Assembly: GCF_900182815.1 (NCBI RefSeq)
Contig: NZ_FXUA01000002.1
Location: 62,001 to 126,000 of the forward strand
Direction: 5' to 3'
Source: Algoriphagus winogradskyi
GTDB lineage: Bacteria > Bacteroidota > Bacteroidia > Cytophagales > Cyclobacteriaceae
DNA: 64,000 bases
Below, one piece after another: positions 1-64,000 of the stretch; within the stretch, counting starts at the first letter, position 1; each line of letters starts with the position of its first letter. The notes below the pieces were generated by a model. That model was not told where the DNA came from, ran no database searches, and was given only the letters and a program-made list of their open reading frames with translations. The position numbers and the translations under genes were made by a program.

Positions 1-2
1 AC

Positions 3-1199
3 GAACGAAAGCAGGAAGAGCTCACTTGGCTCGAAAATCTCCAGCGAAATAGCTGGGAACCGGAGGTGATTATATCGGGTATTACCCTTGCATTTTTGTT
101 TGTCTTCCCGGCGAAAATTTATGAGTTCTCTGTTTACCTTATTCAGGAAATTGGTGTGGGGTATTTTCCGAGTTTGTTGATTCTTTTTTATCTGACCACG
201 GTCGTTTCAGTTTTTAAGATATTTTTTGTGGTACATCTTTGCCTTCGATTTGTGTGGGCAGGACTCTTAGGACTTAGTTATGCATTTCCCGAAGGTGTCA
301 TCAATAAGAACCTGTTCAAAATGGCTCAGGACTATGAATACCAAAAGCCAGCAGATATGGTGCTCCGGTTAGAAAAAGTCTGCAGTATGACATTCGCCTA
401 TCCGGTTTCACTAGTGTTGGTGTTCCTGACTTTTACAGTTTATCTAGGATTATTGATTGGTGTTTACGTCTGGTTCGATCTCAATTTTTTTATCATTTAT
501 GTGATTTTCATGGTGAGTATGATTGGTTTCATGGCATTGATGTTTGCCAAAAAGAAAACTAAGTTTAAAACATGGTATTCTCAAAGTATGTTAAGCTCTA
601 TTTCAGCCATATATCAAAGTAATATCGGTAAATGGCTAGCTGTAGTTTACGCTTTTTTGATTTTTGCTTTCTCTACTCCTATTATTATATCTGATACTCA
701 GGACTTCACTACTTATAATAATGATCGAGGATTAATTGAAAAGGAATTGGAGTGGTCGGCCAAGTATCTGCATTATGAAACAGAACATGATTTCAATACT
801 AGGTATCCAAGAACCTTTATTCCATCCGAAGAAATCAGTGACGACTATCTAAGATTAGGCATTGCCAGATATGAGGGAGATGGAAAAATAATTGAGCAAT
901 TGAATACGGATTTTGCTAATGAGTTAGATTCTCTGGGATGGAAAACCCTTAAAGAAACTGCAGACCTTCATAGGGTTTATATAGATGAGCAATTAGTTAA
1001 AATAGATTCTTGGTCGAAACATAGAATCGGAACCACTAAGCAAAAAATATATCAAACAGGAATAGATATCTCTAATCTTGAAAATGGTACCCATTCGCTG
1101 AGGGTGCAAAAACTACTATTAGAATATGGATTTGTGGATAATGAGCCTACTCTGATTATTGTAAACCAATGGGATCAGTTTCAATTTATTAAACGGTAA
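3..1199 (+). CDS. Hypothetical multi-pass membrane protein, 5' end cut by the window edge
   Basis: The frame is open from base 3 with no stop, so the gene begins before the window; a GTG at 66 is only an internal candidate start. The codons before it encode a hydrophilic stretch (ERKQEELTWLENLQRN...), which looks like ordinary coding sequence. What is visible has about five hydrophobic segments: two near the N-terminus (roughly residues 25-95 of the open frame), a pair around 130-180 and one around 210-230, then a soluble tail of about 150 residues that is probably extracytoplasmic. I recognise no family motif or catalytic residues. The lipoprotein at 1250 follows after 50 bases on the same strand and may be co-transcribed. 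Function unknown. Confidence 0.75.
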   Translation, partial: ERKQEELTWLENLQRNSWEPEVIISGITLAFLFVFPAKIYEFSVYLIQEIGVGYFPSLLILFYLTTVVSVFKIFFVVHLCLRFVWAGLLGLSYAFPEGVINKNLFKMAQDYEYQKPADMVLRLEKVCSMTFAYPVSLVLVFLTFTVYLGLLIGVYVWFDLNFFIIYVIFMVSMIGFMALMFAKKKTKFKTWYSQSMLSSISAIYQSNIGKWLAVVYAFLIFAFSTPIIISDTQDFTTYNNDRGLIEKELEWSAKYLHYETEHDFNTRYPRTFIPSEEISDDYLRLGIARYEGDGKIIEQLNTDFANELDSLGWKTLKETADLHRVYIDEQLVKIDSWSKHRIGTTKQKIYQTGIDISNLENGTHSLRVQKLLLEYGFVDNEPTLIIVNQWDQFQFIKR

Positions 1200-1249
1200 G
1201 TTTTTCATACCGGAATAGTTAAGTTACAAAACACTTCCTTCTCCCATTA

Positions 1250-2380
1250 ATGAAAAGATTTACATTACTCACTTTTTTCGCCTTCTGTATTATTGGCATT
1301 TCTTGCTCCACAAAGTCTCAAAAAGAAATGCCGATCCTTGATCTGAAGGATTTGATTGTAGATACCCTGTATTTGGAGAAGGATACATTGACCAAAAATC
1401 TCGGCTCCTATTTTTCATTTTCCGATACTGATTCAGGAAAAATAATGGCAACCTATCTAAATCATGAATTACTAATTTATAGCTATCCAAAAGGAAAACT
1501 GTTAAAAAGACAATCTTTCGAAAAAGAAGGACCAGATGGTATAGGTTCCTTTATCACCGGCAATTTCATAGATCATAGTAGTATTTACTTTCTATCACAG
1601 CAGAAAGAATTGATTCAAGCTGATTTAAATGGAAATGTACTTGGGAGATGGGATTTACCTGAAGTAGATAGCAAAAGAGGGTATGCAAACTACTCAAGCA
1701 TCGTACACAATAACCTCCAAAAATCAGGAAATGAGCTATTTTTTGTCGACATCCCCTTTGTTTTTAAAGAGGATTTTGTGGACTATGATAAGTGGGGAAT
1801 GGTTTTCAATACGGAAACAAATAGCTTTTCAAATTACCAATTTCTTTACCCTCAATCTATAACAGAGTACACCGACGATGACCAGTTGGGGTTATTTAGC
1901 CATGTTTATAACCCTAAATCCAATGAGCATCTAATAAGTTTTTCTATCTCAGACTCTTTAGCTATCCTAAAAAATGGAAAGCAAAGTTGGAAATGGGCAG
2001 GAACGACGGCTCCCCTAGAATTCAAAAAAGGGATCACTATTCCGAGTGGAGAATACATTGTATTTCAACCAAATTATGAAAGCAGTAAATATGAAGGACT
2101 GGATTTGGATGCCTATGCTGAAAAAATCTTACGGTGGGTTAGAATAAAAGGACCTAATGAAGATTACCCAAAGAGGCAAGAGTATCGCCTTTTAGTTTTT
2201 GATCAAGAGTTGAACCCAGAAGCAGAAATAAAATTCAATACTGTAGAATTGGCCAAGTTTGGGTTTAACACGCCCCAAGGTTATGCCTTAAATCTTTATA
2301 CCAAAACGACAGACGATATCGTGGCATATGCGATAATTGACTTCTCAAAAATCAATGAAGTAAAGTCGAGAACCAAGTAG
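1250..2380 (+). CDS. Lipoprotein, DUF4221-like (beta-propeller type)
   Basis: The N-terminus is a lipoprotein signal: a charged MKR start, a hydrophobic core and the lipobox-like GISC, so the mature protein probably starts at Cys19 or close to it. The rest (376 aa in all) is rich in beta-strand patterns and short repeats of the form 'hydrophobic strand, DxxG, KLL', typical of the Bacteroidota lipoproteins known as DUF4221 or 6-bladed beta-propeller proteins. No enzyme motif is visible. A related lipoprotein of the same size lies at 28862. Such proteins are usually anchored on the cell envelope; their substrate or role is unknown. The assignment to DUF4221 is by general resemblance from memory, not a search. 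Confidence 0.7.
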   Translation: MKRFTLLTFFAFCIIGISCSTKSQKEMPILDLKDLIVDTLYLEKDTLTKNLGSYFSFSDTDSGKIMATYLNHELLIYSYPKGKLLKRQSFEKEGPDGIGSFITGNFIDHSSIYFLSQQKELIQADLNGNVLGRWDLPEVDSKRGYANYSSIVHNNLQKSGNELFFVDIPFVFKEDFVDYDKWGMVFNTETNSFSNYQFLYPQSITEYTDDDQLGLFSHVYNPKSNEHLISFSISDSLAILKNGKQSWKWAGTTAPLEFKKGITIPSGEYIVFQPNYESSKYEGLDLDAYAEKILRWVRIKGPNEDYPKRQEYRLLVFDQELNPEAEIKFNTVELAKFGFNTPQGYALNLYTKTTDDIVAYAIIDFSKINEVKSRTK

Positions 2381-2476
2381 GCAAAACAATCAAATATCGA
2401 AGTAAGATCACAGCTCAAACAAAACCTTGCAATTTCAGGTAATCTTTGAGCCTTCCAGGATAAAAAAATTCATAAA

Positions 2477-2506
2477 AAAAAGCGAGACTATTCAGTCTCG
2501 CTTTTT
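2477..2506 (-). terminator. Intrinsic terminator of rng, containing its stop codon
   Basis: A perfect 13-base stem with a four-base loop (ATTC on the + strand). Read on the minus strand the hairpin ends in a run of seven T. The rng stop codon (TAG, 2488-2490) lies inside the hairpin, so the last codons of the gene form part of the terminator. Confidence 0.85.
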
Positions 2507-4059
2507 ACTTGTAGTTCGATTTCCTCTCCAGATTCATCCAAGAATCTGTATTCCGTCACGGGTAGGGAAGAATCTTTGATCAGTTTTATCCATTTATTAT
2601 ACTTGAAAAACCACTTTACTCTTCGGCTAATAATGCCTGTAGTGAAGTATGCGTGCAGGTAGGGATGCAACCCAATTTGTATTTTACTCACATTTTGGAT
2701 AGTAGCAATATGATCTACGTCTCTTTCTAGCTTATCAGCTATCAAAATAGACGCTTGAATTTTGCCGGTGCCGTTGCAAGCCGGGCAAGTCTCTTTGGTC
2801 ACAATATTGACCTCAGGCCTTACTCGCTGTCTGGTGATCTGCATGAGCCCAAATTTGCTCAGCGGCAAAACAGTATGCTTAGACCTATCAAACTTAAGCT
2901 CGTCCTTCATCGCTTCGTAGATGGCTTTTTTATTTTCGGCCCTCTTCATGTCGATAAAATCGACCACGATAATTCCTCCCATATCCCGGAGTCGGAGCTG
3001 TCTGCCAATTTCTTTAGCTGCGACCAGATTGGTTTTTAAGGCCGTTGATTCCTGGTCACTTTCTTGGTTGGACTTATTACCACTGTTCACGTCGATGACG
3101 TGCAGGGCTTCTGTGTGCTCGATGATCACATACCCTCCTTGCGGAAGGCTGACCGTTTGTCCAAACAAGCTTTTGATCTGCTTTTCTATTCCAAAATTTT
3201 CAAATAGCTTGGCTTTACCATTGTAAAGCTTTACAATTTTTTCTTTTTCAGGAGCTATATTCCTGATGTAGGATCTGATCTGATCGTAAGTAGATTCTTC
3301 TTCTACGGTGATTGCGTCGAATGATTCGTTGAGCAGGTCTCTCACAAGTGAGGAAGCCATGCTCATCTCTCCAATTATTTTGTCGCGACTCTTGGCTTTC
3401 AACAATTTTGCCATGCCTTCTTCCCAGTTAGTGAGAAGATTACGAAGGTCTTTATCTAAGTCACTAACGGACTGACCTTCCGCCACTGTACGGATTATTA
3501 CTCCGAAATTGGCTGGTTTGATGGAATTGATGAGTCTCAGGAGACGTCTTCTTTCCTCGTTGCTTCTGATCTTCTTGGATACGTTGACCGAATCTGAGAA
3601 GGGAACCAACACGAGGTAGCGACCTGGTAGAGAGAGCTCACAGGATAGTCGAGGCCCCTTCGTAGAGATGGGTTCTTTGACGACCTGAACCAGTATTTGC
3701 TGGTTTTTCGATAGAGGACCAGATATTTTTCCAATCTTATCGATTTCAGGTTCGTTTTCAAAACCCTTCAAATTGTAATTGCCGTAGTTGTTGTTGCGCA
3801 CCATTTTGGTGAACTTCGTCAGGCTGTTGAAATTTGCCCCGAGGTCCTGGTAATGAAGAAAGGCGTCTTTCTCATAACCTACGTCAATGAAGGCTGCATT
3901 GAGCCCATTGACGATTTTGCGGACCGTACCGAGATAAATATCTCCAACTTTGAACTGATTGTCCATTCCTTCGGAATGCAACTCAACCAGGCTCTTGTCT
4001 TGAAGGAGGGCAATTCGACTTCCGTTTTGAGCAGAATCGATTAACAATTCCGTACTCAA
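2488..4059 (-). CDS. rng: Ribonuclease G (Rne/Rng family)
   Basis: Endoribonuclease of the RNase E/G family, acting in 5S/16S rRNA maturation and mRNA decay in the cytoplasm. The 523-residue length fits RNase G rather than the long RNase E. The N-terminus carries the S1 RNA-binding region (GDIYLGTVRKIVNGLNAAFIDVG). The catalytic DNase I-like part is marked by the two metal-binding aspartates in VIDVNSG and VVDFIDM, and the Zn-link by CPACNGTG near residue 430. A small ribosome-associated-type gene follows the promoter side at 4122-4211 on the same strand, with the TPR protein and HU beyond. This rng – mini-gene – TPR – HU order is familiar in Bacteroidota. The family assignment is firm. Confidence 0.97.
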   Translation of the reverse strand: MSTELLIDSAQNGSRIALLQDKSLVELHSEGMDNQFKVGDIYLGTVRKIVNGLNAAFIDVGYEKDAFLHYQDLGANFNSLTKFTKMVRNNNYGNYNLKGFENEPEIDKIGKISGPLSKNQQILVQVVKEPISTKGPRLSCELSLPGRYLVLVPFSDSVNVSKKIRSNEERRRLLRLINSIKPANFGVIIRTVAEGQSVSDLDKDLRNLLTNWEEGMAKLLKAKSRDKIIGEMSMASSLVRDLLNESFDAITVEEESTYDQIRSYIRNIAPEKEKIVKLYNGKAKLFENFGIEKQIKSLFGQTVSLPQGGYVIIEHTEALHVIDVNSGNKSNQESDQESTALKTNLVAAKEIGRQLRLRDMGGIIVVDFIDMKRAENKKAIYEAMKDELKFDRSKHTVLPLSKFGLMQITRQRVRPEVNIVTKETCPACNGTGKIQASILIADKLERDVDHIATIQNVSKIQIGLHPYLHAYFTTGIISRRVKWFFKYNKWIKLIKDSSLPVTEYRFLDESGEEIELQVKSETE

Positions 4060-4106
4060 AATCTCGTCTTATTATACTATGTAAATGAACGTTTACTCAA
4101 ATGACA

Positions 4107-4135
4107 ATAAGAAGAAGTGTATTACTTCTTCTTAT
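4107..4135 (-). terminator. Hairpin spanning the stop codon of the COX24-like mini-gene
   Basis: A perfect 12-base inverted repeat (ATAAGAAGAAGT / ACTTCTTCTTAT) with a five-base loop. The TAA stop (4122-4124) of the minus-strand mini-gene sits at the loop/stem boundary and its last lysine codons form one arm. The stem is AT-rich and the tail after it on the minus strand (TTGTCATTTG) is only weakly T-rich, so it may be a weak terminator, a processing site or an mRNA-stabilising hairpin rather than a full terminator. Confidence 0.5.
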
Positions 4136-4211
4136 GTCTGTTTTTTCTTAGTCTCTTCTTACGCTTGTGCGTAGCGATCTTATGTCTTTTTCTTTTCTTT
4201 CCGCAAGGCAT
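4122..4211 (-). CDS. 29-residue AURKAIP1/COX24-family mini-protein (putative ribosomal protein)
   Basis: This very short reading frame translates to MPCGKKRKRHKIATHKRKKRL followed by RKNRHKKK, an extremely basic peptide with more than half Lys/Arg/His. It matches what I remember of the small Bacteroidota proteins annotated 'AURKAIP1/COX24 domain-containing protein', nearly invariant across the phylum. The mitochondrial relatives (AURKAIP1, Cox24/mS38) are small-subunit ribosomal proteins, so a ribosomal role is the natural inference. It lies between rng and the TPR gene, all on the minus strand, which is its usual place. A 12-base hairpin covers its stop codon. It is easily missed because of its length. 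Confidence 0.9.
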   Translation of the reverse strand: MPCGKKRKRHKIATHKRKKRLRKNRHKKK

Positions 4212-4242
4212 AGTCTTTGGATTTAGTAGTGATACAAATAAT

Positions 4243-5070
4243 TTATAGCTTGTCGAGATAGCTTTCGATACTTCCAAGAATCATTTCATCGGTAGTCATC
4301 GCTTTCACTTTCTCAAACTGGGCTTTCGCTTTGTTGTTTTGTTTGGCTTCGAAATAGCTCACTGCCAGATAAAATTGCCCCTGAAGGTTGTCCGGGTGAT
4401 ATTGGATTAATTCCTCAAATCTCTCGGTGGCACGCTTATACTGACCTGATTGCATAGATAGTACGCCCATGTTGAACAGTCCATCCTCATTTTGTGGATC
4501 CTGCTCCAAGATTTCTCTTAGCATTGTGATCCCTTGCATAGGATTGGACGAGGACACATAAGTCATCGCTACCTTGGTTTTCAAATCCAAACGGGTGGGA
4601 TCGTTATCCAGCACCTGATTTAAATACTTTCGGGTCTGCTCGGCAGTATAGGATACTTTCTCTGGATCTAGCGCGAAACTGAATGCTTCATAATAAGCGT
4701 TTCCTGCTTTCTCTGCTAATACCAGGTCCGACTGCTGATCAGCAGCTAAACTAAGATAATACCCAGCACTATCGTACTTCCCAAGTTCCTGATAGATTGC
4801 TGCGATTTCTTCCGAGGAAGATTTCATTTCCTCTTTCGAAGTGTTTTCAGCGATCTGAAGTTTCAGTGTATTTATCTGAAGCCTCTGATCAGGACTTAAC
4901 TCAGCCTCATGCATTGCTACTGGATCCTCGGATGAAGTGGCTGCGGCTCCAGTTTCCTGGGAAACTGAATCTGCTTTACTTTCATTGTCTACGACCACAG
5001 TAGGAAGAACATACAATCCTCCGACTGCGACGATCCCTAGTGCAATAAGTATGAGTTGAGATCTTTTCAT
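4243..5070 (-). CDS. Membrane-anchored tetratricopeptide repeat protein
   Basis: The 275-residue protein has a single N-terminal membrane segment (about residues 5-25, after MKRSQ), then an acidic, Ser-rich linker and a helical domain with TPR units. The clearest repeats are around residues 190-260 (EDGLFNMGVLSMQSGQYKRATERF and the following unit with LQGQFYLAVSYFEAKQNNKAKAQF). Such a layout suggests a protein held in the inner membrane with the TPR domain in the periplasm as an adaptor. It starts only 18 bases after the HU gene stop on the same strand, so the two are probably one operon. TPR proteins bind partners rather than catalyse; the partner is unknown. Confidence 0.8.
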   Translation of the reverse strand: MKRSQLILIALGIVAVGGLYVLPTVVVDNESKADSVSQETGAAATSSEDPVAMHEAELSPDQRLQINTLKLQIAENTSKEEMKSSSEEIAAIYQELGKYDSAGYYLSLAADQQSDLVLAEKAGNAYYEAFSFALDPEKVSYTAEQTRKYLNQVLDNDPTRLDLKTKVAMTYVSSSNPMQGITMLREILEQDPQNEDGLFNMGVLSMQSGQYKRATERFEELIQYHPDNLQGQFYLAVSYFEAKQNNKAKAQFEKVKAMTTDEMILGSIESYLDKL

Positions 5071-5088
5071 GTCAAAAACTCTTCAGAC

Positions 5089-5397
5089 TTAGTCCTGAGG
5101 AGCTAGTTCCTTGATTTTTTTACTGTTTTTGATCTTCTCTACAAACACCTTAGATGGCTTGAAAGCCGGGATGTAATGCTCGTCGATCACGATAGCTGTG
5201 TTTTTGGAGATGTTTCTGGCGATTTTTTTAGCTCTCTTCTTGTTGATGAAGCTACCAAATCCTCTCACGTAGATGTTGTCTCCTTCAGACATTGAATCCT
5301 TCACTACTTTGAAGAACGCCTCAATGGCTTGTGTAACATCATCCTTCTGGATTCCTGTTTTGTCCGAAATCTTAGTGATTACTTCTGCTTTAGTCAC
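5089..5397 (-). CDS. hup: HU family DNA-binding protein
   Basis: A histone-like nucleoid protein that bends and compacts DNA as a dimer. The 102-residue sequence has the standard HU/IHF layout: N-terminal helices (MTKAEVITKISDKTGIQK...), the signature GDNIYVRGFGSF, and the DNA-binding arm with AFKPSKVF. It carries a short C-terminal extension (KNSKKIKELAPQD) beyond the usual 90 residues. The start is the first ATG of the frame, preceded by A/T-rich DNA and a possible Bacteroidota-type promoter about 70 bases upstream. It leads the leftward run TPR – mini-gene – rng. Whether it is HU or IHF-like cannot be settled from sequence alone. Confidence 0.95.
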   Translation of the reverse strand: MTKAEVITKISDKTGIQKDDVTQAIEAFFKVVKDSMSEGDNIYVRGFGSFINKKRAKKIARNISKNTAIVIDEHYIPAFKPSKVFVEKIKNSKKIKELAPQD

Positions 5398-5463
5398 TGT
5401 AATATTAATTTAGAAATTACGAAATAAGCTTAACAACCTATTAACCAAGTGTTTTTGGGACTG

Positions 5464-5471
5464 CAAATGTA
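5464..5471 (-). promoter_or_regulatory. Candidate Bacteroidota -7 promoter element for the HU gene
   Basis: On the minus strand these bases read TACATTTG, a full match to the Bacteroidota primary-sigma -7 consensus TAnnTTTG. It lies 67 bases upstream of the HU start in the gap between HU and mutY. A good -33 TTG at the expected distance is not obvious, so confidence is modest. Confidence 0.4.
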
Positions 5472-5542
5472 AGACAACCATTGTAATTAAAAAACTTATT
5501 CATAAAAATTAGCTTGATTTGTATGATAGAATATTATTGACC

Positions 5543-6616
5543 ATGGATCACAAAACCACTGAATATCAGACTTTTTCGTATCAAATACTAACTTGGTATA
5601 AAGAAAACCCACGTGAATTACCATGGAGAGAAACCCATAATCCATACAAAATTTGGCTCTCAGAAATCATTCTTCAGCAAACTCGCGTCGCTCAAGGGTT
5701 ACCTTATTATTATGCTTTTGTCGAGGCTTATCCTACGGTAAAAGATCTCGCTTTGGCTCCAGAGGAAGAGGTACTGAGATTGTGGCAGGGGCTGGGGTAT
5801 TATAGTCGAGCCCGCAACCTTCATGCTTGTGCAAAGAGTATCTGGTTTGACATGAACGGTATTTTCCCCAACACGTATGATGAGCTACTTAAACTAAAAG
5901 GAGTTGGCAGCTATACCGCGTCTGCAATTGCCAGTTTTGCTTATGGTGAGGTAAAGGCAGTGGTAGATGGAAATGTATTCCGGGTGCTAGCACGATATTT
6001 CGGTATAGAAACAGACATCGCGAGTTCCAGGGCGAAGAAAGAATTCGAAGCTTTAGCCAACCAAATTATCCCAATAGATCAACCCGGAGAGTTTAATCAG
6101 GCAATGATGGATTTTGGAGCAAGGATGTGTACGCCCAAAAATCCAGGATGCGAAATATGCCCTCTCAAATCGTCTTGTTTTGCCCTCCTATATAATATGG
6201 TGTCGGATCTACCTGTGAAAATAAATAAAGTGAAAATTAAAGAGCGTCACTTCCATTACTATGTGATCAAGTGCGGTGGTAAATGGGTTTGGAAAAAAAG
6301 AACCTCCGGTGATATCTGGGAAGGGCTATTTGACTTTCCTCAGGAAGAAACTAAAGAGGATCAAAATGTCCAATCTATCGATATTCCTTCAGCTAGCGAG
6401 AAGGAATTTCAGCCTTTCCCAAAAAAATACAGACACATTCTGTCACACCAGCGATTGAATGCTGTTTTCTCAGAAATAGAAATAAAGGAAGAAAATTTGG
6501 ATCAGCTTGAAAACTGGTGCGAAAAGGAGGGTTTTATGCTGGTAGCAGAGGACAAAATTGAATACCTGGCTAAACCGAAGTTGATCGTAAACTTTTTGAA
6601 CGATCAAGGGATTTGA
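5543..6616 (+). CDS. mutY: Adenine DNA glycosylase MutY
   Basis: Base-excision repair enzyme that removes adenine mispaired with 8-oxoguanine. I chose the ATG at 5543 (357 aa) because the frame upstream offers only a TTG. The helix-hairpin-helix runs through LKGVGSYTASAIASFAYG, with the catalytic aspartate at about D142 in VVDGNVFRV and the assisting glutamate at E41 in LSEIILQQT. The iron-sulfur cluster motif C-X6-C-X2-C-X5-C is intact at Cys196, 203, 206 and 212. The C-terminal 130 residues form the NUDIX-like domain that reads 8-oxoG, with HILSHQRL. Divergent from HU; ssb follows after 47 bases. Confidence 0.97.
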   Translation: MDHKTTEYQTFSYQILTWYKENPRELPWRETHNPYKIWLSEIILQQTRVAQGLPYYYAFVEAYPTVKDLALAPEEEVLRLWQGLGYYSRARNLHACAKSIWFDMNGIFPNTYDELLKLKGVGSYTASAIASFAYGEVKAVVDGNVFRVLARYFGIETDIASSRAKKEFEALANQIIPIDQPGEFNQAMMDFGARMCTPKNPGCEICPLKSSCFALLYNMVSDLPVKINKVKIKERHFHYYVIKCGGKWVWKKRTSGDIWEGLFDFPQEETKEDQNVQSIDIPSASEKEFQPFPKKYRHILSHQRLNAVFSEIEIKEENLDQLENWCEKEGFMLVAEDKIEYLAKPKLIVNFLNDQGI

Positions 6617-6663
6617 GTACCTTCAAGTATTAGATTTTTTCAAACTTTAAAATAAACTAAACT

Positions 6664-7131
6664 ATGGCAGGAGTAAATAAAGTAATCTTAGTGGGTAATC
6701 TTGGGTCAGATCCAGAAGTTAAATATTTGGAAGGTGACAATGCAGTAGCAAATCTTAGCATTGCAACTACCGAAGCTTACAAAAATCGAAATGGCGAACG
6801 TGTAGAGCAAACGGAATGGCACGACCTGGAAATGTGGGGAGCTCAGGCAAAAATCGCTGAGCAATACCTCAAAAAAGGCAGTCAGATCTATGTGGAAGGC
6901 AAACTCAAAACTGACAAATGGCAAGATGAGCAAGGTCAAAATCGCTACCGTACTAAAATCAGAGTGTTAAGCTTCACTATGCTCGGAGCCAAGCCAGATG
7001 GTGCCATGGGAGGAAACACTAATGCTCCACAGCAATCAAATCAACAAAGACCGGCATCTGCAGCTCCTACTTCTGCACCAAAAGCACAAGAAATGGTCTC
7101 AGATACGGAAGATGATGATCTACCATTTTAA
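6664..7131 (+). CDS. ssb: Single-stranded DNA-binding protein
   Basis: Coats single-stranded DNA in replication, recombination and repair, and recruits partners through its acidic tail. The 155-residue protein has the OB fold in residues 1-105 (MAGVNKVILVGNLGSDPEV; EWHDLEMWG; YVEGKLKTDKW), a Gln/Pro/Ala-rich linker, and the canonical acidic tip ending DDDLPF. Length and tail are normal for bacterial SSB. It follows mutY by 47 bases and is closed by a terminator hairpin before gldE, so mutY-ssb may form one unit. The mutY-ssb-gldE order is typical of Bacteroidota. Confidence 0.98.
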   Translation: MAGVNKVILVGNLGSDPEVKYLEGDNAVANLSIATTEAYKNRNGERVEQTEWHDLEMWGAQAKIAEQYLKKGSQIYVEGKLKTDKWQDEQGQNRYRTKIRVLSFTMLGAKPDGAMGGNTNAPQQSNQQRPASAAPTSAPKAQEMVSDTEDDDLPF

Positions 7132-7137
7132 TAATCT

Positions 7138-7172
7138 ATTCCTCTGGAAGCTATTTTCAGGGGAATTTTTTA
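7138..7172 (+). terminator. Intrinsic terminator of ssb
   Basis: Nine-base stem ATTCCTCTG / CAGGGGAAT with one G-T wobble and an 11-base loop, followed by TTTTTTAATTTT. It begins six bases after the ssb stop and separates ssb from gldE. Confidence 0.7.
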
Positions 7173-7178
7173 ATTTTG
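7171..7178 (+). promoter_or_regulatory. Candidate -7 element for gldE
   Basis: The sequence TAATTTTG fits the Bacteroidota -7 consensus TAnnTTTG and sits 24 bases before the gldE ATG, directly after the ssb terminator. No convincing -33 TTG is seen (the ssb terminator occupies that place), so this is tentative. Confidence 0.3.
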
Positions 7179-7201
7179 CATTAACCATTGCGGTTTAATA
7201 C

Positions 7202-8551
7202 ATGGACGATCCCTACCCGAGTTACCATTTACTCGCTCAGATTAGCTCACCTTCGGTAAGTTATTTGATTCTAAATGGATTGCTTTTTATACTACTATTA
7301 ATAGGCTCTGCCCTGGTTTCTGGTTCAGAGGTAGCATTTTTTTCCCTAACCAATGAAGATCTAGGCAATATCGACGAGGATAATACGCCTCGCGGTAAAA
7401 AAGTGATAAACTTAGTAGAGTCGCCTAAAAACCTGCTCAGCACTATTCTGATCCTCAATAATCTAATTAACATTGGGATAGTGACATTAACTACATTTGT
7501 GGCATGGTCCATCTTTGGGCAAAATGCCACAGGAATTATCATCATCCTTGTCCAAACGGTTGGAGTAACTTTCGCAATCGTGTTTTTTGGGGAAATAGTA
7601 CCGAAAGTATATGCGAATAAAGCCAAGGTCGAATTTAGCCTAATCATGGCTCCAAGTATCAGTTTTTTCTCTACAATACTTCGACCTTTTTCTAAGTTCT
7701 TGATGGCCTTTAGTAATTTACTCGAAAAGAGGATTGAAAAAAAGGGCTATTCCCTCTCGGTAAATGAACTGAATCAGGCCTTGGAATTGACAACTGAGGA
7801 CGCTCCAAATGAAGAACGAGAGATACTACGAGGAATCGTAAACTTTGGTACGCTTACAGTAAAGCAGGTGATGCAAAGCCGCATGGACATCACGGCAGTA
7901 GATATGGAAATGGATTTCCATGAACTGATGGACAAAATCAATAAAAGTGGCTATTCTAGAATCCCGGTTTACGAAGAAACTATTGACAATATTCAAGGCA
8001 TACTCTACATAAAGGACCTACTTCCATACATTGAAAAAGACGAAGATTTTGCATGGAATGAATTAATCCGAAAGAGTTTCTTCGTACCGGAAAATAAGAA
8101 AGTAGATACACTTTTAAAGGATTTTCAATTGAAGCGAGTCCACATGGCTATTGTTGTGGATGAGTATGGAGGAACGTCTGGTTTGGTCACATTGGAAGAT
8201 TTGATAGAAGAAATTATTGGGGAAATCAATGATGAATTTGATGACCATGATGATATCTTCTTTCAGGAAATTGATCCTTCTACCTTCATTTTTGAAGGAA
8301 AGGTATCTCTCAATGATTTTTGTAAAAAACTGGAATTAGACGGACAGATTTTCGAAGAGGTAAAAGGTGAAAGCGAATCACTTGGAGGCTTGCTTTTAGA
8401 GTTGAATTCCAAATTGCCAAAGAATGGCACAAAGATCAAGTTTGAGGATTTTGAATTTACCATCCTTGCAGTAGATTCACGGAAAATCAAAAAAGTAAAG
8501 GTTCACATTAATTCTTTAGACAAGGATTCATTAGGGCCTTATACTGATTGA
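7202..8551 (+). CDS. gldE: Gliding motility-associated protein GldE (CNNM/CorC type)
   Basis: Inner-membrane protein of the hemolysin/CNNM-CorC family; in Bacteroidota the copy next to mutY and ssb is GldE, linked to gliding through its partner GldD. The 449 residues show the order expected: DUF21 membrane domain with about four helices in residues 20-180 (GSEVAFFSLTNEDL signature), a CBS pair around 210-335 (VMQSRMDITAVD; LKRVHMAIVVDEYGGTSGLVTLEDLIEEIIGEI), and the CorC_HlyC transporter-associated domain near 350-440. The usual neighbour gldD does not follow: the next gene is gltB. The gldE name therefore rests on the upstream context; a general metal-transport role remains possible. Confidence 0.82.
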   Translation: MDDPYPSYHLLAQISSPSVSYLILNGLLFILLLIGSALVSGSEVAFFSLTNEDLGNIDEDNTPRGKKVINLVESPKNLLSTILILNNLINIGIVTLTTFVAWSIFGQNATGIIIILVQTVGVTFAIVFFGEIVPKVYANKAKVEFSLIMAPSISFFSTILRPFSKFLMAFSNLLEKRIEKKGYSLSVNELNQALELTTEDAPNEEREILRGIVNFGTLTVKQVMQSRMDITAVDMEMDFHELMDKINKSGYSRIPVYEETIDNIQGILYIKDLLPYIEKDEDFAWNELIRKSFFVPENKKVDTLLKDFQLKRVHMAIVVDEYGGTSGLVTLEDLIEEIIGEINDEFDDHDDIFFQEIDPSTFIFEGKVSLNDFCKKLELDGQIFEEVKGESESLGGLLLELNSKLPKNGTKIKFEDFEFTILAVDSRKIKKVKVHINSLDKDSLGPYTD

Positions 8552-8944
8552 AAAGCAGCCAATTACAATATTGGTAATTATTCAATGAATTCAGAATAAT
8601 ATTCTTCAACTGAATCATTAAACAACGAATCGACGAATTCGAAAGAAAATACACGGAAAATAATTTTATTTTTTTTAAGATTAATTTTGGGTACCCCAAA
8701 ACTAAAATCATGACATACTTTTTTCTGGAAAAGTGTCAAAAAACACCCTATCTATTCAAATACCGCTATAAAATTTACAGCTACGTTCAATTTTTTACAC
8801 CAAAAAGGTAATTGCCAAAATTTTAATAAAGTTAAAATCCATAAGTAATAAGGCACTAAAGCACCCGTTTTATTGCCGTAATTTTAATAGGACATTTTTT
8901 TTTTGTAATTTTTGGAAATTTTGAACCTAATAAATTCTATAAAA
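8552..8944. other. AT-rich intergenic region upstream of gltBD
   Basis: 393 bases without a gene, strongly A/T-rich. It probably holds the gltB promoter and control region. One TAATTTTG box (8682-8689) fits the -7 consensus but lies far from the gltB start. I see no riboswitch, RNA gene, strong inverted repeat or credible short reading frame. Confidence 0.5.
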
Positions 8945-11900
8945 ATGCAAGAAGGTTTGTATCGATCGGAGTTTGAGCATGACTCCTGCGGTATAGGTGC
9001 AGTTGTCGATTTGAGCGCAGTACCCTCACATGAGACAATTAGCGATGCCTTATACATGCTGAGCAACATGGAGCACCGTGGTGGAAGAGGGGCTGATCCC
9101 AAATCTGGCGATGGTGCTGGCATATTAATTCAGGTACCACATCAGTTCCTTAAGGATATCACTGCACGTACAGAAATCGAGCTTCCAGAAGCTGGATCTT
9201 ATGGCGTGGGCATGACGTTTTTCCCAAAGAATAAGCAACTATTCCACAAGTCAAAAGAACTACTTAATCAACTGATTGATGAGTTGGGTTTTGAGTTAAT
9301 CGGATATAGATCTGTGCCGGTGGACGAAACCGTACCAGGTTCCGGAGCATTAGAAGTGATGCCTAATATAGAGCAACTTTTTGTCAAGCATAAAAAGGGA
9401 CTCACAGGAATTGAATTGGAGCGCAAGCTTTATGTGCTTAGAAACTATTCCACTTCTGAAATCAACACTAAGATTCCAGGAGTAAACCAGTCCTTCTATT
9501 TTGCGAGTTTGAGCAGTCAGACACTTATATATAAGGGACAACTTCGGACTGATCAGGTATTGGCTTTTTACAAAGACTTACAAAACCCGAGAATAGGCTC
9601 TGCATTTGCAATTGTACACTCACGATTCTCTACCAATACTTTTCCAAACTGGAGATTGGCACAGCCATTCCGATTCCTTTCTCACAATGGTGAGATCAAT
9701 ACGATCAAAGGGAATCTGAATAAGATGAAGTCTAAGGAAAACCTCATGAAATCTAAGTTTTTCACTGATGAGGAGCTTTCTCGCTTGATGCCTATTACTG
9801 ATAAGCAGAAGTCTGATTCAGCGAATCTTGACGCGATGGTAGAACTTCTCACGTTGAGTGGTAGATCCCTTCCTCATGCTATGATGATGCTTGTGCCAGA
9901 AGCTTGGCAGGATAATGAAGTGATGGATCGGGACAGAAAATCATTCTATAAATTCCATGCTTCACTTGTTGAGCCATGGGATGGTCCAGCTGCTTTGCTC
10001 TTTACAGATGGAAAATCTGTTGGTGCTACGCTTGACAGAAATGGCCTGCGTCCACTTAGATACTTTATTACTAAAGATCAAAGACTGATTCTTTCTTCCG
10101 AGGCAGGAGCATTGCCTATTCGGGAAGCTACAATATTAGAAAAAGGCAGAATCAGTCCAGGTAGAATGATTTGGGCTGATTTGGAAAAAGGCCGAGTGGT
10201 ATTTGATGAGGAAGTAAAAGGTGAAATCTGCAGAAAACAGCCTTATGAGCAGTGGGTAGCAGACCAGCGAATCAAACTTCGTCTGGAGGATGCCCCAAAA
10301 ACGCTGACTCATCCATATTCTACCGAGAACATTAAAAAGCACCAAACTATATTTGGATACACTTCTGAGGAACTCAAAGTAGTCTTGAGCCCAATGGGAG
10401 ATACTGCCTATGAAGCAATTGGCTCAATGGGAGCGGATACTCCATTAGCTGTTCTATCCAAAGAAAGTCAGCATATTTCCAATTACTTCAAGCAGCTATT
10501 TGCGCAGGTAAGTAATCCTCCGATCGATCCGATTCGTGAGCGTTTGGTAATGTCTTTGTTCACCCGATTGGGCGTAGGACAGAATATTTTGGAAGAAAGT
10601 CCTAAGCACACGCGTCAAATCCATATTTCCCAGCCAGTACTGCTAAATGAAGACCTGGAAAAAATTCAGAATATGGAAGGGCAAGGCTATAGATGTGCTA
10701 CTCTTTCCAGTCATTTCCTAGCAGATCACCAGCCAGGAAGGCTTTTGGAAGCGCTTGACAAGCTATGTGATGAGGCTGAAAAAGCAATTAGTGAAGGAAA
10801 AAATGTCATCATTATTTCTGACAGAAATAGTACTAAAGAATATGCACCAATCCCATCTCTATTGGCGATCGGGGCAGTTCACCATCATCTTGTCAAAAAG
10901 AAAATAAGAACTAGCGCCGGCTTGGTGCTGGAATCTGGAGATATCCGCGAAACACATCATTTCGCAACTGCAATTGGATACGGTGCTTCTGCCATCAATC
11001 CATACATGGCATTGGAATCTCTTTTGGATATGTTTGAAAAAGGTGAATTGCCTAATGCAAAAAACCAGAAGAAATTATTCTCAAATTATCAAGCGGCGAT
11101 AGGAAAAGGACTACTCAAAGTGCTTTCCAAAATGGGAATCAGTACGCTTCAGTCTTACCAAAGTGCACAGATTTTCGAAGCAGTAGGACTTGGACCAGAA
11201 GTTATTGATAGATGTTTTAAAGGAACCATTTCCAGAATCTCAGGTATAGCCTTTGACGAATTGGCTGAAGAAGTCTTGATTCGTCACAGGGCTGCTTATG
11301 AGACAGACTCTCCTATTCTAGAGCAAGGAGGCGTGTATCAGTGGAAAAGAAGGGGTGAAAAACACTTATTCAATCCTGAAACAATCCACCTACTTCAGAA
11401 ATCTACCCGATTGAATGATTTTGCTTTGTATAAGAAATTTGCAGCCAAAATCAATGAGCAAAGTAAAGATGCTTTGACCTTAAGGGGCTTATTTGAATTC
11501 AAAAAACGAATCTCTGTACCAATTGACGAAGTAGAGCCGGCATCTTCCATTATGAGAAGGTTTGCCACTGGTGCGATGTCATTTGGATCTATTTCTCACG
11601 AAGCACACTCTACTTTGGCGATAGCCATGAACAGGATAGGCGCCAAGAGTAACTCTGGAGAAGGCGGAGAAGACGAAATTCGATTTGCCAAAAAAGAAAA
11701 TGGAGACTGGGAACGCTCAGCGATTAAGCAAGTAGCCTCCGGTAGATTCGGCGTAACTAGTAATTACCTAACAAATGCCGCCGAGCTCCAAATTAAAATG
11801 GCACAAGGAGCAAAACCTGGTGAAGGTGGTCAGCTTCCAGGACATAAAGTAGATGATTGGATCGGTAGAGTAAGACACTCCACGCCTGGCGTAGGTTTGA

Positions 11901-13435
11901 TATCTCCTCCACCACACCACGATATTTATTCTATCGAAGATTTGGCTCAGCTGATTTACGATTTGAAAAATGCGAATAGAAAAGCCAGAATCAATGTCAA
12001 GCTTGTTTCCCAAGCGGGAGTCGGGACTGTAGCAGCAGGTGTGGCTAAGGCCATGGCTGATGTGATCCTCATCTCTGGAGCAGATGGAGGAACAGGAGCA
12101 TCTCCATTGAGTTCAATTCGTCATGCAGGTTTACCATGGGAGCTTGGACTCTCTGAAGCACATCAAACGCTAGTGAAAAACAACTTACGTAGCCGTGTTG
12201 TCCTTCAAACCGATGGTCAGCTACGAACTGGACGAGATCTTGCGATTGCAACCCTTCTAGGAGCTGAAGAGTGGGGAATTTCTACTGCTGCTCTAGTAGT
12301 AGAAGGATGTATTATGATGAGAAAATGCCACCTGAACACTTGTCCAGTTGGAATTGCAACTCAAAATCCAGATCTACGAAAATTATTTACAGGTGATCCA
12401 GATCACGTGGTAAACTACTTCCAATTCTTGGTACAAGATTTACGTGAAATCATGGCTTCGCTAGGTTTCCGTACAATAGATGAAATGGTCGGACAAAGCA
12501 ACGTGCTTCAGTCTACCGGACATCTGAACCATTGGAAATGGGATAAAGTGGACTTGAGTCCAATATTCCATAAGGTAGAAGTTCCAGATCACGTAGGTAT
12601 TCACAAGCAAATTGATCAGGATTTTGAACTGAAGAGAGTTTTGGACCGGCAGCTAATCAAAGCTGCACTACCATCACTTGAACAAGCGATGGCTTCCTCT
12701 GGAAGTTTCCAGATCAAAAATATTGATAGGTCAGTGGGAGCGATGCTTTCCAATGAGATTTCTAAAATATACGGTAGTCCAGGATTACCTGAGGATACCA
12801 TCAACTTCAAATTCACAGGGTCTGCAGGCCAGACATTTGGAGGATTCCTTACCAAAGGAGTCAATTTCGAACTGGAAGGTGAAGCCAATGATTACTTTGG
12901 AAAAGGTCTTTCCGGCGGAAAACTGATCATCTACCCAAGCAGAAATGCCAAATTTGTTCCTGAGGAAAATATCATCATTGGTAACGTAGCTTTCTATGGT
13001 GCTACTTCTGGTGAGGCATACATCAATGGAAAAGGCGGGGAGCGATTCTGCGTGAGAAACTCCGGTGTACAAACTGTAGTAGAAGGAATTGGTGATCACG
13101 GTTGTGAATACATGACGGGTGGTTTGGTAGTGAATCTTGGAGAGATAGGACGAAACTTTGCTGCCGGAATGAGCGGCGGGATAGCCTATATCCTTAAAGA
13201 TTACATTACAGAGATCAATCCAGAATTGGTCGATATCGATATTCTGGAAGATGAGGATTACAGCACAATCAAGACATTCCTGAAAAGACATGTAAAACTG
13301 ACTAAATCAGGGTTAGGAACTAAGTTTCTAGAAGAATGGGATACTTATAAAGAGAAGTTTATTAAAGTGATTCCTAGAGATTACAAGGCAGTTTTAGAGA
13401 AAAGAGCATTAGAACAATCAAAATCATTGGCGTAA
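8945..13435 (+). CDS. gltB: Glutamate synthase, large (alpha) subunit
   Basis: Makes glutamate from glutamine and 2-oxoglutarate together with GltD. I place the start at ATG 8945 (1,496 aa) rather than the TTG at 8912, because this puts the nucleophile Cys at residue 15 after a short propeptide (FEHDSCGIGAVVD), as in the family. The class II glutamine amidotransferase domain covers the first ~430 residues (EHRGGRGADPKSGDG; HSRFSTNTFPNW; LSHNGEINTIKGN). The central and FMN-binding synthase domain contains SNSGEGGED and the GADGGTGASPLSS region; the 3Fe-4S cluster cysteines lie in CIMMRKCHLNTCPVG. A C-terminal GXGXG beta-helix repeat closes the protein. gltD begins one base after its stop. Confidence 0.98.
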   Translation: MQEGLYRSEFEHDSCGIGAVVDLSAVPSHETISDALYMLSNMEHRGGRGADPKSGDGAGILIQVPHQFLKDITARTEIELPEAGSYGVGMTFFPKNKQLFHKSKELLNQLIDELGFELIGYRSVPVDETVPGSGALEVMPNIEQLFVKHKKGLTGIELERKLYVLRNYSTSEINTKIPGVNQSFYFASLSSQTLIYKGQLRTDQVLAFYKDLQNPRIGSAFAIVHSRFSTNTFPNWRLAQPFRFLSHNGEINTIKGNLNKMKSKENLMKSKFFTDEELSRLMPITDKQKSDSANLDAMVELLTLSGRSLPHAMMMLVPEAWQDNEVMDRDRKSFYKFHASLVEPWDGPAALLFTDGKSVGATLDRNGLRPLRYFITKDQRLILSSEAGALPIREATILEKGRISPGRMIWADLEKGRVVFDEEVKGEICRKQPYEQWVADQRIKLRLEDAPKTLTHPYSTENIKKHQTIFGYTSEELKVVLSPMGDTAYEAIGSMGADTPLAVLSKESQHISNYFKQLFAQVSNPPIDPIRERLVMSLFTRLGVGQNILEESPKHTRQIHISQPVLLNEDLEKIQNMEGQGYRCATLSSHFLADHQPGRLLEALDKLCDEAEKAISEGKNVIIISDRNSTKEYAPIPSLLAIGAVHHHLVKKKIRTSAGLVLESGDIRETHHFATAIGYGASAINPYMALESLLDMFEKGELPNAKNQKKLFSNYQAAIGKGLLKVLSKMGISTLQSYQSAQIFEAVGLGPEVIDRCFKGTISRISGIAFDELAEEVLIRHRAAYETDSPILEQGGVYQWKRRGEKHLFNPETIHLLQKSTRLNDFALYKKFAAKINEQSKDALTLRGLFEFKKRISVPIDEVEPASSIMRRFATGAMSFGSISHEAHSTLAIAMNRIGAKSNSGEGGEDEIRFAKKENGDWERSAIKQVASGRFGVTSNYLTNAAELQIKMAQGAKPGEGGQLPGHKVDDWIGRVRHSTPGVGLISPPPHHDIYSIEDLAQLIYDLKNANRKARINVKLVSQAGVGTVAAGVAKAMADVILISGADGGTGASPLSSIRHAGLPWELGLSEAHQTLVKNNLRSRVVLQTDGQLRTGRDLAIATLLGAEEWGISTAALVVEGCIMMRKCHLNTCPVGIATQNPDLRKLFTGDPDHVVNYFQFLVQDLREIMASLGFRTIDEMVGQSNVLQSTGHLNHWKWDKVDLSPIFHKVEVPDHVGIHKQIDQDFELKRVLDRQLIKAALPSLEQAMASSGSFQIKNIDRSVGAMLSNEISKIYGSPGLPEDTINFKFTGSAGQTFGGFLTKGVNFELEGEANDYFGKGLSGGKLIIYPSRNAKFVPEENIIIGNVAFYGATSGEAYINGKGGERFCVRNSGVQTVVEGIGDHGCEYMTGGLVVNLGEIGRNFAAGMSGGIAYILKDYITEINPELVDIDILEDEDYSTIKTFLKRHVKLTKSGLGTKFLEEWDTYKEKFIKVIPRDYKAVLEKRALEQSKSLA

Positions 13436-13436
13436 A

Positions 13437-14909
13437 ATGGGAGCGAAAGAAGGATTTATACAATTCAAAAGAGAAACTCCGGTTACCCGTGACGCGAAAG
13501 CTAGAATAGGTGACTACAAGGAAATATATGAGCCATTTAGTGGCGAAAAGTTAAATAATCAGGCTGCACGATGCATGGATTGTGGGGTACCGTTTTGCCA
13601 TAATGGTTGTCCACTTGGTAATGTAATACCGGATTTCAATGATGCGGTTTATAAAAACGAATGGGAGCAAGCGATTAAAATTCTACGCAGCACCAACAAT
13701 TTCCCTGAATTCACAGGGAGAATTTGTCCAGCTCCGTGTGAAGCAAGCTGTGTATTAGGCATCAATAAAGATCCCGTTGCGATTGAATTGATCGAAAAAA
13801 ACATCGCTGAGAAGGCATACGAACTAGGCTTGATCAAAGCAAATCCGCCAAAAACACGAACTGGAAAATCAGTTGCTGTAGTAGGCTCTGGACCTGCAGG
13901 ACTTGCAGCAGCAGACCAACTAAATCAAGCAGGGCATGAAGTAACGATTTTCGAAAAAGACTCAAAGCCAGGAGGATTACTTCGATTTGGCATTCCAGAT
14001 TTCAAGCTTGAAAAATGGGTGATTGATCGTCGAATCGAATTCATGAAACAAGAGGGAGTAATTTTCTCATGTGATACTGAAATAGGTTTCAATATCAAAG
14101 CGGAGAATATTCTTAAAAACTTTGATGCAGTGGTACTTTCCACTGGAGCAGGACAACCCAGAGGATTAAACATCAAAGGCGCTGAAGCAAAAGGTGTTCA
14201 TTTTGCCATGGAATTCTTAGGCCAACAAAACAAGGTGGTATCTGGTGAAATTAAAGAAAACCCAATTTCTGCTAAAGGTAAGCACGTCATCGTAATAGGT
14301 GGTGGAGATACTGGCAGTGATTGTATAGGCACATCTAATAGACATGGAGCTGCTTCAATTACTCAGCTTGAACTATTGCCTAAGCCTCCTCAGCAGAGAA
14401 ACACTCTGAATCCTTGGCCAGAATGGCCTATGACTTTGCGTACCTCTAGTTCACATGAAGAAGGTGCTGAGCGTGTATTCTCTATTCTTACTAAGGAATT
14501 TATCGTAAATGATGAAGGGCAAGTAACTGGCTTGAGTCTAGTAGATCTAGAATGGGTACATAAGGATGGTCGAATGGTTTTCGAAGAAATTGCTGGAACC
14601 GAACGTACCGTTCCATGTGATCTCGCATTCTTGGCGATCGGCTACACTGGGCCGGCGCAGAATGGTTTACTAGCAGCATTTGGGGCAGAAACTATGGAAA
14701 ACACGCTTCCGAAGTCTAAAAATTATCAAAGCACTAATTCAAAAGTTTTCCTAGCTGGAGATATGCGAAGAGGTCAATCTTTAGTCGTTTGGGCGATATC
14801 TGAAGGTAGAGAAGCTGCTGTAAAGGTAGATGAATACCTAATGGGAGAATCTAACCTTCCACAGAAAGACGAATCGTTCTTCCAAGTGGAAGAGGAAATA
14901 TTAGATTAA
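13437..14909 (+). CDS. gltD: Glutamate synthase, small (beta) subunit
   Basis: FAD-dependent NAD(P)H oxidoreductase that supplies electrons to GltB. The 490-residue protein has the N-terminal iron-sulfur region with cysteines in CMDCGVPFCHNGCPLGN and CPAPCEASCVLG, then two Rossmann folds: the FAD site VAVVGSGPAGLAAADQLNQAGH and the NAD(P)H site HVIVIGGGDTGSDC. A second FAD contact is visible in VFLAGDMRRGQSLVVWAI. It starts one base after the gltB stop, so translation is probably coupled. A strong terminator hairpin follows 21 bases after the gene. Confidence 0.98.
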   Translation: MGAKEGFIQFKRETPVTRDAKARIGDYKEIYEPFSGEKLNNQAARCMDCGVPFCHNGCPLGNVIPDFNDAVYKNEWEQAIKILRSTNNFPEFTGRICPAPCEASCVLGINKDPVAIELIEKNIAEKAYELGLIKANPPKTRTGKSVAVVGSGPAGLAAADQLNQAGHEVTIFEKDSKPGGLLRFGIPDFKLEKWVIDRRIEFMKQEGVIFSCDTEIGFNIKAENILKNFDAVVLSTGAGQPRGLNIKGAEAKGVHFAMEFLGQQNKVVSGEIKENPISAKGKHVIVIGGGDTGSDCIGTSNRHGAASITQLELLPKPPQQRNTLNPWPEWPMTLRTSSSHEEGAERVFSILTKEFIVNDEGQVTGLSLVDLEWVHKDGRMVFEEIAGTERTVPCDLAFLAIGYTGPAQNGLLAAFGAETMENTLPKSKNYQSTNSKVFLAGDMRRGQSLVVWAISEGREAAVKVDEYLMGESNLPQKDESFFQVEEEILD

Positions 14910-14930
14910 ATAAGCTGTATTTCAAAGACA

Positions 14931-14962
14931 AAAAGCCATCCCGAGTGTTCAGGATGGCTTTT
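14931..14962. terminator. Bidirectional terminator between gltD and the LTxxQ protein gene
   Basis: Perfect 11-base stem AAAAGCCATCC / GGATGGCTTTT around a ten-base loop, with T runs in both directions. It can close gltD from the left and the convergent gene at 14986 from the right. Confidence 0.85.
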
Positions 14963-14985
14963 CTAGTATTAAGAGAAAAGGAGAA

Positions 14986-15414
14986 TTAATTACCTCCTCT
15001 TCTCCCTTTCCGTGGATCACCTTCGATTTGCGCATTTGGTCTGCCTCTACGACGATCATCCATTCTTTCCGCCTTGATTTCAGTCCATTTTGCTTTCTGC
15101 TCTTCAGTTAGCACCGCCTGGATTTTAGCATCCTGGGCTTTCAATTCCTCCCTCTTGGCTTCCATTTCTGCTTTTCGTGCCTCCATTTCAGCTTTTCTTT
15201 CAGCCATTTCGGCCTCATTCTTTTTAGCATACTCAAGGTTGATTTCTAAGATCTGCTTTTTCTGTGCTTCAGTAAGTGAAAGTGACTCAGCCATTTGCTC
15301 AGTAGATCGCTTTGCTCTTTCTTCCGCGGTTGGTCTTTCACCACCTCTCTTTTGTGCCATTGTGCTTAGGCTGATCATAACCATCATACCTGTAGCGAAA
15401 ATCCATTTGTTCAT
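14986..15414 (-). CDS. Secreted LTxxQ-motif protein (Spy/CpxP-like or DUF4890)
   Basis: The 142-residue product begins with a signal peptide (MNKWIFATGMMVMISLSTMAQ) that would leave a periplasmic protein made almost wholly of charged helices. It contains two LTxxQ motifs, LTEAQKKQI and LTEEQKAKW, which mark the Spy/CpxP-type envelope chaperones. Between them lies a Glu/Lys/Ala-rich helix with near repeats (AEMEARKAEMEAKREE). The C-terminal tail is Arg/Gly-rich (DDRRRGRPN). In Bacteroidota such proteins are often annotated DUF4890. A stress-related periplasmic helper role is inferred, not shown. Confidence 0.75.
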   Translation of the reverse strand: MNKWIFATGMMVMISLSTMAQKRGGERPTAEERAKRSTEQMAESLSLTEAQKKQILEINLEYAKKNEAEMAERKAEMEARKAEMEAKREELKAQDAKIQAVLTEEQKAKWTEIKAERMDDRRRGRPNAQIEGDPRKGRRGGN

Positions 15415-15507
15415 GTGTTCTAGTGTTTAGTTACACGATTTAGACAGACCTAGAACAGATGAGTTTAATCACACATAAAATTGTTTTTGTTAACAAATCT
15501 AAATTAT

Positions 15508-16839
15508 CTATCTCTCTTCAGTCAGTTCTTTCTGCTCACTAGGGCGCACCGCTTTAGGTTTGATAAGCAATCTTAGGCTTGGGTCGAAGCTCAAATAATT
15601 CCAAGACCAATCGAGGAAGATAAATACTTTGTTTTTCACCCCAAGGATCGCCATCAGGTGAACAAATAGCCAAGTAAACCAGGCAAGAATGCCCTGAAAC
15701 TTGATAAATGGTAAGTCAACCACGGCCAATTTTCTACCTACAGTAGCCATGGAACCCAAATCCTTATATGTAAAAATTTTCTTCTCTTTGCCCTCTTCGA
15801 TTCTTTGAAGATTAGTTGCAAGGCAAACAGCTTGTTGAATAGCTACTTGAGCAACTTGAGGATGACCCTTTGGATACTCCGCCTGAGACATCAAACTAAT
15901 ATCTCCCAAGGCAAAAACATCCGGACACCCTTTAACTTCAGAAAAATCATCAACGAAAATTCTACCATTCGGGGCATAACTATCCTCTTCAATACCCCCA
16001 ATTCGATTCGGTTTGATACCAGCAGCCCAGAGAAGGGTTTGCGTCTGAATTGCTTCTCTATCTGCTAGAATTACTTCCTCTCCATTATAGTCTTTCACCA
16101 AGGTTTTCAGCATCACTTCTACCCCAAGATCCTGCAGATACTTCAATGCATGTGCTTTTGACTCCGGAGACATAGAACCTAGTAAATCTGGGCCTGCCTC
16201 TATAAGCACTATCTTCATATTATGGAAATTCAACTCGGGATAATCCTTTGGAAGCACAGTATTCCTCAAATCGGCCATTGCTCCGGCCAGCTCTACTCCA
16301 GTTGGTCCGCCACCGACGATCACTACATTCATCAATGATTTTCGATCCTCAGATCTCTCAATATTGATAGCACGCTCGTAGTTGGAAATTATCTTATTCC
16401 TGATGTAAAGCGCCTCAGAAACAGTTTTCATTGGAGAGGCAGATTCTTCTATATTTTTATTTCCAAAATAATTAGTGTCCGCCCCCATTGCCATCACCAG
16501 ATAAGTATAATCTAAGTATCCCATGTCGGTATAGACCCGCTTAATTTTTGGATCAAAGTACTCCACCTGCGCCATCCGAAAAGTCACATTTTTTGACCCA
16601 TGAAATATTTTGCGTAGCGGAAATGAAATAGCGCTGGGCTCTAGGCCTGCTGTAGCCACTTGATAAAATAAGGGCTGAAACTGATGGTAATTGTGCTTGT
16701 CCAAAAGGATCACCTGAAACTTCTTTTTCATCAGCTTCATTGCAAGCTTTAAACCTCCAAAACCTGCGCCTACAATAACTACTTTCGGTAAATCTGATTT
16801 GGGAATGTTTGGGAGAGGATGGGAAAGAAAATCCGACAT
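15508..16839 (-). CDS. ndh: Type II NADH dehydrogenase
   Basis: Single-subunit, non-proton-pumping NADH:quinone oxidoreductase at the inner membrane. The 443-residue sequence shows the two dinucleotide-binding folds: FAD at the N-terminus (KVVIVGAGFGGLKLA) and NADH in the middle (NVVIVGGGPTGVELAGAMADLR), plus the family's DKHNYHQFQPLFYQVATAG and the second FAD contact VFALGDISLM. A hydrophobic C-terminal segment (ILAWFTWLFVHLMAILG) is the probable membrane contact, as is usual for Bacteroidota NDH-2. It is divergent from yebC, with about 145 bases between the starts for both promoters. Confidence 0.95.
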   Translation of the reverse strand: MSDFLSHPLPNIPKSDLPKVVIVGAGFGGLKLAMKLMKKKFQVILLDKHNYHQFQPLFYQVATAGLEPSAISFPLRKIFHGSKNVTFRMAQVEYFDPKIKRVYTDMGYLDYTYLVMAMGADTNYFGNKNIEESASPMKTVSEALYIRNKIISNYERAINIERSEDRKSLMNVVIVGGGPTGVELAGAMADLRNTVLPKDYPELNFHNMKIVLIEAGPDLLGSMSPESKAHALKYLQDLGVEVMLKTLVKDYNGEEVILADREAIQTQTLLWAAGIKPNRIGGIEEDSYAPNGRIFVDDFSEVKGCPDVFALGDISLMSQAEYPKGHPQVAQVAIQQAVCLATNLQRIEEGKEKKIFTYKDLGSMATVGRKLAVVDLPFIKFQGILAWFTWLFVHLMAILGVKNKVFIFLDWSWNYLSFDPSLRLLIKPKAVRPSEQKELTEER

Positions 16840-16985
16840 AATAAAAGTGTTTTAATTGCTTACGATTTATAAGCTATTTTGGGCAGATTTCTGGGATTAA
16901 ATTACCAAAACTTTCTTCTGAGTTATTCATTTTTCAGCCTAAACGAAAAGAATTGCTAATTTTACCACGCTAATAGTTTATAACC

Positions 16986-17693
16986 ATGGGAAGAGCATTT
17001 GAATTCAGAAAAGAGAGAAAATTCAAGCGTTGGGACAAAATGTCCAAAGTTTTTACGCGTCTAGGAAAAGAGATCGTGATGGCGGTGAAATCGGGTGGTC
17101 CCGATCCTGCTTCTAATCCAAGACTTCGTACAATCATCCAGAATGCGAAGGGAGCACAAATGCCCAAAGACAGAATTGAAGCAGCTATCAAGCGCGCCTC
17201 AAATAAGGATGAGAAAGATTACGAAGAAGTGGTTTACGAAGGCTATGGCCCTTTCGGAATCGCTGTCGTGGTAGAAACCTCCACAGACAACATCAATAGA
17301 ACTGTCGCTAATGTGAGAAGCTATTTTTCTAAAGCTGGTGGCTCACTAGGAACGTCTGGATCCGTGGTTTTTATGTTTGACAGAAAGGCTGTTTTCCGCT
17401 TTGCAAAAGGGGAGTTTGACCTAGAAGAATTAGAGTTCGAATTAATTGATTTTGGCCTGGTAGACATTGATGAAAACGAAGGAGAAATCTTCGTTTACAC
17501 AGAATTTGAAGACTTTGGCACCATGCAAAAAGCACTAGAAGAACGAAATATAGAAGTTATCAGCGCGGACTTTCAACGCTTCCCGACTACCCTCACAGAA
17601 CTAGATGAGGAGCAGGAAGAGATTATCAATAAGATGATAGAAAAGATGGAAGATGACGATGACGTAAATCAAATTTTCACAAACATGGCCTAG
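16986..17693 (+). CDS. yebC: YebC/PmpR family protein
   Basis: Member of the widespread YebC/PmpR/TACO1 family, described both as a DNA-binding regulator and as a translation factor that relieves ribosome stalling. The 235-residue length is standard. Recognisable parts are the N-terminal RLGKEIVMAVKSGGPDPASNPRL, the PKDRIEAAIKRAS motif, the VVYEGYGPFGIAVVVE strand region and an acidic C-terminus. The initial stretch (MGRAFEFRKERKFKRWDKM) is the typical Bacteroidota variant of the usual GHSKWANIK start. Its TAG stop lies inside the stem of a strong terminator. Confidence 0.95.
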   Translation: MGRAFEFRKERKFKRWDKMSKVFTRLGKEIVMAVKSGGPDPASNPRLRTIIQNAKGAQMPKDRIEAAIKRASNKDEKDYEEVVYEGYGPFGIAVVVETSTDNINRTVANVRSYFSKAGGSLGTSGSVVFMFDRKAVFRFAKGEFDLEELEFELIDFGLVDIDENEGEIFVYTEFEDFGTMQKALEERNIEVISADFQRFPTTLTELDEEQEEIINKMIEKMEDDDDVNQIFTNMA

Positions 17694-17713
17694 GCACCCG
17701 CCTAGGTTTTTTT
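17689..17713 (+). terminator. Intrinsic terminator of yebC, containing its stop codon
   Basis: Perfect seven-base GC-rich stem CCTAGGC / GCCTAGG with loop ACCC, followed by TTTTTTT. The yebC stop TAG (17691-17693) is part of the left arm. The next gene, yjjX, begins only five bases after the T run, so any transcript reaching yjjX from yebC must read through this hairpin. Confidence 0.88.
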
Positions 17714-17718
17714 ATTTT

Positions 17719-18285
17719 ATGAATTTCCCAAAAAGAGAAAATTTCCAGGCTGTAGAAAAGCCACTAATTATTGTAGGAAGTAAGAACCCCGTTAAAATAG
17801 ATTGTACTGAATCCGCTTTTACTGAAGCTTTTGCTAAGGGATTTGTGGTAAATGGCATCAATGCTGCCTCGCAAGTTTCCGATCAACCCAAAGGTGATGA
17901 AGAGACCTATTTGGGGGCCAGAAATCGAGTAATCAATGCAAGAAAAACCTTCCCTGAAGCAGACTATTGGGTGGGTATAGAGGGAGGAATAGCTGAGGAT
18001 GAAGGAGGCATGTACGCTTTTGCTTGGATATATATCGAAGATAAAACTGGGTTAAAAGGCAAAGCAAAAACTGGAATTTTTTACCTCCCAGAAGTCATTG
18101 CTAAACTCATTCAATCTGGAATGGAATTGGGGGAAGCTGATGACCAGGTTTTTTCTCAAGAAAATTCAAAACAAAATGGAGGTTCTGTGGGCATCCTAAC
18201 CCATGGTGTACTTACTAGACAAACCTATTATAACCAAGCAATTATACTGGCTTTGATTCCTTTTATGAACAAAGAACTGTATTAA
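17719..18285 (+). CDS. yjjX: Inosine/xanthosine triphosphatase (YjjX/DUF84 family)
   Basis: House-cleaning phosphatase that hydrolyses non-canonical purine nucleotides such as ITP and XTP. The 188-residue protein has the family's opening IIVGSKNPVKIDCTESAF, the central DQPKGDEETYLGARNRV, and YWVGIEGGI followed by AFAWIYIED and GGSVGILTHGVLTRQ. Start ATG lies immediately after the T run of the yebC terminator, leaving no room for a separate promoter unless it is inside yebC; expression may depend on read-through. A second terminator follows about 180 bases after the stop. Confidence 0.9.
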   Translation: MNFPKRENFQAVEKPLIIVGSKNPVKIDCTESAFTEAFAKGFVVNGINAASQVSDQPKGDEETYLGARNRVINARKTFPEADYWVGIEGGIAEDEGGMYAFAWIYIEDKTGLKGKAKTGIFYLPEVIAKLIQSGMELGEADDQVFSQENSKQNGGSVGILTHGVLTRQTYYNQAIILALIPFMNKELY

Positions 18286-18464
18286 GAGAATCGATTTTTC
18301 TAATTTTTTTAGCTAAGTACATTTTAATCGAAAAAAATTTGATTATTATTGAATAATTGAAATTTACAACTTTGATTTATCCTATAGAGACGGAATATTC
18401 CAACTATCTCTAATAAATCAATACTAGTAGAAGTTGCTTAAATCACCCCTATCATTAAGTAGCT

Positions 18465-18496
18465 ATAGACCTCTCATTGGAGAGGTCTATTTTTTT
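18465..18496 (+). terminator. Terminator for rightward transcription, overlapping the convergent gene's stop
   Basis: Eleven-base perfect stem ATAGACCTCTC / GAGAGGTCTAT with loop ATTG and a following run of seven T on the + strand. It lies about 180 bases after yjjX. Its right arm contains the TAG stop (18487-18489) of the convergent minus-strand gene. Confidence 0.8.
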
Positions 18497-19473
18497 AAAT
18501 TCTTTAGAAAGTTATTCAAAGCTACTCTCCAATCAGGATCAGCATCCCATTCAGGGCCTATGTACAGCTCCTCACGAACAAGAAGCTTGATGTAATATTT
18601 TACAACTATCCTTGAAGCAGCTTCATCCGTTCTTGGTTCTAACCCCATACTTTTCATCAAATCTGCTTCTCTGCCTTCTACTTTTACCAACAGAAACTGG
18701 ACTTTTTCTTGAATTAATTCTGCTTCAGATTTTGCCTCGGTGAGCCACTCAATTTCATATGGATATTCCTGCTTGAGCACTTGTTCGATTCCGGCTTTTT
18801 GAGCTGCCTGCTCAGCCAGGATAACTTCGGGCGACTTACCATACATATCATACCTAAAGTAACTAAGTAGGCCTGTTTCTGCTGATGAGCCTTCAATTGT
18901 AATCCCTAACTGAAACACATCAAGGTTGAGCGGATTTTGGGGAATAAATTTGAGGTTAGATGTCGTTTCAGTATTACTGATACTTAGAAACTCAGGCACT
19001 TCTAAAACAAGAAGATTTTGTGTCGGCTGAAGTTCACCTATACTAGCAAACTGGCCAGTAACCGCGCCTATATCAGCTCCTGTTATGCCATAAAGCGATT
19101 TACTTGGAATAATATTTTTGTCACCGGTAAAAGACCCTACGTGAATATTCATCTGATTTTTCTGCCTGGTGATTAGAATAATATTCTTAACAAGCCGCTG
19201 CTGAAACGCCTTGGCAAAGTCTGTCTGCACAGCCTCAGATAGCGCTACTTTCTCTAGTTCAAAATAGGCCACAGGATCTCCACCTGCCTTTACCAGTGAA
19301 TTGTGCACGCTATCTGCCACTTCTTCCCAAGTCATGATGGGTCTAGCAGAAGGGTCGGCTGAGACTAAAACCACCGATTTTCCATTAAAAAATGTCTGAG
19401 GTAGAGCCCCTTGAGCCGAAACCGGCTTGTGATTTACTAAAAGAATAAAAATAAAAAGGATATTATATTTCAT
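18487..19473 (-). CDS. Secreted protein of unknown function
   Basis: I chose the ATG at 19473 because it gives a clean signal peptide (MKYNILFIFILLVNHKPVSAQ) and because the longer frame would run into the start of the divergent peptidase gene. The exported protein has about 308 residues, with mixed alpha/beta character and no cysteine-rich or catalytic motif I recognise. Segments such as NGKSVVLVSADPSARPIMTW and FQQRLVKNIILITRQ suggest an alpha/beta fold at the N-terminus; the C-terminal part looks helical. It has the look of a Bacteroidota-restricted periplasmic or outer-membrane protein. It is divergent from the M28 peptidase with 69 bases between the starts, so the two may share control. 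Confidence 0.75.
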   Translation of the reverse strand: MKYNILFIFILLVNHKPVSAQGALPQTFFNGKSVVLVSADPSARPIMTWEEVADSVHNSLVKAGGDPVAYFELEKVALSEAVQTDFAKAFQQRLVKNIILITRQKNQMNIHVGSFTGDKNIIPSKSLYGITGADIGAVTGQFASIGELQPTQNLLVLEVPEFLSISNTETTSNLKFIPQNPLNLDVFQLGITIEGSSAETGLLSYFRYDMYGKSPEVILAEQAAQKAGIEQVLKQEYPYEIEWLTEAKSEAELIQEKVQFLLVKVEGREADLMKSMGLEPRTDEAASRIVVKYYIKLLVREELYIGPEWDADPDWRVALNNFLKNLKK

Positions 19474-19542
19474 GAATTCAGAGGTGTGATCCACTAAGCT
19501 TATTAATTTTACCAATATACATAACGCAAAATACTTTCCTTG

Positions 19543-20472
19543 ATGCAACTCTCAATCAAAAACGCAATAAGTTGTTTCTTATTTCTACTAATTTTTCAAG
19601 CGAATGGGCAAAGTATTTCTCCAAAAAGTCTCATTGAAAATATCAAGTATTTATCTTCTGATGAGCTTAAAGGCAGAAAAACTGGCAGTGAAGGAAATGC
19701 TGAAGCACGTTCTTTTATTCTTGATCAATTTAAAAGCATTGGACTGAAGACGCAATATGCCGATTATCAGCAAAAGTTTACTTTTGAAAGTAGGAGAGAT
19801 AACAAAACATACGAAGACGCTATTAATATTTTAGGGTTTGTAGCTGGTAAGGAGTCAAAAAAACTGATTGTAATTACTGCGCACTATGATCACGTGGGGA
19901 TAGGCAGGCCCAATGCAGATGGTGATACCATTTACAACGGTGCCGACGACAATGCATCAGGAACTGCCGCATTGATAGAATTAGCCAGGTATTTTAAAAA
20001 ACATAGACCTGAGCACTCCATGATTTTTGCTGCATTGGACGGCGAAGAGATGGGATTACAAGGTGCAAAAGCATTACTTAAAGATTTCCCCTTTGAATTA
20101 GATCAAATTCTTCTCAACATCAATATGGATATGATTTCCAGAAATGAAAAGGGAGAGCTATATGCTTCGGGTACTTACTACTATCCCACTTTTAAAACCA
20201 TCTTAGAAGGAGCGTCTATTGGTTCTACTCCCAAGTTAATGTTTGGCCACGATGAACCGAACACAGGAAGGGATAACTGGACTCAATCCTCAGATCAAGG
20301 ACCATTCTTTAATGCGAATATTCCACATATTTATTTCGGCGTAGAAGATCACCCAGACTATCATAAACCAAGTGATTCTTTTGAAAATATAGACGAACAG
20401 TTTTATATCAATGCTGTCAACCTTATCTTGAAGTGTACAATAGCATTGGATGTGGAATTACCCAAAGAGTAA
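19543..20472 (+). CDS. Secreted M28 family zinc metallopeptidase
   Basis: Exported aminopeptidase-type enzyme of family M28. Start ATG 19543 (preceded by TTG) gives a signal peptide ending near NGQ at residue 23. The di-zinc ligands are visible in order: His114 in TAHYDHVG, Asp135 in NGADDNASG, the Glu168-Glu169 pair in LDGEEMG, Asp196 in NMDMISR, and a late His in FNANIPHIYFG. At 310 residues it is a bare catalytic domain without PA or C-terminal sorting domain. Probably takes part in peptide scavenging in the periplasm or outside the cell; the exact substrate cannot be told. Confidence 0.92.
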   Translation: MQLSIKNAISCFLFLLIFQANGQSISPKSLIENIKYLSSDELKGRKTGSEGNAEARSFILDQFKSIGLKTQYADYQQKFTFESRRDNKTYEDAINILGFVAGKESKKLIVITAHYDHVGIGRPNADGDTIYNGADDNASGTAALIELARYFKKHRPEHSMIFAALDGEEMGLQGAKALLKDFPFELDQILLNINMDMISRNEKGELYASGTYYYPTFKTILEGASIGSTPKLMFGHDEPNTGRDNWTQSSDQGPFFNANIPHIYFGVEDHPDYHKPSDSFENIDEQFYINAVNLILKCTIALDVELPKE

Positions 20473-20541
20473 GGCCTCTCCTTTCCATTGGTTTACTTCT
20501 TACTTACCTTAGACTTTTAAGCACGCAACTAACGCGATATT

Positions 20542-22320
20542 TTGGCTAAAACTGATTTTATCACCAGGCTTTTGATATGGAGACTCAGACACATGAGTAA
20601 CCAAACCTTTATCCTACTTCTCAGCGGGATAATAGGTATATTATCAGGTCTTGCCGCAGTGATTCTAAAGGAAGGAGTACATGCTATTCAGCATTTTCTA
20701 ACGGAAGGGTTTTATAAGGAATATGCCAATTTCCTTTATATCATCTATCCACTTATCGGTATTGTGACAGCCTACATCTTAGGAAAGTATATTTTCAAAG
20801 ATTGGGGGGGGCATGGAATCCCGGATATCCTGTTCAACATCTCCAAAAAGCAAAGCATCATTGCAAGAGTAAAAACCTACAGTCGTGTAGTTACTTCTGC
20901 TATAACTGTTGGATTCGGTGGATCTGTCGGTCTTGAGGCACCAATGTTAGTAACAGGCTCGGCGATCGGATCTAATGTTGGATCTCTTGTTCACCTGAAT
21001 GCAAAAAAGAGGACACTCCTGATAGGCTGTGGTGCAGCCGCTGCCATTTCTTCCATATTTGGCGCTCCGATAGGCGGAGTGATTTTCGCGATAGAAGTAA
21101 TCATGATGGAAATCAGCACTGCTAGCTTTATTCCCCTGTTGATTGCATCTGTTACCGGCTCTTTGACATCCATGGTTCTTATCGGCAAAGACTCCGTTTT
21201 CAACTTCAAATTGACTGAAAACTTCCAGGCTTCCCACATGCCTTATTATTTGCTGCTGGGAATAACCTGCGGTATAGTATCTCTCTATTTTAGCCAGGCT
21301 GTAAGAAAAACAGAATCTTTGATGGAGAGTTTTGATAGCCAAGCTTTGAGAATACTTTACGGCGGGGCAATCTTGGGAATCATGGTTTTTTTCCTGCCTC
21401 CTATCTATGGAGAAGGGTACGAAACACTTAACACGCTAATCGATGGAAACTCAAGCCAATTACTTGAAAGAAGTCCTTTTTTCTCGATTATTGAGAACCC
21501 CTATATCATCATTATTTTCTTAGCCTTTATCATCTTAGTAAAGCCAATAGCATCTGCAGTCACTCTTGGGGCAGGTGGAAGCGGAGGAATATTTGCTCCT
21601 TCCTTATATGTAGGTGGTATTTTAGGTTTTCTTTTTGCCTACACAAGTAATCTTTTTGATTTTACAATTCCTCTTCCTCTCGCTCACTTTACTTTAGTTG
21701 CTATGTGTGGAGTGATGGCAGGAGCTCAGCACGCACCTCTTTCTGCGATATTTTTAATAGCGGAATTAACAGGAGGTTATGAGCTTTTTGTCCCATTGAT
21801 GTTTGTTTCGGCGATTTCTTATGTAACTAAGACTGCCTATCAGAAAGACAGCATCTACATGATTCAACTGAAAGAAAAGGGCAGAAACTTACCTGAGTCA
21901 AAAGATCAAGAACTTTTGGAACTCATAACCATTTCCCATGTAATTGAGCGAGACTTGCTTCCAATACACCCTGATTCGAAATTGAAAGATTTGATCAACT
22001 TAGTGAAAATATCCAAGCGCAATATTTTTCCTGTAGTAGATGAGTTTAAAGCTCTAAGAGGTATAGTCACCTTAGATGATATTCGGGACATCATGTTTGA
22101 TCGAGAGAAGCAAGAGAACTTGACGATTAAAGAGCTAATGCATAGTCCCCCTGAAATCCTATTGGCTACTGAGAATATGCAAAAAGCTATGGAAAAATTT
22201 GAATTGTCTGGTGCATGGAACCTCCCTGTAATCGAAGATGGCAAGTATTTGGGCTTTGTTTCCAAGTCAAGAATCTTCAATGCATACCGAAAACGGCTCA
22301 TCAAGCAAAAGCAAGATTAA
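20542..22320 (+). CDS. CLC-family chloride channel/antiporter with C-terminal CBS pair
   Basis: Membrane protein of about 440 residues of CLC transporter followed by two CBS domains (residues ~455-590; VDEFKALRGIVTLDDI and IEDGKYLGFVSKSRI). The anion-pathway motifs are modified but present: GHGIP (about 90-94) in place of GSGIP, GLEAP (130-134) keeping the gating glutamate, and GSGGIFAPSL. I take the TTG at 20542 as start, since the residues before the first ATG (FITRLLIWRLRH) match the conserved cytoplasmic helix seen at the N-terminus of Bacteroidota CLC proteins. A second, different CLC lies at 59748. The intergenic DnaA-box region follows. Confidence 0.9.
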   Translation: MAKTDFITRLLIWRLRHMSNQTFILLLSGIIGILSGLAAVILKEGVHAIQHFLTEGFYKEYANFLYIIYPLIGIVTAYILGKYIFKDWGGHGIPDILFNISKKQSIIARVKTYSRVVTSAITVGFGGSVGLEAPMLVTGSAIGSNVGSLVHLNAKKRTLLIGCGAAAAISSIFGAPIGGVIFAIEVIMMEISTASFIPLLIASVTGSLTSMVLIGKDSVFNFKLTENFQASHMPYYLLLGITCGIVSLYFSQAVRKTESLMESFDSQALRILYGGAILGIMVFFLPPIYGEGYETLNTLIDGNSSQLLERSPFFSIIENPYIIIIFLAFIILVKPIASAVTLGAGGSGGIFAPSLYVGGILGFLFAYTSNLFDFTIPLPLAHFTLVAMCGVMAGAQHAPLSAIFLIAELTGGYELFVPLMFVSAISYVTKTAYQKDSIYMIQLKEKGRNLPESKDQELLELITISHVIERDLLPIHPDSKLKDLINLVKISKRNIFPVVDEFKALRGIVTLDDIRDIMFDREKQENLTIKELMHSPPEILLATENMQKAMEKFELSGAWNLPVIEDGKYLGFVSKSRIFNAYRKRLIKQKQD

Positions 22321-22758
22321 CGTAATTAAGAATAATATTTGGAAGAGTGGATTATCCACTTTTTTACCTCTGTGTTTTAACTGATTTTTTCAAGTTAGGC
22401 TGCTTTATCCACAAAATTACCTTTAAAAAACTCTATATATTTAGCTGTTTTACAGGCGATTAGCTATAGAATATTAACAAGTGTGGATAAATTATCGAAA
22501 ATGTGGATAAAAAATACTTGCTTTTTTTAAACCTCAAATAGAGCCCAAAAACAAGGATCGCATGATTAAATAGGTACAAGTTTGAACTCCAAAATTTAAC
22601 CTGAAAAACACCTATTTTCGATCAATGCTAAAAGATAATTTTGTGGGGCTTCAATTCCTTTTAAATAATTGAGAAAAACAGGAGTACAAAAACAAGAAAT
22701 TGAAATCCCTCAAACTTTTACATCAAATAATCCTATTTTAATAGTACAAATCCAACGT
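22321..22758. other. AT-rich gap with a cluster of DnaA boxes (candidate oriC or DnaA-binding locus)
   Basis: 438 bases without a gene between convergent genes. DnaA boxes: TTATCCACT at 22352-22360 (one mismatch, inside the 15-base palindrome AGTGGATTATCCACT), TTATCCACA at 22405-22413 (perfect, + strand), TGTGGATAA at 22482-22490 and 22502-22510 (both perfect, minus-strand orientation, 20 bases apart start to start). The remaining 250 bases to mtgA are very A/T-rich, as a duplex-unwinding element would be. No dnaA gene is in the window, and the flanking genes converge on the region, which is not the usual arrangement at an origin. A datA/DARS-like DnaA-binding site is the alternative. Confidence 0.55.
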
Positions 22759-23454
22759 TTATATTCCCATACCTATTGGAGGAAGATTGTTCATCTGCCT
22801 TAGAATCCAGACTTGCCTCCCTAAGATATATGGGGTTGGTCTGGCTGGTGACCATCTTCTTGGATTAGGAAGAACTGCAGCTATCAAGGCTGCCTGATTT
22901 CGGGTTAGTTTGGCTGCTGGTTTATCGAAAAACTCCTGAGAAGCAGCTTCAATACCGTAGATTCCCTCGCCCATCTCTATCACATTCAGGTAAACTTCCA
23001 TGATGCGCTCTTTAGGCCAAATTAGCTCTACCAACACGGTAAAATATGCCTCAAGTCCTTTCCTTAAATAATTACGCGATTGCCATAGAAAGACATTTTT
23101 AACTGTCTGCTGGGTAATGGTACTCGCTCCCTTTACACGCTTTCCTTTCTTGTTGTTTTCCCATGCCTTTTCCATCGCTTCAATATCAAACCCATTATGG
23201 TCAAGAAATTTTTGATCTTCCGATGCATACACAGCTTGGGGTGCGTTCTTGGATATTTCACTAAATGGAACCCAGTCTTTCCGAAGACGAACCTCTTTTT
23301 CAGAATCAAATGCCTGTTCAAAAACTCTAATAACCATTAATGGTGTGAGTGGCACAGGAACGAAACGATAGAGAACAGTCAACCCCACGGATAAAATGAA
23401 AAACCACATAAGCGTTTTCCAAACCAATCGCCATAGCCACTTAAGAACTTTCAT
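22759..23454 (-). CDS. mtgA: Monofunctional peptidoglycan transglycosylase
   Basis: Glycosyltransferase family 51 enzyme that polymerises lipid II into glycan strands. The 231-residue protein has one N-terminal membrane helix (about residues 10-30) and the GT51 domain: the catalytic Glu in ASEDQKFLDHNGFD, the GASTITQQTVKN motif, the LRKGLEAY region and the second key Glu in RIMEVYLNVIEMG. There is no transpeptidase domain, hence MtgA rather than a class A PBP. The stop lies just beyond the DnaA-box region. A methyltransferase gene lies ten bases upstream on the same strand. Confidence 0.95.
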   Translation of the reverse strand: MKVLKWLWRLVWKTLMWFFILSVGLTVLYRFVPVPLTPLMVIRVFEQAFDSEKEVRLRKDWVPFSEISKNAPQAVYASEDQKFLDHNGFDIEAMEKAWENNKKGKRVKGASTITQQTVKNVFLWQSRNYLRKGLEAYFTVLVELIWPKERIMEVYLNVIEMGEGIYGIEAASQEFFDKPAAKLTRNQAALIAAVLPNPRRWSPARPTPYILGRQVWILRQMNNLPPIGMGI

Positions 23455-23463
23455 ATTTTCGTT

Positions 23464-24258
23464 TTAAACGGTAGCACTCACCTGTATAAAATGGTAGAAA
23501 AACACTGCATTATCATTCAAGGCAATAGAATCAAGATCATGCTCCATTGCCAAAACATCTTCTTCTGTAACCAATTCTGCTTCGATCATTCCAGAAGCAG
23601 CACTTTTCATTAACTCCTTCCAATATTGAGTAATTTCTTTAAGCTCCTCAGGTTTTCGCTGATCTAAGTGAAACCCTCCATGAAATAGCCCAATTTCTCT
23701 GTAGCCAGCATTCCTCAACAGATTACCAAGATTAGCCCCAATATCTGGATTACCACCCAAAGATACCTGCAGATCATTGTAGTTTTTATAGTATTTTGTC
23801 AACCCTGGAAATGCAGGATGAAAATAGAAACTAGAATTAAAAACCTCTGTAAACCAGAGCTTAGTCTCAGGAAGAAGATAGGGCTTGATGGCTACCAAAA
23901 CTTGAGCTGCATCAGGAATATGCTCTAATGCCCAGCAAATGAATACTGAATCATAGTTCTCTTCAACCTGTAGTTTTCGGGCGTCTTGACAGACAAATTT
24001 AACTCTATCCCCAGCAAACGCTAAATTCTGTCTGGCTCTATCAATTTGACTTTGGGAGTAATCTACGCAGGTAATCTCAAGGTCAGGAAATAGCCTTAAC
24101 AAAACTTCAGTTTGCGCCCCTACTCCAGAACCTACTTCAAGAAGTTTTTTGCAGCCAGAAAAATCAACCCTAGGGTAAATTAAAGAACCAAGCACACCGG
24201 CTTGGTCCATCAGCCGCTGTTGCTCCTTAGGAATGTATCCATGTAAATATGCAGTCAT
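23464..24258 (-). CDS. SAM-dependent methyltransferase, class I
   Basis: Rossmann-fold methyltransferase of 264 residues. Motif I is LLEVGSGVGAQTEVLL, followed by an acidic residue ending strand 2 (ITCVDYSQSQIDRAR) and motif IV VFICWALEHIPDAAQVL. The first 30 residues contain a DQAGVLGSLIYPRVDF stretch. The C-terminal third (IGANLGNLLRNAGYREIGLFHG) is typical of UbiE-like small-molecule methyltransferases, but the substrate is not evident. It starts 52 bases downstream of the DUF3857 gene's stop and ends ten bases before mtgA, so these may form one transcript. Confidence 0.85.
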   Translation of the reverse strand: MTAYLHGYIPKEQQRLMDQAGVLGSLIYPRVDFSGCKKLLEVGSGVGAQTEVLLRLFPDLEITCVDYSQSQIDRARQNLAFAGDRVKFVCQDARKLQVEENYDSVFICWALEHIPDAAQVLVAIKPYLLPETKLWFTEVFNSSFYFHPAFPGLTKYYKNYNDLQVSLGGNPDIGANLGNLLRNAGYREIGLFHGGFHLDQRKPEELKEITQYWKELMKSAASGMIEAELVTEEDVLAMEHDLDSIALNDNAVFFYHFIQVSATV

Positions 24259-24310
24259 GTCCTTGGATATTTGCTCTCAAAATTATCAATAAAAGAACAA
24301 ATACTGCACG

Positions 24311-26245
24311 TCAGTTTGGTGAAGGAGATGACTTCTTTTTCAGAATCACAGGTTCTGAAAGTTTTGAAGCAACACTTTCCATAAAATACTTAAGGTTTTC
24401 ATATTCACTTGCAGGAATAAGTGGGTTATTCACTACGAACTTCGCTGAAATTGTCAGACCATTATTAACCACAAAAGGGGAGTAAATAAAAAGTACATAC
24501 TCTCCATTAATAGTATATCCAGCTTCCAAAGGGTAATCATCTAATTCATATCCTTCTGGAATATTAACGACAGTATTGTACGTTTCTGTAAAAGCATAAC
24601 CAAAATCGACAGGAAACATCCTGTACTCTTGAGTAAAAGGATTCTCAGAGAAAGAAGAAAATTTAAGTGGGTTAAATAAAATCATCTCATTCGCTCCAAA
24701 ATCGGTAAACTTTGTGTCGAAACTCATAACGAGAAAGTCTTTTTCCTCAAGCAAATTATTGACCTCAAAATTTTCAAAAACTACTCCATCCTCCTTATCA
24801 AATAACTCCTCTAAAGACTCCTTTCTTTTTTCGATTCCACTTATTTCTTGAGCCAAACTAAGACCTCTATATCTATAATTTCGGTGAGAATTGGTCATTA
24901 TTAGTTGTCCTTCCTCATTCATCTCAACCCGACCAAAATATTGAGAATTAGAATTATGCTGGATATCTATAGGGATGAGCTTACTTTGATCTTCCTGTAA
25001 ATACAGGCCTCCCTTCACATGTTTATCTAAGTCAACGTATCCAAAAGGTGCGTCAGGCTGCGATAAATCAAGATATTGAGGCTTCCCATCAAGTACTGCT
25101 AATAACAATATTTCATCAAACTGATTAAGAAATGGGAACGGCACCAAGTCGCTTCTTCCATAGCCTTTACTGCCAATAAGAACTGGCTCACAAGGAATTC
25201 CTTCTGACTTGAGAACTCCCATTAGTGCGAGCATAAGCTCTCCAGGGGTACCTACCTTAGACTTTAGCAATTGATTGAGATTTTGTTGAGGATAAATCCA
25301 GTCATCACCTTCTACTCTAAAGTTATTTCTCAAATAATAATAGGCCTTCTGGGCTGTTTCCAGCTGTGTAGCACCCTTCAAATCAACGTCAAGGAATTCT
25401 TTTGTTATGGGATTATTTCTATAAAATCCCTTCTGCGTATAGTGAGAAATTACTTCGTCACCCAGCACCTCCCAAGTATTGAGCACATCCTTCCATTGTA
25501 TACCCATATCTCCAGAGGTTCTATATTGAGCCAATTGAAATTCTATTCGGTCCACATAGTCTCTATAATTCTTCATAAATGGCTCTTCTTTCAGGGAATG
25601 TAAGTCCTTTAGAGTCCAAGTGTAATTATCAAATTCGTGGGTTTTCTCTACACTACTAGCGAAATTTTGACCTTGTCCCATGGTCCTATATTCCAGGTTA
25701 GGGTTCATTTTAATTCCATATTGACTGTATAGAGTAGGAAGTGTATTTTGAAATGTCCAGCCGTCAATAAATGTGAGATTTTTATCCACTTTTTTGTATT
25801 GATACTCGATGATAGACCCCACCTGTACATTCGGAAAAGAAATCCTTAGTTCCTTATATCCACCATCCAGATCTACTTCAAAAATACCATCCTTAGAAAC
25901 CTTTACTGTTTCTGCATTGCCATTTGCAAAATTTGTTGTTTGGGCCTTCACCCCTGAAATGTCCTCCATTCTTTGGTCCCCGGCATAATAGCGAATACGG
26001 ATATCGGCATTTGCCTTACCTGCTTCGGAAAGCACTTTCATGCGGATAAAATAAGTGGTTTCGAGTAGCCCAGGTAAGAATTTAGAATTCCCATACGACA
26101 CTAATATCACAGCTGATGCATCTGGCTCAAAAGCTACCTCAGTCAAAGAAATCTCACTGTCGCTAAACTCTCCCAGTTTAGCTATTTGAGAAAATGTAAT
26201 CCTCGAAATTAGGATCAAAATAAGGGTTAATAAGGTTTTATTCAT
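24311..26245 (-). CDS. DUF3857/transglutaminase-like exported protein, apparently without the catalytic cysteine
   Basis: A 644-residue secreted protein (signal peptide MNKTLLTLILILISRITFS). Residues ~60-190 form the DUF3857 domain, the middle a transglutaminase-like domain, and the C-terminus the DUF3858-type beta domain. Where active transglutaminase-like proteins have G-x-C-x-D/K at the start of the core helix (the neighbour reads AYGDCKGLTNLMQAML), this protein reads VGTPGELMLALMGVL, with no cysteine. It is therefore probably a non-catalytic member that binds rather than cleaves. It overlaps the neighbour by eight bases, so the two proteins are made together and may act as a pair. Confidence 0.85.
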   Translation of the reverse strand: MNKTLLTLILILISRITFSQIAKLGEFSDSEISLTEVAFEPDASAVILVSYGNSKFLPGLLETTYFIRMKVLSEAGKANADIRIRYYAGDQRMEDISGVKAQTTNFANGNAETVKVSKDGIFEVDLDGGYKELRISFPNVQVGSIIEYQYKKVDKNLTFIDGWTFQNTLPTLYSQYGIKMNPNLEYRTMGQGQNFASSVEKTHEFDNYTWTLKDLHSLKEEPFMKNYRDYVDRIEFQLAQYRTSGDMGIQWKDVLNTWEVLGDEVISHYTQKGFYRNNPITKEFLDVDLKGATQLETAQKAYYYLRNNFRVEGDDWIYPQQNLNQLLKSKVGTPGELMLALMGVLKSEGIPCEPVLIGSKGYGRSDLVPFPFLNQFDEILLLAVLDGKPQYLDLSQPDAPFGYVDLDKHVKGGLYLQEDQSKLIPIDIQHNSNSQYFGRVEMNEEGQLIMTNSHRNYRYRGLSLAQEISGIEKRKESLEELFDKEDGVVFENFEVNNLLEEKDFLVMSFDTKFTDFGANEMILFNPLKFSSFSENPFTQEYRMFPVDFGYAFTETYNTVVNIPEGYELDDYPLEAGYTINGEYVLFIYSPFVVNNGLTISAKFVVNNPLIPASEYENLKYFMESVASKLSEPVILKKKSSPSPN

Positions 26246-28142
26246 TTCTACTTGCGGCTGTGTTTTTGATAAAATAGAAGTTAGAAGCGCCTAGCGTATT
26301 AATTCGTTTAATAAGTTCTGATTTAGATTCATCAGTCATTTCTTCACCGATTGAGAGTTTCATTTCTCTTTTTACATGTAGGTATTTACCATCTAGCGAC
26401 GCAGATAATGTCACCGCTATTCCTTCTTCCTCAATCGATAAATTACCTGGAAGATTTTCTGCTTCCATCACCTCAGGAAGCTCAATTACATACTCATCAA
26501 TTTGACTAAGTGAATTATTGACCAGCATCTCATCAGTTACTTTCCCCAGAAATGGTTTTAAAATCATTCGTTTAGCAGTATTCTGGACAAACTTTTGAAT
26601 AAATCCATTGTAGCTTACCTCTGCCAGCAAAAGGGAATCTTTATGATCAACAGACAGCTCATATTGCTGAATAATTAATCCTGCAACAGGTGAATTTCGG
26701 TTGAAATAATCGCGCTGTTCTCGGGTATCGAGATGTTGCTTTACCATAAGCATGTCTTCCGCAAAATTGCCATCAACTTTAAGCCTCGTTCCAATGGAAG
26801 CGTCTCCATTATTATCAATTTTCACCTCATTTTTGCTGTGGATAGTATTCCAGTCGAGTGAATTATAGGAAGGTGTTTTAGTCAAATAACCTCCTTCTCC
26901 ATCAATGACCAAAACGTGCCTATTCTTGGTAAAGTCTCCTAGAAACCCAGCGGGAAGAGAGTTAGAAGTACATTCCAACCAAACTGGACTCTGTCCTTCT
27001 TTCATTGGCACCTGCAGGATCACATGGTTAAATTGATTGGAGGGAAGATCTATCTCGATATCATCCGCATCCTTACCAGCTTGTACCAAGGTATAGTTGG
27101 AGCTGATCCCGACAGCCTTCAACATTGCTTGCATCAAATTTGTCAATCCTTTACAGTCTCCATATGCATATTTCACTACATCTGAAGCTAGCATAGTTTG
27201 CCACCCACCAATTCCTAATTGGATACTGACGTAGCGGTAGTTTTTTTGCAGGTAGTCATAGAGAATCTGAATTTTCTCGTACTCACTCGAAGCAGTTGAC
27301 ACCATACTTAAAAGCTTGGCTTGAAAATCCTCCGGAAGAGCTTTTCGCTCTTCATTTAGCTTAAACTGCCATGCTGCAAGCCCAGACCAATCTTCCATTT
27401 TGCCTACATAATCCCCCATCCCAAAACCAATAGGTGCTAACAATAGCTTGTGATCATCTTCCTTCTTCAAATCAGGAGTTTGAACTGGAAGATCTTTTTC
27501 TACCCAGGTAATTTCAATTTTATTGTCAATGGCCTTTTCGCTTCTCTCACCTAGCAAATTCACCGCTTTATACCTTAAGCCAATTTGCTCTGGATAGACC
27601 ACAGTTAGCGTGGATTTCAACACCTTCTGATTATAGCGATGTACAGGTATCCAATCTCTCAAATGAAAATTAGTGGAAGATTTAGTCTCTATATTAATAG
27701 TAACCTGTATTGGGAACTTACTGCTTTTTACCTCAAAATACTTATGCCGATTATCATCAAAAATGCTGCTGGTAGAATAGATAGCTGCATCAGTCATGTC
27801 CTTTGTCTTCGCCTTCTCTATAGTTTTACCACTCAGCGGATCGGTAATTTCTATCTCAACATTTTCAATGTCATTCAACTTATTGTAAAAAACGGAGGTA
27901 AAAGCATGGCCTAATCCATCAGGCGAAAAGATGGTAAACTTGCGCTCTATTTTGTAGGTAACTTCATAGGATTCTGAAATTTCTATTCGCTGATCCTCTG
28001 TTAGTAAAGAATAGATGGTGGGATCCTCTTTGGTTGGAATTGTATCAACAGGGGCTTGAAGACCTAAGAATAAATAGGCTGCTACAAGTATTAGCATGCG
28101 AAAGTCATAGTTAAATTTGTGCAAAATAGATTTAATTACCAT
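26238..28142 (-). CDS. DUF3857 domain transglutaminase-like exported protein
   Basis: About 634 residues with the same architecture as the next gene: DUF3857 (residues ~40-190), transglutaminase-like core (~270-400) and C-terminal DUF3858-like domain. The catalytic cysteine is present in YAYGDCKGLTN, with later His (FNHVIL) and acidic residues as expected. Start is uncertain: ATG 28142 gives MVIKSILHKFNYDFRMLILV, a plausible exported N-terminus; 28097 and 28196 are alternatives. Its stop overlaps the start of the 24311-26245 gene by eight bases. Substrates of this family are unknown; peptidase or cross-linking activity is assumed from the fold. Confidence 0.85.
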   Translation of the reverse strand: MVIKSILHKFNYDFRMLILVAAYLFLGLQAPVDTIPTKEDPTIYSLLTEDQRIEISESYEVTYKIERKFTIFSPDGLGHAFTSVFYNKLNDIENVEIEITDPLSGKTIEKAKTKDMTDAAIYSTSSIFDDNRHKYFEVKSSKFPIQVTINIETKSSTNFHLRDWIPVHRYNQKVLKSTLTVVYPEQIGLRYKAVNLLGERSEKAIDNKIEITWVEKDLPVQTPDLKKEDDHKLLLAPIGFGMGDYVGKMEDWSGLAAWQFKLNEERKALPEDFQAKLLSMVSTASSEYEKIQILYDYLQKNYRYVSIQLGIGGWQTMLASDVVKYAYGDCKGLTNLMQAMLKAVGISSNYTLVQAGKDADDIEIDLPSNQFNHVILQVPMKEGQSPVWLECTSNSLPAGFLGDFTKNRHVLVIDGEGGYLTKTPSYNSLDWNTIHSKNEVKIDNNGDASIGTRLKVDGNFAEDMLMVKQHLDTREQRDYFNRNSPVAGLIIQQYELSVDHKDSLLLAEVSYNGFIQKFVQNTAKRMILKPFLGKVTDEMLVNNSLSQIDEYVIELPEVMEAENLPGNLSIEEEGIAVTLSASLDGKYLHVKREMKLSIGEEMTDESKSELIKRINTLGASNFYFIKNTAASRNE

Positions 28143-28286
28143 TAAAACTAAGCCCATATTAAAATAAATTATTAGGATAAAATGAACGTTGCGCAAACAG
28201 GATAAATCACTCTGGTACTAAGTACATGAGTTTGTAAATCCCACTAAAACTTCCCTAATTTGGTTTATTACAAAAAAAAATATTCC

Positions 28287-28751
28287 ATGCAACCAGTGAT
28301 CATAGGTAGTTTTGAAGAGTTTGAAAAGTACAATGGACAAAAATTAGGTATGTCTGAATACTTCCAAATCACTCAGGAACAGATAAATATATTTGCAAAG
28401 GCCACGCATGATCACCAATGGATTCACACCGATCCTACAAGAGCTAAAGCTGAAGGAGCATTTGGAAATACAATCGCCCATGGTTACCTCACACTAAGTA
28501 TTGTCCCGCATCTTTGGGAACAAATCGTAGATGTAAGAAATCTGAAAATGATGATCAACTATGGAATTGAATCCCTGCGATTTGCGAATCCCGTTTTGGT
28601 AAATAGTGAAGTTCGTCTGGTAGCCACTTTAAAAAATGTAGCTAACCTGCGAGGAACAGTAAAGGCTGAAGTAGAAGTAAAACTAGAAATCAAAGACCAA
28701 AAAAAGCCAGCTTTTACAGGCGTGTTGATATTTCTATATCATTTTCAGTAA
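28287..28751 (+). CDS. MaoC-like (R)-hydratase
   Basis: Hot-dog-fold enoyl-CoA hydratase/dehydratase of 154 residues, counted from ATG 28287 (the frame extends to a TTG at 28260 but with an unlikely Lys run). The active-site hydratase motif is in FAKATHDHQWIHTDPTRA, where the conserved Asp and His lie five residues apart, and in GNTIAHGYLTLSI. Such enzymes convert trans-2-enoyl-CoA to (R)-3-hydroxyacyl-CoA, supplying beta-oxidation or polyester precursors. It stands alone, divergent from the DUF3857 gene, so its pathway cannot be inferred from the neighbours. Confidence 0.9.
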   Translation: MQPVIIGSFEEFEKYNGQKLGMSEYFQITQEQINIFAKATHDHQWIHTDPTRAKAEGAFGNTIAHGYLTLSIVPHLWEQIVDVRNLKMMINYGIESLRFANPVLVNSEVRLVATLKNVANLRGTVKAEVEVKLEIKDQKKPAFTGVLIFLYHFQ

Positions 28752-28861
28752 GTCAATACAGAATCTCCTTAATCTATAGTAAGTTACCTGCCAAAATCAA
28801 CAAATCGATTAGGTAATTAGCTGATGAGCAAATATATTAGTTGGAGCTAACCTCCAATTAT

Positions 28862-30025
28862 ATGAAACTTTCTCCCGGTCTTCTCATCCTTCTTGTTCCG
28901 TTTATCTTTTTTGCCTGCGAAACAGCTAATACTTCCGACAACTCAGAAAAATTAGATCTCGACTTAGAGATCAAGGACTCCATCCGCGTCGACTATATTG
29001 GTAAGCTCAATCTGATGGATGTCAATCCTGAGTTTAAGAAAATTTTATTCTTTGATCCGCAGAATATGAAGTTTGTCAGTACAGACTTTGATGGAAAAGT
29101 TCTAGGTGAGTTCAGCAAAGACCGAGATGCACCGGATGGGTTTGGTTTTTATCCAATGGCTGCCGGAAGATTCAATGCATCACAAAACATCCAGATTGTA
29201 TCGATGTTTGGCATCTACGAGTACGATCTTGCGGGAAATCTAGTGACAAGTAAAAAAATCCCAAGAGATGAGGCAAAATCCTTCAGTGGTAGAGCAGATG
29301 CTAAGCGGGAAATTCAATTTGTAAAGGATAAAATTCTTCTAAGCGGAACGATTGGGCGTGGAGAATACAACAAGACCCAGCCAGAATTTTACGACACTTT
29401 TTTACAGCTTGTCTGGGCTGATCCTAAGACAGGGTCCTTTGAGCAATTTCTACCCCTGGATTCTGCTAGTATTTTTCAAAACAATATGTCCCATGAGCCG
29501 ACGACGCTTTCACCCACGTTTGAAGTGATAAATGACCGCTTATACATCATCAGTGGAACAGACCCATTTTTGAATATTTACGAGCTCGATTCTCCATATA
29601 GCAAGCTTGGGCGAATCCCTCTTAACCTCACGGATTACAAACTAAACGCAGGAGAGGATCCAAAGAAAGCAGATCCAAGAGCAATAAGTTATGATCCATC
29701 ATTTGGTATCATTCAAAAATTAGTGAAGGTGGGAGACAAGCTGTTTATCATATATGAAACCGGGTATAGCGAAGAAGATGCTACCCGCTCTCGCGAAAAC
29801 ATGTCTCAATCTGAATGGGAAGACTTTTATAGCCGTATGAAGGACACCTACAAAATGCGCTATCAGATCCTTGATCTTGATGGCACCATGCTCACTGATG
29901 CTGAAGTACCCGAAAACCTAAGCGATTTGTTCGTTAGTCGTGAAGGTGCACTATGGTTTATGGGTAAGCCAAACACAGATGTCGAAGAAGATTTTTTTAC
30001 TCTCTATAAAGTAGAGATAAACTAA
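28862..30025 (+). CDS. Lipoprotein, beta-propeller-like (DUF4221/6-bladed type)
   Basis: Start ATG 28862 gives a lipoprotein signal (MKLSPGLLILLVPFIFFAC) with lipidated Cys19, followed by a short acidic Ser/Asn linker typical of Bacteroidota surface-exported lipoproteins. The body is made of beta-strand repeats with short Asp/Gly turns (FVSTDFDGKVLGEF; IYEYDLAGNLVTSKKI; YQILDLDGTMLTDAEV), consistent with a propeller. It resembles the lipoprotein at 1250 in length, layout and the region KxxDxPDGFGxF/EGPDGIGSF. No catalytic motif seen. A bidirectional terminator follows at once. Confidence 0.7.
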   Translation: MKLSPGLLILLVPFIFFACETANTSDNSEKLDLDLEIKDSIRVDYIGKLNLMDVNPEFKKILFFDPQNMKFVSTDFDGKVLGEFSKDRDAPDGFGFYPMAAGRFNASQNIQIVSMFGIYEYDLAGNLVTSKKIPRDEAKSFSGRADAKREIQFVKDKILLSGTIGRGEYNKTQPEFYDTFLQLVWADPKTGSFEQFLPLDSASIFQNNMSHEPTTLSPTFEVINDRLYIISGTDPFLNIYELDSPYSKLGRIPLNLTDYKLNAGEDPKKADPRAISYDPSFGIIQKLVKVGDKLFIIYETGYSEEDATRSRENMSQSEWEDFYSRMKDTYKMRYQILDLDGTMLTDAEVPENLSDLFVSREGALWFMGKPNTDVEEDFFTLYKVEIN

Positions 30026-30054
30026 GAAAAGCCGGACCAATGGTCCGGCTTTTC
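30026..30054. terminator. Bidirectional terminator between lipoprotein and TonB receptor genes
   Basis: Perfect 13-base stem GAAAAGCCGGACC / GGTCCGGCTTTTC with the three-base loop AAT. It begins at the lipoprotein stop and closes both convergent genes. Confidence 0.88.
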
Positions 30055-30068
30055 TATTTCAGATAACC

Positions 30069-32507
30069 TTAGTCTAATCTATTTCGCTCTTCGGAGCTTC
30101 CTGAGTTACTTTTCACACGGAAGCTTTCCCCTTTTGAGAAGTTATATTTCAATGTAAATCGAACTCCCTGGTTGCTTCGATACTGACGGAAACGCGTGTC
30201 GATATCAGCGAAGTCAACATTTGCTTTTATTACTTGTGTGCGAAAAAGGTCAGTTCCATTTACCGAAAGGGTTATTTTATCCTTCATGATAGACTTGGTA
30301 ACGCCTGCATCTACCCATCCAAATCCGGCTATCTCTCCCTGTCCCCAAATCTGCGGCCCCAAATACATTCCCATCACTTCCACTTTAAAGCCTAGTGGCA
30401 AAACGAAATTGTGCTGCGAACGGACCATGAATGATGTCTGCGAATTGTCTAGGTAATCATCACCAATCTGTGACCGAAAGCGATTGTAATTCACCTGCAC
30501 CATATTCGAAGTAGACCACCATTCTTTGATATCTACAGGGATAATCGCTCTGAAGTTTGCGTTTCTTGTTTTATCAAAGTTGTCAGTATAGGTAGTCGTA
30601 GTCCGGTCTTCATCATTCTGTACAAATACCTGCATAAACGCATCTTCCGTTTCGCTGTACCCAAGTGTGAATTGGTACATACCCTTCACCACATGATTCA
30701 TCTCAATATTATTGGAGTACTGGGGCTTGAGATTAGGGTTACCCGTTTCACTTGTCAAAGGATCGATATAGTATACAAAAGGATTCAATAATCGATAATT
30801 AGGCCTGGTGATTCTGCGATTGACATTGTAGATGATCTGGTAGTTGTCGCTGATTTTATGCTGCAAGAAAGCACTTGGAAATAAGTTGAAATACTTCTGT
30901 TTATTTACTTGGTCCAGTGTCACTGAGTTACCGGTGATATTCGAATGCTCACCTCTTAGACCTGCCTGATAGGAAAGTTTTTCTGAGAATTTCCCTTTGT
31001 AGGAAACATATGCAGCTAGGACATTTTCATTGTAGATAAACCTATTGCTGCTTGGGTCAGGAATAAAAGGACCATCCTCCAATGCTTTACTTAGATCTAG
31101 GTTATTATCAGACTTTACCCAGCTACCTTTTACTCCCGTCTCGATTGTATTTCCTTTTCCTACTGGTTTTACAAAATCCACCTTCGCTGTTAAGATATTG
31201 TAATACATCTCATTCAGAGTCAGTATATTACTATTCATCGCATCTGTCATATTTGCGCCAACCCATTGTTGATTGGTAAGCAAAGATTTACTATCAGAAT
31301 TCATACGGGTAAAGTCCACATCGGAACTAATTTTAGTGCCCAAGGTGTCAAGTTTTGCATCGTAATGAAGATTAGCAAAATATCTACTTCCTGTTCCTGT
31401 AGCATCATTAATCGATTCTAGATAACTAATTTCATCCATGCCAGGAGTAATGATATCTGTCAGTGAGTTATTGTCATTTCTATCATGGGAATCCGAAGCC
31501 TGTACATTTATGGCAATATTCTGATTCTCATTAATCTCATAATTCGCTGCTCCGGTAAAAAAGAGATTTTTGTTTCTGGTCACAATTCTGGATTCTTGAC
31601 TGAAATTAGAAATGCCTTCTGGCAAGGTGAAATTTCTGTAAATCTCAAGATCATTGAAATTGCCGTAGTGGTTGTAATTCAAGTTAGCATTTGTACTCCA
31701 CTTGCCTTTTTTCACATTCAGTACTACACCGGTATTAGGTAGCCACTGCCCGTTATATAAAGCTCCTGCCTGTATATTTCCAAACATTCCATCCACTGTA
31801 TTCTTTTTCAATTTGATGTTGATCACACCAGCAGATCCCTCCGCATCAAATCGCGCCGAAGGATTATTGATCACTTCTATGCTTTTAATATTTTCAGCAG
31901 GCATAGATCGAAGAAAATTCGCCAAGTCTGTGGCACTCATATAGGTCAACCGATCATTGATCATCACTGTAGCACCAGTACGACCATTCAGATTGATGAT
32001 CCCGTCCTGATCCACGTAGATTCCAGGAGATCTTCCGATCACATCCAGCGCATTTGATCCCTCAGCCATTACGGTTCCTTCCACATTAATAGTGGTCTTA
32101 TCAGGCTCAATGATGATTTCCGGACGGGTGGATCTTACAGTTACCTCATCCAGACCTGTCATTTCATCCTGGATAGTGACTGGCCCAAAGTTCTTCTTCA
32201 ATCCAGGTTCAAGTTGAAACACTTCTGATTCAAAAGCGGTAAAGCCAATAGAAGAAACCACCAATTTCACCTTAGCAGTCTTGGTAGATTCAATTAGAAA
32301 TTGCCCATTTTCATCGGATACCGCACCATCTATAAGATTACCACTAGTAGCGTCGATCAATGCCACATTAGCATAGGGAACGGACAGTTCGTTTTGATCA
32401 GTAACTTTTCCGGTAATCACGCTGACATCTTTGTCTGCAGCAGCAAGGTTGCTAATCCCTAGTAGATAGGTGAAAAGCGAAAGAAAAAGTAAGTTGGTAG
32501 TTTTCAT
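30069..32507 (-). CDS. TonB-dependent outer-membrane receptor-like protein
   Basis: An 812-residue outer-membrane protein. Signal peptide of about 24 residues (ending LAAA), a CarboxypepD_reg-like domain in residues ~30-115 (VITGKVTDQNELSVPYANVALIDA), a plug domain ~125-235 (NALDVIGRSPGIYVDQDGIINLNGRTG; VEVINNPSARFDAEGSAGVINIKLKK) and an outer-membrane beta-barrel of the OMP_b-brl_3 type to the C-terminus. There is no SusD partner, so it is not a glycan SusC. The tail after the last strand is unusually long and hydrophilic (SGSSEERNRLD). The ligand is unknown. The cytoplasmic SOD gene lies upstream with its own terminator, so the receptor probably has its own promoter. Confidence 0.88.
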   Translation of the reverse strand: MKTTNLLFLSLFTYLLGISNLAAADKDVSVITGKVTDQNELSVPYANVALIDATSGNLIDGAVSDENGQFLIESTKTAKVKLVVSSIGFTAFESEVFQLEPGLKKNFGPVTIQDEMTGLDEVTVRSTRPEIIIEPDKTTINVEGTVMAEGSNALDVIGRSPGIYVDQDGIINLNGRTGATVMINDRLTYMSATDLANFLRSMPAENIKSIEVINNPSARFDAEGSAGVINIKLKKNTVDGMFGNIQAGALYNGQWLPNTGVVLNVKKGKWSTNANLNYNHYGNFNDLEIYRNFTLPEGISNFSQESRIVTRNKNLFFTGAANYEINENQNIAINVQASDSHDRNDNNSLTDIITPGMDEISYLESINDATGTGSRYFANLHYDAKLDTLGTKISSDVDFTRMNSDSKSLLTNQQWVGANMTDAMNSNILTLNEMYYNILTAKVDFVKPVGKGNTIETGVKGSWVKSDNNLDLSKALEDGPFIPDPSSNRFIYNENVLAAYVSYKGKFSEKLSYQAGLRGEHSNITGNSVTLDQVNKQKYFNLFPSAFLQHKISDNYQIIYNVNRRITRPNYRLLNPFVYYIDPLTSETGNPNLKPQYSNNIEMNHVVKGMYQFTLGYSETEDAFMQVFVQNDEDRTTTTYTDNFDKTRNANFRAIIPVDIKEWWSTSNMVQVNYNRFRSQIGDDYLDNSQTSFMVRSQHNFVLPLGFKVEVMGMYLGPQIWGQGEIAGFGWVDAGVTKSIMKDKITLSVNGTDLFRTQVIKANVDFADIDTRFRQYRSNQGVRFTLKYNFSKGESFRVKSNSGSSEERNRLD

Positions 32508-32663
32508 CTCAATAGTACTTTGTGTGTTATTGTACCACCTATTGAAAAAGAAATGCCAAGGCTTAAAAACCGCCTAAAATAGCCCTATTCGACATTTTTT
32601 ATTTCTCAGCAAAATAAGAGTGTATCGAAAACGTACAGTGTTATTTCAGCTTTGGACATAAAA

Positions 32664-32690
32664 AATCCCCGAACGTAATGTCCGGGGATT
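32664..32690 (-). terminator. Intrinsic terminator of the superoxide dismutase gene
   Basis: Stem AATCCCCGAAC / GTCCGGGGATT with one weak pair and a five-base loop; read leftward it ends in a run of T. It lies 21 bases after the stop of the SOD gene. Confidence 0.8.
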
Positions 32691-32710
32691 CCAATTTTAG
32701 CTTTAAAAGC

Positions 32711-33322
32711 TTATTTCTTCAACGCTTCAGCGTAGTTCGCATTTGCCTGATCCCAGTTGATCACATTCCAGAAAGCGGCAATGTAGCTAGGACGAAGGTT
32801 TTGATAATTCAGGTAGTAAGCATGCTCCCACACATCAAGACCGATGATAGGAGTTCCTTTGATTTCAGCTACATCCATAAGAGGATTGTCCTGATTTGCA
32901 GTAGATACAATCTCCAAAGTACCAGCTGCAGTTAAAATCAACCAAGCCCAGCCAGACCCAAATCTAGTCGCTGCTGCTTTATTGAAAGCTTCTTTGAAAG
33001 AATCGAAGTTGGCAAACTTTGCATTGATCGCATTAGCCAAATCACCAGTTGGTGCTCCGCCTCCAGTTGGAGACATGATTTTCCAGAAAAGGCTGTGATT
33101 ATAATGACCACCACCATTATTTCTTACGGCAGTGTTTGAGCCTGCAAGTTGAAGCAATTCTTCTAGCGACTTGTTTTCCAAGTCAGTTCCTGCGATTGCA
33201 TTGTTAAGATTAGTTACATATCCATTGTGGTGCTTACCATGGTGGATTTCCATAGTTTTTGCATCAATGTGTGGTTCCAAAGCCGTAGTGGCATAAGGTA
33301 AAGCTGGAAGTTCGAAAGCCAT
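32711..33322 (-). CDS. sodA: Superoxide dismutase, Mn-type (Fe/Mn family)
   Basis: Converts superoxide to hydrogen peroxide and oxygen in the cytoplasm. The 203-residue protein has the N-terminal helical hairpin with His27 in [13 protein letters not shown], the second ligand in [11 protein letters not shown], and the C-terminal [15 protein letters not shown] holding the last Asp and His ligands. The metal-type residues favour manganese: Gly-Gly before the second His region, and Gln in STANQDNPL, rather than the Gln near the second ligand seen in Fe enzymes. Cambialistic use of both metals cannot be ruled out. No signal peptide. It has its own terminator. Confidence 0.95.
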
Positions 33323-33425
33323 TTTGTTTTATTTTAAGGTTAAAAGATTGATTAAAAATCTTACAAATAATCTGCCTTAGCAACCAAGTGAAAACGAAAA
33401 AGGTTCTTTACAGATCAATTTCCTT

Positions 33426-33875
33426 TTATTTTCTCAGTTTTTTGAAAAATTCCAGCAAAAGCTGTTCAGATTCTAAGGCAAGACTTCCTGTGAATACTTT
33501 GGTTTTGGGGTGGACTATTCCCGGATTGCTTTGCAAATACCCTCTTCTAGGATCAGATGCACCATAATGAATTTCACCGATTTGGGACCAAAAAAGTGCT
33601 CCCCCACACATTACACAAGGCTCTAGCGTTACGTAAAGCCTACAATCATTCAGATATTTTGCCCCCATGTAATTCGCAGCGGAAGTAATTGCAAGCATTT
33701 CTGCATGAGCTGTTACATCATTGAGCTTTTCCGTTTGATTGTAAGCTTTGGCAATGATTCTGTTTTTAGAAACTATAACAGCCCCAACAGGAATTTCACC
33801 CTCTTCAAAAGCAATTTTGGCTTGCTTCAGGGCTTCATTCATAAAGTACTCGTGGCTGTATAGTTCTATTTCCAA
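33426..33875 (-). CDS. tadA: tRNA adenosine(34) deaminase TadA-like nucleoside deaminase
   Basis: Zinc-dependent deaminase of 149 residues, acting on the wobble adenosine of tRNA-Arg(ACG). Zinc and catalytic residues are present: His57 and Glu59 in THAHAEM-like context (VTAHAEMLAI) and Cys87/Cys90 in LEPCVMCGGA. The opening FMNEALKQAKIAFEEGEIPVGAVIV is the standard TadA start. The tail KVFTGSLALESEQLLLEFFKKLRK also fits. A guanine deaminase-like member of the same family would lack this pattern, so TadA is preferred. It lies six bases downstream of the 33882 membrane protein gene on the same strand. Confidence 0.9.
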   Translation of the reverse strand: MEIELYSHEYFMNEALKQAKIAFEEGEIPVGAVIVSKNRIIAKAYNQTEKLNDVTAHAEMLAITSAANYMGAKYLNDCRLYVTLEPCVMCGGALFWSQIGEIHYGASDPRRGYLQSNPGIVHPKTKVFTGSLALESEQLLLEFFKKLRK

Positions 33876-33881
33876 AATGGC

Positions 33882-35012
33882 CTAGAAAAAATCCAGAATC
33901 TCGTTTCTCACGCCATCATTGATAATGAATGCGAGAATCAGGGATACCACTAATCCGATAAATGCCTTGGACACGTCATTTCTAGCCATTTTAAAGGCCC
34001 TGAATAACCACGCATTTCTCTTCTCTGCCTTCGCGTGCTTACCAAGTGCAATTGCGATTTCTCTACCTCCAAGTAACCCTATAAATACCCAAGTAGTACT
34101 CATCGGAACATTGCTATAAAGCTTAAAGTAGAACAGTATAATAGCATAAACGAAGTCAACAATCGTCGCCGCACGAACATCTGTAACGCTTGACTTTTCG
34201 TTTACAATTCCTTGGATTTTATCACCTTTCATGTAGAAAAGGAAGCCTAATCCTATAAATACAAACCCTGCATAAATGGAGAATTCTACTGCATCCAATT
34301 GTCTTGGAAGAAATACCGCAATATTTGCAGCATCCTGCATGATCCACACTGCCCAAAGTGTCCCAGAGGTAATCCACTGCAGGTAAATCCAATAAGGTGC
34401 TGGTTTCCCTTTTAGGTAATTTTTAACAAATCGCTCAAGAACAAACCATACAGCTATTGCGATAGAGAATGCAAGCAGGTACCCCACAAAGCTCTTAAAC
34501 ATCACGCTAACAATAGTCCCAGCTTTGTATGTAAAGACATTCAGCAACAAAAATGTAGTAGAAACAGGCATTCTGAGCCTGGTCATAATCAAAAGAACGA
34601 TAGGAGCAGCAAGCTGAAGAAATACAAAGCTTGTCGGCGCTTTATCCAGACCTGGAACAGATAATCTCTGGTAACTCACGTCTCCACTATAGGTAAACCA
34701 GCTGTAGGTAACCGTGCCTACGAATATAAGGCCCATGAAAAGCCATAACCAATACCACTTCTTATTATGATTGGAAGCGATAAAAGTACCGATCGTCTGA
34801 ATACTGTCATTGGCGATAGCAGAATATGCAGCCAAAGCAAAGCCAAACCACATAGCTGCATACGTATAAGGAGTGATTACCGCAGCGATGGATATGAGTA
34901 CACAAATGATGATAAGAAAGGGTTTCTCTTTCTTGGTGAAATCAAAGAGGGAGTAAGCACTTTTGGAGAGCTTATCCTGATTAATATTTTGGTCTATTTT
35001 TTTCTTGGCCAT
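33882..35012 (-). CDS. PiT-like (inorganic phosphate transporter family) membrane protein
   Basis: A 376-residue membrane protein with about ten hydrophobic segments. It carries two inverted family-type repeats: AIANDSIQTIGTFIAS near residue 65-80 and MQDAANIAVFLPRQL near 225-240, both resembling the PiT signature GANDxANAxGT. The PVSTT-type motif also occurs twice, as MPVSTTFLLL and VPMSTTWVFIGLLGG. These point to the PiT/Pho-4 phosphate permease fold, but the sequence is diverged and the transported ion is uncertain. The N-terminus is a soluble Lys-rich stretch of about 30 residues. Divergent from it lies a Na/Pi symporter gene at 35255. Confidence 0.7.
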   Translation of the reverse strand: MAKKKIDQNINQDKLSKSAYSLFDFTKKEKPFLIIICVLISIAAVITPYTYAAMWFGFALAAYSAIANDSIQTIGTFIASNHNKKWYWLWLFMGLIFVGTVTYSWFTYSGDVSYQRLSVPGLDKAPTSFVFLQLAAPIVLLIMTRLRMPVSTTFLLLNVFTYKAGTIVSVMFKSFVGYLLAFSIAIAVWFVLERFVKNYLKGKPAPYWIYLQWITSGTLWAVWIMQDAANIAVFLPRQLDAVEFSIYAGFVFIGLGFLFYMKGDKIQGIVNEKSSVTDVRAATIVDFVYAIILFYFKLYSNVPMSTTWVFIGLLGGREIAIALGKHAKAEKRNAWLFRAFKMARNDVSKAFIGLVVSLILAFIINDGVRNEILDFF

Positions 35013-35254
35013 GATTTGCCTTTTGGTCGGTCGCGCAAAATTAAAGAAGATATCCTTCTATCCATGTTATCAAATTGTTAAGTAACTACAATTCCTCTTC
35101 AAAAAGGAAGTTTTGCCTTGTTTTTCGCAAAAAAATTTCAACTTTTGCCCAATATTTTATTAAAAATTTGGATTCTAGGATAGTTCAAGACTCTTTTATA
35201 AATCCCTAATCCTGAGGTAAAATAGAAAGCGGGAGATTTATTCTAAACTAAAAG

Positions 35255-36364
35255 ATGGAGAGCTTAGAGCCGGAAAAAGATAAAATTAATAAGACCAAAA
35301 GCTATATCATGATGCTTTTGGCACTGTTGCTATTCATCTTCGCTATTGATTTGCTCACAGTAGCAATGAGTCATTTGAATAATGACGTAGCCGAAAATAT
35401 CCTACTCGCTACAAGAAACCCTTTTGTAAGTTTATTTATTGGGCTTTTGATGACTGCCCTAATTCAAAGTAGCTCTACCGTCACTGCCAGTGTTGTAGCA
35501 GTGGTAGCGGCTGGCAACCTTACCTTAGAGCAAGCAGTACCTATGGTCATGGGTGCCAATATCGGAACGACGTTAACCTCTACGCTGGTTTCCCTTTCTT
35601 ATATAATGAATAAAAAGCAATTCAAGCGTGCCCTGTCTGCGGGAATGCTGCATGATATCTTTAATATTTTCACAGTTATTCTTCTTTTGCCGCTTGAGAT
35701 CTATTTTGGTTTTTTATCTAAGGTTTCAATCCAGATTGCACATTTATTCACTCCAGATGAATCCTACACAGGACCCATCGTCTACAATAAAGTATTTACC
35801 AGACCGATTACAGAATGGATCTCGAGCACTATAGATATTCCATTCCTGACCATGATTATCTCCATTTTCATGGTTTTTGCCGCCATAAAGATCTTATCTA
35901 CATCAGTTTATAAGGCATTCGTTCTGAACAGTTTTCAGGACATTAATAAACTGATTTTCAAAAACCCTTACATGGCTTTCATTTATGGGACTTTCTTCAC
36001 CGCTGCTGTACAATCGAGTACAGTCACCACTTCCCTGGTTGTCCCTCTTGTAGCCAATAAAAAGGTATCTGTCAAAAAATCCTTCCCTTTCATCATTGGA
36101 GCAAACATTGGCACGACCATAACTGCTGCTATTGCTGCTATTTATAAAACAGAAGCCGCCATTGCGCTAGCTTTAGTTCACTTTCTTTTCAACTTTATTG
36201 GGGCTCTGATATTTCTGCCTTTTCCTGCAGTGAGAAATATTCCGATCAGACTGGCTCTGTCTATGGGAAAAGAATCGGTGAAAAGTAAATTTTTAGGTTT
36301 TGCCTATATCCTTTTGACTTTCTTCATTATTCCGTTTCTACTGATATATTTCAGTAACGATTAA
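35255..36364 (+). CDS. Na+/phosphate symporter (NptA/PNaS family)
   Basis: A 369-residue membrane protein with the two duplicated QSSS-type repeats that define the Na/Pi cotransporter family: LIQSSSTVTASVVAVVAAGNLT plus GANIGTTLTST in the first half, and AAVQSSTVTTSLVVPLVANKKV plus GANIGTTITAA in the second. There is no C-terminal PhoU domain, so this is the short form. It starts from ATG 35255 after a soluble Lys/Glu-rich N-terminus. It is divergent from the PiT-like protein, with about 240 bases between the starts, and overlaps the convergent deoC by four bases at the 3' ends. Confidence 0.88.
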   Translation: MESLEPEKDKINKTKSYIMMLLALLLFIFAIDLLTVAMSHLNNDVAENILLATRNPFVSLFIGLLMTALIQSSSTVTASVVAVVAAGNLTLEQAVPMVMGANIGTTLTSTLVSLSYIMNKKQFKRALSAGMLHDIFNIFTVILLLPLEIYFGFLSKVSIQIAHLFTPDESYTGPIVYNKVFTRPITEWISSTIDIPFLTMIISIFMVFAAIKILSTSVYKAFVLNSFQDINKLIFKNPYMAFIYGTFFTAAVQSSTVTTSLVVPLVANKKVSVKKSFPFIIGANIGTTITAAIAAIYKTEAAIALALVHFLFNFIGALIFLPFPAVRNIPIRLALSMGKESVKSKFLGFAYILLTFFIIPFLLIYFSND

Positions 36365-37020
36365 GTAGCTCGCCAGGAATTCATTAATGCTTTTGCAGAG
36401 CTAGTCCCAATCCTATCAGCACCAGCATTTATGAGTTGCAGAGCAAAATCCAGCGTTTTGATGCCTCCACTTGCTTTGATACCCACATTGGAAGATAAAT
36501 TTTCCCGCATCAATTTGATATGTTCCACTTTTGCGCCAGCGGAGGCATAGCCAGTAGATGTTTTCACAAAATCTGCCCCAGCATCCTGACACATCAAACT
36601 AGCCTCAATAATTTGCTCTTCATTCAAATTGGCTGTTTCTATAATGACCTTGAGAATTCTCTCTTCCTCGTGGCAAATTTTGGCTATCTGAGCAATTTCT
36701 ATTTTTGGCCAAATCATCCCAGAATGATAAGCCGTTTGAGACCACACCAAATCTAATTCATCTGCACCTTGACGGATTGCTTCTTTGGCTTCAAATACCT
36801 TCGTCGCGGTATCGGTGTATCCAAAAGGAAACCCAACCACCGTGACTAATTGTATGTTTTCTTCGCCTAAATCTCTCCTTACTTTTTTCACCCAAAAGGG
36901 AGGAACGCAAACTCCCACAAATTGCTCATCAATAGCTTCTTTAACTAATAAATCCACCTCCGTTCCAGTCATCGTAGGCTTCAAAAGTGTGGATTCCAAA
37001 AAGCGATTCAACTTATTCAT
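36361..37020 (-). CDS. deoC: Deoxyribose-phosphate aldolase
   Basis: Cleaves 2-deoxyribose-5-phosphate to glyceraldehyde-3-phosphate and acetaldehyde in nucleoside catabolism. The 219-residue TIM-barrel has the Schiff-base lysine in ADFVKTSTGYA and the second conserved lysine in VGIKASGGIK; the opening FLESTLLKPTMT and VCVPPFWVKKV also fit. The start overlaps the saccharopine dehydrogenase-like gene by eight bases, so the pair is co-transcribed, although their pathways are unrelated. The 3' end overlaps the convergent Na/Pi symporter by four bases. Confidence 0.94.
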   Translation of the reverse strand: MNKLNRFLESTLLKPTMTGTEVDLLVKEAIDEQFVGVCVPPFWVKKVRRDLGEENIQLVTVVGFPFGYTDTATKVFEAKEAIRQGADELDLVWSQTAYHSGMIWPKIEIAQIAKICHEEERILKVIIETANLNEEQIIEASLMCQDAGADFVKTSTGYASAGAKVEHIKLMRENLSSNVGIKASGGIKTLDFALQLINAGADRIGTSSAKALMNSWRAT

Positions 37021-38221
37021 ATTGATTTACAAAGTCATTCAAATAGATAAACTCAATAGTCAAGTCCCCATCCCGTGCAATCGTCGCTCGCTCTAGAATT
37101 CCAGAATTATCTTCCAAAAGCGCTGGAATCACCCATTTCATCAATTGAATTCCAAATTCCTGGCTAGCTTCTCGAGGCAACTCACAAGGCAAATTATCAA
37201 TAGCCATGACCGATATGCTTGTCTGACTTCCAAAGGCAGGAATTTTCTCTCCCGTTTGGCGATCCACATCATACACTGGATCAGTGATTGTGCTGGACGT
37301 GATCGTAGTCGGAATTGATCCGCCCACATCACAGCTCACATCAGCAATCACGGAAAGCTGAAAATCCTCGCCTGAGATATCCTTCAATTCAAATAATCTT
37401 GGAGCATCTGGATCCCAGTAAGCTCCGGAAATAAGCATCTCGCCCGCCTCTGCAAATTTCTGGAAGTGGCTTTCATACTTTTCAGGGAAGGTGTAAAACT
37501 CCTCCTTGTCAAACCCTCCATCTGATTTCCTTCTATTATAATCTGCAGAGCTCAAATTAACATACACTGGCTCTTCAAAATAAAGATGCAGGAAATCATG
37601 CACCGAAACTTCGCGAATCTTTAATGAATTCAAAATCTCCTTGGCACCGTTTCCAACACGTCCCGAACCAGTAAGAATAATTTTCACCGGTGGCAATTGC
37701 ACTTTGGCAAGCTCAGCATGGAGTTCCTTCAGATCTGCGCATTCATAAGCCCGCTTAATCTCAAAAAGGTCAGTCTTCTTTCCATAAGTCCAAAACGCAT
37801 TGTATGCTCCAACTATACCAGCCCACCTTCCAAAAGCCACTACACGATTTCCCAGCTCATTTTTCAATACTTCATAATCAATCAACCGGATTTTTTTGTC
37901 CAGTACTGCTTGGAGTAGTTTTCTATTGTAAGGTTGTTTTTTGATCGTATGCGAAAAGAAAAAAAAAGTTTTCCCCTCAATCAAATTGGAAATAGGAACT
38001 TCCTTTACCCCAAAAAGAACATCACAAGTGGAAATATCCTCAACTACTTCAATCCCTGAATCAACAAATTCCTGATCTGTAAAAGCCCTAACAGGACTAG
38101 CTTGCACTTGTATGCTGATCTTCCCGGCATATTCCTCCTGAATCCTCTTCAGTTCCTCTGGCGTAAAAGGAACACGTTTATCTGGTGGGTTTTTTCCTTC
38201 GCGGATTATTCCGATTTTCAT
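37013..38221 (-). CDS. Saccharopine dehydrogenase-like (LYS1/AlaDH-PNT family) oxidoreductase
   Basis: NAD-dependent oxidoreductase of 402 residues. The N-terminal MKIGIIREGKNPPDKRVPFTPEE is the characteristic start of alanine dehydrogenase/saccharopine dehydrogenase proteins; the mid-region VAFGRWAGIVGAYNAF and the dinucleotide fold KIILTGSGRVGNGAKEIL follow, with VIADVSCDVGGSIPTT near residue 300. It lacks the exact alanine dehydrogenase pattern and is closest in layout to the L-lysine-forming LYS1 type. The true reaction, in lysine degradation or some other imine reduction, cannot be told here. deoC begins within its last codons. Confidence 0.82.
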   Translation of the reverse strand: MKIGIIREGKNPPDKRVPFTPEELKRIQEEYAGKISIQVQASPVRAFTDQEFVDSGIEVVEDISTCDVLFGVKEVPISNLIEGKTFFFFSHTIKKQPYNRKLLQAVLDKKIRLIDYEVLKNELGNRVVAFGRWAGIVGAYNAFWTYGKKTDLFEIKRAYECADLKELHAELAKVQLPPVKIILTGSGRVGNGAKEILNSLKIREVSVHDFLHLYFEEPVYVNLSSADYNRRKSDGGFDKEEFYTFPEKYESHFQKFAEAGEMLISGAYWDPDAPRLFELKDISGEDFQLSVIADVSCDVGGSIPTTITSSTITDPVYDVDRQTGEKIPAFGSQTSISVMAIDNLPCELPREASQEFGIQLMKWVIPALLEDNSGILERATIARDGDLTIEFIYLNDFVNQYE

Positions 38222-38348
38222 CTGTTTATAATTTGACTTTTATTAGCCATATGGAATCTCGCATGGTTACTAATTATTCCTTCGTGTATCGTTTGCGACA
38301 TGCTCGATTTCATAAAAATTATAGTGGCTACGAAATTAATATACTACA

Positions 38349-38927
38349 ATGAGTTATGTACTGCTAGCACTAAGTTGGATCATTTTTTACACAGCCCATT
38401 CTCTGATGGCAGCATCCAAGTTAAAAAGAATTTTGGAGGTAAAATGGGGAGACGCTTACAAATGGTATCGATTAGTTTATACCTTAATTTCACTGATACT
38501 ATTCATTGGCATTATGATTCAAGCAGTCTTAATTCCGAAAACTACCTTGATTTCAAAAAGCGACTTTACAGACTATCTTGGATATATGCTGGCAGGATTT
38601 GGAACAATCATAGCTACTAAATCAAGCAAAAACTACTCAATGAAGCTATTCCTTGGAATTACCCCTAGTGTAGAGAATTCTGAAGAATTGATTACAACTG
38701 GTCTTTATGCCAAGGTCCGGCATCCTCTCTATTCTGGATTGTTGTTGATTTTTCTAGGGTATTTTCTATTCTCAGGAAGCCTAACTTCCGTGGTACACCT
38801 AAGCTGTTTGGTTCTCTATCTACCTTTTGGGATATACTTTGAGGAAAAGAATCTTGTACTCCAATTTGGCGAAGCTTACCAAAACTATAAATCAAAAGTC
38901 CCTGCGCTTATTCCAAAGTTTTGGTAA
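38349..38927 (+). CDS. Isoprenylcysteine methyltransferase/NnrU-like membrane protein
   Basis: A 192-residue membrane protein with about five hydrophobic segments. The C-terminal half carries the ICMT/PEMT-type signature GLYAKVRHPLYSGLLL followed by the FEEKNLVLQFGEAYQNYKSKVP motif, which in these methyltransferases binds S-adenosylmethionine. Natural substrates of bacterial members are mostly unknown. It is flanked by a divergent gene on the left and a convergent one on the right, so it is a single transcription unit. Confidence 0.82.
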   Translation: MSYVLLALSWIIFYTAHSLMAASKLKRILEVKWGDAYKWYRLVYTLISLILFIGIMIQAVLIPKTTLISKSDFTDYLGYMLAGFGTIIATKSSKNYSMKLFLGITPSVENSEELITTGLYAKVRHPLYSGLLLIFLGYFLFSGSLTSVVHLSCLVLYLPFGIYFEEKNLVLQFGEAYQNYKSKVPALIPKFW

Positions 38928-38982
38928 TCAAATCCTGATCAGTTTTAAACCTGAGAAATGAATTTGCCAATTAAAAATTGAC

Positions 38983-39585
38983 TTAGTCCAGTCTAGGCAA
39001 ACTCAATTTATATTTCATCGACAGCATGCGGATTGCAATAATTACTGAGATCGAGATCAGTAAATTAATATCTCTCGCGACTTCAAATGAATTGATAATT
39101 AAATAAACTATCGCACCTGCCAGGCAAGCAGAAGCATAAATTTCCTTCCTAAATAGAATAGGTATTTGATTTGTCAAGGTATCTCGAATTACCCCACCCA
39201 TCACTGCAGAAAACATCCCCATGATAGCAGCAATCTCAGGCCTCATGCCTAGACTGAGCGCTTTTTCCACACCAAGTACTGTGAAGAAAGCAATTCCCAG
39301 GGTGTCAAAAAGAAAGAAAGTTTTACGAAGTCTACTCAGGAAGCGTGGAAAAATAAAGGCAGCTAAAATACCGATAAGAATTGCATACAGAAACTTTACA
39401 TCTGCGATCCAAACCAGTGGATAACTGTCCAACAAAATGTCTCTAAGTGTACCGCCGCCAATGGCAGTAATAAATCCTGTAAACCCAGCACCAAATAAAT
39501 CATGCTCAAGCTCTCGGATTGCCAATGCCCCTGAAATTGCAAATACAAATGTTCCAACCAGTTCTAATGCGTATTGTAAATCCAT
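38983..39585 (-). CDS. TRIC-type/UPF0126 (YicG) channel-like membrane protein
   Basis: A 200-residue, seven-helix membrane protein of the family with duplicated glycine-rich motifs. Both copies are visible: GTFVFAISGALAIRE ... GGGTLRDILL in the first half and a matching MGGVIRDTLTNQIPILF in the second. Bacterial relatives of this fold (TRIC-like) form monovalent-cation channels; others have been called glycine transporters. The role in this organism is unknown. It heads toward a methyltransferase gene on the same strand, 23 bases away, and is probably co-transcribed with it. Confidence 0.85.
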   Translation of the reverse strand: MDLQYALELVGTFVFAISGALAIRELEHDLFGAGFTGFITAIGGGTLRDILLDSYPLVWIADVKFLYAILIGILAAFIFPRFLSRLRKTFFLFDTLGIAFFTVLGVEKALSLGMRPEIAAIMGMFSAVMGGVIRDTLTNQIPILFRKEIYASACLAGAIVYLIINSFEVARDINLLISISVIIAIRMLSMKYKLSLPRLD

Positions 39586-39608
39586 AGTCTGAGCTTTTTG
39601 TTGGCTGT

Positions 39609-40226
39609 TTAAAGTTCTTTTTTCATCACAAAAACTCCCATTTCCCTTTGATCCAGCACCAGAACTGTTTTAGGCGCTTCCAAGTAGGTCAATCCAAGTT
39701 GCTTAAATTTCTCCAGATGTGCTTCACTAAGTAAAAACCTTTCAGACCCATCAGGTAGCGCGAATCTTCCTCCTCCAAGATCATGGCTTTTTTCCAAAAT
39801 TCCCCCAAAAGCCGTCGTCATTCGAAACCACAAGGTCCCGCCAGGTTTTAGAACTCTGAGCATTTCATCTATCATCTTCCAGAACTTACTTTCATTTTCG
39901 GCAAAATGTAGAACAGCAGAACAGATCACAGCGTCAAAGGCCGATTGGTGAAAAGGTATCTCTTCCAAGCCAGCAACCTGAAATCGATATGCATCATAAC
40001 TTTTATTCAGGCTTTTTGCCAGGTAGCGACAGTATTGAACTGCCGTTTCGTTCTGATCAACCCCAAAAACCTGATAACCAGCATTGATGAAGTAAACTGC
40101 ATTTCTACCTTCCCCGCAGCCTGCATCCAGGATTTTCATATCTGTAGAAAATCTTCCCTTCAGAATCTGATCCAAGAGGTAGATGTCGATATTACCAAGT
40201 AATTTATTGAGTTCGGAAATGTTCAT
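39609..40226 (-). CDS. SAM-dependent methyltransferase, class I
   Basis: A 205-residue soluble Rossmann methyltransferase. Motif I is MKILDAGCGEGRNAVYFINAG, motif II ends at the acidic residue in VFGVDQNETAVQYC, and motif IV is DAVICSAVLHFAENESKF, followed by LRVLKPGGTLWFRM. It is closest to TehB- or UbiE-type small-molecule methyltransferases; the substrate cannot be told. Its start region overlaps the stop of the upstream patatin gene by 23 bases, which indicates translational coupling. Confidence 0.88.
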   Translation of the reverse strand: MNISELNKLLGNIDIYLLDQILKGRFSTDMKILDAGCGEGRNAVYFINAGYQVFGVDQNETAVQYCRYLAKSLNKSYDAYRFQVAGLEEIPFHQSAFDAVICSAVLHFAENESKFWKMIDEMLRVLKPGGTLWFRMTTAFGGILEKSHDLGGGRFALPDGSERFLLSEAHLEKFKQLGLTYLEAPKTVLVLDQREMGVFVMKKEL

Positions 40227-41115
40227 TTTCCCAGTTGTCTAAGGCTTGAATTGCTTTTTTTCTCCCAATTTCTATCAGTTCCTCCGCTCGATGGAATTCC
40301 AATGTTCCAGCTTGATTTCTTGCTATTTGAATCGATATATCAACTTTATGTTTTTCAATCAACAAAGCAGAGAACCGATCTTGAAGCAAATCAAACGAGC
40401 GTGTCATCAGGCTTATGGAGCTGAGCGAGGTTTTCTTTTGTTCTTTCACCTGCTCAGGAAAATACTGTCTCATCTTTGTGCGGTAATCTGCTACCCAAGC
40501 TGGCATAGAAATAAAGCTTTTACCAGTTGCATCTTTTTTAGGTGGAATAACCAATTCCGAATCCCCAGCATTTAACCCCACTACTACGATCATATTTTCC
40601 TCTGACTGGCGCAAAAGTGAAAGGGGAACGGGATTTAGCACTCCGCCATCAATTAACTCCTGTCGATGAAAGCGAGCTGGCTGAAAAACCGTAGGAATAC
40701 TCCCTGAAGCACGAATGGCAGCATACAAGCTTCCTTCTCGAAAAACCACTTCCTTTCCACTGATATAATCTACTGCATTGCAATAAAAGGGGATCTCAAA
40801 ATCCTCGATTTGACAGTCCTGAACCACTTTTTTTAAGGCATTATAAACCTTTTCTCCTTTGATAAATCCTCTCGAAGAAAAAGTAAAATCCATCAAAGAA
40901 AACACATCCAGCCGATCCAAATGGCAAATCCAATCTTTGAATTCGGCCAATTTTCCTGCAGCATACATTCCACCAACTAATGCGCCAGCTGAACAGCCCG
41001 CAATCTCAGCAATGTGATAGCCACGTTTTTCAAGCTCTTCGATGACACCTACATGCGCTAATCCCCGCGCTCCACCGCTGCTCAAAACCAATGATACAGA
41101 TTTCCTTTTCTCCAT
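40204..41115 (-). CDS. Patatin-like phospholipase (RssA type)
   Basis: Cytoplasmic lipid acyl hydrolase, 303 residues from ATG 41115 (an upstream in-frame start adds only 15 residues and would bring it close to the divergent gene). It has all the patatin elements: the glycine-rich oxyanion loop LSSGGARGLAHVGVIEEL, the GCSAGALVG nucleophile elbow (G-x-S-x-G) and the DGGVLNPVP catalytic Asp. It sits head to head with the VOC gene (59 bases apart) and overlaps the downstream methyltransferase by 23 bases. Its physiological substrate is unknown. Confidence 0.9.
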   Translation of the reverse strand: MEKRKSVSLVLSSGGARGLAHVGVIEELEKRGYHIAEIAGCSAGALVGGMYAAGKLAEFKDWICHLDRLDVFSLMDFTFSSRGFIKGEKVYNALKKVVQDCQIEDFEIPFYCNAVDYISGKEVVFREGSLYAAIRASGSIPTVFQPARFHRQELIDGGVLNPVPLSLLRQSEENMIVVVGLNAGDSELVIPPKKDATGKSFISMPAWVADYRTKMRQYFPEQVKEQKKTSLSSISLMTRSFDLLQDRFSALLIEKHKVDISIQIARNQAGTLEFHRAEELIEIGRKKAIQALDNWENEHFRTQ

Positions 41116-41174
41116 ACTTTTTAGGGAATAAACAACTAAATTGACGCCGAAAAACCTCAACCAAAGTACACATA

Positions 41175-41597
41175 ATGAGCCAATTTAAACCCTTCCACCT
41201 TGCTTTCCCAATCCGGGATATTGCAGAAACCCGCGCCTTTTATGGTGATTTACTTGGATGTGAGATCGGTAGAAGCACTGATAAATGGATAGATTTCAAC
41301 TTCTTTGGTCACCAGCTATCCGCTCATATCAAACCTGAAGAATTAGCCTTGGCGCATACCAATACTGTGGATGGGAAATATGTTCCGGTTAGGCACTTTG
41401 GAGCAATACTACCCTGGGCAGAGTGGCATGAATTAGCCGACAAACTCAAAGCACATGGAATCGAGTTTGTTATAGAACCATACATTCGATTTCAAGGAGA
41501 AGTGGGCGAGCAAGCTACTATGTTCTTTTTGGATCCTTGTGGAAACGCACTGGAATTCAAATCCTTTCAGGATGAAACTCAGATTTTCGCCAAGTAA
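41175..41597 (+). CDS. VOC family (glyoxalase/bleomycin resistance-like) protein
   Basis: A 140-residue protein of the vicinal oxygen chelate superfamily. The opening [22 protein letters not shown] holds the first metal-ligand His (second strand of the first beta-alpha-beta-beta-beta unit), and the end shows [16 protein letters not shown] with the closing Glu. Members range from glyoxalase to dioxygenases; the particular reaction is not evident. Ten bases after its stop the PLP enzyme gene starts, so they are one unit. Confidence 0.85.
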
Positions 41598-41606
41598 TAC
41601 TTCGTT

Positions 41607-42665
41607 TTGAAAAATCACTACCTAGATACCGGCATAGGAAGGATGATAGAAATAGAGGGCAGAGAGCATCTCTATTTCAGTGGTACATCCTATCTGGGAA
41701 TTGTTCAAAACAATGACTTTCTGGATATATTGGCTGATCGATTGTTTGATTTTGGTTCGAACCATGGGCAAAGTCGACTTAATAATATTCGTCTCCTTAT
41801 ATTCGATGAGTTTGAAGAAGCCTTTGCTGCATCCGCTGGAGCTCCAGCAGCGGCGGTTTTTAGTTCAGGTTATTTGGCAGGAATCGCTGCATGGAAATCC
41901 TGCTATAAAAATGCTGAAGTAATTTGGATCGCTCCTGATGCACATTCTGCAATTGTACCAGATGAGTTATCTCCTTCTACTCAATTAAATTTTGTACAAT
42001 GGAAAAAATCTTGCTTAGAACTATCTCATGAGCTATCAGCGCGCAAAATTTTACTAATTGGCAATGCATTGGATCCCTTTCTCTGTGAGATCCACGATTA
42101 TAGTTGGGTAAAAACCATCGCTAAAAAACACGAAGTTACTTTGCTGATAGACGATAGTCATGCCTTCGGCACCATTGGCAAAAGCATCTACGGCACGTAC
42201 GAAAACTGGGATGATCCTAACATCAATCTAGTGGTGACAGGCTCACTTGGAAAAGGGTTAGGCCTGCCAGCAGGTATAATCCTTGGAAATGAAATCCATA
42301 TCGAAACCATTAAGTCCACCCCGCTTTTTGGAGGTGCATCCCCAGGGTCACCAGCGCATCTAAGCGCTTTTTTGGATATGGAGCATATTTATTTGGAGGC
42401 GAAAAGCTGGCTGGAAGATGCCTGTGGAATATTCGCCCAAGAGACAGCCGAGATTGCGCAAATCAGCGGAAGTAGGGCATTTCCGGCATTTGCGTATTCA
42501 GATCCCTCTTGGGTGAAAGAGTTTGAAAAAGCAGGCATCATCACTTCTTCTTTTCCATACCCTACAGTAGAAAGTCCATCTGTGAACAGAATCGTGATTT
42601 CAGCCTTTCATGAACTAGGTGATATCATGTATCTCAATCAAATCATCCAAGGGTTGGTCAAGTAA
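41607..42665 (+). CDS. PLP-dependent aminotransferase, BioF/alpha-oxoamine synthase-like
   Basis: A 352-residue fold-type I PLP enzyme. The N-terminal GREHLYFSGTSYLGIVQN, the catalytic lysine segment GSLGKGLGLPAG and LLIDDSHAFGTIG (binding Asp) match 8-amino-7-oxononanoate synthase and related alpha-oxoamine synthases. I start it at the TTG (41607), because this frame includes GIGRMIEIEGREHLYF, conserved in relatives; an ATG at 41643 would shorten it by 12 residues. No biotin genes are nearby. Relatives with this short layout act in several acyl-CoA/amino acid condensations, so the product is unknown. Confidence 0.8.
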   Translation: MKNHYLDTGIGRMIEIEGREHLYFSGTSYLGIVQNNDFLDILADRLFDFGSNHGQSRLNNIRLLIFDEFEEAFAASAGAPAAAVFSSGYLAGIAAWKSCYKNAEVIWIAPDAHSAIVPDELSPSTQLNFVQWKKSCLELSHELSARKILLIGNALDPFLCEIHDYSWVKTIAKKHEVTLLIDDSHAFGTIGKSIYGTYENWDDPNINLVVTGSLGKGLGLPAGIILGNEIHIETIKSTPLFGGASPGSPAHLSAFLDMEHIYLEAKSWLEDACGIFAQETAEIAQISGSRAFPAFAYSDPSWVKEFEKAGIITSSFPYPTVESPSVNRIVISAFHELGDIMYLNQIIQGLVK

Positions 42666-42718
42666 GTGAGCCTTCAGCCATTTTACTTCACTTCGAAAAA
42701 TAGATAAATTTAAAAACC

Positions 42719-42988
42719 ATGGAAGTATCAAAGGGCAAAGAACGATTCGAAAGGCATCTCACTCCTTACTTCAAGTATTGGTATAAACTCACGCTCCCAA
42801 GTGCTTTACTCTTCGCTTTGGCAACACATTTCACAATTAATAGAGCTATTTCATGGGAATTTATCGTTGAAAGAAACTTCTATTCTACATTCATCTGGTA
42901 TCTTATTCTCACCAGTATCTCGAACTATTACATTTTCTATAGACCTAACTTGAAGTATCATCAGAGTTCAAGTAAAAATTCAAGTTAA
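42719..42988 (+). CDS. Small membrane protein, first of a tandem trio
   Basis: An 89-residue protein with two hydrophobic segments (about residues 25-45 and 58-75). It contains YFKYWYKLTLPSALLFALATH and AISWEFI, which align with the layout of the two proteins that follow (RSFFNFWL...LPA and SISWEFF). It is the most diverged of the three. Its stop codon abuts the ATG of the next gene with no spacing. I know no named family for it; the trio looks like an accessory, lineage-restricted cluster. Confidence 0.7.
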   Translation: MEVSKGKERFERHLTPYFKYWYKLTLPSALLFALATHFTINRAISWEFIVERNFYSTFIWYLILTSISNYYIFYRPNLKYHQSSSKNSS

Positions 42989-43225
42989 ATGAAAAAACCA
43001 CCTTTCTTATACCGTTCATTTTTCAATTTCTGGTTAGTTTATATACTTCCTGCCAGTATTCTTACGATTATCCTCACGCAGCTTTTCAAGGGCTCCATCA
43101 GCTGGGAATTCTTTAAGCTTCCATCCACTTACGTCAAAATGCTGATCTTTCAGGTGATTTTTGGGTTGTGGATGTATTTTCGAGACTTTAAGCCAAAATC
43201 ACAACAATTTAAAGATGGGCTCTGA
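42989..43225 (+). CDS. Small membrane protein, second of a tandem trio
   Basis: A 78-residue paralogue of the next protein. The first 16 residues PFLYRSFFNFWL and the following LPA are shared with the gene at 43247, and SISWEFF resembles the first gene. Two hydrophobic segments (about 12-32 and 48-65) suggest a hairpin in the inner membrane, with short charged ends. It starts directly at the upstream stop and ends 21 bases before the third gene. Function unknown. Confidence 0.72.
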   Translation: MKKPPFLYRSFFNFWLVYILPASILTIILTQLFKGSISWEFFKLPSTYVKMLIFQVIFGLWMYFRDFKPKSQQFKDGL

Positions 43226-43246
43226 TCAGCAAATCAATATTGCCAA

Positions 43247-43513
43247 ATGAAAAACAGTAAGACAAATAAACCTTCTAGTAATCAGAAAATTCCTTTTCTA
43301 TATCGCTCCTTTTTTAATTTCTGGCTAGCGGTAGTTTTGCCTGCAACAATCATAGCACTGATTATTTCTAAGCTCTATTATAACAATACGATCAATTTAG
43401 ATCCTCTAAGAGAACTTAACACCTGGTTTTACTTTATCATTCTGCAAGTGTTTGTCACGTTTTTCACTTACCTGTGGGTGTATAGATTGAAGGCAAAAAA
43501 GTACCAAGAGTAG
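43247..43513 (+). CDS. Small membrane protein, third of a tandem trio
   Basis: An 88-residue paralogue of the gene before it: both have PFLYRSFFNFWL followed by a LPA motif and a second helix, here NTWFYFIILQVFVTFFTYLWVYR. It has a longer hydrophilic N-terminus (MKNSKTNKPSSNQKI). Two membrane helices are predicted from hydrophobicity (about 27-48 and 60-80). No known family recognised. The lipoprotein gene at 43598 follows 84 bases downstream. Confidence 0.72.
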   Translation: MKNSKTNKPSSNQKIPFLYRSFFNFWLAVVLPATIIALIISKLYYNNTINLDPLRELNTWFYFIILQVFVTFFTYLWVYRLKAKKYQE

Positions 43514-43597
43514 ACTGCAGTTAATCTACGGAATGAAAAATATCCCACTTACGAGTAGAAGGCAAAACAATATAATTTTAAGCCAAATCCAGACTTG

Positions 43598-44992
43598 ATG
43601 AAAATCTCTCTTTTAGCTATTCCAGTTCTTCTTATAGTCACTCTTTCCTGCCAAGGAACAAAATCTGAGGAAACCACAATTTTTGAGAGTTTAGACAAGT
43701 TACCATCTGTTTCGGTGAAAGATGTCTCTGCCTTTTCCTTAGGAAATGAGAATGTCCTAATCAGTGGAACTCATCAGGAAATTACCTTAGAAAGCATTCA
43801 GCTTTTGAGTGGTATTAGCGCAGCAATCAAAATCGGGGAAGAGACGAGTTGTCTGGAAAACCCAACTTCCTTCACTAAATATCCATTTGCTGCAAAGCAA
43901 TTTTTCCAACTTGAAAATCAAGGTGTGGAAATAAATCAGCTCCAATACTTAAATAATGATAAGCTTGGAGTCACGCTACTATACTCCATAAAGAATGTGG
44001 AAAACTCTGCGAAAAACGTTCAGTTTCAGGTTCAAGTAAATACCGACCTTAAACCTAGTGTATTGAAAGACAGCACGTTTGGCCGTGACGCAGCAGATCA
44101 GGTTATTTTTGATGAATTGACAGGAATTTTCACAGCAAAAGATGGGGCAAACGACTGGTATGCAGTCTGGGGAAGCTCCCAGGATTATACTATAGAACCA
44201 ATCAATTCAAATTGCACCCTAGAAGTATCCGAGCTCGGTGCAAGTACTGGATTAGAAATTTCCATAGAATTGGCAGCAAATGAGGAGCGGGTAATTCCTA
44301 TTTTCATTGCAGGTTCTGACCAAGGTGAATTCACAGCCATTGAGACGTTAATTGATCTTCGGGCTGAAATACAAACCGATTGGGATGAGCGTTTTGCTGT
44401 GATAGATTCTCTTCAACGCACTTCCAAAATCAACATTCCAGATGCAGAAATTCAAGAAGCATATGAATGGAGTAAGTACAAAACAGGATTAGTTGAATTT
44501 GAAAAGGGCTTAAAACGGCATAGTAGAGGAGATGACGATAATGAGGAGTTATATAAAGTGATTGAACTGCTGAGTAAGGATTTTGTGGAAAAGGTAGATC
44601 AGGCCATTTTCTCCACCAAAGGGCCGAGACACTTATCCCCAGGGCATGTGATGATTCAGCCTTTACTTTTAATCTCTCCTTTTGGAATACTACCTGACAT
44701 TGAAAACCGAGTGACATACATTCGTCCAAATTTGCCAGCCGATTGGGAGAGCGCTTCACTAGAGAATCTATGGATCGAAGACAACGAAATCAGCATTTAC
44801 ATCAATTCTGCGGATAAACAACTGACCATAGAAGTTACCCAAACGCAAAAGAAAGCAGGAATTTCCATCGAGCTTCCAGAGAAATACACGAAGGTAAAAG
44901 TACTAGGCAAGGAAGTAAGTAACGACACCAAAGATGGATTCCGAAGAATTTTGATGACGGGAGATCATGTGAAGGTAGAGGCAATGTTATGA
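43598..44992 (+). CDS. Lipoprotein resembling an (alpha/alpha)6 glycosidase without its barrel
   Basis: A 464-residue lipoprotein (MKISLLAIPVLLIVTLSC, lipidation Cys near residue 19). Residues ~30-260 look like the beta-sandwich that precedes trehalase/glucoamylase-type catalytic barrels. Residues ~270-290 (IPDAEIQEAYEWSKYKT) look like the entry helix of such a barrel. Then, after only about 60 residues, HVMIQPLLLISPFGILPDIENRVTYIRPNLPADW corresponds to the last helix and the C-terminal beta-domain. The approximately 300-residue barrel in between is absent and no catalytic acid pair is visible. It may be a non-enzymatic sugar-binding relic. The interpretation is inference from layout. Confidence 0.6.
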   Translation: MKISLLAIPVLLIVTLSCQGTKSEETTIFESLDKLPSVSVKDVSAFSLGNENVLISGTHQEITLESIQLLSGISAAIKIGEETSCLENPTSFTKYPFAAKQFFQLENQGVEINQLQYLNNDKLGVTLLYSIKNVENSAKNVQFQVQVNTDLKPSVLKDSTFGRDAADQVIFDELTGIFTAKDGANDWYAVWGSSQDYTIEPINSNCTLEVSELGASTGLEISIELAANEERVIPIFIAGSDQGEFTAIETLIDLRAEIQTDWDERFAVIDSLQRTSKINIPDAEIQEAYEWSKYKTGLVEFEKGLKRHSRGDDDNEELYKVIELLSKDFVEKVDQAIFSTKGPRHLSPGHVMIQPLLLISPFGILPDIENRVTYIRPNLPADWESASLENLWIEDNEISIYINSADKQLTIEVTQTQKKAGISIELPEKYTKVKVLGKEVSNDTKDGFRRILMTGDHVKVEAML

Positions 44993-45044
44993 ATTGAATT
45001 GTAATTAGTTAGTAAGTATATTATGAGTATTATTCTTACTAGCC

Positions 45045-46028
45045 ATGAAAAAGCTCTTCATACTTTCGATTTCTCTTCTTACCACATTTACCACTTTCGG
45101 CCAAGAAACCATAGTAATTGCTAACCTCTCCGGGGTTCCCAATAAAAAAGACATGATCCGTGTCAGTATGGATTTTATAAGTTACCAACTGGATGAAAAC
45201 CTGAGCGCTAAGGTGAGTAGCTCATCTGAAATTCCGACCCAAGTGACGGTGATGAAAATCCAATCCAACGGAAAAATCACCGAAAGAGAATCTTTCTGGG
45301 TTTATGATGATTCCTATCAAATCACAGGAGATGTAGAAGACTTTTCCTCCCTAAAAATCAGTCCCAATCACCCTTACAATGAAATAGAGAGCGCATTTTA
45401 TAACTCAGACAAAGAAAGACAAAAGGAAATCATTTCTGAAAACCTAGACAAAGCTGTGGGTGTGCAGCTCATGGCCTCGTCTGTGTCCTATTATTCAGAT
45501 GAAGAATTGGAACAGCTATTAGCTAAGATTCCAGGGTCTTTTCATGCTACAGACTACTACACCAAGACCAAGACTAATTTACTCACGAAGGATGCCCCAA
45601 AACCAAAAGTTGGGATGAAAGCCATCGATTTTGAACTGGAGAGTCGCGCTGGCGCAATGGTTTCCCTGTCAGATTTCGATGGGAAATATAGACTGCTGGA
45701 TTTTTCGAATTCGGGATGTGGCCCATGTTTCATGGCACTGCCTGATATCAAAGAAGCTTATGAAAAATACAGTTCAGAAATAGAAGTTATTTCCATCTGG
45801 GATGACAAAACCAAAGACATTTGGATGAATTCTTCCAAAAAACACAAAGAACAAATCATCTGGACAGACTTATGGGATGCCGGGGGGCTTGTATCCAGCT
45901 TGTATCAAATCCAGATCCTTCCTTCCTATATTTTAGTCAATCCTGATGGGGAAATAGAAAAGATCTGGAACTCGTACAAAATAGGCAAAATAGTACGCGA
46001 AATGGATTCACTCTTTGAGAAAAATTAG
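45045..46028 (+). CDS. Exported TlpA/AhpC-type thioredoxin-like protein
   Basis: A 327-residue protein with signal peptide (MKKLFILSISLLTTFTTFG), an N-terminal domain of about 170 residues of beta type (DUF4369-like, with ISPNHPYNEIESAFYN) and a C-terminal thioredoxin domain. The redox-active pair is Cys225-Gly-Pro-Cys228 in FSNSGCGPCFMALPDI; the cis-Pro loop is in QILPSYILVNPDG. Such proteins reduce or shuffle disulfides in the periplasm. The stop is two bases from the convergent yjbQ gene. Confidence 0.88.
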   Translation: MKKLFILSISLLTTFTTFGQETIVIANLSGVPNKKDMIRVSMDFISYQLDENLSAKVSSSSEIPTQVTVMKIQSNGKITERESFWVYDDSYQITGDVEDFSSLKISPNHPYNEIESAFYNSDKERQKEIISENLDKAVGVQLMASSVSYYSDEELEQLLAKIPGSFHATDYYTKTKTNLLTKDAPKPKVGMKAIDFELESRAGAMVSLSDFDGKYRLLDFSNSGCGPCFMALPDIKEAYEKYSSEIEVISIWDDKTKDIWMNSSKKHKEQIIWTDLWDAGGLVSSLYQIQILPSYILVNPDGEIEKIWNSYKIGKIVREMDSLFEKN

Positions 46029-46030
46029 AC

Positions 46031-46462
46031 TCATTTTTCCTGACCAAAAGCTGTGAGAATCAGGCTTCTGCTTCCTGCATTCCTACGAAATTCACAAAGA
46101 TAAATTCCCTGCCAAATTCCCATGTTGAGTTTTCCACCGGAAATGGGGATTTGTAGGCTTGTGTCAAAAAAACTGGCTTTAATGTGCGCAGGCATATCAT
46201 CCGGACCTTCGTAAGTGTGGATAAACCGTGGATAAGATTCTGGAATTAACTCATTTACAAAGGTCTGGAAGTCCTTTCTGACCGTAGGATCAGCATTTTC
46301 ATTGATGGTCAAGGCCGCCGAAGTATGCTGGATAAAAACCTGTAGAAACCCGGTTTTAATCTGAGCTATTTCCGGAATCGCATCTTCCACTTGCTCGGTG
46401 ATCAAATGATACCCTGATGGATAGGATGGTAGGTGAAGTTTGTGCTGGAAAAACTGAGTCAT
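46031..46462 (-). CDS. yjbQ: YjbQ/UPF0047 family protein
   Basis: A 143-residue member of the YjbQ family (secondary thiamine-phosphate synthase annotation). Distinctive blocks are QVFIQHTSAALTINENADPTVRKDF, with the conserved His and Asn residues, DDMPAHIKASFFDTSLQIPISGGKL and GIWQGIYLCEFRRN. The biological role of YjbQ is weakly known; thiamin phosphate synthase activity has been described for some members. Interestingly, a TPP riboswitch lies 2.4 kb to the right (48441), though this gene is not under it. Confidence 0.92.
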   Translation of the reverse strand: MTQFFQHKLHLPSYPSGYHLITEQVEDAIPEIAQIKTGFLQVFIQHTSAALTINENADPTVRKDFQTFVNELIPESYPRFIHTYEGPDDMPAHIKASFFDTSLQIPISGGKLNMGIWQGIYLCEFRRNAGSRSLILTAFGQEK

Positions 46463-46567
46463 ATCATAAAGATATAACTCAGATAAACAGATTTACCTTT
46501 TCCAACCAATTTGATTTAGTTTGAAAATAGAAATTCAAAAGCAAGGACACTTCCTGACTGTGGTACT

Positions 46568-46930
46568 TTAGACTCTTTTTTTACTCTTTTTTGCCAAGGG
46601 ATTATATTCCAAAGCTTTTTCCACCCAAAACTCCCAGTCTTCATCCATATCGAATCCTTCTGGATCCACATAAACAAAGCCTTTCATCGGTCTCCCGGTG
46701 AACTCCATTGGACGACAACCTTTTCGCTTCATGCATTCCTCCTCAGCAAATTCCCCTACCCGCACCATCAACCTGTCTTCTTTGGTATGCTTATCCTGAT
46801 TTAGACCAATGCACATTTTATCTTCCACCATGAAAAGCATTCCTCCCATCATTCTTTTGGAAGTAAACGAAACACCATGTCTCCTAAAACTAGTAGCCAA
46901 TCGCTCAGCTAAATACTCATCGTAGGCCAT
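46568..46930 (-). CDS. TfoX N-terminal domain protein
   Basis: A 120-residue protein matching the TfoX/Sxy N-terminal domain: YDEYLAERLATSFRR at the start, RMMGGMLFMVEDKMCIGL in the middle, and GRPMKGFVYVDPEGF. It lacks the C-terminal TfoX domain. In enteric and Vibrio species the full protein regulates competence; single-domain versions in Bacteroidota have no known role. It ends with a basic tail (KKSKKRV). It is preceded by a small lipoprotein gene, 17 bases upstream on the same strand. Confidence 0.85.
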   Translation of the reverse strand: MAYDEYLAERLATSFRRHGVSFTSKRMMGGMLFMVEDKMCIGLNQDKHTKEDRLMVRVGEFAEEECMKRKGCRPMEFTGRPMKGFVYVDPEGFDMDEDWEFWVEKALEYNPLAKKSKKRV

Positions 46931-46947
46931 AGAGAAGAGTTAGTTTA

Positions 46948-47370
46948 TCATTTCACAAGAGCAAGATAAATTGAAGGGCCATCGCAAGGCGCACTTCCAC
47001 CAACCAACATCCCATTTTCTTCAATTGTCAAGTACTCAAGATTGGCAGAACAGCTGTTTCTCAACCTGTCCTCAGGAAAAAACAATTTATAATGGGTGCT
47101 TTTACCGCCAACTTCATATATCAACTCTTCCTTTTCAAAGAACCCAATGATTGAATCATCTCCGACAGTTTTTAAAAAACTACCGTCTTTTTTGAATAGA
47201 TAAGTATAGCTAGAGTCTGTTACCGACTGAAAACCTGAATCTCCAGCAAAGCCAATCCTCTGCCAACCTGCTATCTTCCAAGTCTGAGGAAATTCATCAT
47301 ACGGATCTTGATTTTCCTGACAGGAAAATATAATTGTCGTAATCAGAAGAATGAAAAGGGAGCGCCTCAT
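46948..47370 (-). CDS. Small lipoprotein, possibly lipocalin-like
   Basis: A 140-residue lipoprotein (MRRSLFILLITTIIFSC, lipidation Cys17). The remainder is predicted mostly beta, with a repeating pattern of strands (SYTYLFKKDGSFLKTVGDD; THYKLFFPEDRL; EYLTIEENGMLV) and a pair of cysteines (near residues 108 and 129) that may form a disulfide. The layout of 'W-x-x-GW-x-x-x' followed by 'F-x-x-DGS-F' resembles lipocalin-like domains of Bacteroidota. No firm family. Possibly co-transcribed with the TfoX-N gene. Confidence 0.65.
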   Translation of the reverse strand: MRRSLFILLITTIIFSCQENQDPYDEFPQTWKIAGWQRIGFAGDSGFQSVTDSSYTYLFKKDGSFLKTVGDDSIIGFFEKEELIYEVGGKSTHYKLFFPEDRLRNSCSANLEYLTIEENGMLVGGSAPCDGPSIYLALVK

Positions 47371-47428
47371 GAAGGGTCGATTAAAATATACAAACCAAAT
47401 ACGAAGCTTAATCTCAAATCGCTACAAA

Positions 47429-48274
47429 TCAGATCTTCTCAATGAAGTTTTCCAAAACCCCAACCTCATCGATTCCAATTCTCACTTTGTCTCCCACTTC
47501 TAAGGTAAAATCATCCGGTACAATTCCTGTTCCCGTCATGAGAAAACAACCAATCGGAAAGGTGTTCCCGCGGAAAAGCCAGCCTGCTAATTCTTTTGGT
47601 TTCCGCTTTAACTGTGTCAGAGGAGTCTCCCCAACAAAAGCTAAAACATCATCCCGGAAGATTTCCAATCGGATATTCGCAGTTTCTTCAATCGCTTTAT
47701 CTGTAATGAAAAGACAAGGCCCAATCGCAGCACAACCTGCATAAACCTTCGCTTGAGGCAAATAAAGAGGATTTTCTCCTTCTATGCTTCTACTGCTCAT
47801 GTCATTGCCGCAGGTATATCCTTGGATTTTTCCGGAGGGAGACACCACCAAAGTCAATTCTGGTTCTGGTACATCCCAAGTAGAATCCTTACGAATATTC
47901 ACCGCAGATCCAGGAGCTGAAACACGGCTGGCAGTAGCTTTGAAAAATAGCTCCGGACGATCGGCATTGTAAACCTTATCGTAAAAATCTGCTCCACCAG
48001 CATCTTGAGATTCTTCCATTCTAGCAGTACGACTGCGGAAATATGTCACACCAGCAGCCCAGATTTCCTGATTTCCCATAGGTGCCAAAATACCTTTCTC
48101 CAGAAATTCATTTCCTTCTTCAGAAGGTATTTCTTTCCAGGATTTGGATTCAGTTACTAAATTCTCTTTTAGGTTTTCCTGAGCCAGAAGCTTATCCCAA
48201 TCCATTGCTGGGCCTAAAAAAGTTTGATTTTGATACTCTAAGAGTGTGCCCTCAGGCAGTTTATAAATTTTCAT
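47429..48274 (-). CDS. Fumarylacetoacetate hydrolase family protein
   Basis: A 281-residue protein of the FAH superfamily, which includes hydrolases, decarboxylases and hydratases acting on beta-diketo acids. The core is recognised by PELFFKATASRVSAPGS, DVPEPELTLVVSPSGKI (metal-binding acidic residues), YTCGNDMSSRSIEGENPLYL and IGPCLFITD; the C-terminal MTGTGIVPDDFTLEVGDKVRIGID is typical. The precise reaction is unclear. A 5' non-coding region holding a TPP riboswitch for the divergent receptor lies beyond its start. Confidence 0.88.
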   Translation of the reverse strand: MKIYKLPEGTLLEYQNQTFLGPAMDWDKLLAQENLKENLVTESKSWKEIPSEEGNEFLEKGILAPMGNQEIWAAGVTYFRSRTARMEESQDAGGADFYDKVYNADRPELFFKATASRVSAPGSAVNIRKDSTWDVPEPELTLVVSPSGKIQGYTCGNDMSSRSIEGENPLYLPQAKVYAGCAAIGPCLFITDKAIEETANIRLEIFRDDVLAFVGETPLTQLKRKPKELAGWLFRGNTFPIGCFLMTGTGIVPDDFTLEVGDKVRIGIDEVGVLENFIEKI

Positions 48275-48440
48275 AGGTTAATAGGGTTTGATCAGAAATT
48301 TAGGAAAAAGAATTGAGAGATGAGTCAAAGACTCAGACTAAACCCATTTTATCATCTTACAACGTAGTCTTTGGTAAAATCAATTTTCCACTCCCCAGAT
48401 TTGCGTAGCAGTTTTTCCACATTACCTTTGCTATTAGATC

Positions 48441-48518
48441 ATAGGGGGTGCCTTAACAAAACGGGCTGAGATCATACCCATACGACCTGATCCGGGTAAT
48501 GCCGGCGAAGGGAAATGA
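48441..48518 (+). ncRNA. TPP (THI element) riboswitch
   Basis: The conserved thiamin-pyrophosphate aptamer parts are all present in order: the opening GGGGTGCC, then GGGCTGAGATCATACCC (the T-loop helix with CTGAGA), ACCTGATCCGGGTAATGCC (with CTGATC...GGTAATGCC), and GGCGAAGGGAAA at the end. It precedes a TonB-dependent receptor by about 150 bases. This strongly suggests that thiamin pyrophosphate represses the receptor and thus that it imports thiamin or a precursor. Confidence 0.95.
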
Positions 48519-48548
48519 ACAAGCGTAGTAGAAAAGAGAATCATTAAT

Positions 48549-48580
48549 CCGAAGAGGTACCCTTCGGGACTTTTGATTTT
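48549..48580 (+). terminator. Possible expression-platform terminator of the TPP riboswitch
   Basis: Six-base stem CCGAAG / CTTCGG with a seven-base loop, followed by GACTTTTGATTTT. It lies between the aptamer and the receptor start. It could act as the regulated terminator, but the T tract is interrupted, so the switch may work at translation level. Confidence 0.5.
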
Positions 48581-48666
48581 GTCATTGCTACAGGGTAAAC
48601 AATAACGGGGAGCTTCCCTAGAGCTTTCTCATGTTTCACTCAATCTTCCGAAAGGGAAAATTACAC

Positions 48667-51057
48667 ATGAAAAAAGTACTGTTAAACCTGGCATTTTGCC
48701 TGTTTGCAATTTCCACTTGGGCACAAAATAGTCTCAGTGGAAAAGTAGTGGATGGCTCAAGCGGCGAACCACTAATCGGAGCGTCAGTCTGGACCGAAAA
48801 GCAAGGCCGTGGAGCGGTGACGGATGAAAACGGAAATTTTATAATTACCAAATTAAAAGAAGGCGAGATTCAACTCCGGGTGTCGTATGTTGGCTTTGAA
48901 ACACTTCAAAAAAGCCTCAGCGTGCCTTTAGCAGGAGAATTAAGGCTAGAGCTAAATCCAACAGATCTCCTGTCAGAAGAGTTTATTGTCTCTGCGACTA
49001 GAGCATCTGCGACTACTCCAACTACTTTCCAGACGATTGATAAGGCTGAACTTGCCAAAAGAAATCTGGGACAGGACATCCCGATTCTTTTGAATTTCAC
49101 CCCATCTGTAGTGACAAATTCTGATGCTGGAGCCGGAATCGGCTATACCAGCATGAGTATCCGCGGATCGGACCAAAGCCGAATCAATGTGACCGTCAAT
49201 GGTATTCCTATGAATGATGCAGAATCACATGGCGTATTTTATGTCAATATGCCGGATTTTGCTTCTTCCGTAGACAATATCCAAATCCAGCGGGGTGTTG
49301 GAACCTCCACTAACGGAGCTGCAACCTTTGGAGCCAGTCTGAACATTCAAACAGATACCCGGAAAGATGAACCCTATGCTGAAATTTCCAATTCTGTAGG
49401 TTCCTTTAATTCTTGGAAGCATACAGTAAAAGCAGGAACAGGACTTTTGAATAACCGGTTTGCGGTGGATGCCAGACTATCCAAAATCACCTCTGATGGC
49501 TATGTGGATCGCGCATTTTCTGATTTGAAATCTTTCTTCGTCTCTGGAGGATACTATGGTGAAAACCACGTAGTAAAATTGAATGTTTTCTCAGGAAAAG
49601 AACAAACCTATCAGGCCTGGTGGGGACTTCCGGAATCAAAGCTCGAAGAGGATAGAACCTATAACTACTACACGTACGACAATGAAACTGACAATTACCA
49701 ACAGGACCATTATCAACTGATTTACACCGGAAAAATTGGTTCAAATTGGAAAACAAATGCTGCGCTTCATTATACTTATGGGCGGGGCTATTACGAGCAG
49801 TTTCGTGAAGATGATGATTTTGCAAGTTATGCTCTTCCTAATGTAGTAATCGGAGGAGAAACCATTTCCAGCACGGATATCATCCGCAGAAGATGGCTGG
49901 ACAATGACTTCTTTGGAGGGATTGCTTCTGTCAATTATATCTCGGATGATGGGAAATGGGATGTCATCTTAGGCGGTGGAGCCAATCGCTACGACGGAGA
50001 TCACTTTGGCGAAATCATTTGGGCGAGAATTGCTGGAGAAACCAATATTCGGGATCGGTATTATGACAACAATGCTGTGAAGGACGATAGAAATATCTAT
50101 TTGAAAGCAACGCACGAAATCAGTCCTGGATTGAATCTCTTTGGGGACTTACAGTTGCGTGGGATTGATTACACATTTTATGGAGTCAACGACGATCAAA
50201 GAATCGTAGATGGCAATCAAACCTATACCTTTTTCAATCCAAAATTCGGTTTGAGCTATGAGCGAAGCAATGGGCAGGTTTGGTATGCGAGCTATGCTGT
50301 AGCGAATAGAGAACCGAAGCGTTCGGACTTTACGGATAATCCCATCACAGAAATCCCTAGACCAGAACGATTGAATGACATCGAAGCTGGCGTAAGAGCT
50401 CAAAAAGGCAAGTTTAATTACAACGCCAATTTCTATTACATGGATTATAAAGACCAATTGATATTAACTGGTCAGATCAATGATGTGGGAGCATACATTC
50501 GAGAAAATGTCGCGAATTCTTATCGTGCCGGAATCGAGCTTTCGGGTGGTTATCAAATTTCGAAGGCCCTTACTGTAGGTGGAAATCTGACACTGAGCCA
50601 AAACAAGATCAAGGAGTTTACCGAGTATGTGGACGATTACAGCACAGAAGAATTCCAGCAGGAGGCGTTTACTTACGAGGATACGGATATTGCGTTTTCT
50701 CCAAATGCTATTGCATCTGCAATCCTAGAGTATAAACCAATCGAGAACCTTTCGTTGAACTGGATGTCGAAGTATGTTGGAAAACAATTCTTGGATAACT
50801 CAGCCAATGACAGTAGATCACTGGATTCTTTTTTCACCAATGATATCCGAATCAGCTACCAAGTGCAACCGAGATTCTTCAAAAGCTTAGAAGTGAACTT
50901 GATGGTCAATAATATCTTCAATGAAATGTATGAACCAAATGGCTACACGTTTAGCTATTACATTCCCGGAGATTCTGGAAGAGAATTGATTACAGAAAAC
51001 TACTATTATCCGATGGCTGGGACCAATTTTATGTTGGGGCTGACTATGAAGTTTTAG
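48667..51057 (+). CDS. TonB-dependent receptor under TPP control (probable thiamin uptake)
   Basis: Outer-membrane receptor of 796 residues. Start ATG 48667 gives the signal peptide MKKVLLNLAFCLFAISTWAQ; a CarboxypepD_reg-like domain lies at ~22-105 (SLSGKVVDGSSGEPLIGASVWT), the plug at ~120-230 (VTNSDAGAGIGYTSMSIRGSDQ; VNGIPMNDAESHGVFYVNMP) and the 22-strand-type barrel to the end, closing with the usual phenylalanine (MLGLTMKF). The TPP riboswitch upstream indicates repression when thiamin is plentiful, so thiamin or a precursor is the likely ligand; this is inference from regulation, as no ligand residues are known to me. A terminator follows. Confidence 0.93.
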   Translation: MKKVLLNLAFCLFAISTWAQNSLSGKVVDGSSGEPLIGASVWTEKQGRGAVTDENGNFIITKLKEGEIQLRVSYVGFETLQKSLSVPLAGELRLELNPTDLLSEEFIVSATRASATTPTTFQTIDKAELAKRNLGQDIPILLNFTPSVVTNSDAGAGIGYTSMSIRGSDQSRINVTVNGIPMNDAESHGVFYVNMPDFASSVDNIQIQRGVGTSTNGAATFGASLNIQTDTRKDEPYAEISNSVGSFNSWKHTVKAGTGLLNNRFAVDARLSKITSDGYVDRAFSDLKSFFVSGGYYGENHVVKLNVFSGKEQTYQAWWGLPESKLEEDRTYNYYTYDNETDNYQQDHYQLIYTGKIGSNWKTNAALHYTYGRGYYEQFREDDDFASYALPNVVIGGETISSTDIIRRRWLDNDFFGGIASVNYISDDGKWDVILGGGANRYDGDHFGEIIWARIAGETNIRDRYYDNNAVKDDRNIYLKATHEISPGLNLFGDLQLRGIDYTFYGVNDDQRIVDGNQTYTFFNPKFGLSYERSNGQVWYASYAVANREPKRSDFTDNPITEIPRPERLNDIEAGVRAQKGKFNYNANFYYMDYKDQLILTGQINDVGAYIRENVANSYRAGIELSGGYQISKALTVGGNLTLSQNKIKEFTEYVDDYSTEEFQQEAFTYEDTDIAFSPNAIASAILEYKPIENLSLNWMSKYVGKQFLDNSANDSRSLDSFFTNDIRISYQVQPRFFKSLEVNLMVNNIFNEMYEPNGYTFSYYIPGDSGRELITENYYYPMAGTNFMLGLTMKF

Positions 51058-51069
51058 AAAAAAATAATC

Positions 51070-51121
51070 GAAGCGCTGAATTACTCCAGATATTTTTGGA
51101 AAAAATCAGCGCTTCTTTTTT
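51070..51121 (+). terminator. Intrinsic terminator of the TPP-controlled receptor
   Basis: Ten-base stem GAAGCGCTGA / TCAGCGCTTC separated by a long 26-base loop and followed by TTTTTT. It starts 12 bases after the receptor stop. Confidence 0.8.
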
Positions 51122-51141
51122 GCTTTAGAAAGATGAATTTT

Positions 51142-51627
51142 TCAAATCCCAAAACCCTTTTTAATTTCCTCCAAAGCAGCTACCGCATCCTTTTCTTTTG
51201 CAAAATCAAGTGCTAAAAACTTGGCTCCATTTGATAGCAATACACATTTATAGATAGTTACATCGCGCGAAAGAGTTGGGCTAATCCCATTTGGAGTATT
51301 TGTACTTCGAAAGCTGTGTAGAATCAACTCCGCATTCTCGATCTTAGGTAGCTCTTGCCAATCTCCAATTTTAATCCATAGTATACTTTGATATGCTTTA
51401 AATCTGTTCCTATGAAAATCAATTTGAGTTCCTGTATAAATTGAAACCATAACCAACCCAACGAAGAAAGAACCACCGCCAACAATTCCTATCTTTTGCG
51501 GATCTGTACTGACTTGATGGAAGACTGGAACAAGTAAAACAATGATACCAGCTGATATTAAAATGACACCTAATAATCGAGGGCCATTAATTCCAGAACT
51601 TCCAGTTTTATAGTTGAATCGGGACAA
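51142..51627 (-). CDS. Small two-helix membrane protein of unknown function
   Basis: A 161-residue protein with two adjacent membrane helices (about residues 16-36 and 46-66) and a soluble C-terminal domain of about 95 residues made of beta strands ending in a helix (KDAVAALEEIKKGFG). This layout, with strands such as NRFKAYQSILWIKIGDW, resembles a PH-like bacterial membrane-associated domain, but I recognise no specific family. It is a single gene, convergent with the receptor and separated from it by the terminator. Confidence 0.7.
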   Translation of the reverse strand: MSRFNYKTGSSGINGPRLLGVILISAGIIVLLVPVFHQVSTDPQKIGIVGGGSFFVGLVMVSIYTGTQIDFHRNRFKAYQSILWIKIGDWQELPKIENAELILHSFRSTNTPNGISPTLSRDVTIYKCVLLSNGAKFLALDFAKEKDAVAALEEIKKGFGI

Positions 51628-51808
51628 AGTGATCTTGGTTTAGGGTTTATGTAAAGGTTTTCGCATTTTCTTTACATATAAGAGACGACATGTAAAGCGG
51701 CTTTACATAGGTCTTGAAAAAGCTTGAGCAAAAGATTTATTCAAGCTGAAAAATCTTTTTGGCCTCTGTCTCAACCTCCGCGCTCCTGGCGATTATAAAA
51801 AGAATGCA

Positions 51809-52927
51809 TTAATCCGGAAACACACTTTTATCCATTCCTGGCACAATACGAAGCGCATTTTTATAATATAATTTCTTCAAGACTTCATCCGAAAGTCCCA
51901 AGCCATACATTGCCCAAAAAGCGTGATACTTTTTGTAATAAGGGAAGTATTCATCATCTGTTTCCAACACTCTGAAATAGGTGTAATACTCTTCCTTGTT
52001 GTAAGCATCTTTTCCAAAAAGCACTCTATCCTGATATTTTTCAAAAAATTCCTTTGCACGTCTAGGTTGCCTGCCAAACTCAGCGATAACTGCCCCAATT
52101 CCAAAATTGACATTTGGGTATTTCTCCAAATGAGCACTGGCTGCATCCAGATCGTTTGCCATCCAACCCATGTGTGCGTTGATGAATGTAGTCCCGGGAT
52201 GCTTTTCAAAAACATGGTGCTGCTCAGCCATGATTTGCTCAAATGGTGCTGGATTGTCATCTCCTCGTGCCCTATTAGGGTGCGTTTTCAACTCTAACCA
52301 ACGCTCATTATTAGCATCCATTTCCTGCCAAAACTGCGCTGGGTCCGCTGAATGGATGATTACCGGAATCCCCAATTCACCAGCTTTTGCCCACACGGCA
52401 TCTAAGTCAGGATGATCCACAGGAACGCGATTTCCATTCACATCATTCACATTCAGACCAAGACTTTTATAGATTTTTAGCCCACTTGCTCCGGCGGCCA
52501 CATCTTCTTCCAGCTCCTTCACTGCGATCCGAGTCCAGTTTTCATCTCCAAATCCTGCAAAATTCAAATTGGTGAAAACCATAAATCGACCAGGTGCATG
52601 CGTGTTAAATTCTTTAATCATGTCCTTGATATAATCCTGCTGGGAATTGCTATTTCCCCGTCCAAAACCTCTTCCACTTAGATTGACCAGAACCCCCATG
52701 TTTAACTCATCCATTTCCCCAACCAGCTGATCAATCCTTTCTTCATTGATTCCTCCCTGATGACTGTGAATGTCTACGAATGGAAACTTTGCTCTTTGAA
52801 CTGGGTGCTCAGGGACTTTCAGCGTAGATGGAGGGTTATATTCCTCAAAACTCATTTCTTGAGCTAGTAATGCATTTCCGAAGAAAAGAAAGGCAGATGC
52901 AAACAATAGTTTTGTAGAGGTATTCAT
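51809..52927 (-). CDS. Exported amidohydrolase (TIM-barrel metal-dependent hydrolase)
   Basis: A 372-residue protein of the amidohydrolase_2 type with an N-terminal signal peptide (ending about LLAQ, residue 22). Metal-site elements are in place: FVDIHSHQGG near residue 50 (His-x-His), VIIHSADP in the middle, INAHMGW and the late acidic residue in LFGKDAYNKEEYY (in place of the common GSD). These enzymes hydrolyse or decarboxylate cyclic and aromatic substrates; the substrate here is unknown. The signal peptide shows that it works in the periplasm or outside. Confidence 0.85.
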   Translation of the reverse strand: MNTSTKLLFASAFLFFGNALLAQEMSFEEYNPPSTLKVPEHPVQRAKFPFVDIHSHQGGINEERIDQLVGEMDELNMGVLVNLSGRGFGRGNSNSQQDYIKDMIKEFNTHAPGRFMVFTNLNFAGFGDENWTRIAVKELEEDVAAGASGLKIYKSLGLNVNDVNGNRVPVDHPDLDAVWAKAGELGIPVIIHSADPAQFWQEMDANNERWLELKTHPNRARGDDNPAPFEQIMAEQHHVFEKHPGTTFINAHMGWMANDLDAASAHLEKYPNVNFGIGAVIAEFGRQPRRAKEFFEKYQDRVLFGKDAYNKEEYYTYFRVLETDDEYFPYYKKYHAFWAMYGLGLSDEVLKKLYYKNALRIVPGMDKSVFPD

Positions 52928-53000
52928 AGACTAGCTTTTAGGGTTCGATAGGCTTGCTTACGCAAAATATTATACAAGAGTTAGGGGTTTTGAAAACAGA

Positions 53001-53026
53001 AAATCCCGAGAAGCTACTCAGGATTT
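53001..53026 (-). terminator. Intrinsic terminator of the M14 peptidase gene
   Basis: Ten-base imperfect stem AAATCCCGAG / CTCAGGATTT with a six-base loop and one G-T wobble when read on the minus strand, followed there by a short, interrupted T tract. It lies 14 bases after the M14 gene stop. Confidence 0.65.
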
Positions 53027-53039
53027 TTTGTTTAATTAA

Positions 53040-55595
53040 TTATCTGGTTGTTCCTCCCTGGATTACCTGCCCAAAGAAGATGGCATTCATATAGAGTTTG
53101 TTTGTTCCAAACCAGAAAGCCCTGAAATTCATATTATCTGCAAAAGCAACAATGCGTCCTCTACCAATACCGGAAACCTGAATTACAGAACCATTTTGAA
53201 TTCCAGGAAGATTGGAAGGGTGAAGATACCCTGATGCAAGAGGCTGATCAGTGTAAACAAGTGGATTTGCATAGGGATTATCCGAAGGCTCCATGAACAA
53301 ATTATCATTCCTGAAGGTGTGAATATCTGAGTTTAGATAACCATAGCCGATGGGATGAGTCAGGTCTAGCGTGGCATTGAAGATTGCTCCACCTGTAACT
53401 TTTGCACCTGATTCATTTTCATAGTCCGCATAGCTTTTTTGTAAGCTTTTTTCAGGCTCGGCTCTATCACGGAACTTGAAATCGGCCACTTCATTTTGTG
53501 CTAGGAACTGAAGTGCTCCACCTTTGGCTAGTAAAGTACCTCCACTTGATACCCAAGACCTCAAGGTTGCAGCGCCAGACTTGCCAAGACCATTATATCT
53601 GCCATCGGGCATTAGGATCACGTTGTATCTATCCAGGGTGCTTCCTCCTATATTATCCATCGGAAGGAGTGTGATCGGAATTTCAAAACGCTGATCCAGT
53701 AGATGCCAGATCTCTCCGGCTTCGTAACTATCCACGCCACCTTCTATTAGCAATGCGATTTCTGGCTTATCAAGAGCCATAATATTTGGAGAACCAATAT
53801 TCAAACCGCCAGTATATCCACTTGTCAATCCATATATATCTACAGTCGATACGCTCGCTATTTCAGAGAGCTTATTGAAAAAAGCCTGATCATCCAATCC
53901 ACTTTCCCCTTTTCCAATCAGTAAAGAACCTCGTCCAAACGTCTTACCGTCTGCTGTGGTAAATTCCCCTGTAGCTACTCTTACCTGAAAATCAGCGTTC
54001 ATCAATTTGAAGGCAGCTTTTGGCGCATAATAATCCGTCCACTCCATCGCATACTGATAAGCTCCTGCTTCACCGATTACTTTTCCAGGAGCTAAAGCAA
54101 TAGAGCTTTTCGAGATTTCATTCACACTTGCCAAATTCAAAATCTGACTATTCAAGGCCATATAATCCAGATTGAAAGCCATAGGATAAGTCCAAGCAGA
54201 AATATCATAGAACAAGCTATCATTGAATGTGTTTCTTGTTTCAAACATTGCCTTGATCAATCTATACTGTGGCTGATCTGCTGGCACGATATAGGAATTT
54301 TCTTTATTGAATTCTTCACCATTTACCGTGATGTCGTCATTTAAGCTGAATACTTTAATGTCATGCTGAAGGATCAAATCAGCTAGATGATAGCTTCTTG
54401 CATCATCTTCCTTACTTCCAAAAATGTAAGCCTTATTCACATCTGCATCCACTTCCTTTTGAATGTCACTATAGAAATCCTTCATGAATTGATTTAATTC
54501 CTGACGCATTTCTTTAGCTGCCTGAAAAGAGGAAAGATTGGCCGTGAATTGATTTCTGATGGTAAAAGGAAAGCTGAGCATCCCATTTACACTTTCCTGC
54601 AAATGGCCTCGGGAACTGGCTTGCTCAAATAAAATACCTATGGAACCTTGGACATCCGGGTAGGTTGAGCCTTTTCCATAGTAGTAATCATCGTAATTCT
54701 CCTGATTGTAGTAAAGGGAGCCAATTTGGTCCAAAGCTTTCGCATGGTAGGTGCCTATTTTCTTTGTCAGTTCAAAGTTTTTCTCAGGTGTCAAAGGGTG
54801 CATTCTAGCTGGTACACCTGGCTGGAAAAAGAAGGTACTATTTGTTCCCATTTCATGAAAATCCAAGTGGATATTAGGAAGCCATTCTTGGAACACACGA
54901 ACTCTGTTTCTTGATTCTGGATGCTGTACTGGTAACCAATCTCTATTTAAATCAAACCAATAATGGTTGGTCCTACCTCTTGGCCAAGCTTCATTGAATT
55001 CAGCATTGTTAGGATCGCCGTTCATGTTATAGGACTTGTGCGTATTTACCCATGAAGCAAAACGATTCAAGCCATCTGGATTAATTGCTGGGTCAAGTAG
55101 CAAAACCATATTTTCCAGATCTCCGGCTATTTCCTTTGCTGCCGCAAAATGATAGGCTGCCAAAAGTGAGGCATTGGCTCCACTTGGCTCATTACCATGA
55201 ACGGAATAGCCCATGAACATCACAACCGGCATATTTGCTATGTCGGCAGATGCACCAGCAATTCTCAGATTCTTTCGATCAGCCTTGATTTGATCGATCT
55301 TGGTAAGGTTTGAAGGTGAGGTAATTGTCAAAAGAACCTGAGGCCTTTTCTCATACGTTCTACCTGTTTCTTCGAATGTCATCCGGTCCGATGCTTCCGC
55401 CACAGCCTTCATATACATCACAAGCTGATCGTGGCTCACATGCCATTCGCCCACTTCATAGCCCAAAACTTCCTTTGGCGTAGGGATGGACTCATCATAG
55501 GTATATCCAGCCGGCAAGTAGTAGCTTAGATCGACTTGAGCATAGCTACAAAGCGCGAAAAAGGATAAAATCAGCGAAAACAGACTTCTTTTCAT
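53040..55595 (-). CDS. Large exported M14 family zinc carboxypeptidase
   Basis: An 851-residue secreted metallopeptidase (signal peptide MKRSLFSLILSFFALCSYAQ). The M14 domain lies in the first ~380 residues: zinc ligands His133 and Glu136 in GYSVHGNEPSGANAS, later His in NIHLDFHEMG, the substrate-binding DPAINPDGLNRFASW and DLNRDW, and the catalytic Glu in GILFEQASSRG. The remaining 470 residues form an alpha/beta region of the glutamine amidotransferase-like sort (EIALLIEGGVDSYEAGE; GRIVAFADNMNFRAFW), which is usual in this big subfamily of Bacteroidota. Its likely role is degradation of external peptides or of peptidoglycan stems. Confidence 0.9.
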   Translation of the reverse strand: MKRSLFSLILSFFALCSYAQVDLSYYLPAGYTYDESIPTPKEVLGYEVGEWHVSHDQLVMYMKAVAEASDRMTFEETGRTYEKRPQVLLTITSPSNLTKIDQIKADRKNLRIAGASADIANMPVVMFMGYSVHGNEPSGANASLLAAYHFAAAKEIAGDLENMVLLLDPAINPDGLNRFASWVNTHKSYNMNGDPNNAEFNEAWPRGRTNHYWFDLNRDWLPVQHPESRNRVRVFQEWLPNIHLDFHEMGTNSTFFFQPGVPARMHPLTPEKNFELTKKIGTYHAKALDQIGSLYYNQENYDDYYYGKGSTYPDVQGSIGILFEQASSRGHLQESVNGMLSFPFTIRNQFTANLSSFQAAKEMRQELNQFMKDFYSDIQKEVDADVNKAYIFGSKEDDARSYHLADLILQHDIKVFSLNDDITVNGEEFNKENSYIVPADQPQYRLIKAMFETRNTFNDSLFYDISAWTYPMAFNLDYMALNSQILNLASVNEISKSSIALAPGKVIGEAGAYQYAMEWTDYYAPKAAFKLMNADFQVRVATGEFTTADGKTFGRGSLLIGKGESGLDDQAFFNKLSEIASVSTVDIYGLTSGYTGGLNIGSPNIMALDKPEIALLIEGGVDSYEAGEIWHLLDQRFEIPITLLPMDNIGGSTLDRYNVILMPDGRYNGLGKSGAATLRSWVSSGGTLLAKGGALQFLAQNEVADFKFRDRAEPEKSLQKSYADYENESGAKVTGGAIFNATLDLTHPIGYGYLNSDIHTFRNDNLFMEPSDNPYANPLVYTDQPLASGYLHPSNLPGIQNGSVIQVSGIGRGRIVAFADNMNFRAFWFGTNKLYMNAIFFGQVIQGGTTR

Positions 55596-55689
55596 ATAGA
55601 TTGGTGGTTTAACTTTTAGCTAAATTGATACTTTAGTTCCTCAAAAAAAGCTATTTTGGTTCAATGGTTAAAATAATTGAAGAATACAC

Positions 55690-55956
55690 ATGGATTTAAT
55701 AGTACCTGGAGATGGGCAACTCATTTGGCAAATTTCATTCCTATTCTCTGTACTCTTCCTAGGTTTTTGGGCTTATGCGCTATTTGATGCGCTAGGAGCG
55801 GAATTTAGGGCGGCTCATAGCAAACTCATGTGGGTGGTGACTATAATACTTGCGCCAGTCATCGGCACATTTTTATATCTCGCAATGGCCAGAAGCCAGA
55901 GAAAAGAACGGCGTAGATTTAAGCCTACATTTTCAAAATCCCCTAATTCAAACTAA
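55690..55956 (+). CDS. PLDc_N-like small membrane protein, first of a tandem trio
   Basis: An 88-residue protein of two membrane helices with the PLDc_N-type (phospholipase D nuclease N-terminal) hallmark: a helix ending in ALFDALGAEF, a short polar stretch (RAAHSKLMW) and a second helix with APVIGTFLYLAMARSQRKERR. Its tail is very basic. The next two genes have the same arrangement. Such small proteins occur in immunity-like and sigma-factor-like settings, but no function is established. It is 94 bases from the divergent M14 gene. Confidence 0.78.
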   Translation: MDLIVPGDGQLIWQISFLFSVLFLGFWAYALFDALGAEFRAAHSKLMWVVTIILAPVIGTFLYLAMARSQRKERRRFKPTFSKSPNSN

Positions 55957-56190
55957 ATGACACTTTCTTTTATTCAAAACATGGGCGGAGGCTCCATTAT
56001 AGTTGTACTGCTGTTTGGTCTTATCTATGGCATATTATGGATTTACTGTCTGGTAGATATCCTTCGCTCGGAATTCAAAGATCCCAATATGAAAATAATC
56101 TGGATCGTAGTTATTCTATTTGCCCAGCTTATCGGTCCACTTGTTTACTTGGCGATGGGGAAAAGCACTAAAATAACAAATTACTCTTGA
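55957..56190 (+). CDS. PLDc_N-like small membrane protein, second of a tandem trio
   Basis: A 77-residue protein with the same pattern: first helix followed by CLVDILRSEFKDPNMKIIWIVV, second helix with AQLIGPLVYLAMGKS. The ATG follows the upstream stop without a gap. Note the shared 'D-x-L-x-S-E-F ... P-N-x-K-x-I-W-I-V' core with both neighbours. It ends in a short polar tail (TKITNYS). Confidence 0.78.
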   Translation: MTLSFIQNMGGGSIIVVLLFGLIYGILWIYCLVDILRSEFKDPNMKIIWIVVILFAQLIGPLVYLAMGKSTKITNYS

Positions 56191-56191
56191 T

Positions 56192-56365
56192 ATGTTTGGA
56201 CTAGGTGCTATTGGGTTAATAATTTATGCAATTACCATTTTTGATGTGGTGAGCAGTAAGTTCGCAAACCCAAACGACAAACTCATTTGGATTATTATCG
56301 TAGTACTAGTACCACTTTTAGGAGCCATTCTTTGGTTCTTGATCGGTAGAGGGGAAAGGATTTGA
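56192..56365 (+). CDS. PLDc_N-like small membrane protein, third of a tandem trio (57 aa)
   Basis: A very short reading frame, beginning one base after the previous stop, that translates to a 57-residue PLDc_N core: a first helix ending in TIFDVVSSKFANPNDK, followed by LIWIIIVVLVPLLGAILWFL and a short basic end (IGRGERI). The alignment with the two genes before it (VSSKFANPNDKLIWII versus RSEFKDPNMKIIWIVV) shows that this is a real gene despite its size. It is easy to miss. A three-helix protein gene follows after 44 bases. Confidence 0.8.
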   Translation: MFGLGAIGLIIYAITIFDVVSSKFANPNDKLIWIIIVVLVPLLGAILWFLIGRGERI

Positions 56366-56409
56366 AATCAAAATGCTTTTCGATGTATGCCTTTTAGAGC
56401 CACTAAAGC

Positions 56410-56691
56410 ATGAGAAGTCTTTTTTTATACTACAAGCAAATCAGCAGTTTCAACATTCCTTTTTCATTACTTATCGCTTTCCTAGCCTACATAAACGGTG
56501 GCAGTTTTGATGTTTTCTTTTTTCTCCCACTTTTGACAATTGGTTACTTACTCGCTCTATATTTATTTGAAGTAAGGTATGCGCATCAGTATTTCTTCTA
56601 TTTCAATTTAGGGCATGAAAAGTTAAAATTGATTGGCTTTACTTTCGGGGTAAATGCAGCCATTGCCCTCACCTATTTCCTTATTTTTTAA
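56410..56691 (+). CDS. Three-helix membrane protein upstream of the ABC-MutS fusion
   Basis: A 93-residue protein with three hydrophobic segments (about residues 15-30, 34-52 and 74-92) separated by short polar turns, one with EVRYAHQYFFYFNLGHEKLK. I recognise no family. Its stop lies six bases from the ATG of the ABC-MutS fusion, which implies co-translation. It might be the membrane partner of that ATPase, but it has only three helices, well short of a classical ABC permease. This is a guess from position. Confidence 0.7.
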   Translation: MRSLFLYYKQISSFNIPFSLLIAFLAYINGGSFDVFFFLPLLTIGYLLALYLFEVRYAHQYFFYFNLGHEKLKLIGFTFGVNAAIALTYFLIF

Positions 56692-56697
56692 TTGCCT

Positions 56698-58722
56698 ATG
56701 ACTCATCACATCTTAGAAGTAGATAGTCTAATCAAGTCATTTGGCCATAAACATTTACTTACTGATATCTATCTTAAATGCTCCACAGGAGAAGTAATTG
56801 GAATTTTAGGTAGAAATGGAACAGGCAAATCCACTTTACTTCAGATAATTTTTGGGTCAACTGATGCAGAAAGTAAAAGCATTAGGATAAACGGTAAATT
56901 CCTGGAAAAAGCATTTTCAGATGGAGATAAAATAGCCTATCTACCTCAAGGCAATTTCTTGCCAAATGGCTTATCTGTTTCCTCGGTCATTCGAACATAC
57001 TTTGATGAAGAAAACAGTAGAAATTCAGTTATTGCTAATACTCGAATAAAGCCGATTCTACATAAAAAGATCTCTGCACTTTCTGGAGGTGAAAAACGAT
57101 ACCTTCAATTACTGCTGATTCTCAATCTTCCAACAGCATTTGCCTTGCTTGACGAACCTTTTTCCCAAGTAGAACCACTCTACAGAGCGGACATCAAAGC
57201 ACTCATTGATATACATAAGAAAGAAAAAGGCATCATCATTACTGATCACGATTACCTGAATCTGATGGATGTTAGCGACAAAACCTTCCTGCTTACGGGA
57301 GGAGCGCTGAAGCCAATATTGGAAACAAAACAACTCATCGAATACAATTACCTTCCTCCTGAGAAATCCGAAAAAGAGGCAGAAGCTGATGATAAGAATT
57401 TTCTTATTGACAAGCAGACATCGAAAGATCTGGGTCTAGCTATCAATTACGATGAGGAAAGTTTACTTTCTCTTTTTGAAAAGCCTGCATCCAAAGGTGG
57501 AAAAGCTTACTTGGAAAAGTTGTTTGACAACCCAACGAGAAGCAAAATCCTCCTTCAAAATAGACAGGAATCTATAAAATTCTTTCAGCAAAATGATGGC
57601 CTACTGAGGCTTGACAGAAAGCAACTTGATTTTATTACTGTCTACTTGGAGTCTGGCATAGCAGTGAATTCTTCCCAATACAGTTCGCTGTCAATCTATC
57701 TGAAAAACAAGTATCGCACCTCAAACAATTTTTACATCCAGGAAACAGGGATGCAACATGTGTTTGAATTTTTGAAAGAAGCATTACAACTGGCTACTAA
57801 AATCCAAGACCTGAACCCTAATTGGTATCTATCCAATCTTGCTTATCAGATTCAAGAACAAATCAACAGCAGCAATTTGCGGGACTTTATGGATTCCTAT
57901 GGCCAAAAACCGCTTTACCTCCATTTTTCAGAGTTTGATTTTATGTTGAGAAGTAAGGGAAAGGAACAGCTCCTTTGGTTACTCGAACGCTTTTATGAAT
58001 TTGATGCATACAACGCAGTAGCTCAGACAAGTAAAAAATTAAAATTCGCTTTTCCTGAATTTGAGAAAACTCAGAGTTCTCTAATAGAAATTGAAGGGTT
58101 GTTTCACCCAAAGCTGGCTAATGCTGTTGGTAATGATTTCACTATTTCAGCTAAAGAAAATATGTGTTTTCTCACTGGAGCAAACATGTCAGGTAAATCT
58201 ACTTTCCTAAAGGCCTTCGGCTTGGCTATTTATCTTGCTCATTTGGGATTCCCTGTTCCTGCTGTCAAAATGAAAACGAGTATTTTCGACGGGCTTTTCA
58301 CTACGATCAATCTCTCTGATAATATTAATCATGGACTAAGTCATTTTTATAGTGAAGTAAAACGAGTAAAAGAAGTAACGCGTGAGATCAAAAATGATAA
58401 AAATCTAGTCGTCATTTTCGATGAGCTATTTCGTGGCACCAATGTAAATGATGCCTCCACTGCTTCTTCTATGATAATTTCTGCTATCGCCCAGCAGCCT
58501 GGAAGTGTCTACATTATTTCTTCGCACATCATGGAGATTGCCCAGGAATTGGAAAAACAAAAGAACATTTTCTTCAAGTGCTTTGATGTGAGAGTAGTCA
58601 ATGACGAAGCCATTTATACTTACAAGCTTGTAGATGGAGTTTCCAAAGACAGCCTGGGACTACACCTTGTTATCAAAGAGCAAATCTTAGAATTACTTCA
58701 AGAAAAAAAAGCTACTTCCTAA
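56698..58722 (+). CDS. Fused ABC-transporter-type ATPase and MutS-like ATPase
   Basis: A single 674-residue frame with two ATP-binding domains. Residues 1-~215 form an ABC transporter NBD: Walker A GRNGTGKST at 38-46, signature LSGGE at 128-132, Walker B ending D152-E153 (LLDEP), and a D-loop/H-loop (TDHD). Residues ~225-480 resemble the MutS core/lever region (KPASKGGKAYLEKLFDNPTRSKI, then a Rq-rich helical part). Residues ~485-674 form MutS domain V: Walker A TGANMSGKST at 493-502, Walker B with D575-E576 (FDELFRGTN) and SSHIMEIAQEL. There is no N-terminal mismatch-recognition domain, so repair of mismatches is unlikely. The three-helix gene precedes it. Known to me only as separate proteins elsewhere; rare as a fusion. 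Confidence 0.87.
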   Translation: MTHHILEVDSLIKSFGHKHLLTDIYLKCSTGEVIGILGRNGTGKSTLLQIIFGSTDAESKSIRINGKFLEKAFSDGDKIAYLPQGNFLPNGLSVSSVIRTYFDEENSRNSVIANTRIKPILHKKISALSGGEKRYLQLLLILNLPTAFALLDEPFSQVEPLYRADIKALIDIHKKEKGIIITDHDYLNLMDVSDKTFLLTGGALKPILETKQLIEYNYLPPEKSEKEAEADDKNFLIDKQTSKDLGLAINYDEESLLSLFEKPASKGGKAYLEKLFDNPTRSKILLQNRQESIKFFQQNDGLLRLDRKQLDFITVYLESGIAVNSSQYSSLSIYLKNKYRTSNNFYIQETGMQHVFEFLKEALQLATKIQDLNPNWYLSNLAYQIQEQINSSNLRDFMDSYGQKPLYLHFSEFDFMLRSKGKEQLLWLLERFYEFDAYNAVAQTSKKLKFAFPEFEKTQSSLIEIEGLFHPKLANAVGNDFTISAKENMCFLTGANMSGKSTFLKAFGLAIYLAHLGFPVPAVKMKTSIFDGLFTTINLSDNINHGLSHFYSEVKRVKEVTREIKNDKNLVVIFDELFRGTNVNDASTASSMIISAIAQQPGSVYIISSHIMEIAQELEKQKNIFFKCFDVRVVNDEAIYTYKLVDGVSKDSLGLHLVIKEQILELLQEKKATS

Positions 58723-58752
58723 TTCTACCAATAGGAAAAGCCATTACACCCA

Positions 58753-59640
58753 TTAACTATAAATGTGCTTTAGCGCAGGGGTCAAATCTGGACATTCAAA
58801 GTCAAACCCAGCCTTCTGGATTTTTTGAGAAGAAACTCGATTTCCGCCAAGAACCATCGCGGCCATTTCCCCTAAAACTAACTTTAGTACGAAACCGGGT
58901 ACTCCAATTCCAACATAAGGTTTACCCTTTGCTTTAGCTGCTGCCTGGGTTAATTGCTGATTGGTAGCAGGATTTGGTGCAACTGCATTAAAAACACCTT
59001 GAAGCGTAGTCTTTTCCAATGCAAAGACAAACATCCTTGCCAAATCCTCTATACTTATCCAGCTCATCCACTGATCTCCTTTTCCAAGTGGTGCAGCAAT
59101 AGGTGGCTTCATCATTTCTCCAAGCGCTCCGCCATTTGCATCCAGCACAATGCCTATTCTCAGCATTACTGTCCGAAGATGCAATTCTTCCATTTTCTTC
59201 ACCTCATTTTCCCAAGAGACGACCACTTGAGCTAAAAAATCTGATCCTGACTCATGCGTTTCATCCATTAAAGTTGTTCCGGTATCGAAACCGTAAAAAC
59301 CAACAGCAGAAGCTGAAATAAACGTATTTGGCTTCTCAGCGGCATTCTCTACTGCTGTATAAAGCAATCGAGTACTATCAATTCGTGAATTTAAAATGAT
59401 CTTTTTGCGCTCTTCAGTCCAGCGTTTCTCCGCCACACCTGCCCCGGCTAAATGAATGATAGCATCTGCCCATTCTACGGCTTCTGCATCTATAGTTTGC
59501 TTTTCCACATCCCATAAAAATGACTTTTGCTGTTGTTTAGATCTACTAAGCCAGGCCACTGAATATCCTTTCAGTTCCAGTAGCTGTGTGATTTTTTGGC
59601 CAATAAGACCTGAACCTCCGGAAATAAGAATATTTTTCAT
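58753..59640 (-). CDS. TIGR01777 family NAD(P)-dependent epimerase
   Basis: A 295-residue extended short-chain dehydrogenase of the TIGR01777 (YfcH/SulA-like) family. The NAD-binding start is MKNILISGGSGLIGQKITQLL (GxxGxxG), followed by ADAIIHLAGAGVAEKRWTEERKK and the active-site context SASAVGFYGFDTG; the end has VSSQKIQKAGFDFECPDLTPALKHI. The reaction is unknown for the family. It is convergent with the ABC-MutS gene. Confidence 0.92.
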   Translation of the reverse strand: MKNILISGGSGLIGQKITQLLELKGYSVAWLSRSKQQQKSFLWDVEKQTIDAEAVEWADAIIHLAGAGVAEKRWTEERKKIILNSRIDSTRLLYTAVENAAEKPNTFISASAVGFYGFDTGTTLMDETHESGSDFLAQVVVSWENEVKKMEELHLRTVMLRIGIVLDANGGALGEMMKPPIAAPLGKGDQWMSWISIEDLARMFVFALEKTTLQGVFNAVAPNPATNQQLTQAAAKAKGKPYVGIGVPGFVLKLVLGEMAAMVLGGNRVSSQKIQKAGFDFECPDLTPALKHIYS

Positions 59641-59747
59641 CTATGGGTAATTTAATTTAAGATAACCCTATATCAATCCAATATGTTAATCTTATCTGAT
59701 AATATAAGACTAAGTACGCTTCTTTAAATTCAATATCTATTCCTAAT

Positions 59748-61040
59748 TTGGCCCAACTAATTGAAAAAACTAGTTTGAACAGTACATCTATTTTTCGGTA
59801 CGTACTACTCTGGATCGTTTTGAGTCTGCTAATCGGCTTACTTTCAGGGTCTGCCTCAGCTATTTTTCTGATTGCCCTGAATTGGGCAACTGATTATCGG
59901 GAATCTCATCTCTGGATCATTGGATTTCTGCCAATTGCAGGATTTGTGATAGGCTGGAGTTATTACCGATTAGGGGAAAATTCTGTAAAAGGAAATAACC
60001 TTTTACTCGATGAACTCTACAAATCCGAAAAGCCCATTCCACTTAGAATGACTCCTTTGGTCCTTTTAGGGACAGTTTTGACACATTTATTTGGTGGTTC
60101 GGCTGGACGAGAAGGTACTGCCGTGCAAATGGGAGGATCACTTGCAGACCAACTCACTAACTATTTTAAAGTTGATCCAGCAGATCGAAGAATCATATTA
60201 ATAGCTGGAGTTTCAGGTGGATTTGCCTCTGTTTTTGGGACACCGCTGGCTGGAGCAATATTTGCGTTGGAATGGATGCTTCATCGGAAAATCCGATGGA
60301 AATCGCTCTTTCCTGCCTTTTTGACAGCATTCGTGGCAAATTGGGTTTGTAGCTCACTTTTCGGAGTTGCACATACGCATTATTTGGTGGATCTGGTGCC
60401 GCCGCATACTTTGATGAACCTACTCTGGATCATTCCAGCTGGAATTGCATTTGGGTTATCCGGGAGATTATTTGCCCAAAGCAATCATTTTTTTTCTCAT
60501 CTATTTTCTAAACACATCTCCTACCCACCGCTTCGCCCGGTCATAGGCGGACTGGTGATCGCGGGAATTGTATACTTTTCGGACAGTACGACCTACATCG
60601 GACTAGGTATACCCAGGATAGTAGAAGCTTTCGAGACTCCATTACCTTGGTACGATTGGTTGGCGAAAACTGGCCTGACCAGCTTTACTTTGGGTGCTGG
60701 CTTCAAAGGTGGAGAAGTAACACCACTGTTCTTCACAGGAGCTACCCTGGGTAATGCCCTTGCTACTTGGATTCCACTTCCCTTGGCCTTGATGGCAGGT
60801 ATGGGTTTTGTCGGTGTGTTCTCGGGAGCCACCAACACCCCATTGGCATGTACAGTAATGGGAATGGAGTTATTTGGATATGAAACAGGGATATATTTGG
60901 GAATTGCTTGTTTGATAGCCTACCTTTTCAGTGGCAAATCGAGTATCTATTCATCACAAAATCTGGATAAGAAATTCCATTTGTATCCTGCAGAAGGGAT
61001 TTTTAACTTTTCCAGAAAAAAGTCCCAAGAGAAAGATTGA
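59748..61040 (+). CDS. CLC-type transporter, fluoride (CLC-F) pattern
   Basis: A 430-residue CLC membrane protein with no CBS domains. Its pore motifs are those of fluoride/proton antiporters (CLC-F): GNNLL at residues 82-86 where chloride CLCs have GSGIP, GREGTAVQ (120-127) where they have GREGP, and GGEVTPLF late in the sequence. The frame has no ATG before residue 100, so the start must be TTG (59748; 59775 is an alternative). I see no fluoride (crcB) riboswitch in the short leader. It probably exports fluoride; function as another halide exporter is possible. trkH follows after 27 bases on the same strand. Confidence 0.78.
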   Translation: MAQLIEKTSLNSTSIFRYVLLWIVLSLLIGLLSGSASAIFLIALNWATDYRESHLWIIGFLPIAGFVIGWSYYRLGENSVKGNNLLLDELYKSEKPIPLRMTPLVLLGTVLTHLFGGSAGREGTAVQMGGSLADQLTNYFKVDPADRRIILIAGVSGGFASVFGTPLAGAIFALEWMLHRKIRWKSLFPAFLTAFVANWVCSSLFGVAHTHYLVDLVPPHTLMNLLWIIPAGIAFGLSGRLFAQSNHFFSHLFSKHISYPPLRPVIGGLVIAGIVYFSDSTTYIGLGIPRIVEAFETPLPWYDWLAKTGLTSFTLGAGFKGGEVTPLFFTGATLGNALATWIPLPLALMAGMGFVGVFSGATNTPLACTVMGMELFGYETGIYLGIACLIAYLFSGKSSIYSSQNLDKKFHLYPAEGIFNFSRKKSQEKD

Positions 61041-61067
61041 TATTCCTTTAAAGTCTATTGCTAACCC

Positions 61068-62882
61068 ATGAAGTTCAAGCTGAAAATTTTTTCTAACCCT
61101 GATCGCAATATCATCTTTCTCAATAAGGTGATTAAGGTGCAGGAAAAAGTCGTTCAGATCAGTAGCATGTTTGCCTTTGGTCTCTTGCTATTTCATTTTG
61201 GGTATTCTACAGACCCTCAAAATGAGGTCACTGCTTCTGAGCTCTTCAACATCTCCCTAATCCTCATAGGAGTTGGTTATCTTCTTAGAGTTTTATTGGT
61301 AGAAAAATCAATTTTTCCTGCACGTGTAATCCTTGAGTTACTTCTTTCGCTTTTAATGATTCTTACTTCATTAGTCCGCTGGAATGTGCTAGGAGATGAA
61401 ATAACTCAATTGGTTTTGGATTTCACAGCACATTATCATCTCATTAATGGTCTGGTTATCGTCTTATTTTTCATAGAGCTCAGCAAATTTAGTCTCACCA
61501 TAAATGAACTAAAACTCAGCCCTTCATTAGTTTTTATACTCTCTTTCATTCTGCTCATCTTCGTGGGAACGGGCCTGCTAAGCCTTCCTGAAGCTACTAC
61601 TAGGGATATAAGCTTCATAGACGCCTTGTTCACGGCGACTTCTGCTGTATGTGTCACGGGCCTGATCGTACTGGATACTGCCAAGGATTTCACGTTTTTT
61701 GGCCAGGTAGTAATTATGATTTTGTTCCAAATTGGTGGACTTGGAATCATGGTATTCACGAGTTTCTTTGGCTTCTTTTTTAAGGGTAGTTATTCCATAG
61801 AAAACAGACTTTTCATACGTGATTACATCAATGAGAACAATGTAAATGAGATTTATACAACCCTATTTAAGATCATTTCCTTTACCGTTTTGGTGGAAGG
61901 ATTCTGCGCCTTTTTGATCTATCATTTTACCGACTCTGCACAATTTTCAGGCCGTGGAGATCAGCTATTCTTTTCGCTTTTCCACGCGATCTCAGCTTTT
62001 TGCAATGCAGGGTTTTCTACGCTAAGCAACGGGCTCTATGAGGAAGGTTTCCGAGAAGCTTATAATATGCATTTGGCGATTGCACTGGCGATTGTACTTG
62101 GTGGAATAGGTTTTCCTGTAGTGCTGAATTATTATTCTTATGTAAAGCACCTAGTAGTAGGCTATGTGAAAAGTATCCTCGGGATAGAAAAATACAGACA
62201 TACCCCAAGAGTATCCAGCGTCAACACACGATTGGTAGTATATACTACCGGCATTCTCCTGGTAATCGGTATGGTCGTCTATGCAATATCAGAGCAGGGG
62301 CATACCCTAAAAGGACTGAGTCCCTATGGTAAATTTGTGACTACAGTTTTTGGGGCAGTGACCCCAAGAACTGCGGGGTTCAATACGGTGGACATGCGGG
62401 AATTAGCTGTTCCCACCGTTCTGGTTTACCTTTTTCTAATGTGGATCGGCGCTTCGCCTGGATCTACAGGAGGAGGGTTAAAAACAAGCACATTTGCGGT
62501 AGCTATGCTTAACACATTTAGCATAGCTTCTGGCAAAACAAGAGTAGAGGTATTCAGACGGCAGATTTCAAATGAGACACTGAAGAAAGCATTTGCGGTG
62601 ATTTCCCTTTCGGTGTTGGTCATGGGTTTAGGAGTTTTCCTCCTGATGGTTTTTGATCCCGAGCTCCCCATGATTGATGTTGCTTTCGAAGTTTTTAGCG
62701 CATTTTCAACAGTAGGACTCACGCTAGGCATTACCTCACAATTAAGTTTAGGAAGTAAATTAGTATTGATGGTAATAATGCTTATCGGAAGGGTGGGAAC
62801 ACTCACGATTTTAATTGCAATCGTTCGTAGGATAGGAGAACAACGGTACAAATACCCTGAGGAAACCGTTTATATAACGTAA
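61068..62882 (+). CDS. trkH: Potassium uptake protein, TrkH/KtrB family
   Basis: Channel subunit of a Trk/Ktr potassium uptake system, 604 residues, long for the family. The four pore loops with the filter glycines are seen in TATSAVCVTGLIV, HAISAFCNAGFSTLS, VTPRTAGFNTVD and FSAFSTVGLTLGI. The TrkH core starts only near residue 150 (LSPSLVFILSFILLIFVGTG); before it lies an extra part with about four membrane helices (residues ~30-140) not present in standard KtrB. The regulatory partner gene follows after ten bases. Driven by ATP or Na+/H+ gradient depending on the subclass. Confidence 0.93.
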   Translation: MKFKLKIFSNPDRNIIFLNKVIKVQEKVVQISSMFAFGLLLFHFGYSTDPQNEVTASELFNISLILIGVGYLLRVLLVEKSIFPARVILELLLSLLMILTSLVRWNVLGDEITQLVLDFTAHYHLINGLVIVLFFIELSKFSLTINELKLSPSLVFILSFILLIFVGTGLLSLPEATTRDISFIDALFTATSAVCVTGLIVLDTAKDFTFFGQVVIMILFQIGGLGIMVFTSFFGFFFKGSYSIENRLFIRDYINENNVNEIYTTLFKIISFTVLVEGFCAFLIYHFTDSAQFSGRGDQLFFSLFHAISAFCNAGFSTLSNGLYEEGFREAYNMHLAIALAIVLGGIGFPVVLNYYSYVKHLVVGYVKSILGIEKYRHTPRVSSVNTRLVVYTTGILLVIGMVVYAISEQGHTLKGLSPYGKFVTTVFGAVTPRTAGFNTVDMRELAVPTVLVYLFLMWIGASPGSTGGGLKTSTFAVAMLNTFSIASGKTRVEVFRRQISNETLKKAFAVISLSVLVMGLGVFLLMVFDPELPMIDVAFEVFSAFSTVGLTLGITSQLSLGSKLVLMVIMLIGRVGTLTILIAIVRRIGEQRYKYPEETVYIT

Positions 62883-62892
62883 TCGAGAAGAC

Positions 62893-63582
62893 ATGAAATA
62901 TATAATAGTAGGAATTGGAAATTTCGGAGGCTATCTAGCCAAGCGCTTGACTAATCTAGGTCACGAAGTGATTGGCGTGGATTCTAGTGAAAGTCGGATA
63001 GAGTTGATCAAAGATAGCATCACGCACTCTATCGTAATGGACGCCACAGATCAGGCAGCCGTAAAAAACCTCCCCTTAAAAGACACTGATGTCGTCATCA
63101 TAGCGATCGGGGAGGATATCGGGGCTTCTATCATGAGCACAGCTATTTTTAAACAATTAAAGTCCAATCGTATCATCGCGCGAGCTATCAACCAACTTCA
63201 TGAAACAGTAATTCAAGCCATCGGCGTAGACGAAATCATTCACCCAGAGGAGGAAACTGCCGATCGTCTGTCGAAACGCCTAGAGATGAAAGGCGTCCTG
63301 GATTCCTTGGAGATCTCTGATGAATATAACATCGTAGAGGTAAAAGTGCCTAGCCGATATGTGGGAATGACTGTAGCAGAAGCAGACATCAGAAAAGAAT
63401 TTTACCTCAATATCCTTACGATTATTAAAATAGAGCAGCGAAAAAATCTTTTAGGAATTAATACGCCATACAAAAACGTGATCGGAGTAGTAACACCAGA
63501 ATACAAATTCGAAAATGAGGATGTGTTGCTGCTTTTTGGGAAAATAAAAAACATACAAGATTTTCTAAAGCTCGGAGATTAA
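62893..63582 (+). CDS. trkA: Potassium uptake regulatory protein, TrkA/KtrA family
   Basis: A 229-residue soluble ring-forming subunit that gates the TrkH partner by binding nucleotides. The N-terminal RCK/TrkA-N domain opens with MKYIIVGIGNFGGYLAKRLTNLGHEVIGVD (GxGxxG and the acidic strand end), and the TrkA-C domain covers about residues 140-220. The short gap of ten bases to trkH indicates one operon. Its 3' end overlaps the convergent channel gene by four bases. Confidence 0.94.
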   Translation: MKYIIVGIGNFGGYLAKRLTNLGHEVIGVDSSESRIELIKDSITHSIVMDATDQAAVKNLPLKDTDVVIIAIGEDIGASIMSTAIFKQLKSNRIIARAINQLHETVIQAIGVDEIIHPEEETADRLSKRLEMKGVLDSLEISDEYNIVEVKVPSRYVGMTVAEADIRKEFYLNILTIIKIEQRKNLLGINTPYKNVIGVVTPEYKFENEDVLLLFGKIKNIQDFLKLGD

Positions 63583-64000
63583 AATAGCTTTTCTCCACAA
63601 TTTTTGCAGTAGTTATCTGCTGCATGAATTGGGCTAAATCTGCATTTTGGGCATCTGTTATTTTCTAACAGTTTCTCGTCCTTCCTTTTCTGTGCCGCCA
63701 TTTCTGATGAAACAATCCCCGTAGGCACAGCAATTATTGCATAACCCAACAGCATAATTAGCGACGAAACTAACTGTCCGAGAGGAGTCACGGGATAAAT
63801 ATCTCCAAAACCCACCGTTGTCAAAGTCACTATCGCCCAATACATTCCGATTGGTATACTAGTAAAGCCGTGCTGTGGCCCTTCGATAATAAACATGAAC
63901 GTGCCCATGATCAGTACAATTGTCACCACAAAACCTATGAAAATCAGTATTTTGTGAGAACTCGATTTCAGAGATTTAGTTAAATACTCCGCCTCCGCGA
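63579..64000 (-). CDS. Voltage-gated-type potassium channel with C-terminal zinc ribbon, cut by the window edge
   Basis: Only the 3' part of the gene is present; the frame stays open to the right edge (first visible residues AEAEYLTKSLKSSSHKILIF, like an S4-S5 linker and S5). The selectivity filter is intact in TLTTVGFGDIYPVTP, with the S6 helix after it. The C-terminus is a zinc ribbon: Cys-x2-Cys in RCPKCRF and Cys-x2-Cys in NYCKNCGEKLF. Convergent with trkA and overlapping it by four bases. The missing part should contain S1-S4. Confidence 0.9.
   Translation of the reverse strand, partial: AEAEYLTKSLKSSSHKILIFIGFVVTIVLIMGTFMFIIEGPQHGFTSIPIGMYWAIVTLTTVGFGDIYPVTPLGQLVSSLIMLLGYAIIAVPTGIVSSEMAAQKRKDEKLLENNRCPKCRFSPIHAADNYCKNCGEKLF

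Follow-up and report, generated by a model that had tools for sequence, protein, structure and literature searches.

Introduction

Domain V of MutS and the nucleotide-binding domains (NBDs) of ABC proteins are both ATPases of the ABC superfamily. MutS proteins are classed with DNA repair, NBDs mostly with transport. MutS2 is reported to split stalled ribosomes, to which it is recruited through its SMR and KOW parts (PMC10897456). Here, we describe a bacterial gene in which an ABC NBD and a MutS-type ATPase are encoded in one reading frame, directly behind a gene for a small membrane protein. The parts are of known kinds. Their combination, either as an ABC-MutS fusion or as an ABC-MutS-MutS operon, was not recognized in the titles and beginnings of abstracts that made up the literature searched, and the ABC-MutS pairing may stand unnoticed in databases.

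Domain Organization of the Fusion Gene

The gene is located at positions 56698–58722 on the plus strand of the window, by which we mean the whole stretch of 64,000 nucleotides that was analyzed. It is a single uninterrupted frame of 674 amino acids when read from the ATG at 56698; an in-frame TTG at 56692 is an alternative start. Residues 1–222 (56698–57363, plus strand) form the ABC NBD. This domain matched PF00005 with an E value of 1.2e-25 (91 bits, cut-off 25) and contains a Walker A motif at residue 38, the signature LSGGE at 128 and, within LLDEP at 150, the Walker B motif with its catalytic glutamate (all numbered from the ATG). A variable charged linker (residues 223–234, 57364–57399) leads to a MutS domain III-like core with lever helices (residues 235–460, 57400–58077) and to a MutS domain V ATPase (residues 461–674, 58078–58719), all on the plus strand. 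Domain V matched PF00488 with an E value of 4e-31 (109 bits, cut-off 30). Its Walker A motif TGANMSGKS is located at residue 493, followed by VIFDE at 572 and RGTN at 579. An earlier note, made from the sequence alone, had claimed the union of an ABC NBD and a MutS-type ATPase in this frame. Both Pfam matches, together with the motifs at the very positions it had named, confirm this claim.

The match of the core to PF05192 (MutS_III) had an E value of 0.0014 and remained below the family cut-off. The same family was found at E ≤ 0.01 in all 26 MutS-bearing rows of a 40-row Pfam scan, and its cut-off was exceeded in the stand-alone MutS relative L036. With the domain III core fold and domain V present, the C-terminal half is a member of the MutS family ATPases. 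The AlphaFold2 model of the whole chain had a mean pLDDT of 89.3, with values below 50 at linker residues 227–230. Over a 17-residue stretch the linker region shared 53% identity with each of three congeners, compared with 71–86% for the NBD. A search for promoters and terminators gave no excess over shuffled sequence.

The Upstream Membrane Protein and the NBD Half

A frame for a hydrophobic protein of 93 residues (56410–56691, plus strand), passed over in the earlier note, stops 6 bases upstream of the ATG of the fusion. Homologues of this protein, three-helix membrane proteins of about 95 residues, are encoded upstream of all eight fusions that we found. In the fusion genome G618 a longer false start overlaps the true frame, and the homologue was identified there by inspection of the reading frames. 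Thirty loci were inspected for a hydrophobic frame of 60–137 residues at the start of the NBD gene. Such a frame was present in 24 of them, i.e. at all four fused NBDs and at 20 of the 26 that are unfused, one of the latter (L100) being an incomplete locus. The frame was not seen at six of the 30 loci (L098, L104, L108, L114, L117 and L118); L098 is located at the end of a contig, and an over-long NBD call could hide the frame at four of the other five.

The model of the membrane protein (pLDDT 95.1) shows three long helices, with a short one (residues 60–66) between the second and the third. In 28 aligned rows N66 and G68 were near-invariant and L74 was invariant; these residues lie within or after the short helix. 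Judged by its position and by analogy with ABC exporters, this helix seems to be placed like a coupling helix. The protein matched no NCBIfam model and no Pfam family below an E value of 0.1. A Foldseek search returned no PDB chain at E ≤ 10, which does not show that the fold is new. Since a structural match was missing, the role as transporter domain is argued from gene order, predicted helices and the conserved motif; on this basis the 93-residue protein is probably the partner of the NBD.

Three small membrane proteins of the PLDc_N family (PF13396) are encoded in tandem on the plus strand (55690–55956, 55957–56190 and 56192–56365), immediately before the gene for the 93-residue protein. 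PLDc_N proteins occur beside ABC genes elsewhere, an example being YxlE of B. subtilis, and we take this as a lead only. Two congeners carry a PIN-domain gene directly before the membrane protein gene (L035, 4305–4676, plus strand; L228, 6338–6709, minus strand), in the place that the PLDc_N frames occupy in the window.

By sequence, the nearest solved relatives of the NBD half are LptB proteins, with a best E value of 1.3e-22. An assignment as LptB was rejected with 111.2 bits against the TIGR04406 cut-off of 240, and so was GldA (TIGR03522, 73 bits versus 402.6). The NBD was detected at E ≤ 1e-25 in 76 of 390 sampled genomes of the order, mostly unfused. Within the order, the small membrane protein and an unfused NBD commonly make up a unit of two genes.

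Occurrence, Join Point and History of the Fusion

The window's family was sampled with 390 genomes; eight of them, from four genera, contain the fusion, always with the same join point. The window's own genome (G000), G017, G673 and G650 belong to one genus, and G618, G446, G335 and G352 to three others. The MutS half was present at E ≤ 1e-40 in 23 of these 390 genomes and fused to the NBD in 8 of the 23. The order sample, also of 390 genomes, contained four fusions, every one from the window's family. In the phylum, 296 genomes were searched with a MutS-half relative as query (E ≤ 1e-50); of the 13 matches, the window's own was the only one in a frame of fusion length. None of the best 80 of 580 confirmed named loci had NBD and MutS in one frame.

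Two sister species, G285 and G402, share synteny with the window at this locus, including the opposite-strand gene that follows. Membrane protein and NBD are kept there, and the NBD gene ends at the equivalent of fusion residue 222. Unfused NBDs elsewhere mostly end 1–8 residues, and at most 14, beyond the common profile. The join sits at the native C-terminus of the NBD. No MutS half was found at the locus of the two sister species; G285 gave no MutS-half match at E ≤ 1e-30 in the order search, and G402 was absent among the matches listed in the order-wide search.

Trees were built on chosen rows (68 MutS rows and 45 NBD rows, with smaller trees of 20 NBD rows and 25 rows). In the 45-row NBD tree the unfused NBD of G402 grouped with the fused one of G650 (99/89) and the unfused NBD of G285 with those of G017, G673 and G000 (98/84); the placement of G446 and of the G335/G352 pair was not settled. 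The 20-row tree united the fused NBDs and the two unfused sister NBDs in one group with 86/88 support, not starred, and a clade of fused NBDs that excludes these two was rejected (AU p 2.6e-61). Because both unfused NBDs are nested among fused ones, two losses of the MutS half would be the simplest account, with repeated gains or gene conversion as alternatives. The smaller MutS tree placed the fused MutS halves and the unfused one of G442 in a clade at 98/96; the eight fused halves as a clade without G442 gave p 0.09. These trees fit a putative history in which the fusion arose once, the MutS half was later lost twice and the NBD was lost once (in G442).

Relatives of the MutS Half and a Second Link to ABC Proteins

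Relatives of the MutS half in named genomes come mainly from Bacteroidota, as judged from the best 80 of 580 confirmed loci, which are not a random draw and of which 23 are incomplete. Fifty-eight of these 80 loci have a MutS frame of 420–500 residues, eight one of 570–660 residues and 14 neither. At 16 of the 80, a GldF/GldG-like permease is encoded on the same strand as MutS. Fourteen of the 16 belong to the 420–500-residue class, where 44 of 58 loci are without a GldFG-like permease, and L193 and L198 complete the number. No permease and no NBD-family match was found at any of the eight loci of the 570–660-residue class.

The full order GldA-like NBD, permease, MutS, MutS was observed at 11 of the 16 permease loci among the best 80 (L137, L139, L142, L146, L147, L148, L149, L151, L158, L175 and L193). 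There, an NBD of 305–333 residues precedes a permease of 764–800 residues on the same strand. At L138, L144, L145 and L152 the NBD is not visible as a whole because the locus begins 136–393 bases before the permease. Thirteen of the 16 permease loci have two separate small MutS genes, and for L145 one MutS gene only is listed. The two are fused in L193 (3533–6184) of Pedobacter sp. ok626, where a frame of 883 residues next to the ABC permease contains two small MutS domains. In L198, from Niabella defluvii, the operon of permease and two MutS genes is split up into many short frames, the sign of either a pseudogene or sequencing errors. The same NBD-permease-MutS-MutS layout occurs in G530 of the window's family. 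NCBIfam models matched the L142 operon below their cut-offs throughout (GldA-like, 275 bits; GldF-like, 95.5 bits; a weak GldG-like match, 20 bits), and the Pfam families ABC2_membrane_2 and ABC_transp_aux were matched above cut-off. Genes for a TolC-like and a membrane-fusion protein lie downstream in L144.

All tandem MutS genes in the 68-row MutS tree form one clade, and the MutS-pair operon may therefore be a single event. Three operon NBDs were included in the NBD tree, where they are remote from the family of the fused one. The statement in the earlier note that the two occur as separate neighboring genes is partly true: ABC and small MutS genes adjoin in the Bacteroidota operon, but the NBD there is this distant GldA-like one. 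With the fusion and the operon, one MutS-like family met the ABC machinery at least twice, in two distant ABC families, and it is this repeated meeting from which we argue for a role at a transporter. It is conceivable, and put forward with reserve, that Bacteroidota possess a class of transporter-coupled MutS ATPases, in which a MutS core without its DNA-reading parts would act as a second ATP motor of ABC membrane machines. They would occur either as paired subunits beside GldA/GldFG-like proteins or, in one family, fused to the NBD of a minimal system with the three-helix protein of about 95 residues as its membrane part.

Several other arrangements were noted. L132, a Bacteroidales MAG, encodes membrane protein, NBD, a 205-residue frame and MutS consecutively. 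At seven loci of one genus (L072, L075, L076, L077, L080, L083 and L084) the small MutS gene adjoins a tandem pair of paralogues of about 415–475 residues and one further gene. In L072 the paralogue pair had no Pfam match, and the further gene encodes a seryl-tRNA synthetase. The same locus (6808–9296, G162) has an NBD and a membrane protein of about 100 residues head to head with the small MutS gene, an arrangement missing in six relatives of G162 that share the surroundings. In L178, on a contig labelled Comamonas and perhaps mis-binned, the small MutS gene adjoins a gene that clusters with the Mg-chelatase-like neighbor in Chitinophaga L162.

Co-occurrence of the two halves in the order sample was determined with a MutS-half cut of E ≤ 1e-37, which left 30 of 37 genomes; six of the seven excluded ones had frames of about 590–630 residues, and G100 had one of 423. 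The NBD was present in 15 of the 30 MutS-half genomes versus 61 of the 360 others (Fisher p 8e-5, kinship ignored) and, after removal of the four fused genomes, in 11 of 26 (p 0.003, kinship ignored). Conversely, 61 of the 76 NBD-carrying genomes had no MutS half at that cut, and of the 15 family genomes in which the MutS half is unfused, only two carried the fused-type NBD at E ≤ 1e-25. Since each half usually exists without the other and most small-MutS loci have no permease, the partnership of NBD and MutS seems to be optional.

These numbers bear on the strongest competing explanation, by which an NBD was joined by chance to a neighboring MutS gene and the halves work separately on one chain. 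Either half can indeed be lost, the MutS half twice inside the genus and the NBD once in G442, and most relatives examined have one half only. However, the fused form persists across four genera with intact motifs, and a distant ABC family shares an operon with the same MutS family. We consider a fusion by chance rather unlikely.

Fold of the MutS Half

Fusion residues of approximately 230–667 superpose on residues of approximately 262–785 of E. coli MutS, and the best E. coli entries reached Z scores of 35–36. The 50 entries listed, structures of the MutS family, gave Z scores of 29–37.5 over 302–414 residues. A profile of 15 MutS halves matched chains of MutS, MSH and MutS2. As the superposition covers only this part of E. 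coli MutS, domains I and II are absent; its start near residue 260 bears out the absence of domain I claimed in the earlier note. The clamp domain IV (PF05190) was absent among the Pfam matches listed (25 of 26 families, 40 rows). In the model, about 50 residues, nearly all of them helical, separate the long helices 343–371 and 422–448; the clamp domain of MutS is larger than that and rich in strands. That domains I and II are missing and no clamp-domain match was listed argues against mismatch reading. A mismatch repair protein of the MutS1 type was rejected with 143.7 bits against a cut-off of 480 and 116.3 against 641.7 in NCBIfam, and the N-terminus is an ABC NBD. The earlier judgment that mismatch repair is unlikely is thus upheld.

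Alternatively, the MutS module could act on ribosomes like MutS2, or reactivate a protein in the manner of a chaperone, next to the membrane. MutS2 cores superpose on the MutS half at Z scores of 30–36.5, the top entry being an integrative model, and the reported splitting of stalled ribosomes by MutS2 provides a precedent (PMC10897456). The score for the reactivase KamC (NF052383, 121.4 bits) is near those of the MutS models. Against this stand a KamC cut-off of 300, an NCBIfam score for MutS2 of 97.4 bits versus a cut-off of 400, and the absence of SMR, one of the recruiting parts named for MutS2 in that study, among the Pfam matches listed (25 of 26 families). Both assignments were rejected, and we regard this explanation as improbable. 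The window's genome has a separate MutS_V gene of 798 residues, which is taken for MutS2 by its size, and a further MutS_V protein of about 600 residues (L004, G000:C5:168466-168942).

Still less probable is a membrane tether for DNA, with the MutS module binding DNA and the ABC part serving as anchor. The MutS fold, evident by sequence and structure, speaks for it. The lack of domains I and II, of PF05190 among the matches listed and of anything beyond a short helical stretch at the clamp position speaks against it, and the coupling of membrane events to DNA that had been considered possible before found no positive support. Anti-phage defence was rejected as well: PADLOC gave partial ATPase matches only, the best to mad3 with 69.5 bits, and the PHROGs matches of the fusion, to general ABC and unknown families, gave no defence lead.

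Conservation of the Two ATPases

The ATPase motifs were intact in all eight fused NBDs, in all seven fused MutS halves from other genomes and, in a separate scan, in the window's own MutS half. Among 34 unfused NBDs, 25 showed all four patterns, eight had no signature pattern and one no Walker A pattern. All three patterns were found in 53 of 57 non-fused MutS halves, Walker A being missing in three and S[ST]H in one. By their motifs, both ATPases of the fusion look competent. The dN/dS values of G000 versus G017 and G673 were 0.08–0.09 for the NBD, 0.10–0.12 for the MutS core and 0.03–0.04 for MutS_V; they are rough because synonymous change is high (0.84–1.57, and not computable versus G650).

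An assembly artefact or a decaying gene is practically out of the question given eight genomes, a single join point and low dN/dS. Nothing was found in its favor, although one in-frame TTG, at codon 208, might in theory serve as a start of its own for the MutS half. The seven further genomes with the fusion also dispose of the sequencing error joining two adjacent genes that the earlier note had raised against itself. No methionine occurs between residues 190 and 352 of the fusion, and no support was found for a MutS half made from codon 208.

Proposed Mechanism

Our preferred, and still tentative, reading is that the fusion protein assists a small ABC-type membrane machine, as its accessory ATPase or gate, and does not serve mismatch repair. 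In such a machine the ATPase would carry a MutS-derived ATPase on its C-terminus. The membrane part would be formed by two or more copies of the 93-residue protein, and the loop between its helices 2 and 3 might dock on the NBD in the fashion of a coupling helix. Two fusion chains could pair via their NBDs and so bring two MutS modules together beneath. A MutS dimer without mismatch-reading domains might then act as a second ATP-driven clamp or lever, which would gate the NBDs or handle a cytosolic ligand of the transporter. Domain anatomy, gene order and conservation are what the data show; the physical assembly, the direction of transport, the accessory position of the MutS module and anything on the substrate are inferred.

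The conserved fusion and the operon link to a distant ABC family offer a testable case of a MutS motor outside nucleic acids. Sister species, some of which have the MutS half while others do not, provide a natural, ready-made comparison. Annotators should be warned that a small "MutS" gene in Bacteroidota may encode part of a transporter and not a repair protein.

Comparison with Known Systems

The fusion resembles the MutS1 core (PF05192 and PF00488) in its fold from domain III onward and in its MutS-type Walker motifs. In contrast to MutS1, which has domains I and II, it remains far below the equivalog cut-offs and is joined to an ABC NBD. MutS2 likewise has a core without a mismatch-binding domain, which superposes at Z scores of 30–36.5; unlike MutS2, the fusion had no SMR match among the matches listed and reached 97 of the 400 bits. 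KamC, the lysine 5,6-aminomutase reactivase ATPase, is a MutS-like ATPase for which the model name gives a non-DNA role. The fusion scored 121 bits with this model, whose cut-off is 300. On the ABC side, LptB-type NBDs are the nearest solved relatives of the fused NBD by sequence, but the score was 111 versus 240 bits, and the fusion is preceded by a 93-residue membrane protein and not by LptF/G. The GldA-GldF/GldG-like operon contains MutS genes related to the fused half, and both belong to a single part of the tree that is well supported. Its NBD, however, is distant, its MutS genes are separate and paired, and its permease has 764–800 residues.
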